Assembly (NCBI GenBank): GCA_024641305.1
Contig: JAHEDI010000020.1
Coordinates: forward strand, 1 to 62,101
Reading direction: 5' to 3'
Source: a bacterium
GTDB lineage: Bacteria; Actinomycetota; Acidimicrobiia; Spongiisociales; JAENVV01
DNA: 62,101 nt
The stretch's first letter is position 1; each line of letters begins with the position of its first letter. A program made the translations under genes and the position numbers. The notes under the pieces were generated by a model. It had not been told where the DNA came from. It was given only the letters and a program-made list of their open reading frames with translations, and ran no database searches. This document shows, in pieces, positions 1 to 62,101 of this stretch.

Positions 1-36
1 CAAGACGACGGCGGTGATCAGAAGGCATCGTTTCAT
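1..36 (-). CDS. Secreted protein, N-terminal fragment (partial)
   Basis: Only the first twelve codons are inside the window; the gene runs off the left edge. They read MKRCLLITAVVL, a basic start followed by a hydrophobic stretch, as in a signal peptide or membrane anchor. The hexamer TACGCT (complement of 43-48) ends 6 nt before the ATG, the leaderless layout seen at many genes here. Function cannot be told from this fragment. Confidence 0.45.
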   Translation of the reverse strand, partial: MKRCLLITAVVL

Positions 37-250
37 GGACACAGCGTACGCATGGGAAGGGCGCCGTCGGTGTCTTTCGGCGACTCGCCGTTTGGCTGAA
101 AACCCTCAACCCCTCAGGCCAATGAGGCACTTCCGGGCGGAAGCGATGGGCTGTCCATTTCATGGGTCACCTTATATGCACATGGGCGCATAGGTCGTTT
201 GGCCTTAGGACCTGGGCCGTTTTCGTGTAGCACCGGGAGCGAAGATGATG

Positions 251-280
251 CATAATTCAGTTTGTGAAATAAATCACAAA
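251..280 (+). promoter_or_regulatory. CRP/FNR- or Rex-like operator with adjoining -10
   Basis: Positions 261-280 form a perfect inverted repeat TTTGTGA-N6-TCACAAA with an AT-rich centre. It contains the CRP-family core TGTGA-N6-TCACA and differs by one base from the Rex core TTGTGAA-N4-TTCACAA. A candidate -10, CATAAT, lies at 251-256, so the site would cover the transcription start and could act as a repressor site. It sits about 50 bp upstream of the preferred ATG at 329. Which protein binds is not known; the sequence fits CRP slightly better. Confidence 0.6.
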
Positions 281-328
281 GTGAAAGATCTCAGTAGTAG
301 ATCGCAAGCGGTAGGAAAGGATCGCACC

Positions 329-1018
329 ATGAACAGCCGCATGAAGAAGTTAGGATATGTGCTAGCAGTCGTAGGCCTCGGATTTTTGATCGGAGCGGGA
401 GTCGCGCTGAACATTGCGAGGGCCGGCAACAAGTCATTGCAGTCTTTCAGTGAGGCGCAGAACGTCACGCTGAGCTACAACGACGAGGGTCAGCTAGTCG
501 ACCGGGGTAGCACCGAAGGCGCAGAAGCCATCATGGCGTTGTTGACCGATGACTGGGGCTACCCGGTTGTTATGTCACAGCTTGATCCCGCAGATCCGGT
601 GGTCAACACCCCAAGTGAGTACATGTTCCAGATGGCCACGATTGGCTATCACACCTTGCATGGATCAACCGAAGTCACCCTCGATGCTGATGTCGAGTAC
701 AACGGCGAAACGTTCGCTGCTGGGACGTACACGGTTGAAACCAACGGCAAGTACTGGACGGACTTTGATCGGATGCACCCACTGGAAGGCCCCGCTCGTG
801 CCGCAGTATGGAGCGGAACGGCCCACGCGTTGATCGCTGAGCTCGGTGTTGGCACCGTGACGGCATCGACATTGCAACTGGCAACCGGAGTGGTCGCCTT
901 GGTCGCGGGTATCGGTTTCGTAACGATGCTGAGCGGATTCGGTCTGGTCTGGATTGCAAGTGCGCAACCAAGCAAGGAAGAGATTGAGTCACGAGTTCTG
1001 GCTGGTTCGGGCGTCTAA
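329..1018 (+). CDS. Two-TM protein with extracytoplasmic domain, unrecognised
   Basis: I do not recognise this 229-residue protein. It has an N-terminal TM helix (about residues 9-30), an extracytoplasmic domain of about 150 residues rich in acidic, Thr and Gly residues, and a second TM helix near 190-215 followed by a short cytoplasmic tail. The start at 329 is chosen because GGAAAGG (about 314-320) is well placed as ribosome binding site and because the upstream palindrome at 261-280 would otherwise be coding. A strong hairpin follows the stop. Control by a CRP or Rex type factor is suggested by the palindrome, which would fit a redox or energy-linked envelope function, but that is inference only. 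Confidence 0.75.
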   Translation: MNSRMKKLGYVLAVVGLGFLIGAGVALNIARAGNKSLQSFSEAQNVTLSYNDEGQLVDRGSTEGAEAIMALLTDDWGYPVVMSQLDPADPVVNTPSEYMFQMATIGYHTLHGSTEVTLDADVEYNGETFAAGTYTVETNGKYWTDFDRMHPLEGPARAAVWSGTAHALIAELGVGTVTASTLQLATGVVALVAGIGFVTMLSGFGLVWIASAQPSKEEIESRVLAGSGV

Positions 1019-1042
1019 CCGACGCCTAGCGATCCCGCTAGT

Positions 1043-1071
1043 GAGAATCCCGGGCTTTGCCCGGGATTCTC
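1043..1071 (+). terminator. Intrinsic-type hairpin after the two-TM gene
   Basis: A perfect 13-bp stem (GAGAATCCCGGGC with its complement) closes a TTT loop, 25 bp after the stop codon. There is only a weak T-rich tail (CTTGTGT), as is common in high-GC actinobacteria. Confidence 0.8.
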
Positions 1072-1101
1072 TTGTGTCTGTCCATCGACCATCATGGGGG
1101 C

Positions 1102-4100
1102 ATGCTCGAAATCTCGTATCCCGATCTGCCGATCACTGAGCGGCGCCAGGAGCTGCTCGAGGTCATTCGTGATCACCAGGTGGTCGTGGTGGCAGGAGAG
1201 ACGGGGTCCGGAAAGTCGACCCAGCTTCCCAAACTCTGTCTGGAATTGGGCCGTGGCCAACAAGGTCTGATCGGGCACACCCAGCCACGGCGAATCGCGG
1301 CCCGCTCGATCGCCGAACGGGTCGCAGAAGAACTCGGATCTCAGCTCGGCGATCTCGTCGGATATACGGTTCGGTTTACGGATCAGGTTGGCGATGCCAC
1401 CCGGGTCAAAATCATGACCGATGGGATCCTCCTCAATGAGACTCACCGCGATCGGCTCCTCTCCAAATACGACACGATCATCATCGACGAGGCTCACGAG
1501 CGGAGTCTCAACATCGACTTCCTGCTCGGCTATCTCAAGACGGTGCTTCCCAAACGACCGGACCTGAAGGTCATCATCACGTCGGCCACCATCGATACCG
1601 AGCGATTCTCGGCTCACTTTGATGGGGCTCCGGTCGTTGAAGTGTCTGGTCGCATGTACCCGGTTGAGGTTCGATATCGGCCGCTCGACGACCCCGGGCG
1701 CGACGAAGTCCGTGACCAGCCTGAAGGGATCTGTGAGGCGGTCGTCGAACTGATCGCCGAAGGGGACGGAGACATACTGGTGTTCTGTGCCGGCGAACGA
1801 GAGATCCGCGACGCCGTCGATGCCCTTGAGGAACTCGATCTGTCTCACACCGAGATCGTTCCAATGTTCGGTCGGCTGTCGGCGGCCGAACAGCATCGGG
1901 TCTTCGAAGCGCACACCGGCCGCCGGATCGTAGTCGCCACCAACGTTGCAGAGACCTCGCTCACGGTCCCGGGGATCAGATTCGTCGTCGATTGTGGAAC
2001 CGCCCGGGTGTCGCGCTTCTCAAAACGAACCAAGGTACAACGGCTCCCGATCGAGCCCATCTCCCAGGCGTCTGCTTCCCAGCGGGCTGGCAGGTGTGGG
2101 CGGCTCGGTCCGGGCGTTGCCATCCGGCTGTACTCACTCGACGACTTCGAGAGCCGTGCGGAATTCACCGATCCCGAAATCTTGCGCACTCAGCTGGCGT
2201 CGGTCATTCTGCAAATGGCCTCGCTGGGCATCGGGGAGATCGAAACGTTCCCTTTCCTGGACCCTCCGGATAGCCGCACGATACGCGACGGGGTGGCTCT
2301 CCTTGTTGAACTGCAGGCGGTTGACCCGGACCGCGTTGGCACAACCCGATGGGTCACAAATGTTGGGCGGACGCTTTCCCGGCTACCGGTCGACGTTCGG
2401 TTGGCAAGGATGTTGGTCGAGGCGGACCGCAACGGTTCGCTCAAGGAAATGCTCATCATCGTTTCGGCGCTCGCTATTCAGGACCCTCGCGATCGGCCGA
2501 CGGGCGAGGAGACCAAGGCGGATCAATTGCATGCTCGTTTTCGTGATGAGCAGTCCGATTTCGTGACCTGGTTGAATCTGTGGGGCCACCTCGGTTCGGA
2601 GCGTCGGAGCCGATCTTCCAATCAATTCCGCAAGATGTGTCGCGATGAGTTCCTCAACTACCGGAGGGTTCGTGAATGGCAGGATGTCCACAGCCAGCTA
2701 GCCAGGGCGACCAAGGATCTCGGGATGAAACGCGTCAAAGTTGTGGCGAGTCCCGAACAGATTCACCAAGCACTGCTGGCCGGGTTGTTATCCCAGGTCG
2801 GTACCAAGGATCCGGAAAGCTATGAGTATCGCGGAGCGCGCGGGGTGAGATTTGCGATTTCCCCGGCGTCGACGTTATTCAAGCGCGGTCCGGCGTGGGT
2901 GATGGCGGGCCAGCTTGTCGAAACAGCCCGGATGTGGGCCCGTCAGGTGTCCGGGATCAGTCCCGAAGAAATCGAGAGGGCAGCCGGTCATCTGGTCAAA
3001 CGAACCCACTCGGATCCGTGGTGGGACTCGACCCAGGGTGCCTCACTGACCAATGAGTCCGTAACCCTATATGGCCTTCCCTTGCAGACGACCCGACCAG
3101 TTCAATTTGGTCGGATCGATGAGGAGCAAGCCCGGGATCTGTTCATTCGTCACGCCCTCATCGTTGGCGAATGGGCCGCCACCCACGACTTCGTCGAGCA
3201 CAATCATGCGGTCATGGCTGAAGGCCTTGAACTGGAGCGTCGCTTCCAGCGCACCGATCTTCTCGTCACGGACGAAACGCTGGTCGCCTGGTTCGCCAGC
3301 CGCATTCCGAGCGACGTGACGACGGTGCGCCATTTTGATCGTTGGTGGAAGGATGAGCGTCACCGTAGACCGCAGCTGCTCCATCTGAGTATCGACGATT
3401 TGCTGGATCCGGATGTCGAGACGCCGAACGCTCAGGACTTCCCCGCTAACTGGGTTTACGGAGATCTTTCGCTTCCCATCCAATACCTCCAGGGCGGAGG
3501 AATCCAGGTAGAAATCCCGCTGACCGCCCTCGAGCGTGTCGAAGCGGGGGCCTTCGGATTTCTGGTTCCCGGGCTATTGCGGGAGTTGCTCGACACCACT
3601 GTCCGGGGACTTCCCAAAGGTGTGCGCAAAGCGGTTGCGCCCATCGCCGATACCGTCGAGGCAATGGTGATCGCCGCTCGGACCGCTGACGCCGACCTGG
3701 CCACGTTCGTCCGGTCGGAGGTGCAAAGGAGGGCCGGGATGGTCGTGTCGCACGACGACCTGGGCTTGTCGGACCTGCCAGATCGGCTCCGGACCACCTT
3801 CAGCATTCGCGACGACGAAGGCCGAGAAGTGGCCAGGGGATTTGATCTCGCCATGATCAAGGAAGAGCTACGAAGCCGTTCCCGCGCCCGTATGTCCGAT
3901 ACCAACCATCCGCTGGAGCGATCGGGAGTTACCGCGTGGGACTTCGGCGAGTTGCCGAGGGAACTCGATCTCGGTGACGGAACCCTCGCCTACCCGGCGA
4001 TTGTTGACCAAACCGAGACCGTGGGTATTCGCCTCGTGGCCAGTCGCGACGAGCAAGGGGCAGCCAGCTGGGCTGGCATGAGGCGGTTGATGTTGCTGAG

Positions 4101-4764
4101 CCTGCCGCTGGCTCACAAGCTCATCAGGCTTACGAACGAAGAGAAGCTGGCTATTGCGGCGAGCCCGTATCGATCGGTCGGGGCCTGGAGCGACGACTGC
4201 CTCCTGTCGGCGCTCGGATCGATACTTCTTGACTTTGGATCTATGCCGTTCGATGAAGCGACGTTCAAAAGGCTGATCGATCACGCTAAAGACCAACTTG
4301 ATGACGTTCTCACCGACACTGTCGATGTGAGCCTCGTCGTGCTGGAACGCTATCGCTCGGTCCTCAGACAGCTCGCACAGACTCCCGCCCGTTATGGCGA
4401 GATCGTCAGGGACATCACCGGCCAACTGGATCAGCTGGTGTATGCCGGGTTCGTTGCCGAATTGACGGTTGAACGAATCGGACACATCGGCCGGTACCTT
4501 GAAGCTGTCGTCGTGCGGATCGGCAGATTGGAAGGAAATCCTGAACGAGACCGCCGCCAGATGGGCCTGATTCAAGGACTCGAATCAGATCTGGCGGCGG
4601 TCTCAGCGTCAGCAGGGGTTCACTGGTCGGGTCGAGAGAGTGAACTCGTTGATATCGCCTGGTCCATTCAGGAACTCCGGGTGAGCCTGTTCGCTCAGTC
4701 CATCGGTACCGATGGGCCGGTTAGCGAGAAGCGAATCCGCGCCCGACTCGATGACCTCCGCTAG
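1102..4764 (+). CDS. hrpA: ATP-dependent RNA helicase HrpA (DEAH box)
   Basis: This is a DEAH-box helicase of the HrpA family, 1220 residues, close to the usual 1250-1300. Visible motifs are Walker A GETGSGKST (residues 32-40), DEAH (129-132), SAT (161-163) and the arginine-finger motif QRAGRCGR about residue 330. Helicase-associated and OB-like regions follow, then the long C-terminal DUF3418-type region typical of HrpA rather than HrpB. It probably remodels RNA or ribonucleoprotein, as described for stalled-ribosome rescue by E. coli HrpA. The ATG at 1102 is chosen over an in-frame codon at 1057, which lies inside the preceding terminator hairpin. The stop codon overlaps the convergent neighbour's stop in the palindrome CTAG. 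Confidence 0.93.
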   Translation: MLEISYPDLPITERRQELLEVIRDHQVVVVAGETGSGKSTQLPKLCLELGRGQQGLIGHTQPRRIAARSIAERVAEELGSQLGDLVGYTVRFTDQVGDATRVKIMTDGILLNETHRDRLLSKYDTIIIDEAHERSLNIDFLLGYLKTVLPKRPDLKVIITSATIDTERFSAHFDGAPVVEVSGRMYPVEVRYRPLDDPGRDEVRDQPEGICEAVVELIAEGDGDILVFCAGEREIRDAVDALEELDLSHTEIVPMFGRLSAAEQHRVFEAHTGRRIVVATNVAETSLTVPGIRFVVDCGTARVSRFSKRTKVQRLPIEPISQASASQRAGRCGRLGPGVAIRLYSLDDFESRAEFTDPEILRTQLASVILQMASLGIGEIETFPFLDPPDSRTIRDGVALLVELQAVDPDRVGTTRWVTNVGRTLSRLPVDVRLARMLVEADRNGSLKEMLIIVSALAIQDPRDRPTGEETKADQLHARFRDEQSDFVTWLNLWGHLGSERRSRSSNQFRKMCRDEFLNYRRVREWQDVHSQLARATKDLGMKRVKVVASPEQIHQALLAGLLSQVGTKDPESYEYRGARGVRFAISPASTLFKRGPAWVMAGQLVETARMWARQVSGISPEEIERAAGHLVKRTHSDPWWDSTQGASLTNESVTLYGLPLQTTRPVQFGRIDEEQARDLFIRHALIVGEWAATHDFVEHNHAVMAEGLELERRFQRTDLLVTDETLVAWFASRIPSDVTTVRHFDRWWKDERHRRPQLLHLSIDDLLDPDVETPNAQDFPANWVYGDLSLPIQYLQGGGIQVEIPLTALERVEAGAFGFLVPGLLRELLDTTVRGLPKGVRKAVAPIADTVEAMVIAARTADADLATFVRSEVQRRAGMVVSHDDLGLSDLPDRLRTTFSIRDDEGREVARGFDLAMIKEELRSRSRARMSDTNHPLERSGVTAWDFGELPRELDLGDGTLAYPAIVDQTETVGIRLVASRDEQGAASWAGMRRLMLLSLPLAHKLIRLTNEEKLAIAASPYRSVGAWSDDCLLSALGSILLDFGSMPFDEATFKRLIDHAKDQLDDVLTDTVDVSLVVLERYRSVLRQLAQTPARYGEIVRDITGQLDQLVYAGFVAELTVERIGHIGRYLEAVVVRIGRLEGNPERDRRQMGLIQGLESDLAAVSASAGVHWSGRESELVDIAWSIQELRVSLFAQSIGTDGPVSEKRIRARLDDLR

Positions 4765-5444
4765 TCGTCATCACCGTGGTTGCCCTCATGATCATCGTGG
4801 CCATGGTCTTCTTCGTGATCGTCGTCGTCTGAGCCCCGGTTGGATGAGTCGTCATCGTCATCGTCATCGTGGTCGTCGTCGGAGTCCTTGATCGATAACT
4901 CGTCGTCGGTGTCATCACTACCGTCGTCGTCGATAGTGGTGCTGGTGACGGTCGACGTATCGGTCACGGTGTTTTCGACCATGGTCGTGTCTGTTGTGAC
5001 AGTCGTCGTTTCGTCGTTGATTCGATCCCGAACCCGGATTCGTATCCCGCCGTCTTCGAGTTCGGCGTTGAATTTAATTTCACGGTTGCCATTCGAGAAA
5101 TTGACCTCGATCTCCTGGCCCGATGTCTGTTCGCTAAAGGCAGTCCACGGATCGTTGGCATCCGCCGAAGTGAGCCTCAAGGATGAGCCGTCGTAATTGA
5201 TCGTCACACTTCCGGCTTCACCAACCACATAGGTTGTGGGGCCGACGACGCCGGCGTCCAGAACGCTGGAGTCTGACGACGATGGGGTCGTCACCGTTGA
5301 TGTCTCTGGCATTGATGTGTCCGACACGAAGGTGACGGCGGTCCGGGCATTACTCGTCGAGGTAGGCATCGCGTTGGCGATGCCGAAAACGAGCATGCTG
5401 GCGACTGCGGTCAGCACTCCGATAAGAGTCATTCTTCGATACAT
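4761..5444 (-). CDS. Secreted protein with beta domain and Asp/His-rich tail
   Basis: A signal peptide (about residues 1-25, ending near IANAMP) is followed by a Ser/Thr-rich linker and a domain of about 70 residues (about 85-150) with alternating beta pattern: GSVTI, then a Val/Phe strand, KFNAE, IRIRV. After a second Thr-rich stretch the last 60 residues are almost entirely Asp, His, Glu and Ser. Such tails commonly bind Ca2+ or transition metals; that is inference. The beta domain aligns with the protein encoded at 7586-8188 on the other side of the two-component genes. It lies downstream of the kinase gene on the same strand, 83 bp away. AGGAGG-like sequence (complement of 5453-5459) precedes the ATG. 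I do not recognise a named family. Confidence 0.75.
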   Translation of the reverse strand: MYRRMTLIGVLTAVASMLVFGIANAMPTSTSNARTAVTFVSDTSMPETSTVTTPSSSDSSVLDAGVVGPTTYVVGEAGSVTINYDGSSLRLTSADANDPWTAFSEQTSGQEIEVNFSNGNREIKFNAELEDGGIRIRVRDRINDETTTVTTDTTMVENTVTDTSTVTSTTIDDDGSDDTDDELSIKDSDDDHDDDDDDDSSNRGSDDDDHEEDHGHDDHEGNHGDDD

Positions 5445-5527
5445 ATGTCTGGTACCTCCTGGTGGTTATGGCAACAGAATGCCCGATCCAGGGTTTTCGA
5501 GTCCTCATCCGAACGTTAAGTAAACGT

Positions 5528-6793
5528 CTAGATATGAGGGAACTTGATCCGGACGGTCGTGCCTCCGGAGGAGCTTGACAACCATTCCGCCGATCCACCT
5601 GCGGCTTCGGCCGTGTTGCGCACGATATCGATTCCCAGGCCAGTGGAGTCTCCGCTGCTGCGCCCCCGTTCGAGCAAATTCCGATTCGCGACACCGGGTC
5701 CGTGATCGATTACCTCCAGGACTGCCATTCCATCGTGCTCGGTGAGGACCAAACGGTATGCGGTACCGACGGGAGTATGGGCGAAGATGTTGCCGATGAC
5801 CGCATCGATCGCGGCGGTGACGTCGGTGTCGCGACCAGCCACCGGACTGGGTGCGATGGGTGCGTCGAGTTGCCATGAGCGACCCTGGTCTTCTGCGAGT
5901 GCCCCCCAGTATTCTGCCCGGGCTCGCACGACAGCCGTAAGGTCGGTTGTCGCCCCGCCACCTTCTCGGATGGGTCGCCTGGCTTCGTTGATCAGATGGC
6001 TCACCGTACGTTCCAACTCGTCGATGTCGTTCTGCACGCGAGACGTGTCTACCGCCGACTCAAGCGCTTCCACATCCAGCTTGAGAGCTGTCAGCGGGGT
6101 ACGGAGCCGATGTGAGAGGTCGGCGATTGCCTCACGTTCACCGGCCAGCAGTTGGGCTACCCGGTGGCTTAGATGGTTGAACGCTGTGCCCACCTGGACG
6201 AGCTCCGCCGGCCCAGACGGGATAACGGAGGCATCAAGCTCCCCAGACCCCAACCGTTCGGTGGCGCGGACGAGATCTTCGATTGGTCGAACGACCGACC
6301 GTCCCAAACGATCGGCCACGAGGGCAGCGACGCCAATGAGTGCCAACCCGAGAGCCGCCAGGATGACCCAGGAGGCAATGACGTTCTCCATCAGAATCGC
6401 GGTTGGCACGGTCACCACCACGATCCAGGAGTTTGCCTGTTTCAGTACTGGAACCACCACAGCCTGGCCTGCGTCGACCGCCTGGCGCGACGCCTCGCCG
6501 ACCGCGGCAGCCTCGGTTAGGTCAAGCCCGATTGGCAAGGCAGCACCGATCACTTCTCCAGGGGCCAGTTGGATCGAGACGTTGGAGGGAAGTGCAAGGT
6601 CAAAAGAGCTGACCGCTTCCGGACTGTCGTCCAACGTGGCTGCTAGCTGTGCAACGGTCTGAGCGTTCCGTTCGGCCGAAGCCATCGCCCGGTCGGCGGC
6701 GAGATCCCTTATCAGCGCCGCCAAAGGGATAAGGAAGGCCAACACCACGATGGACGTGGTCGCCACCGCCGACAGACCCAGCCACCTTCTCAC
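5528..6793 (-). CDS. Sensor histidine kinase (HAMP-HisKA-HATPase)
   Basis: A membrane-bound two-component kinase of 421 residues. TM1 lies near residues 10-30, an extracytoplasmic sensor of about 105 residues follows, TM2 near 138-160, then HAMP, the HisKA H box DLSHRLRTPLTAL (phosphoacceptor His228), an N-box region IGNIFAHTP and a G box DHGPGVAN with GLGIDIV. The length and order match OmpR-partner kinases. The GTG start overlaps the stop of the response regulator by 4 nt (GTGA), so the two are translationally coupled. The secreted beta-domain proteins on both sides suggest that it monitors an envelope or metal cue. Confidence 0.92.
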   Translation of the reverse strand: MRRWLGLSAVATTSIVVLAFLIPLAALIRDLAADRAMASAERNAQTVAQLAATLDDSPEAVSSFDLALPSNVSIQLAPGEVIGAALPIGLDLTEAAAVGEASRQAVDAGQAVVVPVLKQANSWIVVVTVPTAILMENVIASWVILAALGLALIGVAALVADRLGRSVVRPIEDLVRATERLGSGELDASVIPSGPAELVQVGTAFNHLSHRVAQLLAGEREAIADLSHRLRTPLTALKLDVEALESAVDTSRVQNDIDELERTVSHLINEARRPIREGGGATTDLTAVVRARAEYWGALAEDQGRSWQLDAPIAPSPVAGRDTDVTAAIDAVIGNIFAHTPVGTAYRLVLTEHDGMAVLEVIDHGPGVANRNLLERGRSSGDSTGLGIDIVRNTAEAAGGSAEWLSSSSGGTTVRIKFPHI

Positions 6794-7473
6794 GAGGTCG
6801 GATCGACCAGCTTGATGCCAACGCTATGGACAGTTTGCAAATAGCGCGGTTCGGCTGCGGTCTCACCGAGCTTGCGGCGAAGCACGCTCAGGTGAACGTC
6901 GATCGTTTTGTCGGCCCCTCCATAAGGCTGGCGCCACACTCCGGCAAGGAGGTCCCGTTTCGAAACGACCACGCCAACCCGTTCGGCCAGAAAGGCGAGG
7001 AAGTCGAACTCCTTACGGGTGAGGTCAAGTACCGTTCCGGCCAGCGAAGCCTCCCGTTTCCCCGTGTCGACTGTCAGGGCACCAACCCTGATTGGGCCAG
7101 CAGTTACTCCTGAGTTGATGCGGCGCATGATCGCGGTGATCCGGGCGTCGATCTGCGCTCCAGAGAACGGCTTGACGACATAGTCGTCGGCACCGACTCC
7201 GAGGACAGCAACGATCTCGGACTCGTCGTCTCGTGCCGTGGCAACGACGATCGGCACGTCGCTCACGGCTCGGATCATTTTGAGGACCTGAGTCCCGTCG
7301 ATGTCAGGCAACCCGAGATCCAAAACAATGATATCGAAGGCCGAGGAGGTGGCCCGTTGCACCGCATCCATTCCGGTAGCCGACGTCTCGACACTGAACC
7401 CGCGGCCGGTGAGATACTCGCTGAGGCGTTGGCGGATGGCTTGGTCATCTTCGACGAGGAGAACAGAAGGCAT
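6790..7473 (-). CDS. OmpR/PhoB-family response regulator
   Basis: A 227-residue regulator: receiver domain (about 1-115) with acidic pocket EDD (8-10), phosphoacceptor Asp52 in VLDLGLPD and Lys101 in VKPF, then a winged-helix DNA-binding domain (about 125-225) with DLTRKEFDFL and the recognition region TIDVHLSVLRRKLG. The ATG at 7473 is chosen because TAGGAT (complement of 7481-7486) ends 7 nt before it, the leaderless layout; another in-frame ATG three codons upstream overlaps that hexamer. First gene of an operon with the kinase. It probably controls the divergent secreted-protein gene and the one downstream of the kinase. Confidence 0.93.
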   Translation of the reverse strand: MPSVLLVEDDQAIRQRLSEYLTGRGFSVETSATGMDAVQRATSSAFDIIVLDLGLPDIDGTQVLKMIRAVSDVPIVVATARDDESEIVAVLGVGADDYVVKPFSGAQIDARITAIMRRINSGVTAGPIRVGALTVDTGKREASLAGTVLDLTRKEFDFLAFLAERVGVVVSKRDLLAGVWRQPYGGADKTIDVHLSVLRRKLGETAAEPRYLQTVHSVGIKLVDPTS

Positions 7474-7585
7474 GCCGGTCATCCTATCGACGGGGCAGGG
7501 CGGACCGTGGACCGACAGGGGCGGTTTACCAATTCCTAACCTTGGCCAGAGAGTTCGCGAAGACGCCGGGTGGCATACTGCCGGC
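7474..7585. promoter_or_regulatory. Divergent leaderless promoters between regulator and secreted protein
   Basis: On the minus strand TAGGAT (complement of 7481-7486) ends 7 nt before the response-regulator ATG. On the plus strand CATACT (7574-7579) ends 6 nt before the ATG at 7586. Neither gene has a convincing Shine-Dalgarno sequence. The 86 bp between these hexamers should hold the regulator's own operators; I found no clear direct repeat in it. Confidence 0.5.
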
Positions 7586-8188
7586 ATGCCCGCATGGACA
7601 CGACTTATCGGTGGTTGGTTTCTCGCCTTGATTGTGGCGTTGGCGCTGTCGTGGGGAGCCGTTTCGATGGTCCGTGGGGGGGTCATTGAATCGAGCGGAA
7701 CCCTACCTCGCACCGTTCCCGTTGCCAGTGAGACAACTGTCTCATCCATGCTGCCGACGTCTTCATCTTCGGTGCCCGTCGACAATTCGATGATCGTTGA
7801 TTCGATCCCCGACCCCACTTCCACGACCCCTGGCAACCCGGCAACACCCACGCCATCGACTCCGCCCACAACCAAGGCATCAACCGGGACTAGTTCGACC
7901 ACTGCGATCAGCTCTTCGACTAGTTCGTCCACCTCGTCGACTACCAGCACGACCGTCAGCCAGGTCCTGACGACCAAGACTTATCAATTGACTGGCGGAA
8001 GCGTCACCATCAGCTTCGCTCCAGGGGTTGTGAACTTTAAGGCTGCAGTACCGCAAAGTGGTTACTCCACCGATGTGAAAGACGTCGGACCCGATCGGGT
8101 TCGGGTCGAATTCGACAAGGATGGCTCGCACTCCAAGTTTCAGGCAGAGTGGGTCTCCGGCAAGCTGGCGGTCACGATCGAGGACTAG
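7586..8188 (+). CDS. Membrane-anchored protein with Thr/Ser linker and beta domain
   Basis: This 200-residue protein has an N-terminal TM anchor or signal (about residues 7-30), a long low-complexity Ser/Thr/Pro linker (about 40-130) and a C-terminal beta domain of about 70 residues. The domain starts at TYQLTGGSVTI and ends at KFQAEWVSGKLAVTIED. It aligns with the beta domain of the protein at 4761-5444 (shared pattern TY, GSVTI, V-F, KF-AE, G, V, D). It is transcribed divergently from the response regulator. The start is placed at 7586 on the basis of the leaderless -10 CATACT. No named family recognised; a partner or accessory sensor of the kinase is possible. Confidence 0.75.
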   Translation: MPAWTRLIGGWFLALIVALALSWGAVSMVRGGVIESSGTLPRTVPVASETTVSSMLPTSSSSVPVDNSMIVDSIPDPTSTTPGNPATPTPSTPPTTKASTGTSSTTAISSSTSSSTSSTTSTTVSQVLTTKTYQLTGGSVTISFAPGVVNFKAAVPQSGYSTDVKDVGPDRVRVEFDKDGSHSKFQAEWVSGKLAVTIED

Positions 8189-8260
8189 GTCTGAGGGCGG
8201 GCTTACGGGTTGTGGTCCGGCCTGGCTAATATCCGATCTCTCGCCTTTTCGATTGGATTC

Positions 8261-9697
8261 ATGATGCTTTCCGTTAACGACTTCAAGGTTGCCGATCTGT
8301 CCCTGGCTGAACTGGGCCGCCATGAAATCCGACTCGCCGAGCACGAAATGCCCGGACTGATGGCGCTGCGTGCCGAGTACGGCGACTCTCAACCGCTCAA
8401 GGGTGCCCGGATTGCCGGCTCGCTTCATATGACGGTTCAAACCGCGGTTCTGATCGAGACCTTGACCGCCCTGGGCGCCGATGTCCGCTGGGTTTCGTGC
8501 AACATCTTCTCGACGCAAGATGAGGCTGCCGCGGCGATTGCAGTCGGCGATGGGACCCCAGATGCCCCGAATGGCGTCCCCGTGTTTGCCTGGAAGGGCG
8601 AGTCACTCGAGGAATACTGGTGGGCCACCTACCAGCTGTTCCGCTGGGCCGACGGTAAAGGACCCAACTTGATCCTTGATGATGGCGGTGATGCCACGAT
8701 GATGGTTCACAAAGGTCTTGAGTTTCAGGAAGCCGGCGAAGTGCCAAAACCGGAAGATAGCGACTCGGAGGAATGGGGAGTCTTCCTCGATCAACTGCGG
8801 GCCATTCTGGATGAGGATCCTGAGTTCTGGACGGAGATCGCCGCAGGGATCCGGGGAGTCTCGGAGGAGACCACGACCGGTGTCCACCGGCTGTATCAGA
8901 TGTTGGAAGCCGGCAGCCTTTTGTTCCCGGCCGTCAATGTCAACGATGCCGTCACCAAGTCGAAGTTCGACAACCTGTATGGGGTCCGCCATTCACTCAT
9001 CGATGGAATCAACCGGGCCACCGATACGATGATGGGCGGAAAGCTAGCCGTGGTCTGCGGATTTGGTGATGTCGGCAAAGGATCGGCGCAGTCATTGCGG
9101 GGTCAAGGCGCCCGGGTGGTTGTAACCGAGATCGATCCCATTTGTGCGCTGCAAGCCGCCATGGAGGGGTTTGAGGTCGTTCTGCTCGAAGACGTAATTG
9201 AGCGGGGCGATATTTTCATCACCACCACGGGCAACCGCGACATCATCACGGCCGAAGACATGAAGAGGATGAAGCATCAGGCGATTGTGGGGAACATCGG
9301 CCACTTCGACAACGAGATCGACGTCGCCGGACTCTATTCCATACCAGGCATTGTCCGGACGACGATCAAACCTCAGGTGGATGAGCTCGAATTCCCTGAT
9401 GGCCACTCGATCATCTTGTTGTCGGAAGGCCGACTGCTCAACCTTGGTAATGCCACCGGGCATCCCAGTTTTGTGATGTCATGCAGCTTCTCCAATCAGG
9501 TGCTTGCCCAGATAGAGTTGCACCTGAATGATCTGGAAATCGACGTCATCACTTTGCCAAAACACCTCGACGAGAAGGTTGCCAGGCTCCACCTCGATGC
9601 TCTCGGAGTCAAGCTTACGACCCTCACCGAGGCTCAGGCCGCCTACCTCGACGTTTCGGTTGAGGGACCATACAAACCGGATCACTACCGCTACTAG
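8261..9697 (+). CDS. ahcY: Adenosylhomocysteinase (S-adenosylhomocysteine hydrolase)
   Basis: AhcY reversibly cleaves S-adenosyl-L-homocysteine to adenosine and homocysteine, clearing the product inhibitor of methyltransferases. The protein is 478 residues, in the range of actinobacterial SahH. Visible features are the N-terminal [15 protein letters not shown], the catalytic GGDATMMVH region, the NAD-binding Rossmann motif [14 protein letters not shown] and the diagnostic C-terminus ending in KPDHYRY. Start: ATG 8261 (or 8264), just before the conserved N-terminus. A -10-like TAATAT lies at 8227-8232; no Shine-Dalgarno and no SAH-riboswitch-like sequence is evident in the short leader. A rhodanese gene follows 7 bp later. 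Confidence 0.96.
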
Positions 9698-9704
9698 GTG
9701 ATAC

Positions 9705-10097
9705 ATGCCTGGACGATACGATGTCAATCAGTTTCTGGCTGACGCACGGGCTCGCATCGTCAGGTTGTCACCCTTAGAGCTCCAAGAAGCGATGGCTTCG
9801 GGGGTGGTGGTTCTTGACACGCGAAGCGGAGGTGACCGTATTCGCGAGGGTACGATTGGGGGATCCCTTCACGTGCCCTTGTCGTTGCTCCTGTGGAGGG
9901 TTGATCCGGCAGCCGAGTACGCCGATTCCCGGATCAATGATGTCGATGCGCCGCTGGTGATTGTGTGCAATGACGGCTACTCGTCGAGTTGGGCGGCGGC
10001 GACGCTTCTCGATATCGGGTTCTCCAACCCCATGGATCTAGCCGGTGGGTTTCGCGCCTGGTCGGCTGCTGGATTACCCGTCGTCAGAATCGCCTGA
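9705..10097 (+). CDS. Rhodanese-like sulfurtransferase domain protein
   Basis: A single-domain rhodanese of 130 residues. The conserved pattern VVVLDTR, then G-I-GSLHVPL and the active-site loop VCNDGYSSSWAAATL are present, with Cys as nucleophile, and the domain closes with DLAGGFRAW. Such proteins carry persulfide or act in sulfur trafficking; the substrate is not known. It follows ahcY by 7 bp with AGGTG as ribosome binding site, so the two are likely cotranscribed, which fits a link to homocysteine and sulfur metabolism. Its 3' end overlaps the convergent ABC transporter gene by 24 bp. Confidence 0.88.
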   Translation: MPGRYDVNQFLADARARIVRLSPLELQEAMASGVVVLDTRSGGDRIREGTIGGSLHVPLSLLLWRVDPAAEYADSRINDVDAPLVIVCNDGYSSSWAAATLLDIGFSNPMDLAGGFRAWSAAGLPVVRIA

Positions 10098-11942
10098 AGC
10101 TCCGAGCCCGAGTTGGGCCCCGGTTGGTTCGTCGAACTGGGCCCCGGTTGGTTCATCGAACTGGGCTGTGTAGAGGCTGGCGTATAGGCCGCGGGAAGCC
10201 AGTAGCCGATCATGGGACCCTTCCTCGACGATCCGCCCCTCGTCAATCACGATGATCCGGTCGGCATCGCGGATCGTGCTGAGGCGATGAGCGATGACGA
10301 GGGTCGTGCGCCCGACCATCAGCGACTCTAGAGCGTCCTGGACCAGGCCCTCCGACTCGCTGTCGAGTGAGCTGGTGGCTTCATCGAGGATGAGAATGCG
10401 CGGGTCTTTCAAAAGGGCTCTGGCGATGGCGACTCGCTGTCGCTGGCCACCGGAGAGCTTGACCCCCCGCTCACCGACAATGGTTTGAAAACCATTCGGG
10501 AAGGCTGAAATGAACTCGTCGGCGTGGGCAGCCCGCGCAGCCTCGATCAGCTCTCCATCGGTCGCGTCAGGATTTCCAATGCGGAGGTTTTCGGCGATGG
10601 TCCCGCTGAACAACTGGGTTTCCTGGGGGACGGCTGCCATGTGCTGGCGGAGTTCCCGAACGCCAATTTGGCGAACGTCGACGTCGTCGATCAGGATCCG
10701 GCCGGAGGCCGGATCGTAGAAGCGAGGGACCAACTGCACGATGGTCGACTTTCCGGCACCGCTTGGTCCGACGATGGCAAGTCTTTCGCCTGGTTCGACG
10801 ACCAGACTGATGTTCCTGAGGACCGTGATGTCGCGGTCCGTATACGAAAAGCTCACGTTGTCGAAGGTGACCTTTCCCAGGACCGCAGGCATGGCGACCG
10901 GACTGTCAGGTTCGGCGATTTCGTTGGTCTCTTCCAGCAGGTCGAAGATGCGACGCGAGGCTCCGAGGGCTTCCTGTAGTTGGCTGTACAAACCCGTGAA
11001 TGTTCCGATGGCGCCGGCGACCGCCAGGGTATACAGCAAGAAACTGATCAGTTCTCCACCGGTTAGTTGACCGGCCAGAACCTGCCGACCGCCTAGCCAG
11101 ACAACCACTGCGAGGGTTCCAAAAGCTACAAACGTGACAATCGAAATGAAAACGGCCCTCAACTTGGCTCGCCGCCTGGCCACCAGGTACGACTCATTGA
11201 CCGCAGTCCCATACCGCTCCGCCTCCAACCGTTCGGCGGTAAACCACTTCACGACCCGATTGGCGGCGATGGCTTCTTCGGCGTAGCTGTTTGCTTCGGC
11301 GACCCGATCCTGAAAGTCCGTTGAAATGCGGCGCAAACGTCCACCGAAGACGGCTGCAGCGACGATGGCTATTGGCAAGAACGACAGAACGGCGAGTGAT
11401 AGGGAGATGCTTATCACGACCATCAGGACGACGCCACCGATGAGCGTGACGGCCTGGGCAAGTGTTTGGGCGACGGATTGTGAAACGGTTGTCTGCACGA
11501 CCGCCACGTCAGATGTCAGCCGCGAGGTAATCTCCCCGGTTTTTCGACCGTCGAAAAACCGGACCGGCAGGGTCATGACCTTGCTGTAAACGGCTCGTCG
11601 TAGGTCTGCAACAACGCCCTCTCCGGTCAGATTTATGTAGTACGACCGAAGGAAGTTGAATGCTGCCTGTGCTGCGAAAACACCGATAAGCAGGAGGGCA
11701 ACCCGGTCGAGTTGGCTGGTGCCCGTCGCGTTTGAGATGGCTTGATCAACGAGATCCCCGACGATTTGCGGGAAGACGAGGCCGAGACCGCTCGCCACGA
11801 CCGTCCCAAACGTCGCGACCAGAAGATATGTGCGGTAGGGGCGCACGAAACGCATGAGTCTGGCTACCTCTTGAAGGCCTTGTCGATCGATCTTGGGACG
11901 ATCGTCCGCCTCAGTCGAAGGGCGCCGTGGATTGCGAAGCAT
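10074..11942 (-). CDS. ABC exporter, fused permease and ATPase (ABCB/MsbA type)
   Basis: A half-transporter of 622 residues: six TM helices (about residues 38-325), then a nucleotide-binding domain with Walker A GPSGAGKST, signature LSGGQRQRVAIARAL, Walker B ILILDEATSSLD and H-loop IAHRLSTI. It should function as a homodimer; the substrate (lipid, peptide or drug) cannot be told. The extreme C-terminus carries an 8-residue tandem duplication (FDEPTGAQ) from a 24-bp DNA repeat. TAGCAT (complement of 11949-11954) ends 6 nt before the ATG, the leaderless layout. It stands alone, convergent with the rhodanese gene. Confidence 0.93.
   Translation of the reverse strand: MLRNPRRPSTEADDRPKIDRQGLQEVARLMRFVRPYRTYLLVATFGTVVASGLGLVFPQIVGDLVDQAISNATGTSQLDRVALLLIGVFAAQAAFNFLRSYYINLTGEGVVADLRRAVYSKVMTLPVRFFDGRKTGEITSRLTSDVAVVQTTVSQSVAQTLAQAVTLIGGVVLMVVISISLSLAVLSFLPIAIVAAAVFGGRLRRISTDFQDRVAEANSYAEEAIAANRVVKWFTAERLEAERYGTAVNESYLVARRRAKLRAVFISIVTFVAFGTLAVVVWLGGRQVLAGQLTGGELISFLLYTLAVAGAIGTFTGLYSQLQEALGASRRIFDLLEETNEIAEPDSPVAMPAVLGKVTFDNVSFSYTDRDITVLRNISLVVEPGERLAIVGPSGAGKSTIVQLVPRFYDPASGRILIDDVDVRQIGVRELRQHMAAVPQETQLFSGTIAENLRIGNPDATDGELIEAARAAHADEFISAFPNGFQTIVGERGVKLSGGQRQRVAIARALLKDPRILILDEATSSLDSESEGLVQDALESLMVGRTTLVIAHRLSTIRDADRIIVIDEGRIVEEGSHDRLLASRGLYASLYTAQFDEPTGAQFDEPTGAQLGLGASGDSDDG
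10114..10166. repeat. 24-bp tandem duplication in ABC exporter 3' end
   Basis: Two copies of a 24-bp unit beginning TGGGCCCCGGTTGG (10114-10137 and 10138-10161) and a 5-bp start of a third. The copies differ at one base and keep the reading frame. Confidence 0.9.
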
Positions 11943-12097
11943 CAGACGATGCTAGGTCGTGGCGGATTACCGGGCGAAGTCAAGTCGTTTCTGCTGCGGT
12001 CGCCAGTCGCCAGGAATGATCGGTGGTGGTCTCCCGTTCTCATCCCGGGGCGGTTTTCTTCGCTACGATTGGTGCTGCAGGCTCATGGGAGAGACCG

Positions 12098-12484
12098 ATG
12101 AAACACCACATTGTTGCTCGTTTTCAGGACGGCACGGTCCTGAAGGGAACCTCGTCAGATTTCGTCCCCACCCGGGATCGATTTCATTTGCGGCCGATCG
12201 ATCAAGCTGGGGTTGCGGCCGTTGACGTCGACGACCTCAAGGGGGTCTTTTTCGTCAACAGCTTTGAGGGTAATCCAGACGACCGTGGCCGAGCTGACGT
12301 AGATCGGTTCGGTCTCGGCAAGAAGATCAAGGTCGACTTCAAAGACGGAGAGACCATGATTGGATATACGTCCGGCTATTCACCCGATCGGAGGGCGTTC
12401 TTTGTCTTTCCAGCGGACCCGAATTGTAACAACGACCGGGTGTTTGTGGTGACGGCGGCTACCTCGGACGTGGCATTCGTTTAG
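12098..12484 (+). CDS. Conserved hypothetical protein (DUF6982-like)
   Basis: A soluble 128-residue protein made largely of beta strands. Two similar halves each start with a hydrophobic-basic strand followed by DG-T: VARFQDGTVLKGT and IKVDFKDGETMIGYT. It has FHLRPI and VFFVNSFEGN in the middle and a PADPNCNNDRVFVV motif near the end. This resembles small actinobacterial proteins annotated as DUF6982; I am moderately sure of that family and know no function. The ATG at 12098 has GGGAGAG at 12087-12093 as ribosome binding site and a -10-like TACGAT at 12064-12069. It stands between divergent and convergent neighbours, so probably monocistronic. Confidence 0.78.
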   Translation: MKHHIVARFQDGTVLKGTSSDFVPTRDRFHLRPIDQAGVAAVDVDDLKGVFFVNSFEGNPDDRGRADVDRFGLGKKIKVDFKDGETMIGYTSGYSPDRRAFFVFPADPNCNNDRVFVVTAATSDVAFV

Positions 12485-12499
12485 GTGGCTCGGTGTCGG

Positions 12500-13129
12500 C
12501 TAACCCCCCAGTTGGGCGAGCGCGTCACGGAGCGCCGCAAGTCCTTCCCGGAGTGACTCGGCGAATACCGCCAGCTCGGTACCAGCGACGTCAATCTGTA
12601 CCGGGACGGCCAGCGAGATGGGGACTTCGGTGTCGATCGGGATCGTTTCGTTCACCGCGATTGGAACCTCGATATCCACCGGGATGACGATGTCAACCGG
12701 TACCGAAATGTCCAGCGGTATGGCGGTTCCGAGCGGGCCATCAATCGTGATCGTCGTTTCGATGGTCTGATTGATCGGAAAATTTGTTTTGATGGGAACG
12801 ATGAGGTCACGTTGGAGCAGAAACTCGGTGCGGATCGGGACGGACTCGTCGAATCTGATGTCCATGGTGATAGTCGAGGTGGCAAACGCGTCTAGCCCGC
12901 TGATTGCATCGTTCAGCGATGTGCTGGTCTCCGGGCCCAGGTCACCAAGTGCGGCTTCGAAGACGCTCAACTGAGCGAGTGCGAATGCCGCTCCTGATTC
13001 GACCTCGTTGAGTTGGCTGGTCAGTGCTTCCACCTTTGCTTCTGCCTGGCGGACCCGCCCAAACAGGACGGCCCCGAAAGCCAAAGACAGGACAAGAGCT
13101 GCCGAGACTGCGATGTAGGCCTGCTTCAC
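12500..13129 (-). CDS. Membrane-anchored protein with Ile-Pro-Val repeat domain
   Basis: I do not recognise a family. The 209 residues comprise an N-terminal TM helix (about 5-24), a coiled-coil-like segment (about 26-60), a domain (about 85-185) of short strands dominated by Ile, Val, Pro and Asp, such as IPLDISVPVDIVIPVDIEV and IPIDTEVPISLAVPVQI, and a C-terminal helix (about 185-209). The strands recur every 6-8 residues, as in a beta-solenoid or a lipid-contacting tubular domain. GTG start with AGGAG upstream. Convergent with the preceding gene and divergent from the pirin gene. Confidence 0.72.
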   Translation of the reverse strand: MKQAYIAVSAALVLSLAFGAVLFGRVRQAEAKVEALTSQLNEVESGAAFALAQLSVFEAALGDLGPETSTSLNDAISGLDAFATSTITMDIRFDESVPIRTEFLLQRDLIVPIKTNFPINQTIETTITIDGPLGTAIPLDISVPVDIVIPVDIEVPIAVNETIPIDTEVPISLAVPVQIDVAGTELAVFAESLREGLAALRDALAQLGG

Positions 13130-13276
13130 GTCTGGTCTCCTGGTGGGGGTGGTTGGATCGTAGACGGGCTCGGTGACTATTCGAAGGCTGCCCGGGGCTC
13201 AGGCGCCGGGTGCTGGGGGAATACAACGGTCGACCTCTATGGTTGACGGGTACGAATCAACCAACTGGGAGCTTGC

Positions 13277-14233
13277 GTGCCTGCTGTCACCGTCGATGAT
13301 CTTCTATCCCTACCGAGGGTGCCGACCTTACGGGTCCAATCGATACCTCGTCCCGTGCGGTCTGTCACGACGGCCCCGCGCGGTTTTGAAGGGGAAGGGT
13401 TCCCGGTACATCGGGCGTTTGAAGGAGTCGACCTAGCCGACCTGGATCCGTTCGTTCATCTCGACCAGATGGGCGAAGTCGAATATGCTCCGGGGGAGCC
13501 GAAAGGAACGCCCTGGCATCCGCATCGCGGGTTCGAAACGGTCACCTACATGATCGATGGGATCATGGAACACCAGGACACCAACGGCGGTGGCGGAGTC
13601 ATCACCAACGGCGACACCCAGTGGATGACAGCCGGCTCCGGCCTGCTCCACATTGAGACACCACCCGAGCATTTGGTCATGTCAGGTGGTCTGTTTCACG
13701 GATTTCAGCTGTGGGTGAATCTGCCGTCCGCAGACAAATTCATCGCTCCGCGCTATCAAGACCTTCGAGGTGGCGATGTGGCGTTGCTGACGTCCCAAGA
13801 TGGCGGAGCGATCATCAGGCTCATCGCTGGCAATATTGGCGACGTGCAAGGTCCTGGCTCAACGCACACGCCGATCACGATGGCGCATTGCACTCTTCAT
13901 CCCGGTTCCCGGTTGGAGATTCCCTGGCGTCCGGACTTCAACGGCCTCGCATACGTCCTTGGCGGAAAGGGATCGGTTGGTATCGAGCGTCGTCCGATTG
14001 TCAGTGGTCAGCTAGCTCTGTTCGGCCCGGGCGACTCAATCGTCGTGACCGCTGACGCCATTCAGGAGACCCGGAGCCCGGATATGGATGTACTCATTCT
14101 GGGCGGCCGGCCCATCCGTGAACCGGTGGCGTGGAGTGGGCCGTTTGTTATGAATACCCGGGACGAATTGGTGACGGCGTATGCCGATTATGAAGCCGGC
14201 CGTCTCGGTGTGATCCCTGCCGAACGCCCCTGA
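13277..14233 (+). CDS. Pirin family protein (bicupin)
   Basis: Pirins are bicupin Fe(II) proteins; some are quercetin dioxygenases and others redox-linked regulators. This 318-residue copy has the metal-binding pattern HPHRGFETVTYMIDG with the later H-D-GG-G-I-GD-QWM-AGSG-H-E, the full set of pirin ligands in the N-terminal cupin, and a second cupin from about residue 190 to 280. The GTG start at 13277 is supported by GGGAG 5 nt upstream. It appears monocistronic and its 3' side carries a 16-bp hairpin shared with the convergent subtilase. Confidence 0.92.
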   Translation: MPAVTVDDLLSLPRVPTLRVQSIPRPVRSVTTAPRGFEGEGFPVHRAFEGVDLADLDPFVHLDQMGEVEYAPGEPKGTPWHPHRGFETVTYMIDGIMEHQDTNGGGGVITNGDTQWMTAGSGLLHIETPPEHLVMSGGLFHGFQLWVNLPSADKFIAPRYQDLRGGDVALLTSQDGGAIIRLIAGNIGDVQGPGSTHTPITMAHCTLHPGSRLEIPWRPDFNGLAYVLGGKGSVGIERRPIVSGQLALFGPGDSIVVTADAIQETRSPDMDVLILGGRPIREPVAWSGPFVMNTRDELVTAYADYEAGRLGVIPAERP

Positions 14234-14334
14234 TACAGCCGCTCGTCTCCGTGTTCATGGTGGACGCTCTCTCGCGTTTGGTGTCGAGTTCTGTCGACTT
14301 CAGGGCAGACCGCGCCAAGCAACGAGATTCACGG

Positions 14335-14377
14335 ACGTATGGCGATGGGCTCCCACTGCTTGCCCATCGCCATACGT
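14335..14377. terminator. Perfect 16-bp inverted repeat between convergent genes
   Basis: ACGTATGGCGATGGGC (14335-14350) pairs perfectly with 14362-14377 around an 11-nt loop. It lies between the stops of the pirin gene and the first subtilase gene and could end transcription from both sides. There is no T-run on either strand. Confidence 0.65.
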
Positions 14378-14387
14378 TGGTGGCTTT

Positions 14388-16091
14388 CTATCGGATTCGT
14401 TTTCCGTGGTCCCAGGTGAGACCAGTCCAGTTGGATCCAGACCACGTGCTGCCAGTCCAGTTGCTGGCTGACCACGTGCTGCCCGACCAGGTTGAGCCGG
14501 TCCAGTAGGCATCAGACCAGGTGCTTCCTGACCAGGTGGACCCAGACCAGGTGGACCCAGACCAGGTGGAACCTGACCAGGTGGAGCCGGACCAGGTGCT
14601 ACCCGACCAGGTCGAGCCGTTCCACAAACCTGCGCTCCAGGTTGAGCCGGACCAGGTACTTCCCGACCAGGTCGACCCGTTGAAGGCATTGCCGAAAATG
14701 TCGATCTCGCCCTTGAGAACCACGTTGTCGTTTTCGAGATGGTCGGTACCTCTGGCAGCTTCCAGCGACCCCAACCCGGTGGCGGGTGCAAAGTCCTGCG
14801 GCGTCTGGATGGCGTAGGAGTCAGCCATAATCGCCCTGGCGCTAACCATGCCCGCACCCTTACAAGCGGATGTCGAGTAAGGCACATCGGTTGCCGATGA
14901 GCGGAGTGCCGCCTTTACCTGGTCAGGTGTGTATTCGGGATGGGCGCCGACCACCAGGGCAGCGATGCCTGAGACGACTGCTGCTGACTGGCTCGTTCCT
15001 GACCCACGGAAGTAGTTGACGGCCTCGCGAGCCTCGGGATGCTTCTGGTCGGCGTTGGAACCGGGAACCCGCACTGAGGCAATGGAGCGTCCAGGAGCGA
15101 CGAGATCGACGGTGCGGTTCGTGCCACAATTCGAGAAGGCGGCGATCCTGTCGTCCCAGGTGCTCGTGGTTCCTTTGGTGTCCACTGCGCCGACGGCGAT
15201 GACGAGTGGGCTGGTAGCTGGGGACCGTACCGGTGAACTGTTTGAATCGTTGCCGCTGGCGACGATTACGACGATGCCCTTTCGCCAGGCAGTTTCGACT
15301 GCGTAGGCGAGGGGGTCGATCGTGTAGGCCTGGGTGGAGTTGGTTCCGAAGGAGAGGTTGAGGACTCGGACATTCATGTCATTGTCGTTGCGATGCTCGA
15401 TAACCCAGTTGATAGCCGCGAGTACCTGGCTGACGTCAACCGAACCGTCGGCCGCTCCGACCTTCACGTTGAGGATGGAAGCACTCGGAGCGATGGCACC
15501 GATGATGCCGGCCATGTGAGTGCCGTGGCCGTACGCGTCGAGGTTTTGTAAGTCGGCGAGCTGAGAGTCGAAGGATAGATCAGGACCATTGACGATTCGA
15601 CTCTTGAGAGAGGTGACCGGTGCGACTCCGGAGTCGATGAGGGCCACCGTCACCCCGGATCCCGTGTACCCATACCGATTGGCTCGGTCGGCTCTGACGG
15701 TCTCGGCCAAAACCGATAGGGTGGTTGGGCGGGTCGTCGTCGACGACGACTCTTCCACCCAGTTGGAGCTTTCGGAGTCCCGGTGGTGGGCGAGTTCAAC
15801 GGTGGAGTTTTGAGTGACTGACATGACGCCAGGAGTTCTGGCGATAGTGGCGACTGCCGATGCCGGAAGGTCGGCTGTCAGGGCGTCGATGGCGTTCAAA
15901 GATCCGGTGACGGTTCCGCCCATCCGCTCGATGGTGGACGACAGTGACGCACCTTCGACGGTACGGATGATGACCTCGACCATGTTCTTGGAGGTTGTTG
16001 GGGCCGGTGCCGCCAGTAGTGAGGCGAACATTGCCACGACCAACCCGAGACCGATCGCCTTCGCTCTTGTTGCCGTAGAAGTAATGTTCAT
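14388..16091 (-). CDS. Secreted subtilisin-like protease with Trp-pentad tail (copy 1)
   Basis: A 567-residue S8 serine protease. In order: signal peptide (1-29), inhibitor I9-type propeptide (about 36-100), linker, catalytic domain with Asp153 (ALIDSGV), His189 (GHGTHMAG), oxyanion Asn281 (ASGND) and Ser367 (GTSQSAA), a short linker containing GEIDIFG, then 18 pentads of consensus STWSG (471-560) and the tail DHGKRIR. The pentads place Trp every fifth residue and may form a solenoid or a wall- or surface-binding module. ATG 16091 is preceded by AGAGGA. The neighbour at 16264-18003 is a paralog with the same architecture and last residues. Confidence 0.9.
   Translation of the reverse strand: MNITSTATRAKAIGLGLVVAMFASLLAAPAPTTSKNMVEVIIRTVEGASLSSTIERMGGTVTGSLNAIDALTADLPASAVATIARTPGVMSVTQNSTVELAHHRDSESSNWVEESSSTTTRPTTLSVLAETVRADRANRYGYTGSGVTVALIDSGVAPVTSLKSRIVNGPDLSFDSQLADLQNLDAYGHGTHMAGIIGAIAPSASILNVKVGAADGSVDVSQVLAAINWVIEHRNDNDMNVRVLNLSFGTNSTQAYTIDPLAYAVETAWRKGIVVIVASGNDSNSSPVRSPATSPLVIAVGAVDTKGTTSTWDDRIAAFSNCGTNRTVDLVAPGRSIASVRVPGSNADQKHPEAREAVNYFRGSGTSQSAAVVSGIAALVVGAHPEYTPDQVKAALRSSATDVPYSTSACKGAGMVSARAIMADSYAIQTPQDFAPATGLGSLEAARGTDHLENDNVVLKGEIDIFGNAFNGSTWSGSTWSGSTWSAGLWNGSTWSGSTWSGSTWSGSTWSGSTWSGSTWSGSTWSDAYWTGSTWSGSTWSASNWTGSTWSGSNWTGLTWDHGKRIR
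14412..14681 (-). repeat. 15-bp tandem repeats encoding 18 Trp pentads
   Basis: Each 15-bp unit encodes a variant of S-T-W-S-G. Most units read GGTTCCACCTGGTC-like on the coding strand, with variants such as SAGLW, SDAYW and SASNW showing that the array is not freshly expanded. Confidence 0.9.
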
Positions 16092-16193
16092 AACAGGTCC
16101 TCTGTTCGGAAACGTCCCATTGCTCTTGCAAGTTATATCGTCACTCTGAGTGGTTACTTGGGAACCAAACCCGTCGACACCCAACTGACTAGT
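16092..16193 (-). promoter_or_regulatory. Conserved 5' flank of subtilase copy 1
   Basis: This 102-nt flank aligns without large gaps with the flank of copy 2 (18004-18102). Shared blocks are ACTAGTCA, TTGGTTC, AGAGTG followed by CGATAT, and CAATGGGAC (complement of 16114-16122) just before the ribosome binding site. A shared promoter and leader is likely; the regulator is not known. Confidence 0.55.
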
Positions 16194-16219
16194 CACCGGT
16201 GGTCCCCTCGAGACGTGAT

Positions 16220-16243
16220 TGAGCCCCGACGGGTCGGGGCTCA
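16220..16243 (-). terminator. Hairpin after subtilase copy 2
   Basis: A 10-bp GC-rich stem (GAGCCCCGA core, loop CGGG) lies about 20 bp downstream of the stop of the second subtilase gene and upstream of copy 1. It would separate the two transcripts. No T-run. Confidence 0.6.
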
Positions 16244-16263
16244 GCTGATGGGAATTCCGGCCG

Positions 16264-18003
16264 CTAGCGGATACGTTTTCCGTGGTCCCAGGTTAGGCCG
16301 GTCCAGTTCTTGCCGGACCAGGTCGATCCGGACCAGGTGCTGCCGGACCAGGTGCTGCCCGACCAGGTGGAGCCGTTCCAGGTCGCTCCGGACCAGGTGC
16401 TGCCCGACCAGGTCGACCCGGACCAGGTGCTGCCCGACCAGGTCGACCCGGACCAGGTGCTGCCCGACCAGGTGGATCCCGACCAGGTGGATCCGTTCCA
16501 GTTGCCGCCGCTCCACGTGCTACCCGACCAGGTGCTACCTGCCCAGGCGGGGGATGCAAAGACCTGGCCGAAGATGTCGATTTCGCCTTCAAGAACCACA
16601 CCGTTGTCGGCGAGGTGGTCGGAACCACGGGCTGCCTCAAGTGAGCCCGTTCCCTTTGCCTGGGTCCACCCCTGTTGGATGGCGGTACCGGGACTGCTGG
16701 AGGTCGTAGAAAGGAAGGCGTTGATGAGTCCGGAGCCCTGGCATTTCGGAGTGATGCCGCCCAGGCTGGTGGCGCCACCCTTGATGACTTTCTTGACCTG
16801 GTCGGGGGTGTATTCGGGATGGGAGTCCAGAATCAACGCAGCTACACCCGATACGACGGCGGCGGCCTGGCTAGTGCCGGATCCCTTGAACAGGGTTTCG
16901 TCGAGGCGAGCGGACGGGTAGTTGACATCCGCATACGAACCGGGGACTCGTAGAGACGCGATCGTCTTACCGGGAGCAACCACGTCGACCGAGCGGGTGT
17001 TTGTTCCGCAGTTCGACCAGTCGGGGATGTAGTCGTCGTTGGTGCGGGTCGTTCCGCCGGTGGCGTCGGCGCCGACGGCGATGACGTATGGGTTGGTGGC
17101 CGGTGAGCGAAGTGCGGACCCGTTGGCATCGTTGCCAGCGGCAACGACTACCACGATACCTTTCTTCCAGGCAACCTGAACGGCGTATGAGAGCGGGTCG
17201 ATGATGTACGCCTGGCTGGAGTTCGTTCCAAATGACAGGTTGAGGACTCGCACATTCATGCCGTTGTCGTTGCGATGTTCGATGACCCAGTTGATGCCGG
17301 CCAACACCTGGCTGACGTCAACGGCCCCGTTGGCGGCACCGACCTTTACGTTGAGGATGCTGGCATCGGGAGCCACCCCGAGAAAATTCTTCATTTTGAG
17401 GTGTGAGGAGACCTGACCGAGGCCCGAAGCGCGGCCCGCGATAATGCCGGCCATATGCGTGCCATGGCCGTAGGCGTCGAGGTTCTGCATGCCGGCGTTC
17501 TGTGAGTCGAAAGATAAATCGGGGCCGTTGATGATCTTGCCAGGCGTGGTGAGGCCCTCAACGGGTGTCACACCAGAATCGATGAGAGCCACGGTGACGC
17601 CATTGCCGGTGGCACCGTTGTCCCATGCGCTGCCAGCCCCGGTGACGTTGGCAACCTCGGCCAAATTGGTGACGTCCTTGCCACCATCCCAGCCGCCACC
17701 GGAAAGGTTGACGCTCGAATTCTGCGTCACCGACATGACGCCCGGTTGGGATTCGAGACGACCGATCGAGCTGGCTGGTACCTGAGCTGTGATCGAATCG
17801 ATGGCGGTCATGGTGCCGGTAACGGTCCCGCCCATCTGCTCGATGGTCGAAGCGATGGAGGCGCCCTCGACGGTTCGGACGATGACATCGACCATGTCCG
17901 TGGAGGGTGCTGATGCTGGTGCGGCCAACAGCGACCCGAACATGGCAACGACGAGCGCGAGCCCGATGGCTCGTCCTTTCGTTGATGCTGAGGTGACGTG
18001 CAT
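16264..18003 (-). CDS. Secreted subtilisin-like protease with Trp-pentad tail (copy 2)
   Basis: A 579-residue paralog of the neighbouring protease. Signal peptide (1-31), I9-type propeptide (about 37-100) with the same DVIVRTVEGAS block, catalytic Asp142, His180, oxyanion Asn291 and Ser378 (GTSQAAA), a linker with GEIDIFG, 17 pentads of consensus STWSG (488-572) and the tail DHGKRIR, which is identical to copy 1. It has an insertion near residues 192-208 that copy 1 lacks. ATG 18003 follows AAGGAC. The two genes lie in the same direction about 170 bp apart with a hairpin between them, so they probably have separate but similar promoters. The substrate is not known. Confidence 0.9.
   Translation of the reverse strand: MHVTSASTKGRAIGLALVVAMFGSLLAAPASAPSTDMVDVIVRTVEGASIASTIEQMGGTVTGTMTAIDSITAQVPASSIGRLESQPGVMSVTQNSSVNLSGGGWDGGKDVTNLAEVANVTGAGSAWDNGATGNGVTVALIDSGVTPVEGLTTPGKIINGPDLSFDSQNAGMQNLDAYGHGTHMAGIIAGRASGLGQVSSHLKMKNFLGVAPDASILNVKVGAANGAVDVSQVLAGINWVIEHRNDNGMNVRVLNLSFGTNSSQAYIIDPLSYAVQVAWKKGIVVVVAAGNDANGSALRSPATNPYVIAVGADATGGTTRTNDDYIPDWSNCGTNTRSVDVVAPGKTIASLRVPGSYADVNYPSARLDETLFKGSGTSQAAAVVSGVAALILDSHPEYTPDQVKKVIKGGATSLGGITPKCQGSGLINAFLSTTSSSPGTAIQQGWTQAKGTGSLEAARGSDHLADNGVVLEGEIDIFGQVFASPAWAGSTWSGSTWSGGNWNGSTWSGSTWSGSTWSGSTWSGSTWSGSTWSGSTWSGATWNGSTWSGSTWSGSTWSGSTWSGKNWTGLTWDHGKRIR
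16288..16542 (-). repeat. 15-bp tandem repeats encoding 17 Trp pentads
   Basis: In-frame 15-bp units encoding STWSG, with variants SGGNW, SGATW and SGKNW. The array is more uniform than that of copy 1, suggesting more recent homogenisation. Confidence 0.9.
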
Positions 18004-18102
18004 AGTTCGTCCTTTTGGAGAGTCCCATTGTTCTTTGGTCTGATATCGGCCACTCTCCGTGACTTCTCGCGAACCAACCTTGAGCAACTCACAATGACTA
18101 GT
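18004..18102 (-). promoter_or_regulatory. Conserved 5' flank of subtilase copy 2
   Basis: Collinear with the flank of copy 1 (16092-16193). The 9-mer CAATGGGAC is found here as the complement of 18022-18030 and ACTAGTCA as the complement of 18095-18102. Confidence 0.55.
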
Positions 18103-18171
18103 TATCTTCTCCATCTCCCGCCGGATTCTCGCAAGTGTCCAAACCGGGGTTGCTCCGACTAACTTGAGGTA

Positions 18172-18900
18172 ATGCGCCGTAATCTGTTACCTCTCCTCCT
18201 ACTCCTTGCCCTCATCGGATCTGCTTGTCAGGTGAAGATCGAACAGACCACCCGAATCGAGGACGACGGCTCCGGCCAAATCGTTCTCGATGTCCTGCTC
18301 GACGAAGAACTGAGAACTCTTTCGGGATTTGAAGATGCCGCCAGCGCCTTTGAACTGGCCGGGGGAGTGCCTGAGGGATTCACGGTCGAGGACCTGGTTG
18401 TCGATGACTTTGCCGGTGCCAGAGCGATGCGGGACTTTGCGGATATCGATGAATTGAACACGGTCCTGCAAGATGCTGCGACCGCCGGTCTGGCGGACCA
18501 GGTGACCGTTGTTCGGGAAGGCAATGAGTACCGCTACTCGGCAACCATTGGCGATCTCAGTGCTGCCGCGGAAGGACTCGGCGGCTTCATAACGGTGGAC
18601 ACGTTCGACGACTTCTTTGATATTGTCCTGGCGGTCCGTATGCCAGGCGATGTCGTGGACAACAATGCCGATGCGGTGCGTGAAGATGGCACCTTGGTCT
18701 GGGAGATCGGAATTGATGACTCAGGCAAGACCATTTCAGCAACGTCACGGGTTGCGACGGATTGGGCACCGGTGGCGATTGGTGTGATTCTGCTGCTGGT
18801 TCTTCTTGGCGGTGGGGTAATGCTTGTGCGCAATCGTATGTTGAAATCCTCGTCAGATGCCCCACCGGCGGACGGCCCGTTCGAATCACCTACCATATAG
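18172..18900 (+). CDS. LppM-like lipoprotein
   Basis: A lipoprotein of 242 residues with signal peptide and lipobox IGSAC (Cys19 lipidated), a domain of about 180 residues and a C-terminal TM helix (about 200-222). The pattern TTRIEDDGSGQIVLDV after the Cys and the DFADIDEL segment match the LppM domain of actinobacteria; in mycobacteria LppM is linked to envelope lipoglycan or surface functions. TAACTT (18160-18165) ends 6 nt before the ATG, indicating a leaderless mRNA. The next gene, for IF-1, begins 26 bp later. Confidence 0.82.
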   Translation: MRRNLLPLLLLLALIGSACQVKIEQTTRIEDDGSGQIVLDVLLDEELRTLSGFEDAASAFELAGGVPEGFTVEDLVVDDFAGARAMRDFADIDELNTVLQDAATAGLADQVTVVREGNEYRYSATIGDLSAAAEGLGGFITVDTFDDFFDIVLAVRMPGDVVDNNADAVREDGTLVWEIGIDDSGKTISATSRVATDWAPVAIGVILLLVLLGGGVMLVRNRMLKSSSDAPPADGPFESPTI

Positions 18901-18926
18901 GTAGCAATCAATTTTCTGGAGCATGA

Positions 18927-19151
18927 GTGGCAAAGCAAGAAGACGTAATTCGGGTCCAGGGTGTGGTCGTGGAGACGCTGCCCAACGCGACGTTTCGGGT
19001 TGAAGTCGACGGTGGACTCGAAGTCTTGGCGCGGGCCGCCGGCAAAATGCGCCGGGGTCGTTACATCAGGATTCTGCCAGGAGACCGGGTCGACGTAGAG
19101 CTTTCGGCCTATGACCCGACCCGCGGTCGGATCGTCTGGCGTTACAAGTAG
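18927..19151 (+). CDS. infA: Translation initiation factor IF-1
   Basis: A 74-residue OB-fold protein with the IF-1 hallmarks [28 protein letters not shown] and SPYD-like [17 protein letters not shown]-1 binds the 30S A site during initiation. It has a small insertion (RRGRYIRI rather than RKHYIRI) and an altered middle (EVLARAAGK instead of V-LAHISGK), so it may be a second, divergent copy rather than the one in the ribosomal protein operon. GTG start with GGAG upstream. Confidence 0.88.
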
Positions 19152-19175
19152 GCCGGTCTGCCATACTGCCCGGCT

Positions 19176-20003
19176 ATGGCCGGTAAGATTATTCATGGCG
19201 AGAACCTTGCCGTTCTTGAATCGCTACCTGACGGTTCGATCAACCTCATCTATATCGACCCCCCTTTCGGGACCGGGCAGGTTCGCACTCATCGACGGAT
19301 CAAGACGGGGTCTGGCGAGGCAACTCGCACGGGTTTTGGTGGTCGGACCTACCAGTACGAAACCGTTTCCGAGCTGGCCTACCGTGACGACATGCCGCTG
19401 GACGATTACCTTGCCTTTTTGCGAGTTCGTCTCATTGAGATGTACCGCGTGCTGGCACCCACCGGTTCGATTTACGTCCATGTTGACTTCCATGCCGTCC
19501 ACCACATCCGGCTGATGATGGATGAGATATTCGGCGCCGAACGATTTCTCAACGAGATCATCTGGGCGTATGACTATGGCGGGCGTCACAGGGACCGATG
19601 GCCTCGTAAGCATGACAACATTCTCTGGTATGCCAAAGGGTCGACGTGGACGTTCAATCGCGATGACATCGACCGGATTCCGTATATGGCTCCGGGCCTG
19701 GTCGGACCGGAGAAGGCTGCCATCGGCAAACTTCCGACCGACGTGTGGTGGCTGACGATTGTGCCGACGAACTCTAAGGAACGCACTGGCTATCCGACTC
19801 AGAAGCCTCTTGGACTCGTGGAGCGAATCATCCGCGCCTCCTCGAACGAGGGCGAGATGGTGGCTGACTTTTTTGGTGGATCGGGGACCACAGCCGTCGC
19901 GGCTCAACAACTCGGCAGAGAATTTTTGTACGTCGATACGAATGGGGAGGCCGTGGCGATCGCCAGGAATCGTCTGGCTTCAGGTTCGGCGGGCGAGGGC
20001 TAG
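19176..20003 (+). CDS. Site-specific DNA methyltransferase, beta class, apparently solitary
   Basis: An amino-methyltransferase of 275 residues. The catalytic motif IV DPPF (28-31) precedes the SAM-binding motif I FFGGSGTT (about 232), the order of the beta class (N6-adenine or N4-cytosine). The TRD would lie between about 95 and 190. It lacks the C-terminal extension of CcrM. No restriction endonuclease or specificity subunit is nearby, so it may be an orphan methylase with an epigenetic or replication role. CATACT (19162-19167) lies 8 nt before the ATG, indicating leaderless transcription. The target sequence cannot be predicted. Confidence 0.88.
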   Translation: MAGKIIHGENLAVLESLPDGSINLIYIDPPFGTGQVRTHRRIKTGSGEATRTGFGGRTYQYETVSELAYRDDMPLDDYLAFLRVRLIEMYRVLAPTGSIYVHVDFHAVHHIRLMMDEIFGAERFLNEIIWAYDYGGRHRDRWPRKHDNILWYAKGSTWTFNRDDIDRIPYMAPGLVGPEKAAIGKLPTDVWWLTIVPTNSKERTGYPTQKPLGLVERIIRASSNEGEMVADFFGGSGTTAVAAQQLGREFLYVDTNGEAVAIARNRLASGSAGEG

Positions 20004-21032
20004 CTCCATGAGGTGTCTCGCCGCGTCGCCCATAACCGCGAAACGATCATCCTTGGTCTGTCCCCGCACATATCGAATGTAGATCTGCTGGACGATCACA
20101 GCCATCTTGAAGGAACCGAATACGACGTAGTAGTCGACGGCGTCGGGGTCGATTCGAGACCGTTGGGCATACCGCTCAATCGCGGCGCGCCGGTCCATGA
20201 ATCCCGGTGCGCTGGTTGGCATCGGGTTGAGGGCGCTGGGGGCTTCGTCCTGGTCATACCAAACCGACAGCAACGTTCCGAGGTCGGCCAGCCGGTCTCC
20301 CTGTGTACACATGTCCCAGTCGTATACGGCAACACAAATGCCGGGATCGTCTGGCGAGACGGCCATGTTGTCAAGTCGCCAGTCATTGTGGACCAGGGCC
20401 GGCGGAGGAGAGATAGGCAACTCGGTTCGGAGCCAGGTGATCAGTTCGTCGGCCACAGCCCAATCGTGTTCCTTGGATCCGTGCCAGCGTTGTGCCCAGC
20501 CTTCTACCTGGCGCTCCAGAAACCCTTCGGGGTGTCCAAGATCTGCAAGTCCGGCATCGGCCGGCGTCACCGAATGGAAATCGACCAATGTGTCAATGAC
20601 GACTTCGGATAACTTCCGATTGGCGGTCGGGTCCTGACCGCCCCCAAAGACTTCAGGGACTTCGCGGCGAATCACTACGCCGTTCTTGCGCTCCATCACA
20701 AAAAAGGGGCTGCCGATGATGGTCAGGTCCTCACACAACAAATAGCTGCGGGGTGCCGGGGGGAACGCTCTCCACAGACCCTTGAGAACGCCATGTTCTC
20801 TGGCCATGTCGTGCGAGCCGGGAGCGACCGGTCCGAGTGGAGGGCGTCGAAGCACATATTCGGCGCCATCGGAATAGCGCAGCAGATAGGTCAGGTTGGC
20901 ATGGCCGCCGGCGAATTGGCGAACCGTCAGTTCACCGTGATCGATATCAAGTCGATCTGACAGATACGCCGCGACCACTGCGGTGTCGAAGCGTTCGTCG
21001 GTCCGAACCGGGATGAGTTCTTGTGCGGCCAT
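19980..21032 (-). CDS. Phosphotransferase family protein (APH/ACAD10-like)
   Basis: A 350-residue aminoglycoside-phosphotransferase-fold protein. The N-lobe carries FAGGHANLTYLL and a VLRRPP strand; the catalytic loop is HNDWRLDNMAV and the metal-binding Asp is in YDWDMCTQGDRLADLG. This subgroup, with the VLRRPP strand, usually accompanies acyl-CoA dehydrogenases and is related to ACAD10/11 kinases that phosphorylate 4-hydroxyacyl-CoA; antibiotic resistance is unlikely. It overlaps the methyltransferase gene by 24 bp at the 3' ends. TAGGCT lies 9 nt before the ATG. Confidence 0.88.
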   Translation of the reverse strand: MAAQELIPVRTDERFDTAVVAAYLSDRLDIDHGELTVRQFAGGHANLTYLLRYSDGAEYVLRRPPLGPVAPGSHDMAREHGVLKGLWRAFPPAPRSYLLCEDLTIIGSPFFVMERKNGVVIRREVPEVFGGGQDPTANRKLSEVVIDTLVDFHSVTPADAGLADLGHPEGFLERQVEGWAQRWHGSKEHDWAVADELITWLRTELPISPPPALVHNDWRLDNMAVSPDDPGICVAVYDWDMCTQGDRLADLGTLLSVWYDQDEAPSALNPMPTSAPGFMDRRAAIERYAQRSRIDPDAVDYYVVFGSFKMAVIVQQIYIRYVRGQTKDDRFAVMGDAARHLMELALARRT

Positions 21033-21052
21033 CTGGCAGCCAGCCTACCCGG

Positions 21053-22024
21053 CTACCCCTTACAGGCCGGCACCAGATAGGGATACGGGTTGACGGTTTC
21101 GGTGCGGTTCAGGGCGATCTCGAAGTGCAGGTGGGGGTTGGAGCCCCTGGCGTTGCCGGAGTCGCCTACGTATCCGATGACCTCGCCGGCCACGACCTGG
21201 CCCGACTTGCCGAAGCTGTCCATGTGCGTTCCGATGTACCGATTCCCGTTATCGCCTTCGAGCCTGAACTGAATGCCGCCGATGGTTCCTTCGATTTGAT
21301 GCACAAATCCACTGACCGGTGCCAGAACCGGCGTGCCGCGGGGTGCGAACAAGTCGTTTCCCTCGTGGTAACGACTGTCTGAGCGGGGAAAACCCCAGTC
21401 ATTGAAGAACGTTGCGCCGGGGACGGGGCATACAAACCCCTCCATGCCACTTACCTTGAGAACCTGCCCAACGTAGATGCGGTCCGGGTTGGTAATCGCG
21501 TTGGCGCTGGCAAGATCACTGGACTTCATGCTGTACTTGGCGGCGATCTGAGAGAGGCTTTCGCCCGCTTTGACCGTGTGGGTGGCAGAAGTGGTGGCTG
21601 CTGCTGGAGGCGCCGCCACGACGGGTTCACCACTCACCCTCAGGCGAGTGCCGGCGTATACGACATTCGGGTTGGTGATGCCGTTCAGTGCGCTGATTGC
21701 TGACACCGTGGTCCTGAACTTCCGGGCGATCTCGCCGAGCGATTCGCCTGGTTGGACGACGTACACGACCGCCCCGACGCTCGAATTAGCCGAGCCCGTC
21801 GGCACCTGGAGGACTTGTCCGACCCAGATCTTGTTCGGGTCGCTGATTCCGTTTGCCGATGCCAGGGCCGCAGTGCTCACGCCATTGCTTGAGGCGATCT
21901 GCGACAACGTATCACCGGATTTAACGGTGTACCCGGACACAGCGGCCAAAACCGACAGGCACAGCACTAGGAAAGCGGCAACGGGACGGTGATCAACGAT
22001 CAGCCGTTTGAGGTATGCGAGCAT
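21053..22024 (-). CDS. LysM-repeat M23 peptidoglycan endopeptidase
   Basis: A secreted wall hydrolase of 323 residues. An N-terminal TM/signal segment (about 12-30) is followed by three LysM domains (starting near YTVKSGDTLSQIA, YVVQPGESLGEIA and HTVKAGESLSQIA) and a C-terminal M23 domain with HEGNDLFAP, a THMD segment and HLHFE. The zinc ligands are therefore present, indicating an active glycyl or cross-bridge endopeptidase or a LytM-type amidase activator. AGGAG precedes the ATG by 8 nt. It is 20 bp downstream of the phosphotransferase gene's start and in the same direction. Confidence 0.93.
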   Translation of the reverse strand: MLAYLKRLIVDHRPVAAFLVLCLSVLAAVSGYTVKSGDTLSQIASSNGVSTAALASANGISDPNKIWVGQVLQVPTGSANSSVGAVVYVVQPGESLGEIARKFRTTVSAISALNGITNPNVVYAGTRLRVSGEPVVAAPPAAATTSATHTVKAGESLSQIAAKYSMKSSDLASANAITNPDRIYVGQVLKVSGMEGFVCPVPGATFFNDWGFPRSDSRYHEGNDLFAPRGTPVLAPVSGFVHQIEGTIGGIQFRLEGDNGNRYIGTHMDSFGKSGQVVAGEVIGYVGDSGNARGSNPHLHFEIALNRTETVNPYPYLVPACKG

Positions 22025-22104
22025 GAACTTGTCTCCTGAAGCACCGCCCGCTTCCCTCTTACCCTATCGTCTCACAAGTTTGTAATTCAAGCTTTGAGCG
22101 GCAT

Positions 22105-23169
22105 TCAGCGTTTGCCAATTTCGACTCGTTGTGCCGAGCCCCGTTTGGGTTCAGACCGGGCCCGGAGTTGTCCGCAAGCCGCGTCGATGTCCTGACCTCG
22201 CATGTGGCGCAATGTGCTATTTACACCTAGTCGGTTGAGTTCCGACATGAAGGACTCGATCCGCTCGGGTCGGGACGGACGGTCCGGGCTGAGCGGGGTG
22301 GGATTAAGGGCGATGACGTTGACATGTGATTGCAGGCGTTCGGCGATCGGGGCAAGTTTGCGGGCCTGCTCAAGGGTATCGTTGACGCCGTCGATGAGCG
22401 TCCACTCAAGAGAGACCCTTCGGCCCTTGGCGTCAAAGAACTTGGCGGCGGCCGCCTCGACTTCGGCGATTGGATAGCGCTTGTTCAGGGGTACCAGGCT
22501 GGATCGAAGTTCGTCGTCGGCGGCGTGCAGGCTCACGGCCAGCGTTACCTGCCATGGTTCCTCCGCCAAACGGAGCATGCCAGGGACCACCCCAACCGTC
22601 GATACCGTGATGGATCGTGCGCCAAGTCCCCGGACCTCGATGATTCTTCTCAGTGACTCACGGACCCGGGCGTAGTTGGCGAGAGGTTCACCCATTCCCA
22701 TGTAGACGATGTTGGTGAGATGGTCGGGGCACCCTTCGAGCGGCGATGCGGCCAGATACGCTGATGCGTAGGCGACCTGGGCGTATATTTCCCCCGGTTC
22801 GAGGTGACGATCGAACCCGAACTGGCCGGTTGCGCAGAACGTGCAGCCGAGCGCACAACCAGCTTGACTCGAAATGCACAGGGTGTTGCGCTTCGGGTAT
22901 CCCATGAGAACTGCCTCGATGGCGTTTCCGTCGGGTGCTCTGAACAGCCACTTCATGGTCGTCCCGTTGTCGGCAGTTTGCTCGGTCTCGACCGAGAACG
23001 GCCAGAGCTTGTCGGAAATCTCGTCTCGCATGTGTGCTGGAAGGTTCGTCATCTGATCGGCCGAGAGGACAGGGTGCTCATAGAGCCATGAGCGCAACTG
23101 GTCGGCCCGGTAGGAGGGCTCATTGGGGAACAGACTTCCCAGATCGTCCGGGTCGATCAAATAGGGCAC
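22105..23169 (-). CDS. rlmN: 23S rRNA/tRNA adenine-C2 methyltransferase RlmN
   Basis: A radical-SAM enzyme of 354 residues that methylates C2 of A2503 in 23S rRNA and A37 of some tRNAs. The cluster-binding motif CALGCTFCATG (Cx3Cx2C) is visible, with the downstream GMGEPLANY and a C-terminal Cys in the region DIDAACGQL that matches the methyl-carrying cysteine. Length and order are typical of RlmN rather than Cfr. The start is GTG at 23169, with TACTAT (complement of 23176-23181) ending 6 nt before it. Confidence 0.95.
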   Translation of the reverse strand: MPYLIDPDDLGSLFPNEPSYRADQLRSWLYEHPVLSADQMTNLPAHMRDEISDKLWPFSVETEQTADNGTTMKWLFRAPDGNAIEAVLMGYPKRNTLCISSQAGCALGCTFCATGQFGFDRHLEPGEIYAQVAYASAYLAASPLEGCPDHLTNIVYMGMGEPLANYARVRESLRRIIEVRGLGARSITVSTVGVVPGMLRLAEEPWQVTLAVSLHAADDELRSSLVPLNKRYPIAEVEAAAAKFFDAKGRRVSLEWTLIDGVNDTLEQARKLAPIAERLQSHVNVIALNPTPLSPDRPSRPERIESFMSELNRLGVNSTLRHMRGQDIDAACGQLRARSEPKRGSAQRVEIGKR

Positions 23170-23213
23170 GCTTCCATAGTAGGCGTCGCACCGGTGGCCC
23201 TAGGATGACAGTC

Positions 23214-24596
23214 ATGGAGAGTAGGGAACTATCACCGGTCTCGAACCGCCAGCGGTTTTTCACCAACCCCGGTTTCGTAGCGCTCTGGGCCTCGCTCGGT
23301 TTGGGGCTTCCCGCGGTAGCCGTTGGCGCCACTCTTGGTTCTGACCAGGCGATGGGCCTCACCTACATTCAGGTATTGCTGGTGGTTCCGATCGGGTTAC
23401 TCATCGGCGGGGCGATTATTTCGGCGGTCGCGTGGATGGCCGCCGACATGGGCGTTCCGACCGGCCTGCTGTTCCGGCCGAGCCTTGGAATAGTTGGCTC
23501 ATGGGCGGCTTCCGCTTTTCAGGCGCTTCTTTACATTGGTTGGACCGCTCTTGAGATTCAGATCGGAGCGGCGTTCCTCGAGCGAGTAGCCAGTGAGGCC
23601 GACTATCCAATTTCGACTGGTGTCGCGATAACGATTGCGACGACCCTGGTTGCCGGGTTGGTGTGGATGGGCATGTCATGGGTTTCGGGGGTTCTCATCC
23701 GACGAGTGACCTTCTGGATCGCTTTGGCAGTGGTTATCTGGATGGTGGTCGATGTCGTCTCCGGCGCCGATCTGGCAGGTTTAAGCGACCGGGTTCCTGA
23801 TCAGAGTCAGTTCTGGCTGGCAATCGACCTGGTGGTGATGTTCACCATGCTATGGGTTCCGCTGGCCGGGGATACGGCCCGATTCGCCAAGGACACCAGT
23901 GCCGCAACGTCGGGCGTTGGGTTTGGTTTTGGTGTTGGTTTCGGCGTCATGCTCCTGGTGGGGGCAATCGTAGGGCTGGCAGGAGGGATGGACGGAACGA
24001 TTATTGGTTCGATCGATTTTCTGGTCGGCAGGGCGGGGACACTGGTCTTGTTAATCGGGGTCGCATGGTTGTTGGCCGGCGAGATCGATCAACCGTTTGG
24101 GTTCGTATATGGTGCGTCGACGGCGCTGGCGACCACCACCTTACGGCGGGCCCCGCTCTGGTTGTCTCTGCTGGTAGTGGGGCTCGGTGGCGTGACGGCG
24201 TCACTGGCTAGCGCCAGTTCGTTGCTCGGCGTGGGTAGTTTTCTACTGGCGATGTTTGTCCCCCTTCTCGCCATTCTTATGGCGGACTTCTTCGTGGTGA
24301 GGCGCCGCCGTTACCTGACGGACGGTCTGTTCCAGTCAGATGGTGGACCATACGGGAAGGTGAACCTCTACGGTCTGTTGTCGTTCGTGGTGGCATTTGC
24401 GATTCAACAGTGGATCAACCCGTCCGGTCCGGTTCCATGGATTGAGATTGTGGAGCGGATTCCGGCGGCCGGAACCTGGGGAGCGGTCGGGGTCCCGGCC
24501 ATGCTCGTCAGTCTGTTGGTCGGCTTTGGGTTGTATGCAGGTTTGGGTAAGTGGAAGATCGAGGAGTGGGAATCGGTTTCCCACATCAGGCTTTGA
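23214..24596 (+). CDS. NCS1-family nucleobase permease (cytosine/purine type)
   Basis: A 460-residue transporter with about twelve TM helices, matching the nucleobase:cation symporter-1 family: GFVALWASLGLGLPAVAVG in TM1, LLFRPSLGIVGSW near TM3, and conserved helices with the MFVPLLAILMADFFVVRRR segment typical of cytosine permease CodB. The substrate is probably cytosine, purine or a related heterocycle. ATG 23214 is chosen because TAGGAT (23201-23206) ends 7 nt upstream; an ATG three codons earlier overlaps that hexamer, exactly as at the response regulator. The stop lies inside a 25-bp tandem repeat. Confidence 0.9.
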   Translation: MESRELSPVSNRQRFFTNPGFVALWASLGLGLPAVAVGATLGSDQAMGLTYIQVLLVVPIGLLIGGAIISAVAWMAADMGVPTGLLFRPSLGIVGSWAASAFQALLYIGWTALEIQIGAAFLERVASEADYPISTGVAITIATTLVAGLVWMGMSWVSGVLIRRVTFWIALAVVIWMVVDVVSGADLAGLSDRVPDQSQFWLAIDLVVMFTMLWVPLAGDTARFAKDTSAATSGVGFGFGVGFGVMLLVGAIVGLAGGMDGTIIGSIDFLVGRAGTLVLLIGVAWLLAGEIDQPFGFVYGASTALATTTLRRAPLWLSLLVVGLGGVTASLASASSLLGVGSFLLAMFVPLLAILMADFFVVRRRRYLTDGLFQSDGGPYGKVNLYGLLSFVVAFAIQQWINPSGPVPWIEIVERIPAAGTWGAVGVPAMLVSLLVGFGLYAGLGKWKIEEWESVSHIRL

Positions 24597-24672
24597 CCTG
24601 ATCTTGTAGGTCAGGCTTTGACCTGAGCTTGTGGGTCAGGCTTTGACCTGATCTTGTAGGTCAGGCTTTGAC
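24586..24672. repeat. 25-bp tandem repeat array, about 3.5 copies, hairpin-forming
   Basis: Units begin at 24586, 24611, 24636 and 24661 (the last partial). Each unit carries TCAGGCTTTGACCTG. Each unit boundary forms an inverted repeat AGGTCA-GGCTT-TGACCT (24608-24624; 24633-24649 similar). The first copy contains the stop of the permease and the last contains the stop of the convergent gene. It probably works as a bidirectional terminator that has expanded. Confidence 0.9.
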
Positions 24673-25008
24673 GAGGCCGGCGGCGTCGTCAATCCATTGG
24701 CCGGCCCGAGCTTCGGTTATGTTGACGATCTCAGCCACGTGCGCGGCGGTGGCTCCAGCCAGATCCTTGTACGTGGCGATCCCAGCTTCCATGAGGCGCC
24801 GGGCGAACACGGGGCCAATCCCGGCGATGGCCGTCAGGTCGTCCGGTTCTGTCGCAACCGAGTCTGGTGGTTCGGGTGGAAGGCTGAACGTTGGGTGTTC
24901 AGGTTTCCGGGTGAGCGCCACGGTTACGAACCGATCGCGCATCGCCCAGGCAACTGCGCCGATACCGCCGATTATGCCGAGAACCCTGGCCGCTTTTCCG
25001 AGACCCAT
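24661..25008 (-). CDS. Small membrane protein with helix-hairpin-helix domain
   Basis: A protein of 115 residues: a TM helix at about 8-25, a Pro-rich linker, and a C-terminal tandem helix-hairpin-helix region (about 55-115) with DDLTAIAGIGPVFARRL and TYKDLAGATAAHVAEIV. Such DUF4332-like HhH modules bind DNA or mediate protein contacts. ATG 25008 lies 4 bp after the transglycosylase stop, so the two genes form an operon; a longer upstream reading would overlap that gene fully. The stop codon is within the 25-bp repeat array. Confidence 0.75.
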   Translation of the reverse strand: MGLGKAARVLGIIGGIGAVAWAMRDRFVTVALTRKPEHPTFSLPPEPPDSVATEPDDLTAIAGIGPVFARRLMEAGIATYKDLAGATAAHVAEIVNITEARAGQWIDDAAGLVKA

Positions 25009-25012
25009 CTCG

Positions 25013-25735
25013 CTAGCCCCAGCAATGGGCGGATGGATTCCAGTGGCGCCAGCCACCACCGCTGTAGACCAACCAAGCTGCGACCGCCACGTTTGAGTCG
25101 GGGTCCAGGATGTTGGCGCCGGCCAGTCCGGCTTTGGCGGACCGATCTTCCCAGAACTTAGGAAGATGCTGAAACAGTCCCGAGGCGCTTGATGCACCAT
25201 GGACGGCATTGGGATCGCCGCTGCTCTCACAATGAATAACCCACAACGCCCGATCGACGTCGGCCGGAGAGAAATACGCTTCCACCAGGCTACGCCATGG
25301 CGCGGCATCGGCTGGAATATTGCTGTACTCGTGAGGTGCCGACACCGGGGGGGCCGGGGCCGGGGTTTTGGCCGTCGTTAACTTTGTGCGGGGGGCGGCA
25401 GTGGCGATTGTGGTCGTTGTCCGATTGCTGGCCGCCTGGGCCGAGATGAGGGCGCTCACGTCAGGGGACTTCGCAACAGTGCTGTCGCTTAGGTTTGCTT
25501 CCGAGGCGAAGTTCATGGCAGCCACCCGGCCGGCCAACAGTCCGACTGCTGTGTCAGCTTCGCTGACAAACGCGTCGCTGACGACGGCGCCGGTTTCGTT
25601 TTGTGGGCCAACCGCGGTCGGCGCCTCAATCGAAACGGCCGGTCCAGTGGTGGGGGCGAACGCAGCGAAGCCAGCTACCGCAAATGACGCCATCGCAGCC
25701 CAGCCCACGAAAGCGCCCAATCGAATAAGTCGCAA
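25013..25735 (-). CDS. Secreted lytic transglycosylase-like protein
   Basis: A 240-residue cell-wall enzyme: signal or TM segment (about 8-30), a low-complexity region (about 30-140) and a C-terminal lysozyme-fold SLT/Rpf-like domain (about 145-240). The catalytic Glu is in WVIHCESSGDPNAV; SSASGLFQHLPKFW and the late NVAVAAWLVYSGGGWRHW complete the pattern. It should cleave the glycan strand of peptidoglycan. The start is TTG (25735), with a weak GGGCGG upstream. A hairpin lies in the leader about 25 nt before the start. The small HhH gene follows by 4 bp. Confidence 0.87.
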   Translation of the reverse strand: MRLIRLGAFVGWAAMASFAVAGFAAFAPTTGPAVSIEAPTAVGPQNETGAVVSDAFVSEADTAVGLLAGRVAAMNFASEANLSDSTVAKSPDVSALISAQAASNRTTTTIATAAPRTKLTTAKTPAPAPPVSAPHEYSNIPADAAPWRSLVEAYFSPADVDRALWVIHCESSGDPNAVHGASSASGLFQHLPKFWEDRSAKAGLAGANILDPDSNVAVAAWLVYSGGGWRHWNPSAHCWG

Positions 25736-25756
25736 TTTAACAATCCGCCCTTGACA

Positions 25757-25780
25757 TCAAAAGGCTCCCAGCGAGGAGCT
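25757..25780 (-). terminator. Hairpin between gamma-glutamyltransferase and transglycosylase genes
   Basis: On the minus strand GCTCC-TCGCTG-GGAGC is followed by CTTTT. It is placed as a terminator for the upstream gamma-glutamyltransferase operon or as an attenuator in the transglycosylase leader. Confidence 0.45.
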
Positions 25781-25852
25781 ACCACAGGATAGAGGTTCGG
25801 GGTATGACTAAGCAAGCCACTTACAGCCAAATAATGGAAATTGGCACAGGGT

Positions 25853-27409
25853 CTACCTGACGGCGGCGCTGGCGGTTCTCACCCGCGGGTCACCGGCACC
25901 AACTCGAAGACCGGAGGCGTTGACACGAATGGCCGAGACGGGGCCCCAACCGGCCTCCAATGGCGCCCCCACTTCGATGTGGTGTCCGCGGGTTCGCAGC
26001 TCCTCAACGACTGCCGGGAGCATTCGCGACTCGACGTTCAGCGTCGACGGGGAGCCGGGTGCGAGCGACTTGGTAGTCCACCTCGGCTCCTGTTGGGCCG
26101 CTGAAGGGGAGAGTCCGGCGTGGAGTAGGTGGGCGGCCATCTGGGTCAAGATCTGGGGTTGCTGATTGCCACCCCGGGTTCCGAGAATGAGAGACAATCC
26201 GTCGCTATGCGTCCACAGGGAAGGGGCCAGCGTGTGAGCCGGTCGCCGCCCGGGGACAAGCTCGTTGCGATGTCCCTTTTCGAGGGTGAAACCCGCCCCC
26301 CGGTTGTGCAAGAAGAAGCCGGACTCGCCGGCGCCGATGCCGCTTCCAATGCCATGGAAGTTCGATTGGATGAGCGACACACCCATCCCTGACCGGTCGA
26401 CGACCGATAGATACGTTGTCCCGCCCGGGCCGGGCGAAGGATGGTGCCAACTGCCTGCTCGGGATCTATCGATCCGGGCGGCGGCGGCCTCTAGCAGCTG
26501 ATCGCCGAGCAGCTCTTCAAAGCTGGCCGCCGTCGACGGGTCGGACAAGAGGGCGTCCCGCCCGCTCGCCACCGACCGATAGGCCTCGATCGTGAGATGG
26601 ACGTAATCCGGATCGCCTGGGTCGGTTGGCGGTTCACACATTTCGAAGATACGGGCCGCCGCCAGGGTGAGGTAACCCTGACTGTTCGGTGGGATTGTCC
26701 ATGCTCTGTGCCCGAAGACGTCAAGCGACATTGGCTCAACCCAATCTGGTTGATAGCCGGCAAGATCCTCGATCGTGATGTATCTGTGCACCGCAGCGGA
26801 TATGTCGGCCGCCACAGCTCCCTCATAGAAGGCGCTGGCTCCCTCGGATGCAATACGGGTCAGGGTCGTTTCGAGTTGAGGCCGGTTGATCCACGTGCCG
26901 GGCTGCGGCGCCGACCCGTCCCGGTACAGAGGTCGCGAGGTCGACTGTGGAACGAGTTGTTCGGAACGATCGGTGAGAGCTTTGCTGAGTTCGACGCTGA
27001 CCGGGAACCCGTCTCGGGCATAGAAGATCGCCGGTCCAAGCACCACCTCAAAAGGAAGCACTCCGAGGTCCCGTGATAACCATTCCCAGCCCCGTACACA
27101 GCCAGGGATCGTGACTGACACCGGGTCCGTGATCGGGATGACATGGCCGGCCAGATGATCGGCGTTCGCACCTGATCCGGCCCAGCCTGAGGCGTTGAGA
27201 GCGACTGGCTTCTTGTCGCCAGATTGGTGGACCAGGGCGAACAGATCGCCGCCGATTCCGCAGGTCTCGGGCGCAACGACTCCCAGCGTGGCGTTTGCGG
27301 CGATGGCGGCATCAACCGCATTGCCGCCTTTGCCAAGCATCTCCAAACCAGCCTGGGTAGCCAGTTCGTGAGAGGTGACGACAATATCGCCGAAGGTTTG
27401 CCGGTTCAC
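25853..27409 (-). CDS. Gamma-glutamyltransferase family protein without signal peptide
   Basis: An Ntn-hydrolase of 518 residues. Conserved N-terminal blocks SHELATQAGLEML, GGNAVDAAIAA and GIGGDLF are present; the autoprocessing nucleophile is the Thr in GGTTYLSVVD, followed by the GGGN-like GTRGGNQQPQ and the PRWT block near the C-terminus. The usual signal peptide is absent, so this is probably a cytoplasmic GGT-like hydrolase or acylase (YwrD-like) rather than a periplasmic glutathione enzyme. GTG start overlapping the preceding stop by 4 nt (GTGA), so it is coupled to the upstream hypothetical gene. Confidence 0.93.
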   Translation of the reverse strand: MNRQTFGDIVVTSHELATQAGLEMLGKGGNAVDAAIAANATLGVVAPETCGIGGDLFALVHQSGDKKPVALNASGWAGSGANADHLAGHVIPITDPVSVTIPGCVRGWEWLSRDLGVLPFEVVLGPAIFYARDGFPVSVELSKALTDRSEQLVPQSTSRPLYRDGSAPQPGTWINRPQLETTLTRIASEGASAFYEGAVAADISAAVHRYITIEDLAGYQPDWVEPMSLDVFGHRAWTIPPNSQGYLTLAAARIFEMCEPPTDPGDPDYVHLTIEAYRSVASGRDALLSDPSTAASFEELLGDQLLEAAAARIDRSRAGSWHHPSPGPGGTTYLSVVDRSGMGVSLIQSNFHGIGSGIGAGESGFFLHNRGAGFTLEKGHRNELVPGRRPAHTLAPSLWTHSDGLSLILGTRGGNQQPQILTQMAAHLLHAGLSPSAAQQEPRWTTKSLAPGSPSTLNVESRMLPAVVEELRTRGHHIEVGAPLEAGWGPVSAIRVNASGLRVGAGDPRVRTASAAVR

Positions 27410-28023
27410 CGCTTGAGCTGCGGTACAACTCGATTGATCGCGTCAAGAGTGGCCCTGACCGCACTTTGAGCATCATCAGGGCCAACCAGAGCGCAACCGA
27501 CCAGGAGTCGTTCCTCGCCCCCTGAGACCATAACGACCTGGGCGATGGCGACCGGCCGGGATCCGATTGTCGGGGTCTCGAGGGCGGCCAGTGCGAGAGC
27601 AAAGTCCTCACCGAGGGCCTGCTCGACCGCTCCCAGCGTCGCTTCTCCGACGATCCGAACACGCGACGTCGGCCCGACCGGCCCGCTCGCCGACCCGACA
27701 TACACTTCGTTCTTCCAGGCGAGGGTCACTTCGACCTGAGACTTGGCACCTTCAGGGCGTTCGGTGATGTCGATGACAGCCGGCCGATCGCTCCGACCAA
27801 TCTCCTCGTTCTCGATCTGGACGACTGACACGATTCGCCGATCGATCGTTATTCCAAAAGAAGCCATCGCCAGGCTTTGGACGTCCCGCACCACTTGTTT
27901 GGCCGGCTTGCCGGGAGTGGCGAGGACGTGGACTTCGGCGATGGTGTTTCGGTCTCCCACCACTCGAACGGCATCCACAGTGGTCAGTCGGCACAGTGAT
28001 TCTTCAAGTTCGGCGTAACGCAT
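27406..28023 (-). CDS. Hypothetical protein coupled to gamma-glutamyltransferase
   Basis: I do not recognise this 205-residue soluble protein. It has two alpha/beta halves. The first (1-95) reads like a small ferredoxin-like domain: AVRVVGDRNTIAEVHVLATPGK with a VVRDVQSL helix. The second (about 110-205) starts QVEVTLAWKNEVYVGSASGP and includes GEATLGAVEQAL, recalling ACT or double-stranded-RNA-binding-like alpha/beta folds. TAAGTT (complement of 28030-28035) ends 6 nt before the ATG, so it is probably the leaderless first gene of an operon with the GGT gene. Confidence 0.75.
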   Translation of the reverse strand: MRYAELEESLCRLTTVDAVRVVGDRNTIAEVHVLATPGKPAKQVVRDVQSLAMASFGITIDRRIVSVVQIENEEIGRSDRPAVIDITERPEGAKSQVEVTLAWKNEVYVGSASGPVGPTSRVRIVGEATLGAVEQALGEDFALALAALETPTIGSRPVAIAQVVMVSGGEERLLVGCALVGPDDAQSAVRATLDAINRVVPQLKR

Positions 28024-28067
28024 GCCGCAAACTTAGCCGTCATCGTGGCACTTTCTGTGGTTTGTCC

Positions 28068-28097
28068 TTGGGTTCTTCAATGGGTAACTGCTACATT
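28068..28097 (+). promoter_or_regulatory. Promoter of the structured leader RNA
   Basis: TTGGGT (28068-28073) and TACATT (28092-28097) are separated by 18 bp. The predicted start at about 28104 coincides with the first base of an 8-bp hairpin at 28105. Confidence 0.5.
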
Positions 28098-28104
28098 ATT
28101 TTGT

Positions 28105-28345
28105 ACCCACCGTGGTCGAACCTCGGTGGGTGAGCTGGATCCGACAGGATGCTGACCCTGGTCCATGCTCGGTGCGGGCTAATGGGAGCCACTGAATCGA
28201 ATATGTTCGATGAGGTTTCCTCGGAAACGAGGGGAAAAGGAGTCTGCTGCCCAAGCCCGATGAGTCCCTGGACTTAACAACCCCCAGCGAAGCGGAATTT
28301 CTGGCCGTCCATTTAGCGTGACGCGCCAAAAAACTCAAGAACTGG
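28105..28345 (+). ncRNA. Candidate structured leader RNA or riboswitch, class unknown
   Basis: This stretch has no gene but several strong hairpins. ACCCACCG pairs with CGGTGGGT (28105-28131, 11-nt loop); ATCGAA-TATG-TTCGAT lies at 28196-28211; CCTCG closed by a GAAA tetraloop is at 28219-28232, with flanking TTT/AAA pairing; and a smaller AGTC-CCTG-GACT is at 28263-28274. A signal-peptide micro-ORF and then the HD-GYP gene follow on the same strand. I compared it by eye with the c-di-GMP-I, ydaO, M-box, cobalamin, SAM and TPP consensus sequences and found no match. It may be a regulatory leader or a separate small RNA. Confidence 0.4.
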
Positions 28346-28357
28346 GTGATGTCCCCG

Positions 28358-28447
28358 ATGAAGATCAAGATTGCACGGATAGTCGCTGCTGCCAGTGGTT
28401 TGGCAGCAATGATTCTTGCCGGCAGCGCGTCATTGCGGATTAGCTAA
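28358..28447 (+). CDS. 29-residue signal-peptide-like micro-ORF
   Basis: The peptide starts MKIKIARIVAAASGL and continues AAMILAGSASLRIS before a TAA: a basic start, a hydrophobic core and an AGSA-S cleavage-like site, then only a few residues. An in-frame ATG nine bases upstream (28349) is an alternative. It is in the same frame as the following HD-GYP gene, which opens right after this TAA. It may be a leader peptide, or the remnant of a secreted protein whose body was deleted. The ribosome binding site is weak. Confidence 0.35.
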   Translation: MKIKIARIVAAASGLAAMILAGSASLRIS

Positions 28448-28498
28448 GGAACAGTACGACGCTTGGGCAGCGGACCTTCTTTTAGGGGAGGATGCAAT

Positions 28499-29812
28499 TT
28501 GCAGGCGGTGAAGGTCAGATTGGCCATCGCATATGCGGGCTTGGGGGCGGTGGCGCTTGGCATCGCTGTGGCAACCCAGGAGTTCCCGCCGTTACGAGAT
28601 TGGGCACCATTCGCCGCAGTGGCCTTCCTGACGGTCTATTACGCCGTTGAGGTCAACGATCACCTCACTGCCTCTCCAGCCGCCATGATCTTCCTGGCGA
28701 CCGCGGTCGCCTTTGGGGCAGGTCACGCCGCACTGGGAGCCGCAGCTATTTCGGCGGTCACTCCAGTAACCAAGTCGGACATCGCCGAACGTCGAGTTGC
28801 TCTGTCCGTCATCAACTGGGGGCAAACGGTCGTGGCGGCGGTTCTGGCCGGCTTTGTGCTCGAACCTTTTTTTCCCGCCGGTGCTTGGAGCCAACGGGAC
28901 TTTCCCCTGGTGGCGGTCGGCGCAATGTTGGCCTCCATGGTGTATCACTTTGTGAACTTTGGTTTGGTGACTATGGCGGTGCGGATCGTGTATCGGAAGC
29001 GAGAAGTACGGCCCTGGTCGCGGATGGGATCGATCCTCCGGTCAACCATCGTGATGGGATTTGTCGGCGGGTTGCTCGGAGCGACCTACCATCTTGTGCC
29101 GGTGGCCTTGCCTTTCATATTCGCTCTGTTCGGGGTTGGTTATCTGGCGTTTTCGTCGCTCAGTCAACTGCGAGAAGCCCAAGAGGCCACGCTGCGAGGG
29201 TTCATCAAGGCGCTCGAAGCCAAGGACCTCTATACGCGTGGACACACTGAACGGGTGGCCTATTTCAGTCAGCTGATTGCTGAGCGGATGAACTATCGAG
29301 GTACGAGGTTGGAACGGGTGCGCTGGGCCGCCCTCATTCACGATGTTGGTAAGTTGGCGGTGCCGCGAGACCTCATCCGAAAGCGGGGCCGTCTTGAAGA
29401 CGGCGAATATCAACAGCTGCAGGTACATGCGCATGTGGTTGAGGACTTATTGGCCGAGGTCGAATTCCTACGACCAATGGTGGAGATTGCCTCTGGACAC
29501 CACTCACGTTTCGACGGAGGCGGCTACGGAGGCACCGGGCACGCCCATGGCAATCCTCCGTCCCAGGAAGCGCGGATTCTTGCGGTGGCAGACGCGTTTG
29601 ACGCGATGACCTCGACCAGATCCTATCGGGTAGCCCTTAGCCAGGAATTTGCGTTTCAGGAGCTGCGAGCAAACGCCGGCACCCAGTTCGATCCGGAGGT
29701 CGTCGAGGCGCTGGTTCAGAGTGTCGTCGAGACTGGTGAACGGTACGGCTCGCCGAACCTGGGGTCAGAGGAAGCAGCCAGGCTGATCGCCGAAGGCAAG
29801 GGCAGGCAGTGA
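28499..29812 (+). CDS. Membrane HD-GYP domain phosphodiesterase-like protein
   Basis: A 437-residue protein with an N-terminal membrane domain of about seven helices (1-215) and a C-terminal HD-GYP domain (about 225-420). Visible are GHTERVA, the metal-binding HD in LIHDVGKLAVP, the loop HHSRFDGGGYGG and VADAFDAMTS-RSYR. HD-GYP proteins hydrolyse c-di-GMP. Here HHE is HHS and GYP is GYG, so activity is uncertain. TTG 28499 is chosen as start because GGGGAGG (28486-28492) is spaced 6-7 nt from it. The stop overlaps the next gene (GTGA), so the pair is an operon. Confidence 0.85.
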   Translation: MQAVKVRLAIAYAGLGAVALGIAVATQEFPPLRDWAPFAAVAFLTVYYAVEVNDHLTASPAAMIFLATAVAFGAGHAALGAAAISAVTPVTKSDIAERRVALSVINWGQTVVAAVLAGFVLEPFFPAGAWSQRDFPLVAVGAMLASMVYHFVNFGLVTMAVRIVYRKREVRPWSRMGSILRSTIVMGFVGGLLGATYHLVPVALPFIFALFGVGYLAFSSLSQLREAQEATLRGFIKALEAKDLYTRGHTERVAYFSQLIAERMNYRGTRLERVRWAALIHDVGKLAVPRDLIRKRGRLEDGEYQQLQVHAHVVEDLLAEVEFLRPMVEIASGHHSRFDGGGYGGTGHAHGNPPSQEARILAVADAFDAMTSTRSYRVALSQEFAFQELRANAGTQFDPEVVEALVQSVVETGERYGSPNLGSEEAARLIAEGKGRQ

Positions 29813-31020
29813 CCCGTTTTCGGCACCTGGAACCGGTCCTATGGGCGCTTACCATGCTCGGAATCGCCTTCATCGGGGTCGGACAGTCCGATTCCTCGCT
29901 CGTGGCCGTGTCAATCGCCGGGGTGCTCATTGCAGGAGCGGCCCTGATAACCGTCCCGGCCTCGAGTGGCAACCGTTTTTCACTCGCCCTGGCGGCCGCC
30001 ACGGCGGTTCCGCTCCTCATCGGCCCCATTTTCGATTTTGGAGGAGCGATCGGTGCCGTGGCGGTCGGGTTTCTGTCCGGATGGGTCGTCCTGCAACTCT
30101 TCGGGTCGGACGAACAGACCGCCACGGCCGACAGCGACTTTTTGCGGCAATCGTTTGGGGCCTTTCTCTTCGCGGCTTTCTACGTGGCCCTGGAGGGTGC
30201 GGCCGGTATGTGGATCGGGCCGGCCGGTGCCAACCTGGTGGCGGCGGTTGCGGCTGCCCTGGTCTGGTTTGGATTTGAGACCGGAGCCTGGGCTATGACG
30301 ACCTACGATCGCGTGTCGCGCCGGTACCTGCTGAGGCTGGCGGTTGAGGATTGGCCGGTTGCCTTCAGTCTGTTCGCGGTTGGGGCTCTGTTCGCCTACG
30401 TCCTTCCTGAGCTGGGCTGGTGGGCCCCGGTGGTGGCATTGTTGCCATACTCGTTTGCTCACATAGCGTTCTACCGATCGCACCTCGCCAGGGTGACGTA
30501 CAGCCAGACGATTCGTTCCCTGGCCCGGATCCCTGAAGTTGCCGGCCTATCCCCGGACGGCCACTCGGACCGGACTGCTGACCTGTCGGTGGCGGTTGCC
30601 ACCGAACTGGGACTCAATCCGCACGAGGTCCGGATGGTCGAGTACGCGGCCAGGCTTCACGATATCGGGCGCATTACCCTCAACGAACTCAACATCATTA
30701 AGGTCGGTTTTACCGATGATGACATTGCCAGGTGGGGCTCTGAGATCATTTCGGAAGCGCCGTTTCTAACGGAAGTGGCAGCTCTCGTTCGCCAGCAACA
30801 CGATCCATATCGCAGACCAGGGGAGCGAAAGGATCCGGACCTTCCCATCCCATCGAAGATCATCAAGGCGGCCTCAGCCTTCGACCATGCCACGTCCGAA
30901 CTGGGGTTTTCCACCCTCGAAGCGTTGGAGGTTTTGCATCGCGGGGCTGCCTACGATTTCGACCCTGACGTGGTTGAAGGAATCCGCCATATTGTCATGT
31001 TGGGTGAGGCCCAAAGCTAG
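29809..31020 (+). CDS. Membrane HD-domain protein, divergent HD-GYP paralog
   Basis: A 403-residue protein with about eight TM helices (1-220) and a C-terminal HD domain (about 225-400). GHSDRTADLS and ARLHDIGRITLNELN align with the HD-GYP family, including the central HD, but Lys of HDxGK is Arg and the HHExxDGxGYP loop is replaced by QQHDPYRRPGER. ASAFDHATS replaces the DAFDAMTS segment. It may have lost c-di-GMP hydrolysis and act as a regulatory partner of the upstream HD-GYP protein, to which it is coupled by a 4-nt overlap. Its stop overlaps the convergent gene's stop in CTAG. Confidence 0.82.
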   Translation: MTRFRHLEPVLWALTMLGIAFIGVGQSDSSLVAVSIAGVLIAGAALITVPASSGNRFSLALAAATAVPLLIGPIFDFGGAIGAVAVGFLSGWVVLQLFGSDEQTATADSDFLRQSFGAFLFAAFYVALEGAAGMWIGPAGANLVAAVAAALVWFGFETGAWAMTTYDRVSRRYLLRLAVEDWPVAFSLFAVGALFAYVLPELGWWAPVVALLPYSFAHIAFYRSHLARVTYSQTIRSLARIPEVAGLSPDGHSDRTADLSVAVATELGLNPHEVRMVEYAARLHDIGRITLNELNIIKVGFTDDDIARWGSEIISEAPFLTEVAALVRQQHDPYRRPGERKDPDLPIPSKIIKAASAFDHATSELGFSTLEALEVLHRGAAYDFDPDVVEGIRHIVMLGEAQS

Positions 31021-31625
31021 GTTCGGTTGGCCGATCCGGTCGGCGTAGTTGACGGTACCCCGTGTTTGAACCAACGGATCGGTCGGCGCAACTCTGACTC
31101 AAGAAATCGGCCAAGGCCCACGGCTAGGAAGACATCACCGAGGGAAACGACGGTTCCATTACCCCAAAAGAATCGGACCGGGATCACGTCTGCCAGGAAC
31201 ATGAGGCGAGTCTCGGGGCCGAGTACGACGTGCTTGAAGTCGTTGATGACGACCTGGGCATTGAACCCGCTGGCGGCCGTCGCAGCGGCCTCCAGGACCG
31301 GCATGGCCCCGTTTGCCGCGATTACCGAAAAATTCATAAGAATCCCGAATCCGGCCAACCACATGCCGGGTCGTGACCGATTGGCGATCACGACGCTCAG
31401 GATGAACAGGTAGGAGACAAGGAGCAACGCAACTGCTGCCCCTGCCGACCAAGACCGACCACTTGGGATAAAGCTCGAACCCGTCTGAACAACGAAGCCG
31501 ACGATGAGAAGCGGCCACAGCCGCAGTTCGATTTCACCGAGATTTGCGAGGCGGCCGCCCCGAATGATGGCGACCGCGATAGCGACAACCACAACGATGA
31601 CAAGCCACAATCCACCTTCAGACAT
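31017..31625 (-). CDS. DUF5317 family membrane protein
   Basis: A 202-residue protein with about five TM helices. The C-terminal half carries FFWGNGTVVSLGDVFLAVGL, which I recognise as the signature of DUF5317 proteins of clostridia and actinobacteria; the function is not known. The ATG at 31625 gives an N-terminus that begins directly with the first TM helix; the frame stays open further upstream but overlaps the divergent hydratase gene. Convergent with the HD protein. Confidence 0.8.
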   Translation of the reverse strand: MSEGGLWLVIVVVVAIAVAIIRGGRLANLGEIELRLWPLLIVGFVVQTGSSFIPSGRSWSAGAAVALLLVSYLFILSVVIANRSRPGMWLAGFGILMNFSVIAANGAMPVLEAAATAASGFNAQVVINDFKHVVLGPETRLMFLADVIPVRFFWGNGTVVSLGDVFLAVGLGRFLESELRRPIRWFKHGVPSTTPTGSANRT

Positions 31626-31701
31626 TAATTCGCACGGTACCACTCTGAGCGCATAACCACTATCTTCATGGCTAGAAATGTCCTTGTTGTTGAGGAGAGC
31701 C

Positions 31702-32463
31702 ATGCTGCTGACAGAGCAAGCCGGACCGGTGCTCACGCTGGCCATCAATGATCCGGAGCGACGCAACCCGCTCACCAATGAAGTTGTTGAAAGTATGACC
31801 GAGGCCATCGGCTCTGCCGGAGAGTCGGTCCGGGTTATCGTCGTGACTGGAACTGGAGACAAGGCGTTCTGTGCCGGCGGTGATCTGGCGGGCGGCTTCT
31901 TCGAGAACCCTATCGAGACCCACCGCCAGCGCGGTGGCCTTGCAGAGCTATTCCGATCGATGCGTCTGGCCAGGCAACCCATTGTGGCCCGGGTGAACGG
32001 CCACGCCCTGGCCGGGGGGTTCGGTCTCATGTTGGCGTGTGACCTGGCCGTTGCCTCCGACCGCGCCACGTTCGGAATGCCAGAGATCAATGTTGGCTTG
32101 TGGCCCATGATGATTTCAGCCTTGGTTCATCAGAGCCTTCCACAGAAGCTCGCATTCGATCTCATGATGTCGGGCCGGAGGATGACTGCTTCTGAAGCAT
32201 TGGCGGCCGGTGCCGTCTCGAGGGTGGTGCCTGGCGCCGATCTTGACATGACCGTTGAACAACTGGTTGCTTCGCTCTTGGAGAAGTCGCCGGCCGTCCT
32301 GGCGCTCGGGAAAGCCAGCTTCTATGCAAGCGTTGATATGGGGTTCGATGCCGCACTTGACTCGTTGGCCGGCGGCCTTACGGCCGTGGCACTTACCGAA
32401 GATGCCAGAGAGGGTACGAGGGCGTTCGTCGAGAAACGCCCTGCCAATTTCACCGGTCGGTGA
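31702..32463 (+). CDS. Enoyl-CoA hydratase/isomerase family protein
   Basis: A crotonase-fold protein of 253 residues. Visible are the N-terminal LAINDPERRNPLT, the oxyanion-hole strand GDKAFCAGGDLAGG, the second hole region VNGHALAGGFGLMLACDLAVAS and the downstream FGMPEINVGLWP with the catalytic Glu position. Likely acts in fatty acid beta-oxidation or a related acyl-CoA pathway. Start ATG 31702 has GAGGAGAG immediately upstream; an ATG eight codons earlier lacks a site. Confidence 0.9.
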   Translation: MLLTEQAGPVLTLAINDPERRNPLTNEVVESMTEAIGSAGESVRVIVVTGTGDKAFCAGGDLAGGFFENPIETHRQRGGLAELFRSMRLARQPIVARVNGHALAGGFGLMLACDLAVASDRATFGMPEINVGLWPMMISALVHQSLPQKLAFDLMMSGRRMTASEALAAGAVSRVVPGADLDMTVEQLVASLLEKSPAVLALGKASFYASVDMGFDAALDSLAGGLTAVALTEDAREGTRAFVEKRPANFTGR

Positions 32464-32494
32464 TAATGCAGGAAGGTGATAGGTTGGCTGGCGT

Positions 32495-33205
32495 ATGAAA
32501 CTGTTGCGAGCTGCTGGATGGACCATGATCTGGGCCGGGGTCCTCATCTTCGCGTTCCTGGCGTATCAGCTGTTCGGAACGTCGATTGCTACCAATCGCG
32601 CCCAGGTTGAGGCTGGAGAGCAGCTCGATACGATCTTTGAAACCTCGATCGAAGAGCTCGCGGCCACCGGCGTTACGATTCCGACCGATCCGGTCGATCC
32701 GACCGATCCAACCGGCCCGTCCGTCGTCGTTCCGAAGCTCTTTCCCGAGCCGGTTCCGGTAGCGGGCCAGCCATTCGCTCGAATTCTGATCCCAGCCGTT
32801 GAACTCGACCGGGTCGTGTGGGAAGGCGTTGACCGGGAAGACCTCAAAAATGGGCCAGGTCATATGCCGTGGACGACGCTGCCCGGCCAACCGGGTAACT
32901 CGGTTATTTCCGGGCATAGGACGACCCATGGGGCCCCGTTCTTCAGACTCGACGAGCTCGTGGTCGGCGACAGTGTCACGGTTGAGACGGCCACCGGATT
33001 GCACGTCTATGAAGTGCGCGAGATTCTCATCGTCGACCCGACAGCCGTTGAGGTAACCGAGTTCAGAGAAGGCGCCTGGCTAACCCTCACCACCTGCCAT
33101 CCCGTGTACTCGGCCGCCCAGCGGTTGGTCATTCACGCCGAGCTGGTTGATGGTCCCAATTTCCCATTTGTTCAAAGCCAAACGACCGACTCGGAGGCAT
33201 CGTGA
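32495..33205 (+). CDS. Class E sortase
   Basis: A membrane-anchored transpeptidase of 236 residues: TM helix (about 9-27), a linker with a DPTDPT repeat (65-73), and the sortase barrel with catalytic His141 (SGHRTTHG), Cys201 (TLTTCHP) and Arg210 (AAQRLVI). The GHRTTHGAPF and LTTCHP motifs are typical of actinobacterial class E sortases, which attach proteins carrying LAxTG-like signals. No sortase substrate with a clear C-terminal sorting signal is visible in this window. The stop overlaps the small gene that follows. Confidence 0.92.
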   Translation: MKLLRAAGWTMIWAGVLIFAFLAYQLFGTSIATNRAQVEAGEQLDTIFETSIEELAATGVTIPTDPVDPTDPTGPSVVVPKLFPEPVPVAGQPFARILIPAVELDRVVWEGVDREDLKNGPGHMPWTTLPGQPGNSVISGHRTTHGAPFFRLDELVVGDSVTVETATGLHVYEVREILIVDPTAVEVTEFREGAWLTLTTCHPVYSAAQRLVIHAELVDGPNFPFVQSQTTDSEAS

Positions 33206-33384
33206 TGAGGAAGCTCTATAACCGTCTACCCGGTCCGACTCCGATCCGGGTATTGATTCTGCTCGTCCTCGCCGCCGTGGTGTTCCTACTGCTCGTACCA
33301 CTTTTTGAGTGGGCCGGGACGTTCCTCGACGACGGTGGCGTGATCGGAGCTTGGGTAGACGTAGGGCCGGGTCTTCGGGTCTAG
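33205..33384 (+). CDS. Small single-TM protein next to sortase
   Basis: A 59-residue protein: basic N-terminus MRKLYNRLPGPTPIRV, one TM helix (about 17-37) and a short extracytoplasmic tail. Small proteins of this form (R-LYRRLPGP-P-R followed by a TM) commonly sit next to class E sortase genes in actinobacteria. The start overlaps the sortase stop (TGATG), with GGAGG at 33192-33196. Function unknown; a sortase chaperone or anchor is a guess from context. Confidence 0.72.
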   Translation: MRKLYNRLPGPTPIRVLILLVLAAVVFLLLVPLFEWAGTFLDDGGVIGAWVDVGPGLRV

Positions 33385-33459
33385 GGCGGACGAACCGGTG
33401 AGTTGACTCCGACCCTACGTCATTGACTCGTTAACGTCGAGGATGGCGCGAACGGTTCC

Positions 33460-34020
33460 CTAGAATCCAAACGATCCGGCGGAAAGCTCACGGAGCTTTT
33501 CCAGCGAGATCTGTCCGGTTATCTGCTTCTTGATCGTTCCGTCTTGACCGATGAACCAGGTCGACGGCATCCCCAGCGGTGGGTAGCTAGCCGCCACCGT
33601 CTCAGACGCATCGAACCCGAGCGCGTACGACACGCCGAGCTCGTCGGCTAACGAGCGCGCCGGCACTTCCTGATCGCTGACCGCCACGCCGATCACCATG
33701 ATGCCGGGCTGTTCGACCTGAAACTGATCGAAATCTGGCATCTCCGCCCGGCATGGAGCGCACCATGAGGCCCAAAGGTTCAATATCACCGGTCGGCCGT
33801 CCGTTGCCAGGTGCTCGGCAAGGTGGAAGGTTGAGCCGTCGAAGAGTGTCACGGTGAAGTCCGGGGCAAGTGACGAGTCGCTAGGTGGTGGGACACTGGC
33901 GACCGGTTCCGGGCGATTCGTGAACACCATGATTGCCGCGACGGCTCCCACCACGGCGACGGCCATCAACACGACCAAACCAATCCGGTTCGTAGTTCGT
34001 TTCTCGGCAACTGGTTCCAT
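33460..34020 (-). CDS. TlpA/ResA-like membrane-anchored thioredoxin
   Basis: A 186-residue extracytoplasmic thiol-disulfide oxidoreductase: TM anchor (about 13-33) and a thioredoxin domain (about 50-185) with active site WASWCAPCRAEMP and the cis-Pro loop GMPSTWFI. It should reduce or exchange disulfides outside the membrane, as in cytochrome c maturation or envelope repair. TAGCAT (complement of 34028-34033) ends 7 nt before the ATG, so it is leaderless and divergent from the sulfite-oxidase-like gene. Confidence 0.92.
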   Translation of the reverse strand: MEPVAEKRTTNRIGLVVLMAVAVVGAVAAIMVFTNRPEPVASVPPPSDSSLAPDFTVTLFDGSTFHLAEHLATDGRPVILNLWASWCAPCRAEMPDFDQFQVEQPGIMVIGVAVSDQEVPARSLADELGVSYALGFDASETVAASYPPLGMPSTWFIGQDGTIKKQITGQISLEKLRELSAGSFGF

Positions 34021-34060
34021 CTAGTCAATGCTACCGGTGGTTCGTCGGTAGACTTTTCTG
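34021..34060. promoter_or_regulatory. Compact divergent leaderless promoters
   Basis: Only 40 bp separate two divergent ATGs. TAGCAT (complement of 34028-34033) serves the TlpA gene with a 7-nt gap and TAGACT (34049-34054) serves the plus-strand gene with a 6-nt gap. Their -35 regions must overlap. Confidence 0.55.
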
Positions 34061-34672
34061 ATGAGCTTGTTCAAACCGGGGAAGGTCGACATTGCCAAAG
34101 AGGGGATAGATCCCGCCCGGGTTCCGCCCGGGCAGTATGTGACTGATCGATTCCCGGTCCTCCATGCCGGGATCGTGCCGACAATTGATCTTGAGCACTG
34201 GGATCTCAGAGTCGATGGACTGGTCACTGAGACGACGTCTTTTTCACTGGCGCAGATTAAGGCCATGCCGGCCGTCGACGTCACGACGGACATTCATTGT
34301 GTAACAAAATGGTCCAAGCTCGACACGAACTGGCACGGGGTTCGGGTGGCCGACCTCCTTGCGAACGTGGAGGTGGCCCCGCAAGCCACGCATGTCCTGA
34401 TCGGCGCCGAACATGGGTTCACGGCCAACTTGCCGATCGCCGATTTGGTTCTACCGGACAACCTCCTGGCCTGGGAGTTCGGTGGTACCGAACTCGAATT
34501 GGAGCACGGGTGGCCGTTGCGTCTGGTCATTCCCCATCTTTACTTCTGGAAGTCCGTCAAGTGGGTCAGGTCCTTGACCTTTCTGGCCGCCGACCAACCT
34601 GGTTTCTGGGAGCGCAACGGATATCACATGTACGGTGATCCGTTCAAAGAGCAGCGTTATTGGGGTAGCTGA
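34061..34672 (+). CDS. Sulfite-oxidase-like molybdopterin oxidoreductase
   Basis: A 203-residue protein of the SUOX-fold family. The molybdenum-ligand Cys is in TTDIHCVTKWSKLD, followed by WHGVRVADLL, and the C-terminal PHLYFWKSVKWVRSLTF matches YedY-type single-domain enzymes. No signal peptide or Tat motif is visible, so it is probably cytoplasmic. The substrate is not known. Moco synthesis genes moeA, moaC and mog lie 12 kb downstream in the window. The 3' end overlaps the oligoribonuclease gene by 16 bp. Confidence 0.9.
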   Translation: MSLFKPGKVDIAKEGIDPARVPPGQYVTDRFPVLHAGIVPTIDLEHWDLRVDGLVTETTSFSLAQIKAMPAVDVTTDIHCVTKWSKLDTNWHGVRVADLLANVEVAPQATHVLIGAEHGFTANLPIADLVLPDNLLAWEFGGTELELEHGWPLRLVIPHLYFWKSVKWVRSLTFLAADQPGFWERNGYHMYGDPFKEQRYWGS

Positions 34673-35214
34673 GGTTCCTGAAACAGGACCGTCCGGTAGT
34701 AGCGGAGTTCTTCAATCGACTCCTGGATGTCAACCAACGCTCGATGTCCTCCGCCCTTGACCGGAGCATCGGTGAGACGGTCGGGCATCCAACGGCGAGC
34801 CAGTTCTTTGAGGGTGGATACATCGACGATGCGGTAGTGGAGATGATCGACCAGCTTCGGCATGTGTTTGACAAGAAACGACCGATCCGTATGGATGCTG
34901 TTTCCCGCCAGCGGGGCCACCCCCGGTTCGGGGATGTGCTGCTTGACGAACGCCAGAACTTGCCGCTCGGCATCCTTAACGGTGAGCGTCGCCGCCAGGA
35001 CCCGCTCCGATAGACCAGATTTGGCGTGCATGTGTTTGACAACCGGAACCATGCCATCGAGCTGGGACTGCGAGGCAGAGATCACCAGATCAGGCCCTTC
35101 GATGCCGTTTTCAAGATTCCCGTCCGTGATGATTACGGCGATCTCAAGGATGGCGTCGCGTTCGACGTCAAGGCCAGTCATCTCAAGATCGATCCATACG
35201 AGCGGTTGTTCCAT
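34657..35214 (-). CDS. orn: Oligoribonuclease
   Basis: A DEDDh 3'-5' exonuclease of 185 residues that degrades two- to five-nucleotide RNAs and pGpG, the end product of c-di-GMP turnover. Catalytic residues are in WIDLEMTGLD (Asp9, Glu11), AGNSIHTDRSF and the C-terminal GGGHRALVDIQESIEELRYY (His and Asp). ATG 35214 gives the canonical MEQPLVWIDLEMTG start. Orn is relevant to the HD-GYP proteins in this window, since linear pGpG feeds into it. Confidence 0.95.
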   Translation of the reverse strand: MEQPLVWIDLEMTGLDVERDAILEIAVIITDGNLENGIEGPDLVISASQSQLDGMVPVVKHMHAKSGLSERVLAATLTVKDAERQVLAFVKQHIPEPGVAPLAGNSIHTDRSFLVKHMPKLVDHLHYRIVDVSTLKELARRWMPDRLTDAPVKGGGHRALVDIQESIEELRYYRTVLFQEPQLPQ

Positions 35215-35254
35215 GACCGGTACGCTAGCCGTCGACCACGTCCCCACATCGAGA

Positions 35255-38002
35255 CTAGTGGGCAGCCGCCATTGCTTTGAGCACAGTGTGGAGGATGCCG
35301 CCGTTGCGGTAGTAGTCGACCTCAACCGGTGTGTCGATCCGACAGATCGTGGTGAAGCTGACTACGGAGCCGTCTGTCCTGGCGGCGGTTACCTCGACGT
35401 CCTGGCGGGGTTCGAGACTGTCATCGATCACAATCGAGAAGGTCTCGGTACCGTCCAGGCCGAGCGTCTCGGCATTCTGTCCAGGGCGGAACGTGAGTGG
35501 GAGCACGCCCATCCCGACCAGGTTCGAACGATGGATCCGCTCATACGATTCGGCGATGACCGCTTTGACGCCCAGCAGGAACGTGCCCTTGGCAGCCCAG
35601 TCCCGCGAAGACCCCATGCCATAGTCCTTGCCGGCCAGAACCACGAGCGGCACCGCGGCAGCTTTGTATGACAGGCTGGCGTCGTAAATGCTCTTTACGG
35701 TTCCATCGGTGAAGTCGGTGGTCCACCCGCCCTCGGTGCCCGGGGCGATTTGGTTTCGGACCCGGATGTTGGCAAACGTCCCGCGAGTCATTACGCGATC
35801 ATTGCCGCGCCGCGATCCGTAGCTGTTGAACAACCGTTTTTCGACATGGTGGTCGGTGAGGTAGGTTCCGGCCGGGCTGTCGACGGCAATCGATCCTGCC
35901 GGCGAGATGTGATCCGTGGTCACCGAGTCTCCAACCTTGATGAGGGTCCGCGCGCCGGTGATCGGCACGATCGTTCCTGGTTCAGTGGTCAGGCCCTCGA
36001 AAAATGGCGGCTCCTGAATATAGGTCGATGCATCGTTCCAGGCGTAAATGGCCGTTCCGGCGGTATCGATTGCTCGCCATTCATCGGGTCCGTGAAAGAC
36101 ATTCCCGTACTGTTCGATGAACTGTTCTCGCGTGACCGCGGTCGAGACGATCTCGTCGATCTCGGTCTGGGTTGGCCAGATGTCCTTCAGGAACACCGGC
36201 AGGCCGTCGGGGTCGGTTCCGATTGGCTCGTTCGTCAGGTCGATGTCGACAGTGCCGGCAAGCGCATAGGCAACTACCAGTGGCGGTGATGCGAGGTAAT
36301 TGGCCTTTACATGGGGCGAGATGCGCCCCTCGAAGTTTCGGTTACCGGACAGAACCGAAGCGACAACCAGATCGTCGCTTTCGACTGCCGCAGCTATGGG
36401 TTCGGGGAGGGGGCCTGAGTTCCCGATGCAGGTGGTGCATCCGTACCCGACCGTGAAGAAGCCAATGGCCTCAAGGTCCTCGGTTAGGTTGGCGGTGTCG
36501 AGATATTCGGTCACTACTTTTGATCCCGGAGCAAGCGAGGTTTTGACCCACGGCTTTCGGTTAAGTCCTAGCGCCCTGGCCTTGCGAGCGACGAGGCCCG
36601 CCCCGATCATGACCGCCGGGTTTGACGTGTTGGTGCAGGAGGTAATAGCGGCAATGACGACGTCACCATGATTGAGTTCGAAGTCGTAACCGTCGTAGGA
36701 AACCGGCGCCCCCGAGGGACCGGCGTCTACATCGGCAGTCGGGCCTCCCTCGTCGGACATCATCTCAACCGTCCCGACAGAGGCCGGACCAGCCTTATGG
36801 AAGGTGTTCACCAGGTCTTGTTCCCATTGGGATTTCATGCCGGACAACAAAATCCGATCCTGGGGGCGTTTTGGGCCGGCCAGGGCGGGTTGAACCGTCG
36901 AGAGGTCCAACTCGACGTTCGACGAGTATGTGATGGAGCGTGTTTCGTCGCGCCATAAGCCCTGCTCTTTGTAGTACATCTCGACTGTCTCAACGAGGGC
37001 CTCGTCCCTACCAGTGAGTCGTAAGTACGTCAGGGTTTGTTCGTCGACGGGAAAGAAGCCGACCGTCGCGCCATATTCGGGTGCCATGTTGGCGATCGTC
37101 GCCCGATTGGCGAGCGGCATGTCGGCCAGGCCGGGCCCGTGGAACTCGACGAACTTGCCGACCACTCCGTGTTCCCTGAGCATCTGGGTCACTGCCAAGA
37201 CCATGTCGGTGGCGGTGGCCCCTTCGGCCAAACGACCGGTCAGCTTGAACCCGACTACCTCCGGTATAAGCATGTAGATCGGCTGGCCGACCATGACCGC
37301 TTCGGCCTCGATGCCGCCCACGCCCCATCCGACCACGCCGATCCCGTTGATCATGGTCGTGTGGGAATCAGTTCCCACCAAGGAGTCGGGGTATAGCTCC
37401 GTGCCATTGTCCCAGACGACGTTGGCGAGGTACTCCAGGTTCACTTGGTGGACGATGCCGGTCGCCGGCGGTACGACCCGGAAGTTCGAGAAGGCCGACT
37501 GGCCCCATTTCAGAAATTCGTAGCGCTCCTGGTTCCGCTCAAACTCGTGCTGGGCGTTGATTTGGAGGGCCATGCCCGAGTTGAAGGCATCAACCTGCAC
37601 GGAGTGGTCGATCACCAGGTCGCATTGGACGAGGGGATTGACTTTCTGGGCGGCGGCTTCGTCCCCGGTCATGCGAACCATTGCCGAGCGCATGGCGGCC
37701 AAATCGACAACGGCTGGGACGCCGGTGAAGTCCTGGAGCACTACCCGTCCTGGGGTGAAGGGGATTTCCGTCTCCCCAACCTTCGTGGCGTTGTATGAGG
37801 CCAGCGAGCGCACGTCTTCATCCTGAACGATGTGGCCGTCATAGTTACGGAGCACCGATTCGAGCAACACCTTGATCGAGTACGGAATCGTTTCGATGTC
37901 ACCGATGTCTTTGAGGGCGTCGAGCCGATAGATGGTACGTTCGCCGAGGGGCGTAGAAATGGTCGACTTGGCTAGGAACGGGTCGGGTTTCATGTGGGTC
38001 AT
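35255..38002 (-). CDS. acnA: Aconitate hydratase A
   Basis: A 4Fe-4S aconitase of 915 residues interconverting citrate and isocitrate in the TCA cycle. Cluster cysteines are in [14 protein letters not shown] and [12 protein letters not shown]; the swivel domain has [15 protein letters not shown]. Length and the N-terminal RTIYRLDAL match AcnA/IRP-type enzymes. GAGG lies before the ATG at 38002; a second ATG three codons in is possible. A -10-like TACAAT lies upstream (complement of about 38029-38034). The neighbour is an Fe-S type regulator gene in the same direction, 116 bp upstream. Confidence 0.96.
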
Positions 38003-38118
38003 GCCTCATTTCTTGTTCTGGGAGCGATTGTAGACACCGGTCCCTGGCACCCGGAATCGCTTGTATTCGAAAAAAGTGGCGTTCTTGCGTTGGCGGGCAA
38101 AGAAACGCGAAGGTGCCC

Positions 38119-38832
38119 TTACCCGACCCGACTGATGGTGACCTCAACGCTCGTCACGCAGTTCTCATTGTCGGTGGTGTGCGGTTTGACCGTCGTCGTG
38201 CAGTCGGGGTCGATTGCTTCCATGAGGCCGTCAACGAGACCCTGGTCAAGGGAACAGATCACCTGGGGATGCGATTTGGCGGCATCACCGAATGGGCAGT
38301 GGCTGGTAAGTAGCCCGGAACCATCGGGGGACGGCGAGATGCCGAACCCGACCCCAGTCATCGCCATGGCCACGGCACGGACGGCCGAACCGTATCCCGA
38401 GTCGCCGGTGTCGCCGATTTCGGATGCCAGTTCGAGGCCGTATTGGCGACCAACCGCCCTGGCTGCCGCAGAGATATCCGGGTGATCAACCTCGCCAATG
38501 AGTCTAACGAGCAACTCGTTGAGGAGATCTCGTCTGGCGGATGGGAAGTGCACGTCGATCGTCTTGCTGGTGGCCATATAACCCTTGGCGGGTCGCCCGA
38601 CGCCACTGGGAGGGCCGACTTTCGTGGTGCGCAGATAGTCGTCCTCGACCAGACGATCGAGGTGGTGGCGGGCGACATTGGCATGGATGTCGAAGAGCTC
38701 CGCCACGCGGCTGACCGTCATCGGAACCGCCGACTCGCGGACGGCAATGTAGATACCCCGGCGGGTGGGGTCGCCCAGCGAGGCGGTGAGATCGCCAATC
38801 GTCTCGTCGAGGGAACGCGGATACGTGGTCAC
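38119..38832 (-). CDS. SufR-like Fe-S dependent ArsR-type regulator
   Basis: A 237-residue regulator with an N-terminal winged helix (about 12-80; MTVSRVAELFDIHANVARHHLDRL) and a C-terminal domain with cysteines in SHCPFGDAAKSHPQVIC and DPDC plus NENC. This arrangement is that of the actinobacterial SufR-type repressors, whose cluster controls suf and other Fe-S genes. It lies between acnA and the divergent Mrp ATPase gene. GTG start, 8 nt after TATAGT (complement of 38841-38846), which suggests a leaderless mRNA. Probably autoregulated through the shared intergenic region. Confidence 0.85.
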   Translation of the reverse strand: MTTYPRSLDETIGDLTASLGDPTRRGIYIAVRESAVPMTVSRVAELFDIHANVARHHLDRLVEDDYLRTTKVGPPSGVGRPAKGYMATSKTIDVHFPSARRDLLNELLVRLIGEVDHPDISAAARAVGRQYGLELASEIGDTGDSGYGSAVRAVAMAMTGVGFGISPSPDGSGLLTSHCPFGDAAKSHPQVICSLDQGLVDGLMEAIDPDCTTTVKPHTTDNENCVTSVEVTISRVG

Positions 38833-38840
38833 TGACCATC

Positions 38841-38848
38841 ACTATAGT
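38841..38848. promoter_or_regulatory. Palindromic bidirectional -10 element
   Basis: The octamer ACTATAGT is its own complement and gives a TATAGT hexamer on both strands: on the minus strand 8 nt before the regulator's GTG, on the plus strand 29 nt before the Mrp ATG, which has its own GAGGA ribosome binding site. One bound regulator here could control both genes. Confidence 0.5.
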
Positions 38849-38877
38849 TTCCCCGGCCCCTATTGCCCTGAGGAACG

Positions 38878-39969
38878 ATGTCTGACGCCTCCGAAATCAA
38901 GTCCATTATCGGCGCTATCGAAGATCCGGTCGTGCATCGACCGATCGGCGACATCGGCGTTTTGACCAGGGTGGAGGTCGGTCGTCGTGGACTCGTGACG
39001 ATCGAGTTGGCTATTCCGATCCCGGGATTGGTCGACTACGAGGACCTGAAAGCCACGGTCTCGGCCACTGCGGCCGGTATCGATGACGTGAAGAAGCTCG
39101 AGATCGTCACCAACGACATGCGCGACGAGGATCGGGAGGCGATGATGGCCCGGGTTCTCCCGGCCGGAAAAGCCGTGGTGGGTGGCCCGGCCAGTCCCAC
39201 CCGGGTAGTCGGAATCGCTTCGGGCAAGGGAGGGGTTGGAAAGTCGTCGGTGACCACCAACCTGGCAGTAGCCCTGGCCAAGATCGGACACACCGTTGGG
39301 GTCATAGACGCCGACGTCTGGGGCTTCTCGATTCCTCGCATGCTGGGCGCCGGACCGGCGCCCGTGGTCATCCATGAGTCGATCATTCCACCGTCGGCGT
39401 ACGGTGTGAAGGCCATGTCGATGGACTACTTCGTCGGTGATGATCGGGCCGTTATCTGGCGGGGTCCGATGCTCCATAAGGCGATTGAACAATTCCTGAC
39501 CGACGTCCTGTGGGACGATCCTGATTTCCTGCTCGTCGACATGCCGCCGGGGACCGGGGACATAGCCATATCCCTCTCGCAGTTCCTGCCGAGAGCACAA
39601 TTACTGTTGGTGACCACCCCCCAGCCAACCGCCCAGCGAGTGGCGCGCCGGTCGGCCCTGATGGCCGCCGAGGTGAACCAAGAGGTCGTTGCCGTTATCG
39701 AGAATATGTCATATTTTGAAGGTGACGACGGCAAACGATACGAGATCTTTGGATCTGGCGGTGGAGCAGCACTGGCAGAGGATCTTGGGGTTCCGCTCAT
39801 CGGTCAGATTCCGCTCCTCTCGGCGATGCGAGAAGGCGCCGATAACGCCCAACCGGTGTCGGTGGCTGCCCCCGATAGCGAGGCAGCTCGCGGCTTTATG
39901 GCCGCCGCCGAGGCTCTCGTCAAGATCAAGCCTCGGATCCGGACGCATCCCGAACTGGTGATCCGGTAG
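38878..39969 (+). CDS. Mrp/NBP35-family P-loop ATPase (Fe-S carrier type)
   Basis: A 363-residue protein: N-terminal MIP18/DUF59 domain (about 5-85), then the ApbC/Mrp ATPase domain with the deviant Walker A SGKGGVGKSSVTTNLA (about residue 115), switch DADVWGFSIPRMLG and DMPPGTGD. It is thought to carry or deliver Fe-S clusters. The CxxC that many Mrp proteins have after the ENMSYF motif is missing here (ENMSYFEGDDGKRYEIFG). It is divergent from a SufR-like regulator and near aconitase. Confidence 0.93.
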   Translation: MSDASEIKSIIGAIEDPVVHRPIGDIGVLTRVEVGRRGLVTIELAIPIPGLVDYEDLKATVSATAAGIDDVKKLEIVTNDMRDEDREAMMARVLPAGKAVVGGPASPTRVVGIASGKGGVGKSSVTTNLAVALAKIGHTVGVIDADVWGFSIPRMLGAGPAPVVIHESIIPPSAYGVKAMSMDYFVGDDRAVIWRGPMLHKAIEQFLTDVLWDDPDFLLVDMPPGTGDIAISLSQFLPRAQLLLVTTPQPTAQRVARRSALMAAEVNQEVVAVIENMSYFEGDDGKRYEIFGSGGGAALAEDLGVPLIGQIPLLSAMREGADNAQPVSVAAPDSEAARGFMAAAEALVKIKPRIRTHPELVIR

Positions 39970-39974
39970 CCAGC

Positions 39975-41600
39975 GTGGCCAAGATCCACGGCGGTCAGGT
40001 CATTGCCCGGGCGCTCCGTGCAGAAGGAGTTGATACCGTCTTCGCCCTGACGGGCGGGCACATTATTTCCATCCTTGACGGTTGTATGCAGGAGGGCATC
40101 CGGGTCATCGATGTCCGCCACGAACAGGCGGCCGCCCACTGTGCGGAGGCTTACAGTCGTTTGACCGGTCGACTCGGCGTGGCCCTCGTCACTGCCGGTC
40201 CGGGGGTAACCGACGCGGTCACCGGGGTGGCGACCGCCTTCTACTCGAACATCCCGATGCTTCTGCTCGGTGGCCGGCATCTGAAACGCCAAGAACTTAT
40301 GGGCGGGCTTCAAGAGATGGATCATCCTCGGATGTTCCACTCAATCACGGCCTGGGCGGGAACTGCCTGGGAGACCAACCGGTTGGCGGATCACATAGCT
40401 CATGCCGCCAGGGCAGCTTTCGCTGGACGCGGTGGTCCGGTATTTCTTGACATTCCGATGGACGTCGGCCTCGACATGGTCGACGAGGCCGAGGTCAACT
40501 GGCCAGCCGACTATCGAGCCAACCAGCCCCGCCTGGCCGGACCCGGCACCCTGGATGAGATTGTCAACCATCTCGCCGCAGCCTCACGGCCGGTGCTGTT
40601 TGCCGGGGGTGGATTTCACCCGTCGGGCGCCGAGGCCCTTCGGGTGGTCGCCGAGGCCCTCCAGGCTCCGGTATACCTGAACAGTCGGGCTCGCGGCTCG
40701 GTGCCGTTTGGCCATCCACTGCTCGGCAACCATGCTCGTACGCAGGCCTTCGCCGCCGCTGACCTGGTACTCGGTCTTGGAGTTGATTGGGACTTCCGAA
40801 CCGGATATGGCCGCAAAATACATCCCGATGCGACGGTCATCCAGGTCGACGCGGACGCCGGCAAGATTGGCTGGAACCGCCCGGCGCACATCGGACTCGA
40901 GGCCGACCCGGCCGCGGTTATTCGCCAGCTCGCCGAATTGACCGACCGGCTGTCCGGCGAGGTTGCCTGGGCGGAGGAGATGCGCTTCATTGAGCTCGGC
41001 AAACAAGCCGACCTCGATCTGCAAGCCGACGATGACGCATCGCCAGTGATGCCGCAGCGCTTCGGTCGTGACGTAGCGAGCTTTTTCGGGTCAGATGCGA
41101 TCGTCTCGGTTGACGGGGGAGACATCGTATCCACGACGGCTCGTTGGCTCCAGGTCTCTCATCCCGGCCATGTCCTGGACCCGGGGCCGTTCGGGACTCT
41201 CGGCACCGGTGCGCCGTATGCGATTGCTGCCAAGGTCGCCTTTCCCGATCGGAGGGTGGGGATCGTCTTTGGTGATGGCGGATTCGGCTTCAACGGGATG
41301 GAATACGACACGATGGTGCGCCATGGCCTTCCCATCGTCGGGGTCCTCGGAAACGATGGTGTCTGGTCGAATATCAAGACCTTCCACCGGGCGTTCTACC
41401 CCGACCGACTCGTGGGCACTGACCTGGGGGTTCGTCGCTACGACAAGATGGTTGAGGGCCTTGGCGGATACGGGGAATTCGTCACCGATCCCCGCGAAAT
41501 TCGACCGGCTCTTGAGCGCGCCGAAGCTTCGGGTCTACCCGCCCTCGTCAACGTCCATCTCGCAGAGACGGTGCGTATGTCGAGTAACTACAGCCAGTAG
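39975..41600 (+). CDS. ThDP-dependent enzyme, acetolactate synthase-like
   Basis: A 541-residue protein of the acetolactate synthase/2-hydroxyacyl-CoA lyase superfamily. The activating Glu50 is in VRHEQAAAH, the central domain has a GxGxD Rossmann pattern and the C-terminal ThDP/Mg motif is GDGGFGFNGMEYDTM with GNDGVW. Lack of an adjacent small subunit and the ALTGGHIISILD start suggest a catabolic lyase or decarboxylase (for example oxalyl-CoA decarboxylase or 2-hydroxyacyl-CoA lyase like) rather than branched-chain biosynthesis. The GTG start lies 5 bp after the Mrp stop, so the genes are cotranscribed. Confidence 0.87.
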   Translation: MAKIHGGQVIARALRAEGVDTVFALTGGHIISILDGCMQEGIRVIDVRHEQAAAHCAEAYSRLTGRLGVALVTAGPGVTDAVTGVATAFYSNIPMLLLGGRHLKRQELMGGLQEMDHPRMFHSITAWAGTAWETNRLADHIAHAARAAFAGRGGPVFLDIPMDVGLDMVDEAEVNWPADYRANQPRLAGPGTLDEIVNHLAAASRPVLFAGGGFHPSGAEALRVVAEALQAPVYLNSRARGSVPFGHPLLGNHARTQAFAAADLVLGLGVDWDFRTGYGRKIHPDATVIQVDADAGKIGWNRPAHIGLEADPAAVIRQLAELTDRLSGEVAWAEEMRFIELGKQADLDLQADDDASPVMPQRFGRDVASFFGSDAIVSVDGGDIVSTTARWLQVSHPGHVLDPGPFGTLGTGAPYAIAAKVAFPDRRVGIVFGDGGFGFNGMEYDTMVRHGLPIVGVLGNDGVWSNIKTFHRAFYPDRLVGTDLGVRRYDKMVEGLGGYGEFVTDPREIRPALERAEASGLPALVNVHLAETVRMSSNYSQ

Positions 41601-41627
41601 CGAGTCCGGCTACCGCCCGGGGAGGGC

Positions 41628-41867
41628 TTACTTCAGGAATTGTTCGATCTTGACCGTGGCGGCTTCCGTAACCTTCTGTTGAAGCACCGCCAGAGCCCGG
41701 GCGATCGCTAGTTCTTCGCCGACCACCGGCATCGGTGGGTCGATTGGATTGCGGCTGGCCGAACCGAGGCCTTCAAAGTGGTCGCCGCGCAAATCCAGGG
41801 TGGCGAAGGCCAAGGTGTTCTTCTCGTCTTCAGACAAATGCAGGTTGAGTACGACGTCCTTTTCCAT
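41628..41867 (-). CDS. DUF1876 domain protein
   Basis: A 79-residue protein with the DUF1876 pattern: a beta strand with acidic residues (VVLNLHLSEDEKNTLAFATLD), LRGDHFEGLGSASRNP and PVVGEELAIARAL. The fold is dsRBD-like, but the function is not known. ATG 41867 has GGAGGT upstream. Found mainly in actinobacteria. Confidence 0.88.
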   Translation of the reverse strand: MEKDVVLNLHLSEDEKNTLAFATLDLRGDHFEGLGSASRNPIDPPMPVVGEELAIARALAVLQQKVTEAATVKIEQFLK

Positions 41868-41938
41868 GAGCACCTCCATAGTCAGTATCCGACGTGCCCT
41901 ACCTGACGTCAATTGGCCAAAAGGCCTGTGCCGGTGGG

Positions 41939-42952
41939 CTACTGGCCCTGCCCGAGAGTTGCCTCGATGGAGACGCGTTCGCCATCTCGAACCAGGTCGA
42001 TGCCGACCGTGGTTCCGGGAGGCGTGTTCTGGACTTTCACCTGAAGTTGTTGGATATCGGCGACCATGTCTCCATCGAAGGACACGATGACATCACCGAC
42101 CCGAATACCGGCATCGGCGGCAGCTGAGCCTGGTGAAACTTCATCAACGAGAACGCCGGGGTTGCGGGCCTCGGAATTTGACAACGTGGAGATGCCGAGT
42201 AAGGAGGTCCTCACATCTTGGCCGGCCACGATCTGATCGGCGACGATGACGGCCAGGTCGATCGAGATGGCGAAGCCGATCCCGTCGTTACCTCCGGAGC
42301 TGGTGAAAATCTGGTCGTTGATGCCGATCACTCGTCCGCTTCGATCGACGAGCGGTCCGCCTGAGTTACCGGGGTTGATGGCGGCATCGGTCTGGACCAT
42401 CGAAACACCCGAAACATTGCGGTCAACCGCTGAAACAATTCCGGCAGTGACCGTCTGCTCCAGGGCGAACGGACTCCCCAGTGCTACGGCCAATTGCCCA
42501 ACCCGGATGTCAGCTCCGGTGGCAAGTTGGGCAACCGGGAGGTCGGGGCTGCCGTCGATTTTAACGACGGCTACGTCGGTTGGCTCGTGCCTGCCAAGAA
42601 CCGTTCCTCGAACCGTGCGTCCGTCGAAAAGTCTGATGTCGACGTTTGTGGCGTTCTGAACAACGTGGGCCGCGGTCAGGATGAGCCCGTCTTTGCTGTA
42701 GATAACGCCGGAACCGAGGCCGAAATCGGTTGAGATTTGCACGACCGCCGGGCTTACTGCGGCGGCAATATCGGCAACTGGATCGGCACCTGCGACTATC
42801 GTCGATACCTGTTGGGTGGAACCGGTTGGTTGCGGGGCGGCGATCTGGGGAATTCTTGTGGCGTTGATGATCAGGCCGGCCGCTACAACGTAGAAGACCA
42901 GGAGAATCCACGGGGCCCGTCTGGTGCGCTTGCTCGATGTCATGGGTGCCAT
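41939..42952 (-). CDS. HtrA-family membrane-anchored serine protease with PDZ domain
   Basis: A 337-residue protein: TM anchor (about 13-31), trypsin-like domain with His96 (LTAAHVV), Asp127 (EPTDVAVVKID) and Ser197 (NPGNSGGPL), then one PDZ domain (about 248-337). It should degrade misfolded extracytoplasmic proteins or act in regulated proteolysis. The linker of about 45 residues places the protease away from the membrane. Upstream intergenic sequence holds no clear ECF -35/-10 pair. Tandem with uppP, 71 bp downstream of its start, same strand. Confidence 0.94.
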   Translation of the reverse strand: MAPMTSSKRTRRAPWILLVFYVVAAGLIINATRIPQIAAPQPTGSTQQVSTIVAGADPVADIAAAVSPAVVQISTDFGLGSGVIYSKDGLILTAAHVVQNATNVDIRLFDGRTVRGTVLGRHEPTDVAVVKIDGSPDLPVAQLATGADIRVGQLAVALGSPFALEQTVTAGIVSAVDRNVSGVSMVQTDAAINPGNSGGPLVDRSGRVIGINDQIFTSSGGNDGIGFAISIDLAVIVADQIVAGQDVRTSLLGISTLSNSEARNPGVLVDEVSPGSAAADAGIRVGDVIVSFDGDMVADIQQLQVKVQNTPPGTTVGIDLVRDGERVSIEATLGQGQ

Positions 42953-43023
42953 TGTTATTCCACTCTCTGAATGTGAGATGTGAACTATCTAAGAAAACGG
43001 TCAGTTCTTTTCGGTTTGTCCCC

Positions 43024-43785
43024 CTATAGAACCACTAATCCGACGATACCGGCAAACACTGCGTACAGGGCGAATGGGGTCATTCCCCGCCTGACGAATA
43101 TCCGCAGCAGAATTGCTATGGCCGCATACCCGGAAACGGCCGCCATAGCGACGCCTACCCAGAGTGATCCAGCGACGCCAGTGCCGCTCTCCACCAGGTC
43201 GACGAGTTCTAGCGCGCCGGCTGCGGCGATCGCAGGAATACCAAGCAGGAACGAGAAACGGGCCGCTTCGGACCGTTCCATGGAGCGACCCACGCCAGCC
43301 GCAATCGTCATTCCCGAACGCGAAATACCCGGGATGAGTGCCACCGCCTGACCCAGCCCGATAATCACCGCATCGGGCCATCTCAGGGAAGCGATCATCC
43401 GATTCCCGAGTGCGAATCGATCACTGAGCCAGAGAACCAGACCGGTCACGATCAGGGCCACCGAGACCGCGGTCGTGGAGGCTTGAAGTGTCTCGATGCT
43501 GCTTCGTACGAAGAAGCCGAGTCCGGCCGGAAGGCTGCCAATTCCCAACAATATGAGCGTACGGCGAGCGATCGGATCTTGACGGAACGACACCAAGCCG
43601 AGGAGGTCTCGTCGGTAATAGGCGATCACCGCGACCAAGGTGCCGAGGTGGAGTACGGCCGACGCCGCCAAGCTTGGCGGAGCGGTTCCCAAAAGGTCGG
43701 GGATGAGAACCAGGTGACCGCTGGATGAGATGGGTAGGAACTCGGTGAGTCCCTGCACGAGACCCCAAACGATTGCTTCAATCAC
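43024..43785 (-). CDS. uppP: Undecaprenyl-diphosphatase UppP (BacA)
   Basis: A membrane enzyme of 253 residues that recycles undecaprenyl pyrophosphate to the lipid carrier for peptidoglycan and glycan export. The diagnostic motif GLVQGLTEFLPISSSGHLVL (about 8-27) and the second motif PGISRSGMTI are present, with about eight TM helices. GTG start; TAACCT (complement of 43793-43798) ends 7 nt upstream, indicating a leaderless mRNA. Upstream gene in the direction of htrA. Confidence 0.96.
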   Translation of the reverse strand: MIEAIVWGLVQGLTEFLPISSSGHLVLIPDLLGTAPPSLAASAVLHLGTLVAVIAYYRRDLLGLVSFRQDPIARRTLILLGIGSLPAGLGFFVRSSIETLQASTTAVSVALIVTGLVLWLSDRFALGNRMIASLRWPDAVIIGLGQAVALIPGISRSGMTIAAGVGRSMERSEAARFSFLLGIPAIAAAGALELVDLVESGTGVAGSLWVGVAMAAVSGYAAIAILLRIFVRRGMTPFALYAVFAGIVGLVVL

Positions 43786-43816
43786 GGCGACGAGGTTAGG
43801 CCACTTGCGGACCGTC

Positions 43817-44350
43817 TCAGTCGTTCGCTGTCAGGACGGTTACCTTTCCGGCTTCGGAGGCCACCGCGACATCGGCCGCCGCTTCGGACGGAATGGCGAT
43901 CGTGGCCAGCGCCGAAGCCCCACCGAAGGCGTCCCTACTCGTTTCGACTGTCAATGTGATGCCGGTCACGATGGTTGTGCGGTCGGTCGACAACAGAACC
44001 AGATGGACCTTCTGGCCGGGACGTACGTGCCCGGGAACACTCAACTCAATGGCCCACCAACCTTCCGGTGCCCTAGCCGGTTGCTCGGTCATCTGGCCGG
44101 TGATGAGGGGATCACCCGCCCGGATCTCCACCCGGGCGTAGCCCTCCGGTTGAGTGTCAGGGAGTAGCCCTGATGGTATTTGAACCGACCGGAAGAGGTC
44201 GCGACGCAGTTCGGTTCCCGCCTCGATGTCAGCGATCGCGAACCAATGGCCGGTCGTCTTGGGTCCGGTCACCTCGACGGCGAAGGCCGCGATGACCAAC
44301 ACCACGGACAATGACCACCGTACCCACGGCGGGGGAGCGAACCAGTGCAT
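43817..44350 (-). CDS. Membrane-anchored SAF-domain protein
   Basis: A 177-residue protein with an N-terminal TM helix (about 10-27) and a SAF domain (about 35-100; IADIEAGTELRRDLFRSVQIPSG), followed by a beta-rich region with VPGHVRPGQKVHLVLLS. SAF domains with this anchor occur in CpaB/RcpC pilus assembly proteins and FlgA. No pilus genes are nearby, so the role is open. TACGGT (complement of 44357-44362) ends 6 nt before the ATG. Confidence 0.82.
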   Translation of the reverse strand: MHWFAPPPWVRWSLSVVLVIAAFAVEVTGPKTTGHWFAIADIEAGTELRRDLFRSVQIPSGLLPDTQPEGYARVEIRAGDPLITGQMTEQPARAPEGWWAIELSVPGHVRPGQKVHLVLLSTDRTTIVTGITLTVETSRDAFGGASALATIAIPSEAAADVAVASEAGKVTVLTAND

Positions 44351-44395
44351 AGGCGCACCGTATCGGAACGGTTACCCGGGGGGAAGGGGGTCGGT

Positions 44396-44596
44396 CTAGG
44401 AGTCGGAGGCGGTGTCGGGCGTGCGCGAGTCCGTCGAATAATAACCGGAGCCCTTGAACACCACTCCGGCAGCCTGCACCACCTTGGTGAGTGATCCTCC
44501 GCATTCCTTGTGTTTGCGAAGGGGTCTGTCCGAGAACCGTTGCATGGCCTCAATGGTTTGTTCGCAGTCGCCGCAGCGATAGACGTACGTTGGCAT
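44396..44596 (-). CDS. FmdB-type zinc ribbon protein
   Basis: A 66-residue protein with the FmdB/DUF3120-like zinc ribbon: MPTYVYRCGDCEQTIEAMQRF with CxxC and a second Cys in HKECGGSLTKVVQ, then VVFKGSGYYSTD, the family signature. FmdB homologs are annotated as regulatory proteins of formamidase, but their true function in actinobacteria is not known. ATG 44596 with GAGGAA upstream is preferred over an in-frame ATG ten codons earlier. TATGAT (complement of 44622-44627) is a likely -10. Confidence 0.9.
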   Translation of the reverse strand: MPTYVYRCGDCEQTIEAMQRFSDRPLRKHKECGGSLTKVVQAAGVVFKGSGYYSTDSRTPDTASDS

Positions 44597-44649
44597 AACT
44601 TCCTCTGTCAGTAACGGGGGGATCATACTGGCTGCCTAGACTTCGCCAA

Positions 44650-45252
44650 ATGACCAGTGTTCTAGTTCTCGCTGCCGGCTACCTATTTGGCAGCATCGAT
44701 TTTGCTGTCCTCATAGGCAAACTCAAAGGCGTCGATATCTATTCCGTTGGTAGTGGTAATCCTGGAACGTCCAACGTACTACGAACCATGGGCAAAGGCG
44801 CAGCCGTTACCGTTTTGGCAGGAGATCTACTGAAGGGCCTGGCGGCCGGTTGCGTCGGATACCTGTTGGCGCCGGCCGGATCAGGTTTGTTCAGCTCTGG
44901 TCTCGTGGCCGGCGCAGGGTTCATGGCGGTGGTTGGACACTGCTACCCGCTGTTTCATCACTTCAAGGGCGGAAAAGGCATCGCCACCGGGCTGGGTGTT
45001 TTGATCTGGGCGGACCCGCTTGTCGCGTTGTTGCAGCTTGTCCTCTGGGGGATTCTCGTAAAACTCACCAAAGTGGCTGCGATCGGTTCGCTGATTGTGG
45101 TGGTAGCGTCGATTCCTATGCTTGTTTTGCGAAATGTTGAGTGGCCGACTCTCGTTTGGGTCGGAGCAGCCCTGGTCCTGATTGTGTGGCGTCACAAGGG
45201 CAACATTGCTCGTATGTTGAACGGCGGAGACGCCAAGGTGGTTGAGGTATGA
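44650..45252 (+). CDS. plsY: Glycerol-3-phosphate acyltransferase PlsY
   Basis: A membrane enzyme of 200 residues that acylates glycerol-3-phosphate from acyl-phosphate, the first step of phospholipid synthesis. Motif 1 YLFGSIDFAVLIGK, motif 2 GSGNPGTSNVLR and motif 3 GHCYPLFHHFKGGKGIATGLG are clear. Five to six TM helices. TAGACT (44637-44642) ends 7 nt before the ATG, indicating a leaderless mRNA. The stop overlaps galU (ATGA), so plsY opens the galU-moeA-moaC-mog operon. Confidence 0.95.
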   Translation: MTSVLVLAAGYLFGSIDFAVLIGKLKGVDIYSVGSGNPGTSNVLRTMGKGAAVTVLAGDLLKGLAAGCVGYLLAPAGSGLFSSGLVAGAGFMAVVGHCYPLFHHFKGGKGIATGLGVLIWADPLVALLQLVLWGILVKLTKVAAIGSLIVVVASIPMLVLRNVEWPTLVWVGAALVLIVWRHKGNIARMLNGGDAKVVEV

Positions 45253-46058
45253 GTGTCGAAGTAGTCGTGATCCCGGCCGCCGGCCGGGGAACCCGGATGC
45301 GTCCGGCCACTCGATCGGTCCCTAAGGCGCTCATAACGGTGATCGATCGCCCGACGATCCAATATGCCGTTGAGGAAGCCGCCCGGGCGGGAGTGACCGA
45401 GGCCGTGCTGGTCGTAAACCTGGATGCGGCCAACGACATCGAGCATCACTTTATCGACGAGGGGCCATTGCCTGGTCTCGAAAACACGCGCATTCGAATG
45501 GTCGTCCAGGAAGAACCCCACGGGCTGGGACACGCCGTGCTCACGGCCCGTGAAGCGGTCGGAGATCGGCGGTTCTTCTGTGGCTTGGGCGACATGATCG
45601 CCCCTCCGACTGCATCTTTCTATCAACGTTTGGAAGAGGCCGCCGCCGGCGGGTCAGCCGTTGCCGTCAAGGAGGGAGTGGAGGATTACTACGACCGGTA
45701 CGGAATCGTCAGTGTGTCCCGGAGCCTCGACGACGGAGTCGTCGAGATGAACGCCGCCGTGGAGAAACCCGGGCGAGAGGCTGCACCTTCCAACCTCTGG
45801 TTGGTGGGTCGGTATCTGTTTGGCCCTGACGTATTTGATCATTTATCCGCTCTGAAACCCGGCCATGGCGACGAGATTCAACTGACCGACGCGATCAACG
45901 CCGTGGCTGCGGCCGGTCAATGCCGCGGAGTCGTTCTCGAGGACGATTTGCTGGATGTCGGCAATCCGCTCGATCTGCTGAAGGCCTCTACGGTTTTGGG
46001 ATTGCTCTCCGATGAGTTCGGAAAGGACTATCGAGCCTTTCTCGATGGACTGGGTTGA
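45249..46058 (+). CDS. galU: UTP-glucose-1-phosphate uridylyltransferase
   Basis: A GT-A-fold nucleotidyltransferase of 269 residues that makes UDP-glucose. The N-terminal AAGRGTRMRPATRSVPKALI binds the nucleotide, and the middle has GLGDMIAP and the lysine segment VEKPGREA. Slightly shorter than typical GalU (about 290-300). Coupled by overlap with plsY upstream and with moeA downstream, an arrangement seen in actinobacterial galU-glp clusters. Confidence 0.94.
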   Translation: MSVEVVVIPAAGRGTRMRPATRSVPKALITVIDRPTIQYAVEEAARAGVTEAVLVVNLDAANDIEHHFIDEGPLPGLENTRIRMVVQEEPHGLGHAVLTAREAVGDRRFFCGLGDMIAPPTASFYQRLEEAAAGGSAVAVKEGVEDYYDRYGIVSVSRSLDDGVVEMNAAVEKPGREAAPSNLWLVGRYLFGPDVFDHLSALKPGHGDEIQLTDAINAVAAAGQCRGVVLEDDLLDVGNPLDLLKASTVLGLLSDEFGKDYRAFLDGLG

Positions 46059-47296
46059 TGCGACTCCTCGAAGAGGCCCGCCGTGACGTACTGGCGGCCG
46101 CAACGCCACTCCCGATAGTCGAGGTAACCCTCGACGAGGCACTTCAACTGGCTCTGGCAGTCGATGTGGTGGCGCCTCATGACGTGCCACCGTTCACGAA
46201 CTCGGCCATGGATGGCTATGCGGTACAGGCGATCGATACGAGTCGGGCCCCGGTCCGGCTCAAGGTACTTGAGGATGTTGCGGCCGGCCATGTCGCAACC
46301 GCTTCGGTAGAACCGGGCACGGCCATCAAAGTCATGACTGGAGCACCGATTCCTGACGGAGCCGACTCCGTGGTCAAGGTCGAGGACACCAACCAGATTG
46401 CAGATGAGGTGTCCATCAGTATCGCGGTGGAGCGAGGCACGGCCATTCGACGCGCCGGCGGTGACCTCGTGGCAGGATCGACGGTTTTCCACGTCGGTGA
46501 CACGCTCACCCCCACCCACCTTGCGGTACTTGCCTCCCTCGGCGTCGGTCATCCGATGGTGCGCAGGCGTCCCGTAGTGGCTGTCTTGTCGACCGGGGAT
46601 GAAGTTGTCGGAGTCGACGCTGAGACATTGAGCCCCTCCCAGATCAGAGATACCAATCGGCCGCTCCTCAAGGCCCTGCTTGCTGAGGTCGGGGCCACCG
46701 TGCTTGACCTCGGTATCGTTGGCGACGACGCCCGCGAGCTGCGGAATCGAATTGAGCAAGGAGCGTCCCAGGCGGATGTGGTCATCACGTCGGGAGGCGT
46801 TTCGATGGGGGAATACGACCTCGTCAAACAAATCCTCGGCGAACTCGGGTCGGTCGAATTCTGGAAAGTGGCGATGCAACCGGCCAAACCTTTTGCGTTC
46901 GGTACCGTAGCGGGAACGCCGCTGTTTGGCCTGCCGGGCAACCCGGTCTCGGTGATGGTGGCCTTCGAACAGTTCGCCCGCCCGGCGTTGTTGAAAATGA
47001 TGGGCCATCGCGCCCTGCTGCGTCCTCGGGTGACCGGCAGGCTGATGGGAGGAGTCTCAACCGATCCCGCCAAGACGGTGTTTTCGCGAGTGGTGGCTAC
47101 GTTTGTCGACGGCGGTTGGGAAGCTCGCCTCGTCGGAGAGCAAGCTTCGAATGTGCTCTCGGCTCTGGCTATCGGGAACGCGTTCGCGGTAGTCCCGCTC
47201 GGTCAGGCCGAGGTTGCAGACGGGGGAGCTGTCGAATTGGAGATGTTTCGGTGGCCATCAATCCGAGCCTTTGAGGAGGTAGCCGATGGGCAATGA
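46058..47296 (+). CDS. moeA: Molybdopterin molybdenumtransferase MoeA (Glp-like)
   Basis: A 412-residue protein that inserts molybdate into adenylylated molybdopterin. Visible: PPFTNSAMDGYAV, VMTGAPIPDGADSVVKVED, VLSTGDEV, the ITSGGVSMGEYD motif and GLPGNPVSVMVAF. In corynebacteria a MoeA homolog (Glp), encoded after galU, works in cell division with the membrane protein GLPR; a GLPR/SepX-like gene lies three genes downstream here. It is not clear whether this copy makes Moco, has the Glp role, or both. ATG 46058 overlaps the galU stop (TGATG). Confidence 0.93.
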   Translation: MRLLEEARRDVLAAATPLPIVEVTLDEALQLALAVDVVAPHDVPPFTNSAMDGYAVQAIDTSRAPVRLKVLEDVAAGHVATASVEPGTAIKVMTGAPIPDGADSVVKVEDTNQIADEVSISIAVERGTAIRRAGGDLVAGSTVFHVGDTLTPTHLAVLASLGVGHPMVRRRPVVAVLSTGDEVVGVDAETLSPSQIRDTNRPLLKALLAEVGATVLDLGIVGDDARELRNRIEQGASQADVVITSGGVSMGEYDLVKQILGELGSVEFWKVAMQPAKPFAFGTVAGTPLFGLPGNPVSVMVAFEQFARPALLKMMGHRALLRPRVTGRLMGGVSTDPAKTVFSRVVATFVDGGWEARLVGEQASNVLSALAIGNAFAVVPLGQAEVADGGAVELEMFRWPSIRAFEEVADGQ

Positions 47297-47765
47297 ACTA
47301 TCCCATCTCACAGACTCCGGTGACGTCCACATGGTTGACGTTTCGGCCAAAAAGTCGACTGATCGTGTGGCCGTTGCCGAGGCGATCGTCGCGATGGCGA
47401 GCGGTACCGCCGACCTGTTGTTCGGTGACGGCCTCCCGAAAGGTGATGCCCTGGCGACCGTTCGCGTGGCGGCCATCATGGGAGCGAAGCACACCTCGGA
47501 TCTCGTACCGCTCTGTCATCCGGTTGCCCTGACCACGGTTGCCATCGACATTGAACGAATTTCAGCCGGGGCCCGGATTGTCGTCACCGCCAAGAGCACC
47601 GGTCAGACCGGTGTCGAAATGGAGGCGATGACTGGTGCCGCCGTTGGTGCGCTGACGATGTACGACATGATCAAGGGTGTCGAGCGCTCCGTTGAGATCG
47701 GTCCGGTTCGGTTGCTGGCCAAATCGGGAGGAAAGTCGGGAACGTGGACTCGTACCGCGGAGTAG
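47286..47765 (+). CDS. moaC: Cyclic pyranopterin monophosphate synthase MoaC
   Basis: A 159-residue protein converting 3',8-cH2GTP to cyclic pyranopterin monophosphate in Moco synthesis. The N-terminal MVDVSAKKSTDRVA, the active-site LCHPVALTTV and GVEMEAMTGA with DMIKGVER are all present. The ATG overlaps the end of moeA by 11 nt and has GAGGAGGT upstream. MoaA, the preceding enzyme, is not in this window. Confidence 0.96.
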   Translation: MGNELSHLTDSGDVHMVDVSAKKSTDRVAVAEAIVAMASGTADLLFGDGLPKGDALATVRVAAIMGAKHTSDLVPLCHPVALTTVAIDIERISAGARIVVTAKSTGQTGVEMEAMTGAAVGALTMYDMIKGVERSVEIGPVRLLAKSGGKSGTWTRTAE

Positions 47766-48226
47766 TCATCACGGTCAGCGACCGGGTCAGCCAGGGCCAG
47801 AGCGAAGATCGCTCGGGGCCAACAGCCGTTGAGATCCTCGAAGAGCTGGGGTTTCGGTGCTCCTTGGTCGTGACCCCCGACGGGGTTGCTGAAGTTGAGG
47901 AGGCGATCCGGCTAGCACTGCAAAGTGATCCGGCCATCATCGTGACAACCGGCGGCACCGGTATGAGCCCTCGCGATCTGACCCCCGAAGGCACCCTCAG
48001 GGTGGTCGAACGCCTTGCGCCGGGAATCGCCGAGGCCATGCGATCGGCGACCTTCGGGACCAACCCACACGGGATGTTGTCGCGAGGGGTCTGCGGCATG
48101 GCCGGCAGAACGCTGATCCTGAATCTGCCCGGATCCGTGACCGGGGTCACAGAATCACTGAGTGTTGTTCGTGCGGCACTGCGCCACGCAGTCGAGTTGC
48201 TCCGATCTGCCGAGACGGAACACTGA
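47744..48226 (+). CDS. mog: Molybdopterin adenylyltransferase MogA/MoaB
   Basis: A 160-residue MogA/MoaB protein that adenylylates molybdopterin before MoeA. ITVSDRVSQGQSEDRSGP, TTGGTGMSPRDLTPE and LPGSVTGVTESL are typical. The GTG start lies inside the last codons of moaC (22-nt overlap), with GGAGG upstream, so translation is probably coupled. It is the last tightly packed gene of the operon; a gap of 66 bp follows. Confidence 0.94.
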   Translation: MDSYRGVVITVSDRVSQGQSEDRSGPTAVEILEELGFRCSLVVTPDGVAEVEEAIRLALQSDPAIIVTTGGTGMSPRDLTPEGTLRVVERLAPGIAEAMRSATFGTNPHGMLSRGVCGMAGRTLILNLPGSVTGVTESLSVVRAALRHAVELLRSAETEH

Positions 48227-48292
48227 TGGCTGTTTGGACAGGGAAACGGTTATGGCTATTGTGACTTGGTCTGGCGGAGGTACTAAGGGCGC

Positions 48293-48736
48293 ATGGATTC
48301 CATTCTCATATTTTTGCTAGTCATCGGCGGCGTGTGGGCGATCTATCTCGTCCCGCCAATTCTCAATTCACGGCGGGAGACTCCGCTTGCCTCGACGGCT
48401 GAATACAGTCGTATTGCTGCTCGCTTGAATACGGTACAAAACGAAGGCCAGCCAGTCGGTGTCGGGATGAGCCGCAAAGCGGTCCTCGCCAGGCGGCGCC
48501 GCACCCTCGCCACGCTCGCGATGGCCGCTGGCATGTCGCTCATCCTTGCCCTCACGACTCGCAGCCTCGGTTGGTTGTTTACACATATCGCCGTTGATGC
48601 AGGCATTGCCTGGTATGTGGCAGTCTTGCTCCAGATCAAACAAAGCCGAACCCAGCAGGTCATTGTGCCAGCCGGCTCCGTTTCCTCCGCCCCGGTTCAT
48701 GGTGAGCCGCAACCTGTCCGCGTAGTCGCTTCGTAG
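48293..48736 (+). CDS. SepX/GlpR-like divisome membrane protein
   Basis: A 147-residue protein: an N-terminal TM helix (about 3-20) with FLLVIGGVWAIYLVPPIL, a cytoplasmic segment with SRRETPLASTAEYSRIAARL, then KAVLARRRRTLATLA leading into two further TM helices (about 75-115). The N-terminal GVWAIYLVP and the ARRRRT-TM motif match the SepX/GLPR family of actinobacteria, which recruits Glp, a MoeA homolog, to the division site. It is shorter than the Streptomyces and Corynebacterium proteins. It follows the galU-moeA-moaC-mog operon by 66 bp, with AAGGG before the ATG. This is a homology call by eye. Confidence 0.72.
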   Translation: MDSILIFLLVIGGVWAIYLVPPILNSRRETPLASTAEYSRIAARLNTVQNEGQPVGVGMSRKAVLARRRRTLATLAMAAGMSLILALTTRSLGWLFTHIAVDAGIAWYVAVLLQIKQSRTQQVIVPAGSVSSAPVHGEPQPVRVVAS

Positions 48737-48746
48737 CGCTCGCCAT

Positions 48747-49376
48747 ATGAGCGAGCCATCCGATATCGGTCGCCTCGAGGTAGCCGCCCGCCATCATTTT
48801 GACGAGAAATTTGCAGCCCGCGAAGTAGGCATCAAGAACGCCCGACAGGCGATCCGATTCTCGGCCAATGCGATTCGTAACGTGCACCGGGGTGACTTCG
48901 ACGCCGCCGACGGTCTGATGAATGAAGCGGCTCGATTGCTGTCCGAAGCCAAACGCGAGCTGGAGGCCCATCCAGACATCTTGTATGCAGGGTTCTACTC
49001 GGACGCAACCAAGGAATATGCCGAGGCGCGCCTTACGGCTGCGGCGATATCAGGCCAACCGTTGCCAAGCCCTGAAGAGCTCGGCGTCGAGTGGGCTCCG
49101 TACCTTAACGGCTTGGGCGAAGTGGTCGGCGAACTTCGCCGCCATCTCCTCGACCGGTTGCGGGCCGGTGAAACCGACTGCGCCGAGACCGTCCTGAAAC
49201 AAATGTCAGACGTCCTCGATCTCCTCGCCTCCCTTGATTATCCGGACGGGATGACGGGCGGCTTGCGCCGAACAACCGATGTCGCTCGCGCTCTCATCGA
49301 GCGGAGCCGGGCCGACCTCACCACCACTGTGGTCCAGGAACGTCTCATCAAAGAGATCCGCCAAAGTCGGGGTTGA
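48747..49376 (+). CDS. Translin-family protein
   Basis: An all-helical 209-residue protein with the translin pattern: HHFDEKFAAREVGIKNARQAIRF, then NVHRGDFDAADGLMNEAARLL, and the DATKEYAEARL helix, where Glu residues correspond to the TRAX nuclease region. Translin-family proteins bind single-stranded RNA or DNA as rings. Bacterial and archaeal members are often misannotated as haloacid dehalogenases. It follows the SepX/GlpR-like gene by 10 bp, so the two may be cotranscribed. The role in bacteria is not known. Confidence 0.75.
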   Translation: MSEPSDIGRLEVAARHHFDEKFAAREVGIKNARQAIRFSANAIRNVHRGDFDAADGLMNEAARLLSEAKRELEAHPDILYAGFYSDATKEYAEARLTAAAISGQPLPSPEELGVEWAPYLNGLGEVVGELRRHLLDRLRAGETDCAETVLKQMSDVLDLLASLDYPDGMTGGLRRTTDVARALIERSRADLTTTVVQERLIKEIRQSRG

Positions 49377-49469
49377 GGCGGCTGGCTCGATCGGTGCGGC
49401 CCTTGGTTTTTTTCGGGCCTGCTTCGGTCGTTACACTGTTCAAGACCAGTCGCCTTGCGATGGTCGTCA

Positions 49470-49543
49470 GGGGATGTAGCTCAGCCTGGCAGAGCACCTC
49501 GTTCGCAACGAGGGGGTCACGGGTTCAAATCCCGTCATCTCCA
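49470..49543 (+). tRNA. tRNA-Ala (anticodon CGC)
   Basis: A complete cloverleaf: acceptor GGGGATG with CATCTCC, anticodon stem CCTCG/CGAGG around loop TTCGCAA, and T-arm ACGGG-TTCAAAT-CCCGT. The G3:U70 pair, the alanine identity element, is present. CCA is not encoded. A -10-like TACACT lies at 49432-49437. Confidence 0.95.
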
Positions 49544-49615
49544 CTCAAGGGTTCGCCGCGCTCAAGGCGGTCTGGTTCCGGCCTAGCGGCGCAAGCCCGG
49601 TAAGGTCCCTGTTCA

Positions 49616-50950
49616 ATGTTTCGATCCATCTCTCTGGCCTCTCTGATGCTGGCCCTCGCCATCACCTCGTGTGCTTCGAATGCCGATCCCGCCGCCAAGG
49701 CCGTGGCCTCGACAGAAACGACGGCGAGCAGTCTGACCACCGAAGTCAAGCCAACTGTCGCACCGGTTGGAATAGTGGCCGATGACCTCATCGAGGAGCC
49801 GGCTGCGATGGTGACGACCACCGTCATCGATGCTGAACTTCAGTCGGCGATTACCGAGCTGATCGTTATAACGGAGGACCTTCGAGAACTCGATTTTGTG
49901 CGACCGCCGGTCATCACGGTCGTTAGCCCCGAGGAACTGGCCAGCCGGGTCCGCAAAATCATCGACGAGGAACTCGATCCAAACGAGACAGCTCGCGATC
50001 AGGCTCTTCTGGCCAGTCTGGGGGTACTTGACGCAGATGCCGATCTGGGTGAACTGTATCTGGCGTTGTACGCCGAACAAGTTCAGGGCTTCTACGATGG
50101 GGAGACAGAAGAGTTAGTCGTGCCGTCATCGGGGGACGGACTCGATGTCCTGGACAAGATGGTGTTGGTCCACGAACTGACGCATGCTCTTACCGATCAG
50201 AACTTCGGGTTCCACGACGAGCTGGATCAGCTCATCGAAGATCACGATTACGAACGCAGTGCCGCGCTTCGTGCGCTGGTTGAGGGCGATGCCACCTACA
50301 CCCAGGCCCTCTTCTTCTGGCAACTGCCGGCAGGCGATCAGAGCCTGGGGATGGAGCTGATCGAGGCCGGGGCCGGTCAGGCACTGGCGACGACTCCCTC
50401 GTACATTGTCGATGTCCTGCAGTTCCCGTACAACGAAGGAGCCCGATTCGCGACTTCGCTTGGGACATCTGGCGGATTTTCGGAGCTCAACGACGCGTAT
50501 CTGAATCCGCCGACGACCACCGAGCAAATCTATGATCGCGACCGCTTCGAGCTACGGGAGCCCGCCCTCGAAGTGTCCATCCCGGTGGTCGACGTTGAAG
50601 GGTATGACATGAGCGATCAGGGAGTCTGGGGTCGGGCGGGACTCGAAGCATTGTTTGAGCCGTCGCTGGGACGGGGTGCCCGTCTGGCCGCAGAAGGCTG
50701 GGGAGGTGACTGGTACCAGGTGTATTGGAACGGCACCGAAACCGTCTTTGTCATGAGCGTGCTCGGTGATACCCCATATGAAACTGACGAGCTCTATGAC
50801 GGCTGGTCAGCGTTTGTTGGCGCCCAGGTTCCCTCGGGTGTCTCGGCCACCGTTGGCTGGGTCGATGGAAACGTCGTGGTGGTTGTGTCGCCGGATAAGG
50901 TGGCCATGTCCACGTTGGTTCGAGAACTCGGAGTCCAGACGAGCAGATAG
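49616..50950 (+). CDS. Zinc metallopeptidase-like lipoprotein
   Basis: A 444-residue lipoprotein: signal peptide with lipobox AITSC (Cys19), Thr-rich linker, and a large domain with the zinc-binding motif HELTH (186-190) in DKMVLVHELTHALTDQ and a downstream Glu in ALVEGDATYTQ (223) that could be the third ligand, as in gluzincins. Substrate unknown. TAAGGT (49601-49606) ends 9 nt before the ATG, suggesting a leaderless mRNA. It follows tRNA-Ala by 72 bp. Confidence 0.85.
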   Translation: MFRSISLASLMLALAITSCASNADPAAKAVASTETTASSLTTEVKPTVAPVGIVADDLIEEPAAMVTTTVIDAELQSAITELIVITEDLRELDFVRPPVITVVSPEELASRVRKIIDEELDPNETARDQALLASLGVLDADADLGELYLALYAEQVQGFYDGETEELVVPSSGDGLDVLDKMVLVHELTHALTDQNFGFHDELDQLIEDHDYERSAALRALVEGDATYTQALFFWQLPAGDQSLGMELIEAGAGQALATTPSYIVDVLQFPYNEGARFATSLGTSGGFSELNDAYLNPPTTTEQIYDRDRFELREPALEVSIPVVDVEGYDMSDQGVWGRAGLEALFEPSLGRGARLAAEGWGGDWYQVYWNGTETVFVMSVLGDTPYETDELYDGWSAFVGAQVPSGVSATVGWVDGNVVVVVSPDKVAMSTLVRELGVQTSR

Positions 50951-51006
50951 CCCTTCGATGCGGCCAGCGTCTTTTCACGGCACCGACGATGCGATATGGT
51001 CGTGTT

Positions 51007-51327
51007 GTGTATGAGTTTGTTGCCGAGGGCTGGTCGTCAGGGCCGGTGGTCGAGGCCATTTCGTTCTGGAGTCGGTGGCGGGGAGTGCGAGGAGCGCCTC
51101 TGGGCGTCGGTGTTCTGATAAGTGGCCGGTCGGTCCATGGCGTCGGGTTGAAACAATCGCTTCTCGTCATCGCCCTGGACAGACAGGATCGTGTCCTCCT
51201 GGTCGGCCCCCTGAACCCGGGCCGGTTGGTTTCCTGTCGGGGTGCTGCCTGGATGTTGGAATTGGCAATCTCGAGTGCCACGCTTCCGATAGGGACACCC
51301 TTGCTGCGGCTGCCTATTGTGAGGTGA
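51007..51327 (+). CDS. DUF192-like small protein
   Basis: A 106-residue protein with GVRGAPLGVGVLI and SVHGVGLKQSLLVIALDRQDRVLLVGPLNPGR, resembling the DUF192 beta-barrel pattern (V-F-M--P-D-VFLD-DG-V); function not known. GTG 51007 is preferred because TATGGT (50995-51000) ends 6 nt upstream; an in-frame ATG at 50989 would add six residues and has no support. The stop overlaps the rsmI ATG (TGATG), so they are cotranscribed. Confidence 0.65.
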   Translation: MYEFVAEGWSSGPVVEAISFWSRWRGVRGAPLGVGVLISGRSVHGVGLKQSLLVIALDRQDRVLLVGPLNPGRLVSCRGAAWMLELAISSATLPIGTPLLRLPIVR

Positions 51328-52157
51328 TGTCGGGAACCTTAATCGTCTGTTCCACTCCCATTGGGAACCTCGGTGACATGTCCGAACGGTTGATCGCTGC
51401 CCTCAGACAGGCCGACATCGTTTATGCAGAGGACACGAGGCGAACGGCCAAGCTCCTGGCGGCTGTGGGTTCTTCGGTTCCGGTGCGGTCCTATTTCCTT
51501 GGGAATGAACGGCAACGTGCGGCCGAGTTGGGCGAACGCCTTGCCAGGGGTGACACTGTGGCGCTTGTGTCAGATGCCGGCACTCCGGTCGTTTCTGACC
51601 CCGGCCTGTCGGCCGTCCGGGCTGCCGAACAAGCCGGAGCTACCATCACGATGGTGCCCGGCCCGAGTGCAGTCACCGCCATTCTGGCGGTGTCCGGCAT
51701 GAGTGGGGACCGGTTTGTGTTCGAGGGATTTCTGCCTCGCAAGGGTGATGAGCGTACGCAACGATTGTCCGACATCGCCGGTGAGAAAAGGACCGTGGTG
51801 TTCTTCACCAGCGGAACCCGCCTGCATGGAGATCTCAAGGGTATTGCGGAACTATCGGATTCCAAAAGGCAGGTGGTAATCGGCAGGGAACTCACCAAAC
51901 TTCATGAGCAAGTCTGGCGCGGGACGCTTGGCGAAGCCGTTGTCGAGTGGAACCTCGAGGCTCGTGGCGAAATCACTGTGGCGCTGGCCGGGGCGAGCAC
52001 CGAAGCAGGCTCAATGGATGACGCGGTTCGAGATGCCCTGAGACTCATCGATAGCGGTATGGCGATGTCTGAAGCGGTGAAGACGACCGCCCGCCATCAT
52101 CACCTGAAACGGTCTGATGTATATGACGCGGTGCTGGGCGGCCGGAAAGCCCCCTAG
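51327..52157 (+). CDS. rsmI: 16S rRNA (cytidine-1402-2'-O)-methyltransferase RsmI
   Basis: A 276-residue tetrapyrrole-methylase-fold enzyme that 2'-O-methylates C1402 of 16S rRNA. LIVCSTPIGNLGDMSERL, YAEDTRRTAKLL and VSDAGTPVVSDPG are the family signatures. The ATG at 51327 overlaps the previous stop with GAGGTG as ribosome binding site. The family is well defined and length typical. Confidence 0.96.
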   Translation: MSGTLIVCSTPIGNLGDMSERLIAALRQADIVYAEDTRRTAKLLAAVGSSVPVRSYFLGNERQRAAELGERLARGDTVALVSDAGTPVVSDPGLSAVRAAEQAGATITMVPGPSAVTAILAVSGMSGDRFVFEGFLPRKGDERTQRLSDIAGEKRTVVFFTSGTRLHGDLKGIAELSDSKRQVVIGRELTKLHEQVWRGTLGEAVVEWNLEARGEITVALAGASTEAGSMDDAVRDALRLIDSGMAMSEAVKTTARHHHLKRSDVYDAVLGGRKAP

Positions 52158-52166
52158 CCGGAAGGG

Positions 52167-52403
52167 TTAGGCGCGCAGTTCGCTTCGGCAGGTGCCGCAC
52201 AGGCCCTTTTCCTTGAACGGGGACACGTCGTCGGTAGATCCACAGAAGGTGCAGGTCGACTCGAGCTTGCGAAGAATGATGGAATCGCCTTCGACCGAGA
52301 TGGCCAGTTGGTCGCCTTCCTGGATGCTGAAAAGGCGCCGGGTTTCTGCTGGTACGACAATCCGGCCCAAATCGTCGATCTTGCGAACCATGCCCGTGTT
52401 CAT
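52167..52403 (-). CDS. AbrB/SpoVT-type transition regulator with zinc ribbon
   Basis: A 78-residue regulator: N-terminal swapped-hairpin AbrB domain (MVRKIDDLGRIVVPAETRRLFSI) followed by a C-terminal zinc ribbon with CTFC and CGTC. The AbrB domain binds DNA as a dimer; the ribbon may add metal or DNA contacts. Such fusions are known in some Firmicutes. It lies alone between two plus-strand genes. Targets cannot be inferred. Confidence 0.88.
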   Translation of the reverse strand: MNTGMVRKIDDLGRIVVPAETRRLFSIQEGDQLAISVEGDSIILRKLESTCTFCGSTDDVSPFKEKGLCGTCRSELRA

Positions 52404-52529
52404 GTCAATCCTCCAGGTGAATATGTTCTCAGCTCACCCTATATTTTCCCTGGCGGCTGACGCATCCATTGTAACCGACACCGTGACGAATCAGTAGAGA
52501 ACGATCCACGACGCAGTAGCCTCGCGACC

Positions 52530-53279
52530 GTGCATGGACCCTGGGTAGATACACACTGTCATCTCCAATTGGACGATCGGCCTACGGACGAGCTGTTGGC
52601 GCGAGCCGAACCGCACCTCGCCTGGCTGGTTGCCCCTGGCATCGACGCCGAAAGTTCGGAACGCTCTGTCGAGTTGGCTAGCCGGTATCCGGCCGTGGTT
52701 GCTACCGCTGGTCTCCATCCCCATGACGCGGCGCGTTGGGAGGTCGAACGCGGGCGGATCGAGGCACTGATCCCCCAGGTTTGCGCGGTCGGAGAAACCG
52801 GACTCGATTACTACCGGAATCTTGCCCCGGTGCAGGATCAGAGGCGATCTTTTCTCGATCAGATCGACCTGGCGCTCGCGGCGGATTTGCCGGTCATCGT
52901 GCACTGTCGGGACGCCTTTTCCGATATCTATGAGATCCTGTCCAACTCGCCGGTCCGGGCTATCCTGCATTGCTGGACCGGCGGACCTAGATGGACCAAA
53001 CGTTTTCTTGAGATCGAAACAGTCACGTTTTCGTACGCCGGACCGGTCGCCTTTGTGACCGGAGATACCGTCCGGATGGGAGCTGCCTTGGTCCCGCCCG
53101 ATCGATGCCTTGTCGAAACGGACACGCCCTACCTGGCTCCGCCTCCTCATCGTCAAGAACAGAATGAACCCGCCTTTGTGCGTTATGTCGGCGCCGCGCT
53201 TGGCGATGTTTGGGGTATTTCCGTCGATGAAGTCGCCACTGTCACTGCCAACAATGCAGCCAGGGTGTTTGGACGATGA
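52530..53279 (+). CDS. tatD: TatD family metal-dependent hydrolase
   Basis: A TIM-barrel hydrolase of 249 residues. Metal ligands are in VDTHCH (His9, His11), the AVGETGLDYY strand, VIVHCRDAF, LHCWTG and the late VETDTPYLAPPP. TatD enzymes are 3'-5' DNA exonucleases or D-aminoacyl-tRNA-deacylase-like. GTG 52530, with TAGCCT (52517-52522) ending 7 nt upstream, indicating a leaderless first gene of the tatD-rsmA-ispE operon. Confidence 0.94.
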   Translation: MHGPWVDTHCHLQLDDRPTDELLARAEPHLAWLVAPGIDAESSERSVELASRYPAVVATAGLHPHDAARWEVERGRIEALIPQVCAVGETGLDYYRNLAPVQDQRRSFLDQIDLALAADLPVIVHCRDAFSDIYEILSNSPVRAILHCWTGGPRWTKRFLEIETVTFSYAGPVAFVTGDTVRMGAALVPPDRCLVETDTPYLAPPPHRQEQNEPAFVRYVGAALGDVWGISVDEVATVTANNAARVFGR

Positions 53280-54106
53280 CCGGTAATTCAGACTTGCGAG
53301 GTCAATCCAGAGCTGAAATCGACGCCCTGCTCGCCAAATACGGGCTAACGCCCCGGCATGCGCTCGGTCAGCACTTTCTGGCCGATCCCAACATTGTGGA
53401 GAGGATCGTGCGCGTCGCAGGTGTTGGGCCGGCTGACCGGGTTGTCGAGATTGGGGCGGGAACCGGAACGCTCACTCGCGCGCTGGTTGCTACGGGCGCC
53501 CAGGTGGTTGCTTATGAACTGGATGAAGGGCTCGGTCGGGTTCTGGCGGAGGTTCTCGAGGGTTTTGAAGTCGACATCAGATTCGGGAACGCGCTCGATA
53601 TCGATTTTCATGAAGCTCTGGTTGGCGATCAGTGGCACCTGATCGCCAACTTGCCTTACAACGTTGGAACTCCGCTCGTGCTGAACGTACTCCAGGAGTA
53701 CGAGTCCATTGGAAAGCTGTCTGTCATGCTTCAGAGCGAGGTGGTCGACCGATTCTTGGCCGGTCCTGGCAGCTCTGACTACGGTGTTCCATCGGTCATC
53801 GTCGGGCTTCATGCCCGACTGGTGGCGACATTTACGGTCCCGCCTCAGGTATTCGTTCCCCCGCCTGCGGTCGACAGTGCGGTTGTTGTGCTTGAGCGCA
53901 TCCCCGCTCATCCGCTGGCCAGTCAGGCCATCGCTCTCGCCAAAGCAGCCTTCGGGCAGCGAAGGAAGATGCTCCGAAAGTCTCTCAGTGGGGAGTTCTC
54001 AGACCCGTCGGCGATTCTCGAAACTGCCGGGATCGATCCCACTCGTCGAGCTGAAACGGTGTCGCCGGACGAATACCTCCGGTTGGCTGAGGTAGCCGGA
54101 ACGTGA
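53276..54106 (+). CDS. rsmA: 16S rRNA dimethyladenosine transferase RsmA (KsgA)
   Basis: A 276-residue enzyme that dimethylates A1518 and A1519 of 16S rRNA. ALGQHFLADPNIVERI, VVEIGAGTGTLTRAL and the catalytic NLPYNVGTPL are canonical. ATG overlaps the tatD stop (ATGA) and the stop overlaps ispE (GTGA), a tight operon typical of this gene order in actinobacteria. Confidence 0.96.
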   Translation: MTGNSDLRGQSRAEIDALLAKYGLTPRHALGQHFLADPNIVERIVRVAGVGPADRVVEIGAGTGTLTRALVATGAQVVAYELDEGLGRVLAEVLEGFEVDIRFGNALDIDFHEALVGDQWHLIANLPYNVGTPLVLNVLQEYESIGKLSVMLQSEVVDRFLAGPGSSDYGVPSVIVGLHARLVATFTVPPQVFVPPPAVDSAVVVLERIPAHPLASQAIALAKAAFGQRRKMLRKSLSGEFSDPSAILETAGIDPTRRAETVSPDEYLRLAEVAGT

Positions 54107-54999
54107 TCAGGACCGAGGCACCCGCGAAGGTGAATTTGTCGTTGCGGGTCGCCGCGGTAGATCGATCGGGGTTCCATCGACTCCACTCCCATGTGCAAAT
54201 GGTCGACTGGCATGACTATCTGGCCATCGAATGGTGGGAGGAGGACTTGCTCGAAGTTGTCGGCTTACCCACGCCGACGGAGGGAAGCGTCGACCTCCCG
54301 ACCGGAAAAGACAATCTGGTATGGAAGTCAGCGGCAGCCTTCTGGGTCGATGACCCGGGAAAACGTCGTCCGGTTCGGGTAACCCTCGAGAAGCACATTC
54401 CCGTTGCAGCCGGTCTGGCGGGCGGGTCGGCTGATGCGGCTGCGATGGCGGTCGGTCTTGCCGCCCTGACAGGCCGACCAGTCGATCTTGCCCGATTGGT
54501 CGAAGTCGGCTCCGATATTGCCTTCTCCCTGTCTGGCGGGTCGGCGCTGATGGAGGGCTACGGTGAGGTGCTTTCTCCCGTCCCGGCGTCGGATGATTTT
54601 GCCCTGGTACTGGCGGTCCCTCCGATTGAGCTGTCGACGCCCGCCGTTTATCAGCGATGGGATGACCTCGACGGTCCGGCGGGAGTGGCGCTTCCCGGGC
54701 GATCCGTGCCTCCTTCGCTCCGGGGTTTAGAGGTGATAAACGATTTGTATCCTGCCGCGGTATCGATCGCCCCTGACCTGGCTGACCATCGATCTCAACT
54801 CATGGCCGCCTGGAGCCGGCCCGTCGCCATGTCGGGGAGTGGCCCAACGTTATTTGCTTTCTTTGCCGACCTTGAGGAAGCCACCGAGGCCGCCTCGGTG
54901 GTCTCGGGTATGCGGGCGATTCGAGCGACGATCCCGGTTGACCACGGGGCGCGAGTACGGCCGCAGGAGCGTGATTACAATGACCCTGTCCGCCAATGA
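54103..54999 (+). CDS. ispE: 4-diphosphocytidyl-2-C-methylerythritol kinase IspE
   Basis: A GHMP kinase of 298 residues of the MEP isoprenoid pathway. APAKVNLSLRV at the N-terminus, the ATP loop PVAAGLAGGSADAAAM and the C-terminal MSGSGPTLFAFF are present. GTG start overlapping rsmA. A possible -10 TACAAT (54976-54981) for the downstream tRNA-Gln lies within its last codons. Confidence 0.96.
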   Translation: MIRTEAPAKVNLSLRVAAVDRSGFHRLHSHVQMVDWHDYLAIEWWEEDLLEVVGLPTPTEGSVDLPTGKDNLVWKSAAAFWVDDPGKRRPVRVTLEKHIPVAAGLAGGSADAAAMAVGLAALTGRPVDLARLVEVGSDIAFSLSGGSALMEGYGEVLSPVPASDDFALVLAVPPIELSTPAVYQRWDDLDGPAGVALPGRSVPPSLRGLEVINDLYPAAVSIAPDLADHRSQLMAAWSRPVAMSGSGPTLFAFFADLEEATEAASVVSGMRAIRATIPVDHGARVRPQERDYNDPVRQ

Positions 55000-55015
55000 A
55001 TGGCGTACCCCTCGG

Positions 55016-55087
55016 TGGGAGGTGGTGTAATTGGCAGCACTACGGGTTTTGATCCCGTCAGTACGGGTTCGAGTCCTGTCCTCCCAG
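55016..55087 (+). tRNA. tRNA-Gln (anticodon TTG)
   Basis: Acceptor TGGGAGG pairs with CCTCCCA, anticodon stem ACGGG/CCCGT closes loop TTTTGAT, and the T-arm has GGGTTCGAGTCC. Discriminator base G73 is present and a CCA follows in the DNA (88-90), so the end is encoded. It sits between ispE and glmU. Confidence 0.95.
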
Positions 55088-55106
55088 CCAGCATAGGAAG
55101 GTACTA

Positions 55107-56498
55107 ATGGCCGTAAAGGCTGTGATCATGGCTGCCGGCCAGGGCACCCGAATGAAGTCGGACCTGCCGAAGGTGCTGCACCTTGTGGCTGGCCGTCCGA
55201 TGATTCAATGGGTGGTGGACGCCGCCAGGGGGGTCGGGGTCGATCAGATTATGGTGGTCGTGGGATTCGGTGCCGAAGCCGTCGCCTCCGCCCTGCCTGA
55301 CGATGTCGATACCTGTCTGCAGTCCGAGCAACTGGGAACTGGCCACGCCGTCCAGATCGCCATCGAGGCGCTGGGTGATGTCTCGTCCCACACGGTTTTG
55401 GTCCTGTCAGGGGACACTCCGCTTCTCCAGAGCGCTGCGCTCAAGGCGCTCGTCGAGCCGAACGGCCCTGACCGCCCTGCTGCCGCCCTTCTAACGGCCG
55501 AGGTCCCCGATCCGGACGGTTACGGCAGGGTGCTGCGCGATGAGCAGGGTCAGGTGGTCGGCGTTGTCGAACACAAAGACGCCACCGCCGGTCAGCTGGC
55601 AATCAATGAGATAAATGCGGGCATTTACGCCTTCGACGGCGCTCGACTGGTCGAAGGTCTCAGAAGTCTCACGAATGACAATTCCCAAAACGAGTACTAC
55701 CTGACTGATGTGATCGGGTACTTGGCCAATCAAGGTTTGGCGATGTCGGGAGTGAAAACTGACATTGGCGAAGTGGCCGGCGTCAACTCTCAAGCTCACC
55801 TGGCCGACGCCGGTGCCGTCATGCGTCGTCGAATTGCCGTCGACTGGATGGAAAACGGAGTTTGGATCCAAGACCTTGACCAGGTGTTCATCTCAGCTGA
55901 CACGGTCATCGAACCTGGCGCTCAGCTTTACGCCGGAGTCCAACTGCAAGGGGCTTGCCATGTCGGTGCTGGGGCTCAGGTCGGACCAGATGTGTTTGCG
56001 GTCGACAGTCGGATCGGGCCCCGCTCGGTTGTGACCTACTCTGTGATCCGGGATTCGGCCGTGGGTGCCGACGTTCGGGTGGGTCCCTATGCCTCACTTC
56101 GATCCGGCGTAGTCCTTGAGGCAGGGTCTAAGGTCGGGACGTTCGTGGAAATGAAAAATACCAATCTGGGCGAAGGGGCCACGGTTGCCCACCTCTCGTA
56201 TATGGGGGACGCCAACATCGGTCCCGACACGAACATCGGAGCCGGCGCGATTACCTGTAATTATGACGGGGTCGACAAACATCGGACCGAAATTGGCGCC
56301 AGAGTGCTGATTGGTTCCGACACGATGCTCGTGGCACCGGTGACCGTGGGCGACGACGCTATGACCGGAGCCGGTTCCACGATCAGCCGAAATGTTTCCG
56401 CCCGCGCCCTGGCCGTCGGCAGGGCTGCACAACGCGAAATCGCTGGCTACGCTGACCGCATCGACAAGCGGCGTAAAGCAAAAGAGGAGCGTTCCTAG
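55107..56498 (+). CDS. glmU: Bifunctional UDP-GlcNAc pyrophosphorylase GlmU
   Basis: A 463-residue enzyme making UDP-N-acetylglucosamine. N-terminal pyrophosphorylase domain: AAGQGTRMKSDLPKVLH, SGDTPLL; C-terminal left-handed beta-helix with the acetyltransferase motifs KVGTFVEMKNTNLGEGA and GAGAITCNYDG. Length typical. AGGAAGG precedes the ATG, 20 bp after the tRNA-Gln. The stop TAG overlaps the prs GTG by one base. Confidence 0.96.
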   Translation: MAVKAVIMAAGQGTRMKSDLPKVLHLVAGRPMIQWVVDAARGVGVDQIMVVVGFGAEAVASALPDDVDTCLQSEQLGTGHAVQIAIEALGDVSSHTVLVLSGDTPLLQSAALKALVEPNGPDRPAAALLTAEVPDPDGYGRVLRDEQGQVVGVVEHKDATAGQLAINEINAGIYAFDGARLVEGLRSLTNDNSQNEYYLTDVIGYLANQGLAMSGVKTDIGEVAGVNSQAHLADAGAVMRRRIAVDWMENGVWIQDLDQVFISADTVIEPGAQLYAGVQLQGACHVGAGAQVGPDVFAVDSRIGPRSVVTYSVIRDSAVGADVRVGPYASLRSGVVLEAGSKVGTFVEMKNTNLGEGATVAHLSYMGDANIGPDTNIGAGAITCNYDGVDKHRTEIGARVLIGSDTMLVAPVTVGDDAMTGAGSTISRNVSARALAVGRAAQREIAGYADRIDKRRKAKEERS

Positions 56499-57469
56499 TG
56501 GAGGTCGTATCTCGGAAACGACTGATGCTGTTCAGCGGCGGATCGAACGAGGCACTGGCTCACGAGGTCGCCGAAGCTCTCGGCGTGAAGATGGGCCAGC
56601 TTGAGCGGTCGACGTTCGCAAATGGTGAGATCTACGCCCGCCCCTCCGAATCGGTGCGCGGGGCCGACTGTTTCCTCATCCAGAGCCATACCGATCCGAT
56701 CAATTTTTACATCATGGAGCAGCTGATCGCCATTGATGCGCTCAAGCGGGCGTCGGCTCGCAAGATTACGGCCGTGATTCCGTACTTCGGCTACTCCAGG
56801 GCAGATAAGAAGGTACGTCCGCGCGAGGCCATTACGGCCCGACTGATGGCCGACTTGTTCTTGACTGCGGGCGCCGATCGGATGGTGTCGATTGACCTGC
56901 ATACTGGTCAGATCCAGGGTTTCAGTGATCAACCGTTTGATGCCTTGACCGCCATGCCTCTCTTTACGGACTATTTGTCGTCAACGGTTGATTCGCCGAT
57001 GACGGTTGTGTCTCCGGACGCCGGCGGTGTGAAGCGGGCGGAACGGTATGCGCGCCATCTCGGGGCGTATGTCGCGTTCATCCACAAGCGGCGGGAAGCC
57101 GACAGGCACAATGAGTCCTCGGCCAAGGCAGTCATTGGTGAAGTGAAGGGTCGCCACGCGGTGATTGTGGATGACATCATCGACACCGCCGGTACCGTGT
57201 GCAACGCGGCAGAACTGCTCATGGAGAAGGGTGCACTCAGCGTCACGGTTGCGGCCACCCACGGGATTTTGTCCGACCCGGCCATCGACCGTATCAAGAA
57301 CGCTCCCATTCGCGAGCTCGTCATCACGAATTCTTTGCCACTGCGAGCCGACGCCCAGCACCTTGAACAGATCAAGGTGCTTTCGATCGCCCCGATTGTG
57401 GCGGAGGCACTCGAGGCGATCTTCATGGAATCCTCCGTGTCCAAGCTGTTCCTCGGCGAGAACGTCTGA
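56498..57469 (+). CDS. prs: Ribose-phosphate pyrophosphokinase
   Basis: A class I PRPP synthase of 323 residues. IPYFGYSRADKKVRPREAI contains the ATP flexible loop, DLHTGQIQGFSD and the PRPP loop VDDIIDTAGTVCN are exact family motifs. It supplies PRPP for nucleotide, histidine and NAD synthesis. Start GTG overlaps glmU, the usual glmU-prs pair. Confidence 0.97.
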   Translation: MEVVSRKRLMLFSGGSNEALAHEVAEALGVKMGQLERSTFANGEIYARPSESVRGADCFLIQSHTDPINFYIMEQLIAIDALKRASARKITAVIPYFGYSRADKKVRPREAITARLMADLFLTAGADRMVSIDLHTGQIQGFSDQPFDALTAMPLFTDYLSSTVDSPMTVVSPDAGGVKRAERYARHLGAYVAFIHKRREADRHNESSAKAVIGEVKGRHAVIVDDIIDTAGTVCNAAELLMEKGALSVTVAATHGILSDPAIDRIKNAPIRELVITNSLPLRADAQHLEQIKVLSIAPIVAEALEAIFMESSVSKLFLGENV

Positions 57470-57488
57470 TACTCGCTCGCTCAATCGC

Positions 57489-58235
57489 CTACGAGTTCGG
57501 AACGACGATCCACGAACCTCCGACGTTAATCACTCGCAGTCGATACGCCAGGTCAATGGGATGTCCCAAACGGTCGATCGCCCGTACACCTATCTGGCTG
57601 ATCATTCCGCTCCCGTCGCCCGTCGAAGCTATACCTGTGATCTCGACCGACCGGTACGGGGCTGGATCCGGTCGTTCGGCGTCGTAGCTTCCGGGGGCCC
57701 CCGTCAGGAGCCAGTCGAGGTAGTTATGTATGGCGTTTGTGACTGGTGAGTCCGTCGCCGCCGGAAGTGGGGCCGGATTGGACATGACCGGGGCTGAGCC
57801 AGCTACTTCGGCCGGGCCGCCGACGACGAGCCACCCGCTGTCGCGCTGTCTGAGCTCGACTTCGAAAAAGTGCAGACCGGTCGGTGTGTAGCCGCCGTCG
57901 GTCAGGCCGAGGAGCTCGGCGGCCAGGGTAACCACCCATATGTCGTCCCGTTTGATTGCGGACACCGGTCCCATGAAAGCTACATAGCGATTTCCCGTCG
58001 AACCGACCGTTTGACGGAGGGCCATCTCGGCTATCCCCGCCGCAGGCGCCGATAGCTGAGGGTTAGTCGTCAATCTGGCGACCGATACCCCGGCGAGTCC
58101 TGAGGTGATGGCCAGAACCAAGCCGGCCGTTACTCGTCTGATGCGGTGTCCCCTGGCTACCGGGGGGTCAAGCATCGGTACGTCAGCGATCTCCTCAAGG
58201 TCGATCGGTTGAGGAAAGTGAATCGCCGTTGGCAT
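57489..58235 (-). CDS. Membrane-anchored protein, possibly TcpC/VirB8-like
   Basis: A 248-residue protein: cytoplasmic N-terminus with a Pro-rich stretch, one TM helix (about 33-52) and two consecutive alpha+beta domains (about 75-145 and 165-248) that recall NTF2-like domains of the TcpC conjugation proteins. The pattern ends WIVVPNS. The assignment is a guess by eye; a conjugation role is not implied, because no other transfer genes are visible. The start is 9 bp after the upstream gene's stop, so the two are an operon. Confidence 0.6.
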   Translation of the reverse strand: MPTAIHFPQPIDLEEIADVPMLDPPVARGHRIRRVTAGLVLAITSGLAGVSVARLTTNPQLSAPAAGIAEMALRQTVGSTGNRYVAFMGPVSAIKRDDIWVVTLAAELLGLTDGGYTPTGLHFFEVELRQRDSGWLVVGGPAEVAGSAPVMSNPAPLPAATDSPVTNAIHNYLDWLLTGAPGSYDAERPDPAPYRSVEITGIASTGDGSGMISQIGVRAIDRLGHPIDLAYRLRVINVGGSWIVVPNS

Positions 58236-58243
58236 GGCTCTGC

Positions 58244-59074
58244 CTACCTGCCCACCGGTGGGAGGACGATCACTTCGCCTGGAAAGATCATGTCCGGATT
58301 CTTCGAGGTCAGGCTGGCACGGTTGAGGCCGACGACCTGAACCCAGTAGCGGGCGATCTCGCGATCGGACAACGCAGCCTCTGGGCGAGACGTGGAGAGG
58401 TGGTGGGCAGCGATGCTCCAGAGGCTGTCGCCGTCGATCACCTGGTATTCGGTGGCTGCGGCCTCGGTGATGGGCGGGTCTGGTTCGATCTCAGTCGTTA
58501 GTCGGTCGGTGGCCATTGCAGGCATCTGACTTCGATCGACGAGTCGTGGAGTGGCCACCGACGGCCGTGTTGGCTTCGGAACCGTCACGGTCGCTCCTGG
58601 AGGGAGAATCAGTCCGTTGTCAGTGACCGATATCACCCCGCCGTCGGTCTCCTGGCCGTTGGCTTCCCGATCGGCGCCATCGACTTGAAGGCCAGATTCC
58701 ACCGGGCCGTGACTGAAATGAATGGACGGGGAAAGCATGGCGCTTGAGGGGGCAATCGTTACGGTGGCCATGGTGAACGCCACTGCTCGTCGGGCGGCGT
58801 TTCTCACCAGTGGCAGCGTTCCCCATTCAACCGACCTGACCAGATTGGGGAGATCGGAAATGAGTCCGACGCTATAGACGGTGCTGGACAGCAGGAGCCA
58901 GTAGGCGAGCGCTAGTGCAAGATATCGGCCGGCAGCCATGACGACCTGATCCGGGGGAGTGAAATGGACCCACACGTCGAAGTCTGACCAGTCGACCGGG
59001 AACAGGCGGGCCGACCGGTGGAGGAACCAGATGAGCGCCGACTCCGACACGAACCAACCGAACAATCGTTGCAT
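58244..59074 (-). CDS. Membrane protein with C-terminal LysM-like domain
   Basis: A 276-residue protein with TM segments near the N-terminus (about 45-70 and 90-110), a low-complexity extracytoplasmic region and a C-terminal LysM-like domain (YQVIDGDSLWSIAAHHL with a longer insert and NRASLTSKNPDMIFPGEVIVLPP). The long insert in the LysM is typical of the BTAD/LysM proteins of actinobacteria. ATG 59074 gives MQRLFGWF; a TACGAT lies 10 nt upstream. First gene of a two-gene operon. Confidence 0.7.
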   Translation of the reverse strand: MQRLFGWFVSESALIWFLHRSARLFPVDWSDFDVWVHFTPPDQVVMAAGRYLALALAYWLLLSSTVYSVGLISDLPNLVRSVEWGTLPLVRNAARRAVAFTMATVTIAPSSAMLSPSIHFSHGPVESGLQVDGADREANGQETDGGVISVTDNGLILPPGATVTVPKPTRPSVATPRLVDRSQMPAMATDRLTTEIEPDPPITEAAATEYQVIDGDSLWSIAAHHLSTSRPEAALSDREIARYWVQVVGLNRASLTSKNPDMIFPGEVIVLPPVGR

Positions 59075-59189
59075 ATCGTTAGCTATCGTAAATCTACCTT
59101 GGCCAGACGTCAACCCTAAATATCGTTATGTATCGCTAAAGTGAGGCGGTTGGTCAGCTACGATAAGGACATCGAACAAGGAGTATCGG

Positions 59190-59411
59190 ATGCGCGTTCG
59201 CATCACCATGAGCCGCAGTCCTCGCGAGGTCGAGATCGATATCGAGGATCTGGCCGGCTTCAAGGTCGAAGTCTCAAAGCTATACGCAGACGAAAAAGAG
59301 ATCTGGTGGGTGACCGATATCAAGGGCAAAGAACTCGGACTGCCCGTCGAGAACATTGGGCACATCGAGATTGACACCACAGAACGTGAGCGTCAGGTCG
59401 GCTTCGCCTAA
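59190..59411 (+). CDS. DUF3107 family protein
   Basis: A 73-residue protein with the DUF3107 pattern: a beta strand with REVEIDIEDLAGFKVEV, a TDIKGKELGLPVENIGHIEI strand pair and a terminal VGFA. Restricted to actinobacteria; function not known. ATG with AAGGAG upstream and TACGAT (59158-59163) as likely -10. A perfect terminator hairpin follows. Confidence 0.92.
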   Translation: MRVRITMSRSPREVEIDIEDLAGFKVEVSKLYADEKEIWWVTDIKGKELGLPVENIGHIEIDTTERERQVGFA

Positions 59412-59434
59412 TCGACACGACCGTCCACAACGAA

Positions 59435-59466
59435 AGAGGGGTCCCGACTGGGACCCCTCTTCTCTT
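59435..59466. terminator. Bidirectional terminator between DUF3107 and whiB
   Basis: An 11-bp perfect stem, AGAGGGGTCCC with its complement around GACT (59435-59460), followed by TCTCTT on the plus strand. It serves DUF3107 and, from the other side, whiB. Confidence 0.85.
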
Positions 59467-59482
59467 AGAACATTGCTGGAAG

Positions 59483-59773
59483 TTAGTTGTTGCGGCGACG
59501 ACGCTCGGCGAGCCAGCGCTTCCGAAGGCGGCGACGCTCATCTTCGGCGAATCCGCCCCAGATGCCACCCTCCTGGTTGGTCTGAAGCGCATACTGGAGG
59601 CAGGACTCCTGGACGGAGCACTGTGAGCAGATGACCTTTGCGTCGTTGATCATCTCCACGGCCGGGCCAGTGGTTCCGATGGGAAAAAAGAGGTTTGGTT
59701 CTGAATCGCGACAGAGCGCAAGGTCGCGCCAGTCTGAGACAATTGTCGTATCTGGATCGGGTGTTACGAGCAC
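59483..59773 (-). CDS. WhiB-family Fe-S transcription factor
   Basis: A 96-residue WhiB-like protein with four cluster ligands: Cys21 (ALCRD), then Cys49, Cys52 and Cys58 in ICSQCSVQESC, and the GGIWGG turn followed by a basic ERRRLRKR tail. In form it is close to WhiB1/WhmD type proteins that sense redox or nitric oxide through a 4Fe-4S cluster. GTG start with AAGGA upstream. A CRP-like site lies about 77 bp upstream of the start (59850-59865), recalling CRP control of M. tuberculosis whiB1. Confidence 0.93.
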   Translation of the reverse strand: MLVTPDPDTTIVSDWRDLALCRDSEPNLFFPIGTTGPAVEMINDAKVICSQCSVQESCLQYALQTNQEGGIWGGFAEDERRRLRKRWLAERRRRNN

Positions 59774-59849
59774 AGGGGGATTCCTTCAGTAGATTAGTGC
59801 CAAGTGGTATTAGGCCAGTGCCACACGAGGAGGTCTCTCGGGCGGGCAC

Positions 59850-59865
59850 GTGATTTGTTTCACAA
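59850..59865. promoter_or_regulatory. CRP-like palindrome upstream of whiB
   Basis: Plus strand reads GTGA-TTTGTT-TCAC-AA. Its minus-strand form, TTGTGAAACAAATCACG, shares 15 of 20 positions with the site at 261-280. It lies between whiB and the GDPD gene and could serve either. Confidence 0.55.
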
Positions 59866-59910
59866 GCTAGGCGATGGTAAGCATGTGGCGCGTCAAAAAC
59901 AAGGGATATT

Positions 59911-60621
59911 TTGATATTTTCTTCACAAATACCTAGGGCGGCCGGTCACCGGGGTTGGCCAACCCGCTTTCCTGACAATACATTGGCGGGTTTTCAAGCC
60001 GCCGCCGAGGTGGTGTCCCTGGTGGAACTCGACGTCCGTCGAAGCGCTGACGGTGAATTGGTCCTGTCTCACGATCCTTCGATTGGTGGTCTGGTAGTCG
60101 CCGAAACCGGTTGGGCCGATCTCCGGGCGGTCGACCTCGGAATGGGGCATCATCCGATTCGCCTGGATGATCTAATGGGACAGGTGCCGGGCCTGGCTCT
60201 GGACATTGAGATCAAGAACTGGCCGCTCCAGCCGGGATTCGAGCCCGATGGAGAGACGGCACTGCGGGTGGCAGACATGGCCAGGGCATCGGACTTCCTT
60301 AGTTGTTTTTATTGGGTGACGATGGACCAGGTCAAAGCCCGGTTCCCCTCGGTCCGCACTGGCCTGCTCGTCGACACGGGGGGGTCCCTTGCCGATGGGA
60401 TCGCCCACGCTCGTGCCGTGGGGCACGAAATCGTGGCGCCCCACTGGAGCTTGGTGAACGGACCGGTTCCTGATGATCTCTCGATCTCGGTGTGGACGAT
60501 GAATGATCCCGACCTCGTTACCAACTTGGCGCAATGGGGAGTCGACGCCATTATCACGGATGATCCCGGACTTATAGCTGGGGCGCTTGAGCGCATCAGC
60601 GGAGGTGAAGATGTCAATTGA
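59911..60621 (+). CDS. Glycerophosphodiester phosphodiesterase family protein
   Basis: A TIM-barrel GDPD of 236 residues. Catalytic features: GHRGWPTRFPDNTL (His-Arg), LVELDVRRSADGELVLSHDPSIGG with Glu/Asp/His, and a late DAIITDDPG. It hydrolyses glycerophosphodiesters to glycerol-3-phosphate and alcohol, or a related substrate; no signal peptide. Start TTG 59911 with AAGGG about 6 nt upstream. The 3' end overlaps the YqeY gene by 11 bp, so they form an operon with the ligase gene. Confidence 0.85.
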   Translation: MIFSSQIPRAAGHRGWPTRFPDNTLAGFQAAAEVVSLVELDVRRSADGELVLSHDPSIGGLVVAETGWADLRAVDLGMGHHPIRLDDLMGQVPGLALDIEIKNWPLQPGFEPDGETALRVADMARASDFLSCFYWVTMDQVKARFPSVRTGLLVDTGGSLADGIAHARAVGHEIVAPHWSLVNGPVPDDLSISVWTMNDPDLVTNLAQWGVDAIITDDPGLIAGALERISGGEDVN

Positions 60622-61069
60622 ACAAGAGCTGAACGATGAATTGAAAGATGCCATGAGGAACAAGGACCAGGCCCGCCTGGCGGCGATTCGAGGCGTCAAG
60701 TCAGATATGGGAAAGCGGTTGTCCGAGCCCGGTGCCACGGGCGATGCAGATGATTCGATGTGGGTCGAAGTCATAGCCGGGTTCGTGAAGCGGAACCAGA
60801 AAGCCAAAGCTGAATATGATGGACTGGGAGAGCGGGGCGCCGAGTTCTCAGCCAAATTGGCGGCGGAGTCCGAGTATTTGAGTCGATGGCTGCCCACAAA
60901 ACTCGATGAGGCCGCCACTCGGTTGATCGTTGACCAAGTTATTGTCGCTGCTGGCGCGGTCGGCCCGGGCGACGCAGGGAAGGTAATGGGCCTCATCATG
61001 GCCGATCACAAGGACGACGTAGACGGGTCCCTGGTGAATCGCCTGGTTCGCGCCGCACTGGCCGAGTGA
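60611..61069 (+). CDS. GatB/YqeY domain protein
   Basis: A 152-residue YqeY protein: N-terminal helical part (MSIEQELNDELKDAMRNKD with ARLAAIRGVKSDM) and the C-terminal DUF1520-like tRNA-binding helices (DAGKVMGLIMADHKDDVDG). It resembles the tail of GatB and may assist amidotransferase or tRNA functions; not proven. The ATG at 60611 has GGAGGTGA directly upstream. The stop overlaps the ligase GTG (GTGA). Confidence 0.9.
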   Translation: MSIEQELNDELKDAMRNKDQARLAAIRGVKSDMGKRLSEPGATGDADDSMWVEVIAGFVKRNQKAKAEYDGLGERGAEFSAKLAAESEYLSRWLPTKLDEAATRLIVDQVIVAAGAVGPGDAGKVMGLIMADHKDDVDGSLVNRLVRAALAE

Positions 61070-61974
61070 TCTATGAGCCGATGCTGGCCGCGCCATGGCC
61101 GGCGGCATTTGATGATCCGCTCTGGGGGTTTGAGCTCAAGTGGGATGGCGTGCGAGCTCTCGCATATTCGGACGGCCGCGGGTTACGGTTACGGAGCCGG
61201 AACGGTAACGATCTGTCGGACAGGTATCCGTCGCTGGCAGCGATTCGACAGCGCCCGGGAGTCATCGATGGGGAGGTCGTGGCCGTTGACGCAGATGGTC
61301 GTCCGTCCTTCGAGAAGCTTGCCCGAATCGGGCGCGAGCATCAGGATGTTCAGTTCGTCGCCTTTGACTTACTCGAATGGGAAGGCGAATCCGTCATAAC
61401 CCTTCCGTTGCTTGGGCGGAGGGAACTCCTCTCAGAATTCACGGACGACTCCCCGATAACTGTGAACGATCTCACCCCGACCGACGGGGTAAATCTGTTC
61501 TCGGCCATAGCGGCTTCCGGGCTAGAAGGTATGGTCGCAAAAAAATTGTCCTCTGGATATGAACCCGGGAGACGGAGCGGAGCCTGGCGAAAGATCCTGA
61601 ACCTCACGACCGTCCGGTGCCTGGTGGGCGGTTACAGCCTGTCGGAAGTTGGGGAGCCGTTTTCGGCCCTCCTATTGGGGTTGCTCGTCGGCGATCGGTT
61701 GCGGTACATCGGCAGGGTCGGATCGGGCTTCTCAAACGAGGATCGAAGCCACATCCGATCGGCGCTCGACGACATGGCCGGCCCTGATCCCTTTATCGCC
61801 GATCCAGATATTCCCCAAGGTGTCTTCTGTGTTCCGGCTCTTGTCGCCCATGTCCGGTTTCGCATGTGGACCGATGCCGGTCGATTGCGGGGGCCGGTCT
61901 TCAAGGGCTTCGGATCCGAGCCCGTTGAGTCAGTGACTTGGGAGGCCGAGGGTCCGGGGCCCGCTAGCGTTTGA
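61066..61974 (+). CDS. ATP-dependent DNA ligase, LigD/LigC type
   Basis: A 302-residue ATP-dependent ligase: nucleotidyltransferase domain with active-site Lys in ELKWDGVRAL (KxDG), RSRNGNDLS, VIDGEVVAVD, VAFDLLEWEG, EGMVAKKL and GAWRKILN, then an OB domain (about 205-300) ending ESVTWEAEG. It matches the ligase domain of LigD without primase or nuclease parts, so it may act in end-joining or single-strand repair. No ku gene is in the window. GTG start coupled to YqeY. Confidence 0.9.
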   Translation: MIYEPMLAAPWPAAFDDPLWGFELKWDGVRALAYSDGRGLRLRSRNGNDLSDRYPSLAAIRQRPGVIDGEVVAVDADGRPSFEKLARIGREHQDVQFVAFDLLEWEGESVITLPLLGRRELLSEFTDDSPITVNDLTPTDGVNLFSAIAASGLEGMVAKKLSSGYEPGRRSGAWRKILNLTTVRCLVGGYSLSEVGEPFSALLLGLLVGDRLRYIGRVGSGFSNEDRSHIRSALDDMAGPDPFIADPDIPQGVFCVPALVAHVRFRMWTDAGRLRGPVFKGFGSEPVESVTWEAEGPGPASV

Positions 61975-62101
61975 GCTCGCGAACGAGTAACTCGGCGACG
62001 TAGGTCGACCGATCGAGGTTCAAAGCTTTGACACGATCGTCGAGAACTCTGAGGTCCTCTTTGAGGATGTTCAAAGGAATTTGTGTGCGGCCCGATCCTG
62101 C
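61964..62101 (-). CDS. Ribbon-helix-helix-like protein (C-terminal fragment)
   Basis: The last 45 codons of a gene entering from the right edge, ending SGRTQIPLNILKEDLRVLDD and later SRSTYVAELL-type sequence. The pattern of one strand (RTQIPL) and two helices with LDRSTYVAELLVRELKR is that of Arc/MetJ/CopG regulators, often antitoxins. It overlaps the ligase gene's 3' end by 11 bp. The gene starts outside the window. Confidence 0.6.
   Translation of the reverse strand, partial: AGSGRTQIPLNILKEDLRVLDDRVKALNLDRSTYVAELLVRELKR

Follow-up and report, generated by a model that had tools for sequence, protein, structure and literature searches.

LapG is a transglutaminase-like cysteine protease, and the Lap system is not known to include a Trp array. 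Lap operates in the diderm periplasm, where the c-di-GMP receptor LapD, a membrane GGDEF-EAL protein, is genetically paired with LapG as the exported, periplasmic protease (PMC3032545, PMC3032553, PMC5231407). Long uninterrupted arrays with a period of five and one large hydrophobic residue per unit are the hallmark of pentapeptide repeat proteins (PF00805), whose consensus is [STAV][DN][LF][STR]G, with a small or hydrophobic residue at the position two before the centre (PMC8145042). Trp at every fifth residue with polar residues between is found in the 10 repeats of NANOG, a eukaryotic nuclear protein, where self-association of the repeat has been proven: the number of Trp residues sets the strength of the dimer (PMC5446312), and the repeat region drives prion-like gel assembly (PMC9106587).

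The locus described here encodes two tandem subtilases, A and B, each ending in a Trp-pentad array, and in relatives an exported protease of this kind adjoins a membrane GGDEF-EAL protein, an arrangement that is absent at the A/B locus itself. The array family is Lap-like in outline, but it is not a Lap member: the protease is S8 (PF00082) rather than a LapG-type cysteine protease, the N-terminal domain of the sensor is unnamed, matches nothing in Pfam and is coupled now to GGDEF-EAL, now to histidine-kinase output, and the family occurs in Actinobacteria. The arrays differ from pentapeptide repeats in having Trp for Leu/Phe, often a charged residue two before it, no match to the profile, and fusion to export-type proteases. 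The likeness to NANOG is one of kind; there is no sign of common descent, and kinship is not expected.

The window, that is, the whole 62,101-nucleotide stretch of DNA analysed, lies on contig C58 of a genome of 3.4 Mb and 93 contigs (G000). The nearest named relatives of this genome are Acidimicrobiia MAGs. A sequence-only reading of the window had proposed two neighbouring S8 proteases, and both ORFs and their positions were confirmed. Subtilase A (14388..16091, minus strand) has 567 aa plus stop, with a probable ATG start (MNITST...) at 16091 in an ORF that is open up to 16196. Subtilase B (16264..18003, minus strand) has 579 aa plus stop, with a probable ATG start (MHVTSA...) at 18003 and an ORF open up to 18114. 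The S8 catalytic domains lie at 14883..15662 in A and 16759..17607 in B, both on the minus strand, and match PF00082 at E 1e-39 and 5e-41 (136.7 and 141.2 bits against a gathering score of 21.8). The motifs of the catalytic D, H and S and of the oxyanion N are present in A, and the catalytic motifs ALIDSGV, GHGTHMAG, SGTSQ and GND are intact in both proteins. Each N-terminus has a basic and then a hydrophobic stretch, ending ASLLAAPA in A and GSLLAAPASA in B; read by eye, these resemble signal peptides, and A and B are thus probably export-type. The top NCBIfam match of the protease domains is to the mycosins of type VII secretion (TIGR03921). This identity was rejected, since the scores, 140 and 155 bits, fall short of the 278.75 cut-off; apart from the sensor described below, no neighbour shared by the array loci was found.

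Downstream of the catalytic domain, and again on the minus strand, each protein has a conserved linker recognised by our profile A2 (APATGLGSLEAARGTDHLENDNVVLKGEIDIFG, 14691..14789 in A; TQAKGTGSLEAARGSDHLADNGVVLEGEIDIFG, 16567..16665 in B), followed by the array (14406..14675 in A; 16282..16551 in B) and by the C-terminal sequence DHGKRIR (14391..14411 in A; 16267..16287 in B), which overlaps the last two array residues. The linker GEIDIFG, the repeat register and the tail had all been described as kept between the two proteins, and this was borne out, the arrays being 90 residues long in each. Pentad counts of 18 and 17 had been given; 18 is correct for one array, but the other figure is off by one, as both arrays have 18 Trp at 17 spacings of 5. 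The exact STWSG pentad occurs 10 times in A and 13 times in B, and the remaining units are variants such as GLWNG, AYWTG, KNWTG and LTWDH. Ser is encoded by a mixture of TCN and AGY codons, and Gly and Thr by many synonymous forms. Within the genome of the window the W-x4 pattern is present in the A and B genes only.

The identical last seven residues had been read as a recognition feature, a suggestion that did not hold. The DHGKR tail is restricted to the window genus, where the variants DHGKRSFQ and DHGKRHAQ also occur; outside the genus the protein stops one residue past the last Trp (WS, WE, WN or WG) or has some other short tail. DHGKRIR was therefore rejected as a sorting or recognition tag. 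No L[AP]xTG sorting signal was found in either protein sequence, in agreement with the earlier observation that the tail lacks a LAxTG-type signal, and sortase anchoring of A and B was rejected on the absence of an LPxTG-type motif.

Relatives were sought in 396 genomes of the phylum, sampled as one genome per species, with a pattern of seven TGG codons, each 15 bases from the next, and a second pass for further loci; S8 assignment used a profile of the catalytic domain alone. Many of the assemblies are fragmented, and arrays break at contig ends. The TGG-period pattern and the catalytic-domain profile together gave 25 loci with an S8 ORF carrying an array. All clear, complete, in-frame arrays were on S8 proteases, every one at the C-terminal end of the protein. 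The other TGG-pattern matches resemble off-frame translations of low-complexity DNA, save for two contig-edge fragments (L119 and L126), and with those two excepted no clear array on an unrelated cytoplasmic protein was found among the matches in the 396 genomes. Such an array was one of two findings that the sequence-only reading had set against its own proposal; the other was predicted pure disorder with no conserved Trp spacing in relatives, and the spacing is conserved. Homologues with a C-terminal array occur in the order of the window and in Geodermatophilus and Quadrisphaera. Most arrays are preceded by a linker of ~33 residues, TGxGSLEAARGSxHLxxDGVxLxGExDIFG, for which profile A2, at E below 1e-4, has matches in some 29 of the genomes sampled from the phylum. 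A plasmid search returned ordinary S8 matches only, at under 60% identity, and a literature search on the repeat and on operons joining a subtilase to GGDEF genes, largely outside subscription papers, returned nothing on this S8-array family. A and B are probably members of an actinobacterial S8 family defined by its C-terminal Trp-pentad array.

Across 64 distinct S8 ORFs, 948 of 1022 Trp-Trp gaps are exactly 5. Where the gap is 10, F, L or Y stands in the Trp register in 16 of 26 cases (62%), against a background of 3.9%. The other four residues of the unit vary by lineage, giving WSGLS, WSGVS, WSSSS, WSGQA (26 Trp), WTGTR and WTGKS, as well as WDSRT (37 Trp), WDGRI, WRGVN, WLDDE/WARAR and WSGAG.

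The arrays of A and B have diverged deeply at synonymous sites. By the Nei-Gojobori method, dS is 1.14 and dN 0.13 between the arrays of A and B, 1.60 and 0.09 between A and its orthologue L056, and 1.64 and 0.08 between B and L056b. All Trp codons are unchanged across the A/B and the deep orthologue comparisons. Special units hold their position in orthologues: A copies share SDAYWTG, and most B copies share GKNWTG. The Trp count is 18 in every intact copy within the genus. In the tree, the A clade and the B clade split before the species split (support 97/90 and 95/86), indicating that the identical tails do not come from a recent duplication. Judged from these substitution rates, with low dN and near-saturated dS, the arrays appear to be old and under purifying selection. 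This constraint appears clearest in the deep pairs; in the closer pair, B and L026, array dN is 0.12 against 0.10 for the rest of the gene, which is about equal constraint. The earlier view that the array is selected and that its Trp spacing matters is thus upheld. The same data bear on whether the array could be a low-complexity tail that is prone to slippage, evolves neutrally and lacks any function. Such a tail would account for the 15-bp units, which are repeats at the DNA level, and for unit sequences that differ between lineages and so must have turned over. However, array dS of 1.1-1.6 with dN of 0.08-0.13, together with the mixed Ser codons, argues that the array is not chance or slippage noise; all 18 Trp are kept at near-saturated dS, the count is constant within the genus, and the period is kept when F, L or Y replaces Trp. 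We rejected neutral slippage, as contradicted by dS and in-register replacement, and regard it as highly improbable.

Flanking ORFs of the array loci were compared all-against-all. One shared neighbour emerged, a large ORF immediately after the protease; the others reflected just genus-level synteny or low-complexity frames. This ORF encodes an N-terminal multi-TM domain of ~240 residues (helices assigned by simple sequence reading), followed either by GAF plus GGDEF-EAL or by HisKA/HATPase. The same N-domain is joined to GGDEF-EAL in some proteins and to PAS/HisKA in others, and most of the GGDEF, EAL and H-box motifs are intact. The N-domain gave no Pfam match and no PDB relative by profile. 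Its own profile, A4, is present in 108 of the 396 phylum genomes and in 26 of 59 relatives.

Of 54 distinct array proteases, 36 have the sensor, 13 lack it despite enough flank, and 5 lie too near a contig end, so that the sensor TM domain is found in 36 of 49 testable loci, 26-390 bp past the protease stop on the same strand. A strict count is 34 of 47, since L185 came via the sensor search and the first copy at L155 and its tandem mate have one sensor between them. One genome (L231) has the two genes in the opposite order, still adjacent. Five of the 13 sensor-less proteases are in the genus of the window and five elsewhere in the order; another is L133, which lies upstream in a tandem pair and whose mate does have the sensor. 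None of 14 S8 loci without arrays has a sensor beside it. By genome, and with lists compiled by hand, the sensor was present in 29 of 29 genomes with the array family against 79 of 367 others (Fisher p 2e-18), and within the order in 15 of 17 against 11 of 42 (p 1.5e-5). Viewed from the sensor, an array protease lies just upstream in 28 of 58 loci, which indicates that the sensor family is broader than the protease-sensor pair; the other 30 have none within the examined flank, so that the sensor also functions alone or with others. Whether relatives lie next to a common partner gene was a check proposed in the sequence-only reading; such a gene was found in most testable loci, though not at the window pair. 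The class E sortase that this reading mentioned is not that partner; the shared neighbour is this multi-TM GGDEF-EAL or histidine-kinase sensor. Taken overall, the earlier interpretation was partly supported.

Since the protease is encoded directly upstream of the sensor in most of the family, the two most likely work together across the membrane. We think it rather probable that the family is the protease half of a protease-sensor module, with the array as its anchoring or assembly element. The protease would act outside the cell, and the sensor would respond to its activity, to its product or to its occupancy; the roles may also be the reverse. As for the array, it would form a regular element, rod-like or self-associating, built around a single large hydrophobic residue in each pentad, and would keep the protease on the cell surface or in assemblies. 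While adjacency, sequence, conservation and distribution are directly observed, physical contact between protease and sensor, the direction of signalling and anchoring by the array are what we infer. On the larger proposal we are evenly divided: that this is an undescribed actinobacterial transmembrane signalling module, composed of an exported Trp-tailed subtilase and an unnamed multi-TM sensor domain coupled to c-di-GMP turnover or a histidine kinase, in which the array is a new kind of repeat by which the protease is brought into place at the sensor or on the cell surface, and that the window represents a branch where the protease was duplicated and separated from the sensor. If true, a large group of c-di-GMP proteins and histidine kinases of Actinobacteria, as yet unnamed, would gain a predictable extracellular partner, a protease with a very simple repeat, and with it a testable handle on the stimuli of these membrane sensors. 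A period-5 Trp repeat whose spacing is kept while most unit residues drift would also be a clean case of repeat folding or assembly.

How the array might do this depends on its structure. AF2 gave a mean pLDDT of 37 for the full-length protein and 40 for the C-terminal 133 residues, with about 45-50 over the array, where a three-residue strand was placed on each Trp at low confidence. Foldseek with this low-confidence array model returned mostly pentapeptide-repeat folds, the right-handed quadrilateral beta-helix, as nearest (SV2 LD4, AlbG, MfpA, Rfr and Qnr), the best at E 0.07 and none significant. These models, together with the period of 5 and the in-register replacement by F, L and Y, are what would be expected if the array were a beta-solenoid like that of pentapeptide-repeat proteins, with Trp central, and acted as a stiff spacer or as a surface for docking, the link with the sensor being secondary. 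Against this, besides the low pLDDT and the E value, the PF00805 profile does not match A or B at E up to 1, and many relatives have R, K, Q or D two before Trp, where the published consensus is small or hydrophobic (PMC8145042). STWSG agrees with the pentapeptide consensus at 3 of 5 positions, the centre being Trp and not L/F. The likeness to a pentapeptide solenoid raised in the sequence-only reading is thus weakly favoured by the predicted strands and unsupported by significant structural or profile matches; we hold the solenoid as a tentative reading.

The strict spacing seen even in strongly diverged arrays, and the static copy number within the genus, suggest a regular structure, and so weigh against a disordered array whose Trp residues act as stickers, self-associating like those of NANOG and bringing the protease into clusters or a gel on the cell surface. 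Several arrays are also rich in R and D, although several share a similar low-complexity S/T/G/N make-up, and the NANOG repeat, also with W every fifth residue, gives a precedent for Trp number setting dimer strength (PMC5446312) and for gel assembly (PMC9106587). We regard self-association of this kind as possible but rather doubtful. An exported enzyme that ends in Trp-rich repeats with polar residues between could instead bind glycan or cell wall through them, the exposed Trp residues being stacking platforms. Replacement by Leu in register would be odd for a sugar-stacking platform, and A and B match no known family of the carbohydrate-binding or cell-wall-repeat type, so that we consider glycan binding unlikely.

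At the window itself no sensor neighbours A or B, and these two proteins are linked to the sensor by family only. The flanking genes encode a pirin, a DUF6982 protein, an LppM-domain protein, a DNA methylase, an APH-family kinase and a LysM/M23 protein, and synteny around the locus is kept in the genus. In the tree the sensor-less window clade is nested inside sensor-linked proteases, and the sensor-less proteases of the order fall mostly on one branch, with moderate support (93/74). A and B would then go back to an old tandem duplication in a lineage from which the neighbouring sensor gene has gone, with a sensor of the same family kept elsewhere in the genome. The one sensor of the window genome is an 863-aa GGDEF-EAL protein on contig C50 (G000:C50), with no adjoining protease; that A and B act through it is conceivable, if somewhat unlikely.

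At L231 (3523-7263, minus strand), a locus from a relative, the usual order was reversed, with the sensor encoded upstream of the Trp-array protease and the two genes still adjacent. At L150 (5545-13791, plus strand), two protease-sensor pairs followed one directly after the other, and their arrays were unlike, being composed of WHGWS units in one pair and WDGWG units in the other. In the window's own genome, the sensor gene stands alone on contig C50 (L219:6838-9426, plus strand). Its product, with multi-TM, GAF, GGDEF and EAL regions, belongs to the same family as the partner of the Trp-array proteases. Immediately upstream of the sensor gene lies a gene for a 224-aa protein with no Pfam match, and before that one for a metallo-beta-lactamase-fold protein.

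In a genome of the same genus (L222:7677-8267, plus strand), the A copy was disrupted by frameshifts and the B copy was intact. An ORF at the contig edge of locus L119 carried WSTPS repeats after a signal-like start, with no S8 domain visible up to the contig end.

The window also holds 3.5 tandem copies of a 25-bp unit, TCAGGCTTTGACCTGATCTTGTAGG, at 24586-24672, and a tandem repeat with a 24-bp unit at 10114-10166, close to where an ABC transporter ORF ends; the same-genus homologue has the terminal sequence PTGAQFDEPTGAQFG.
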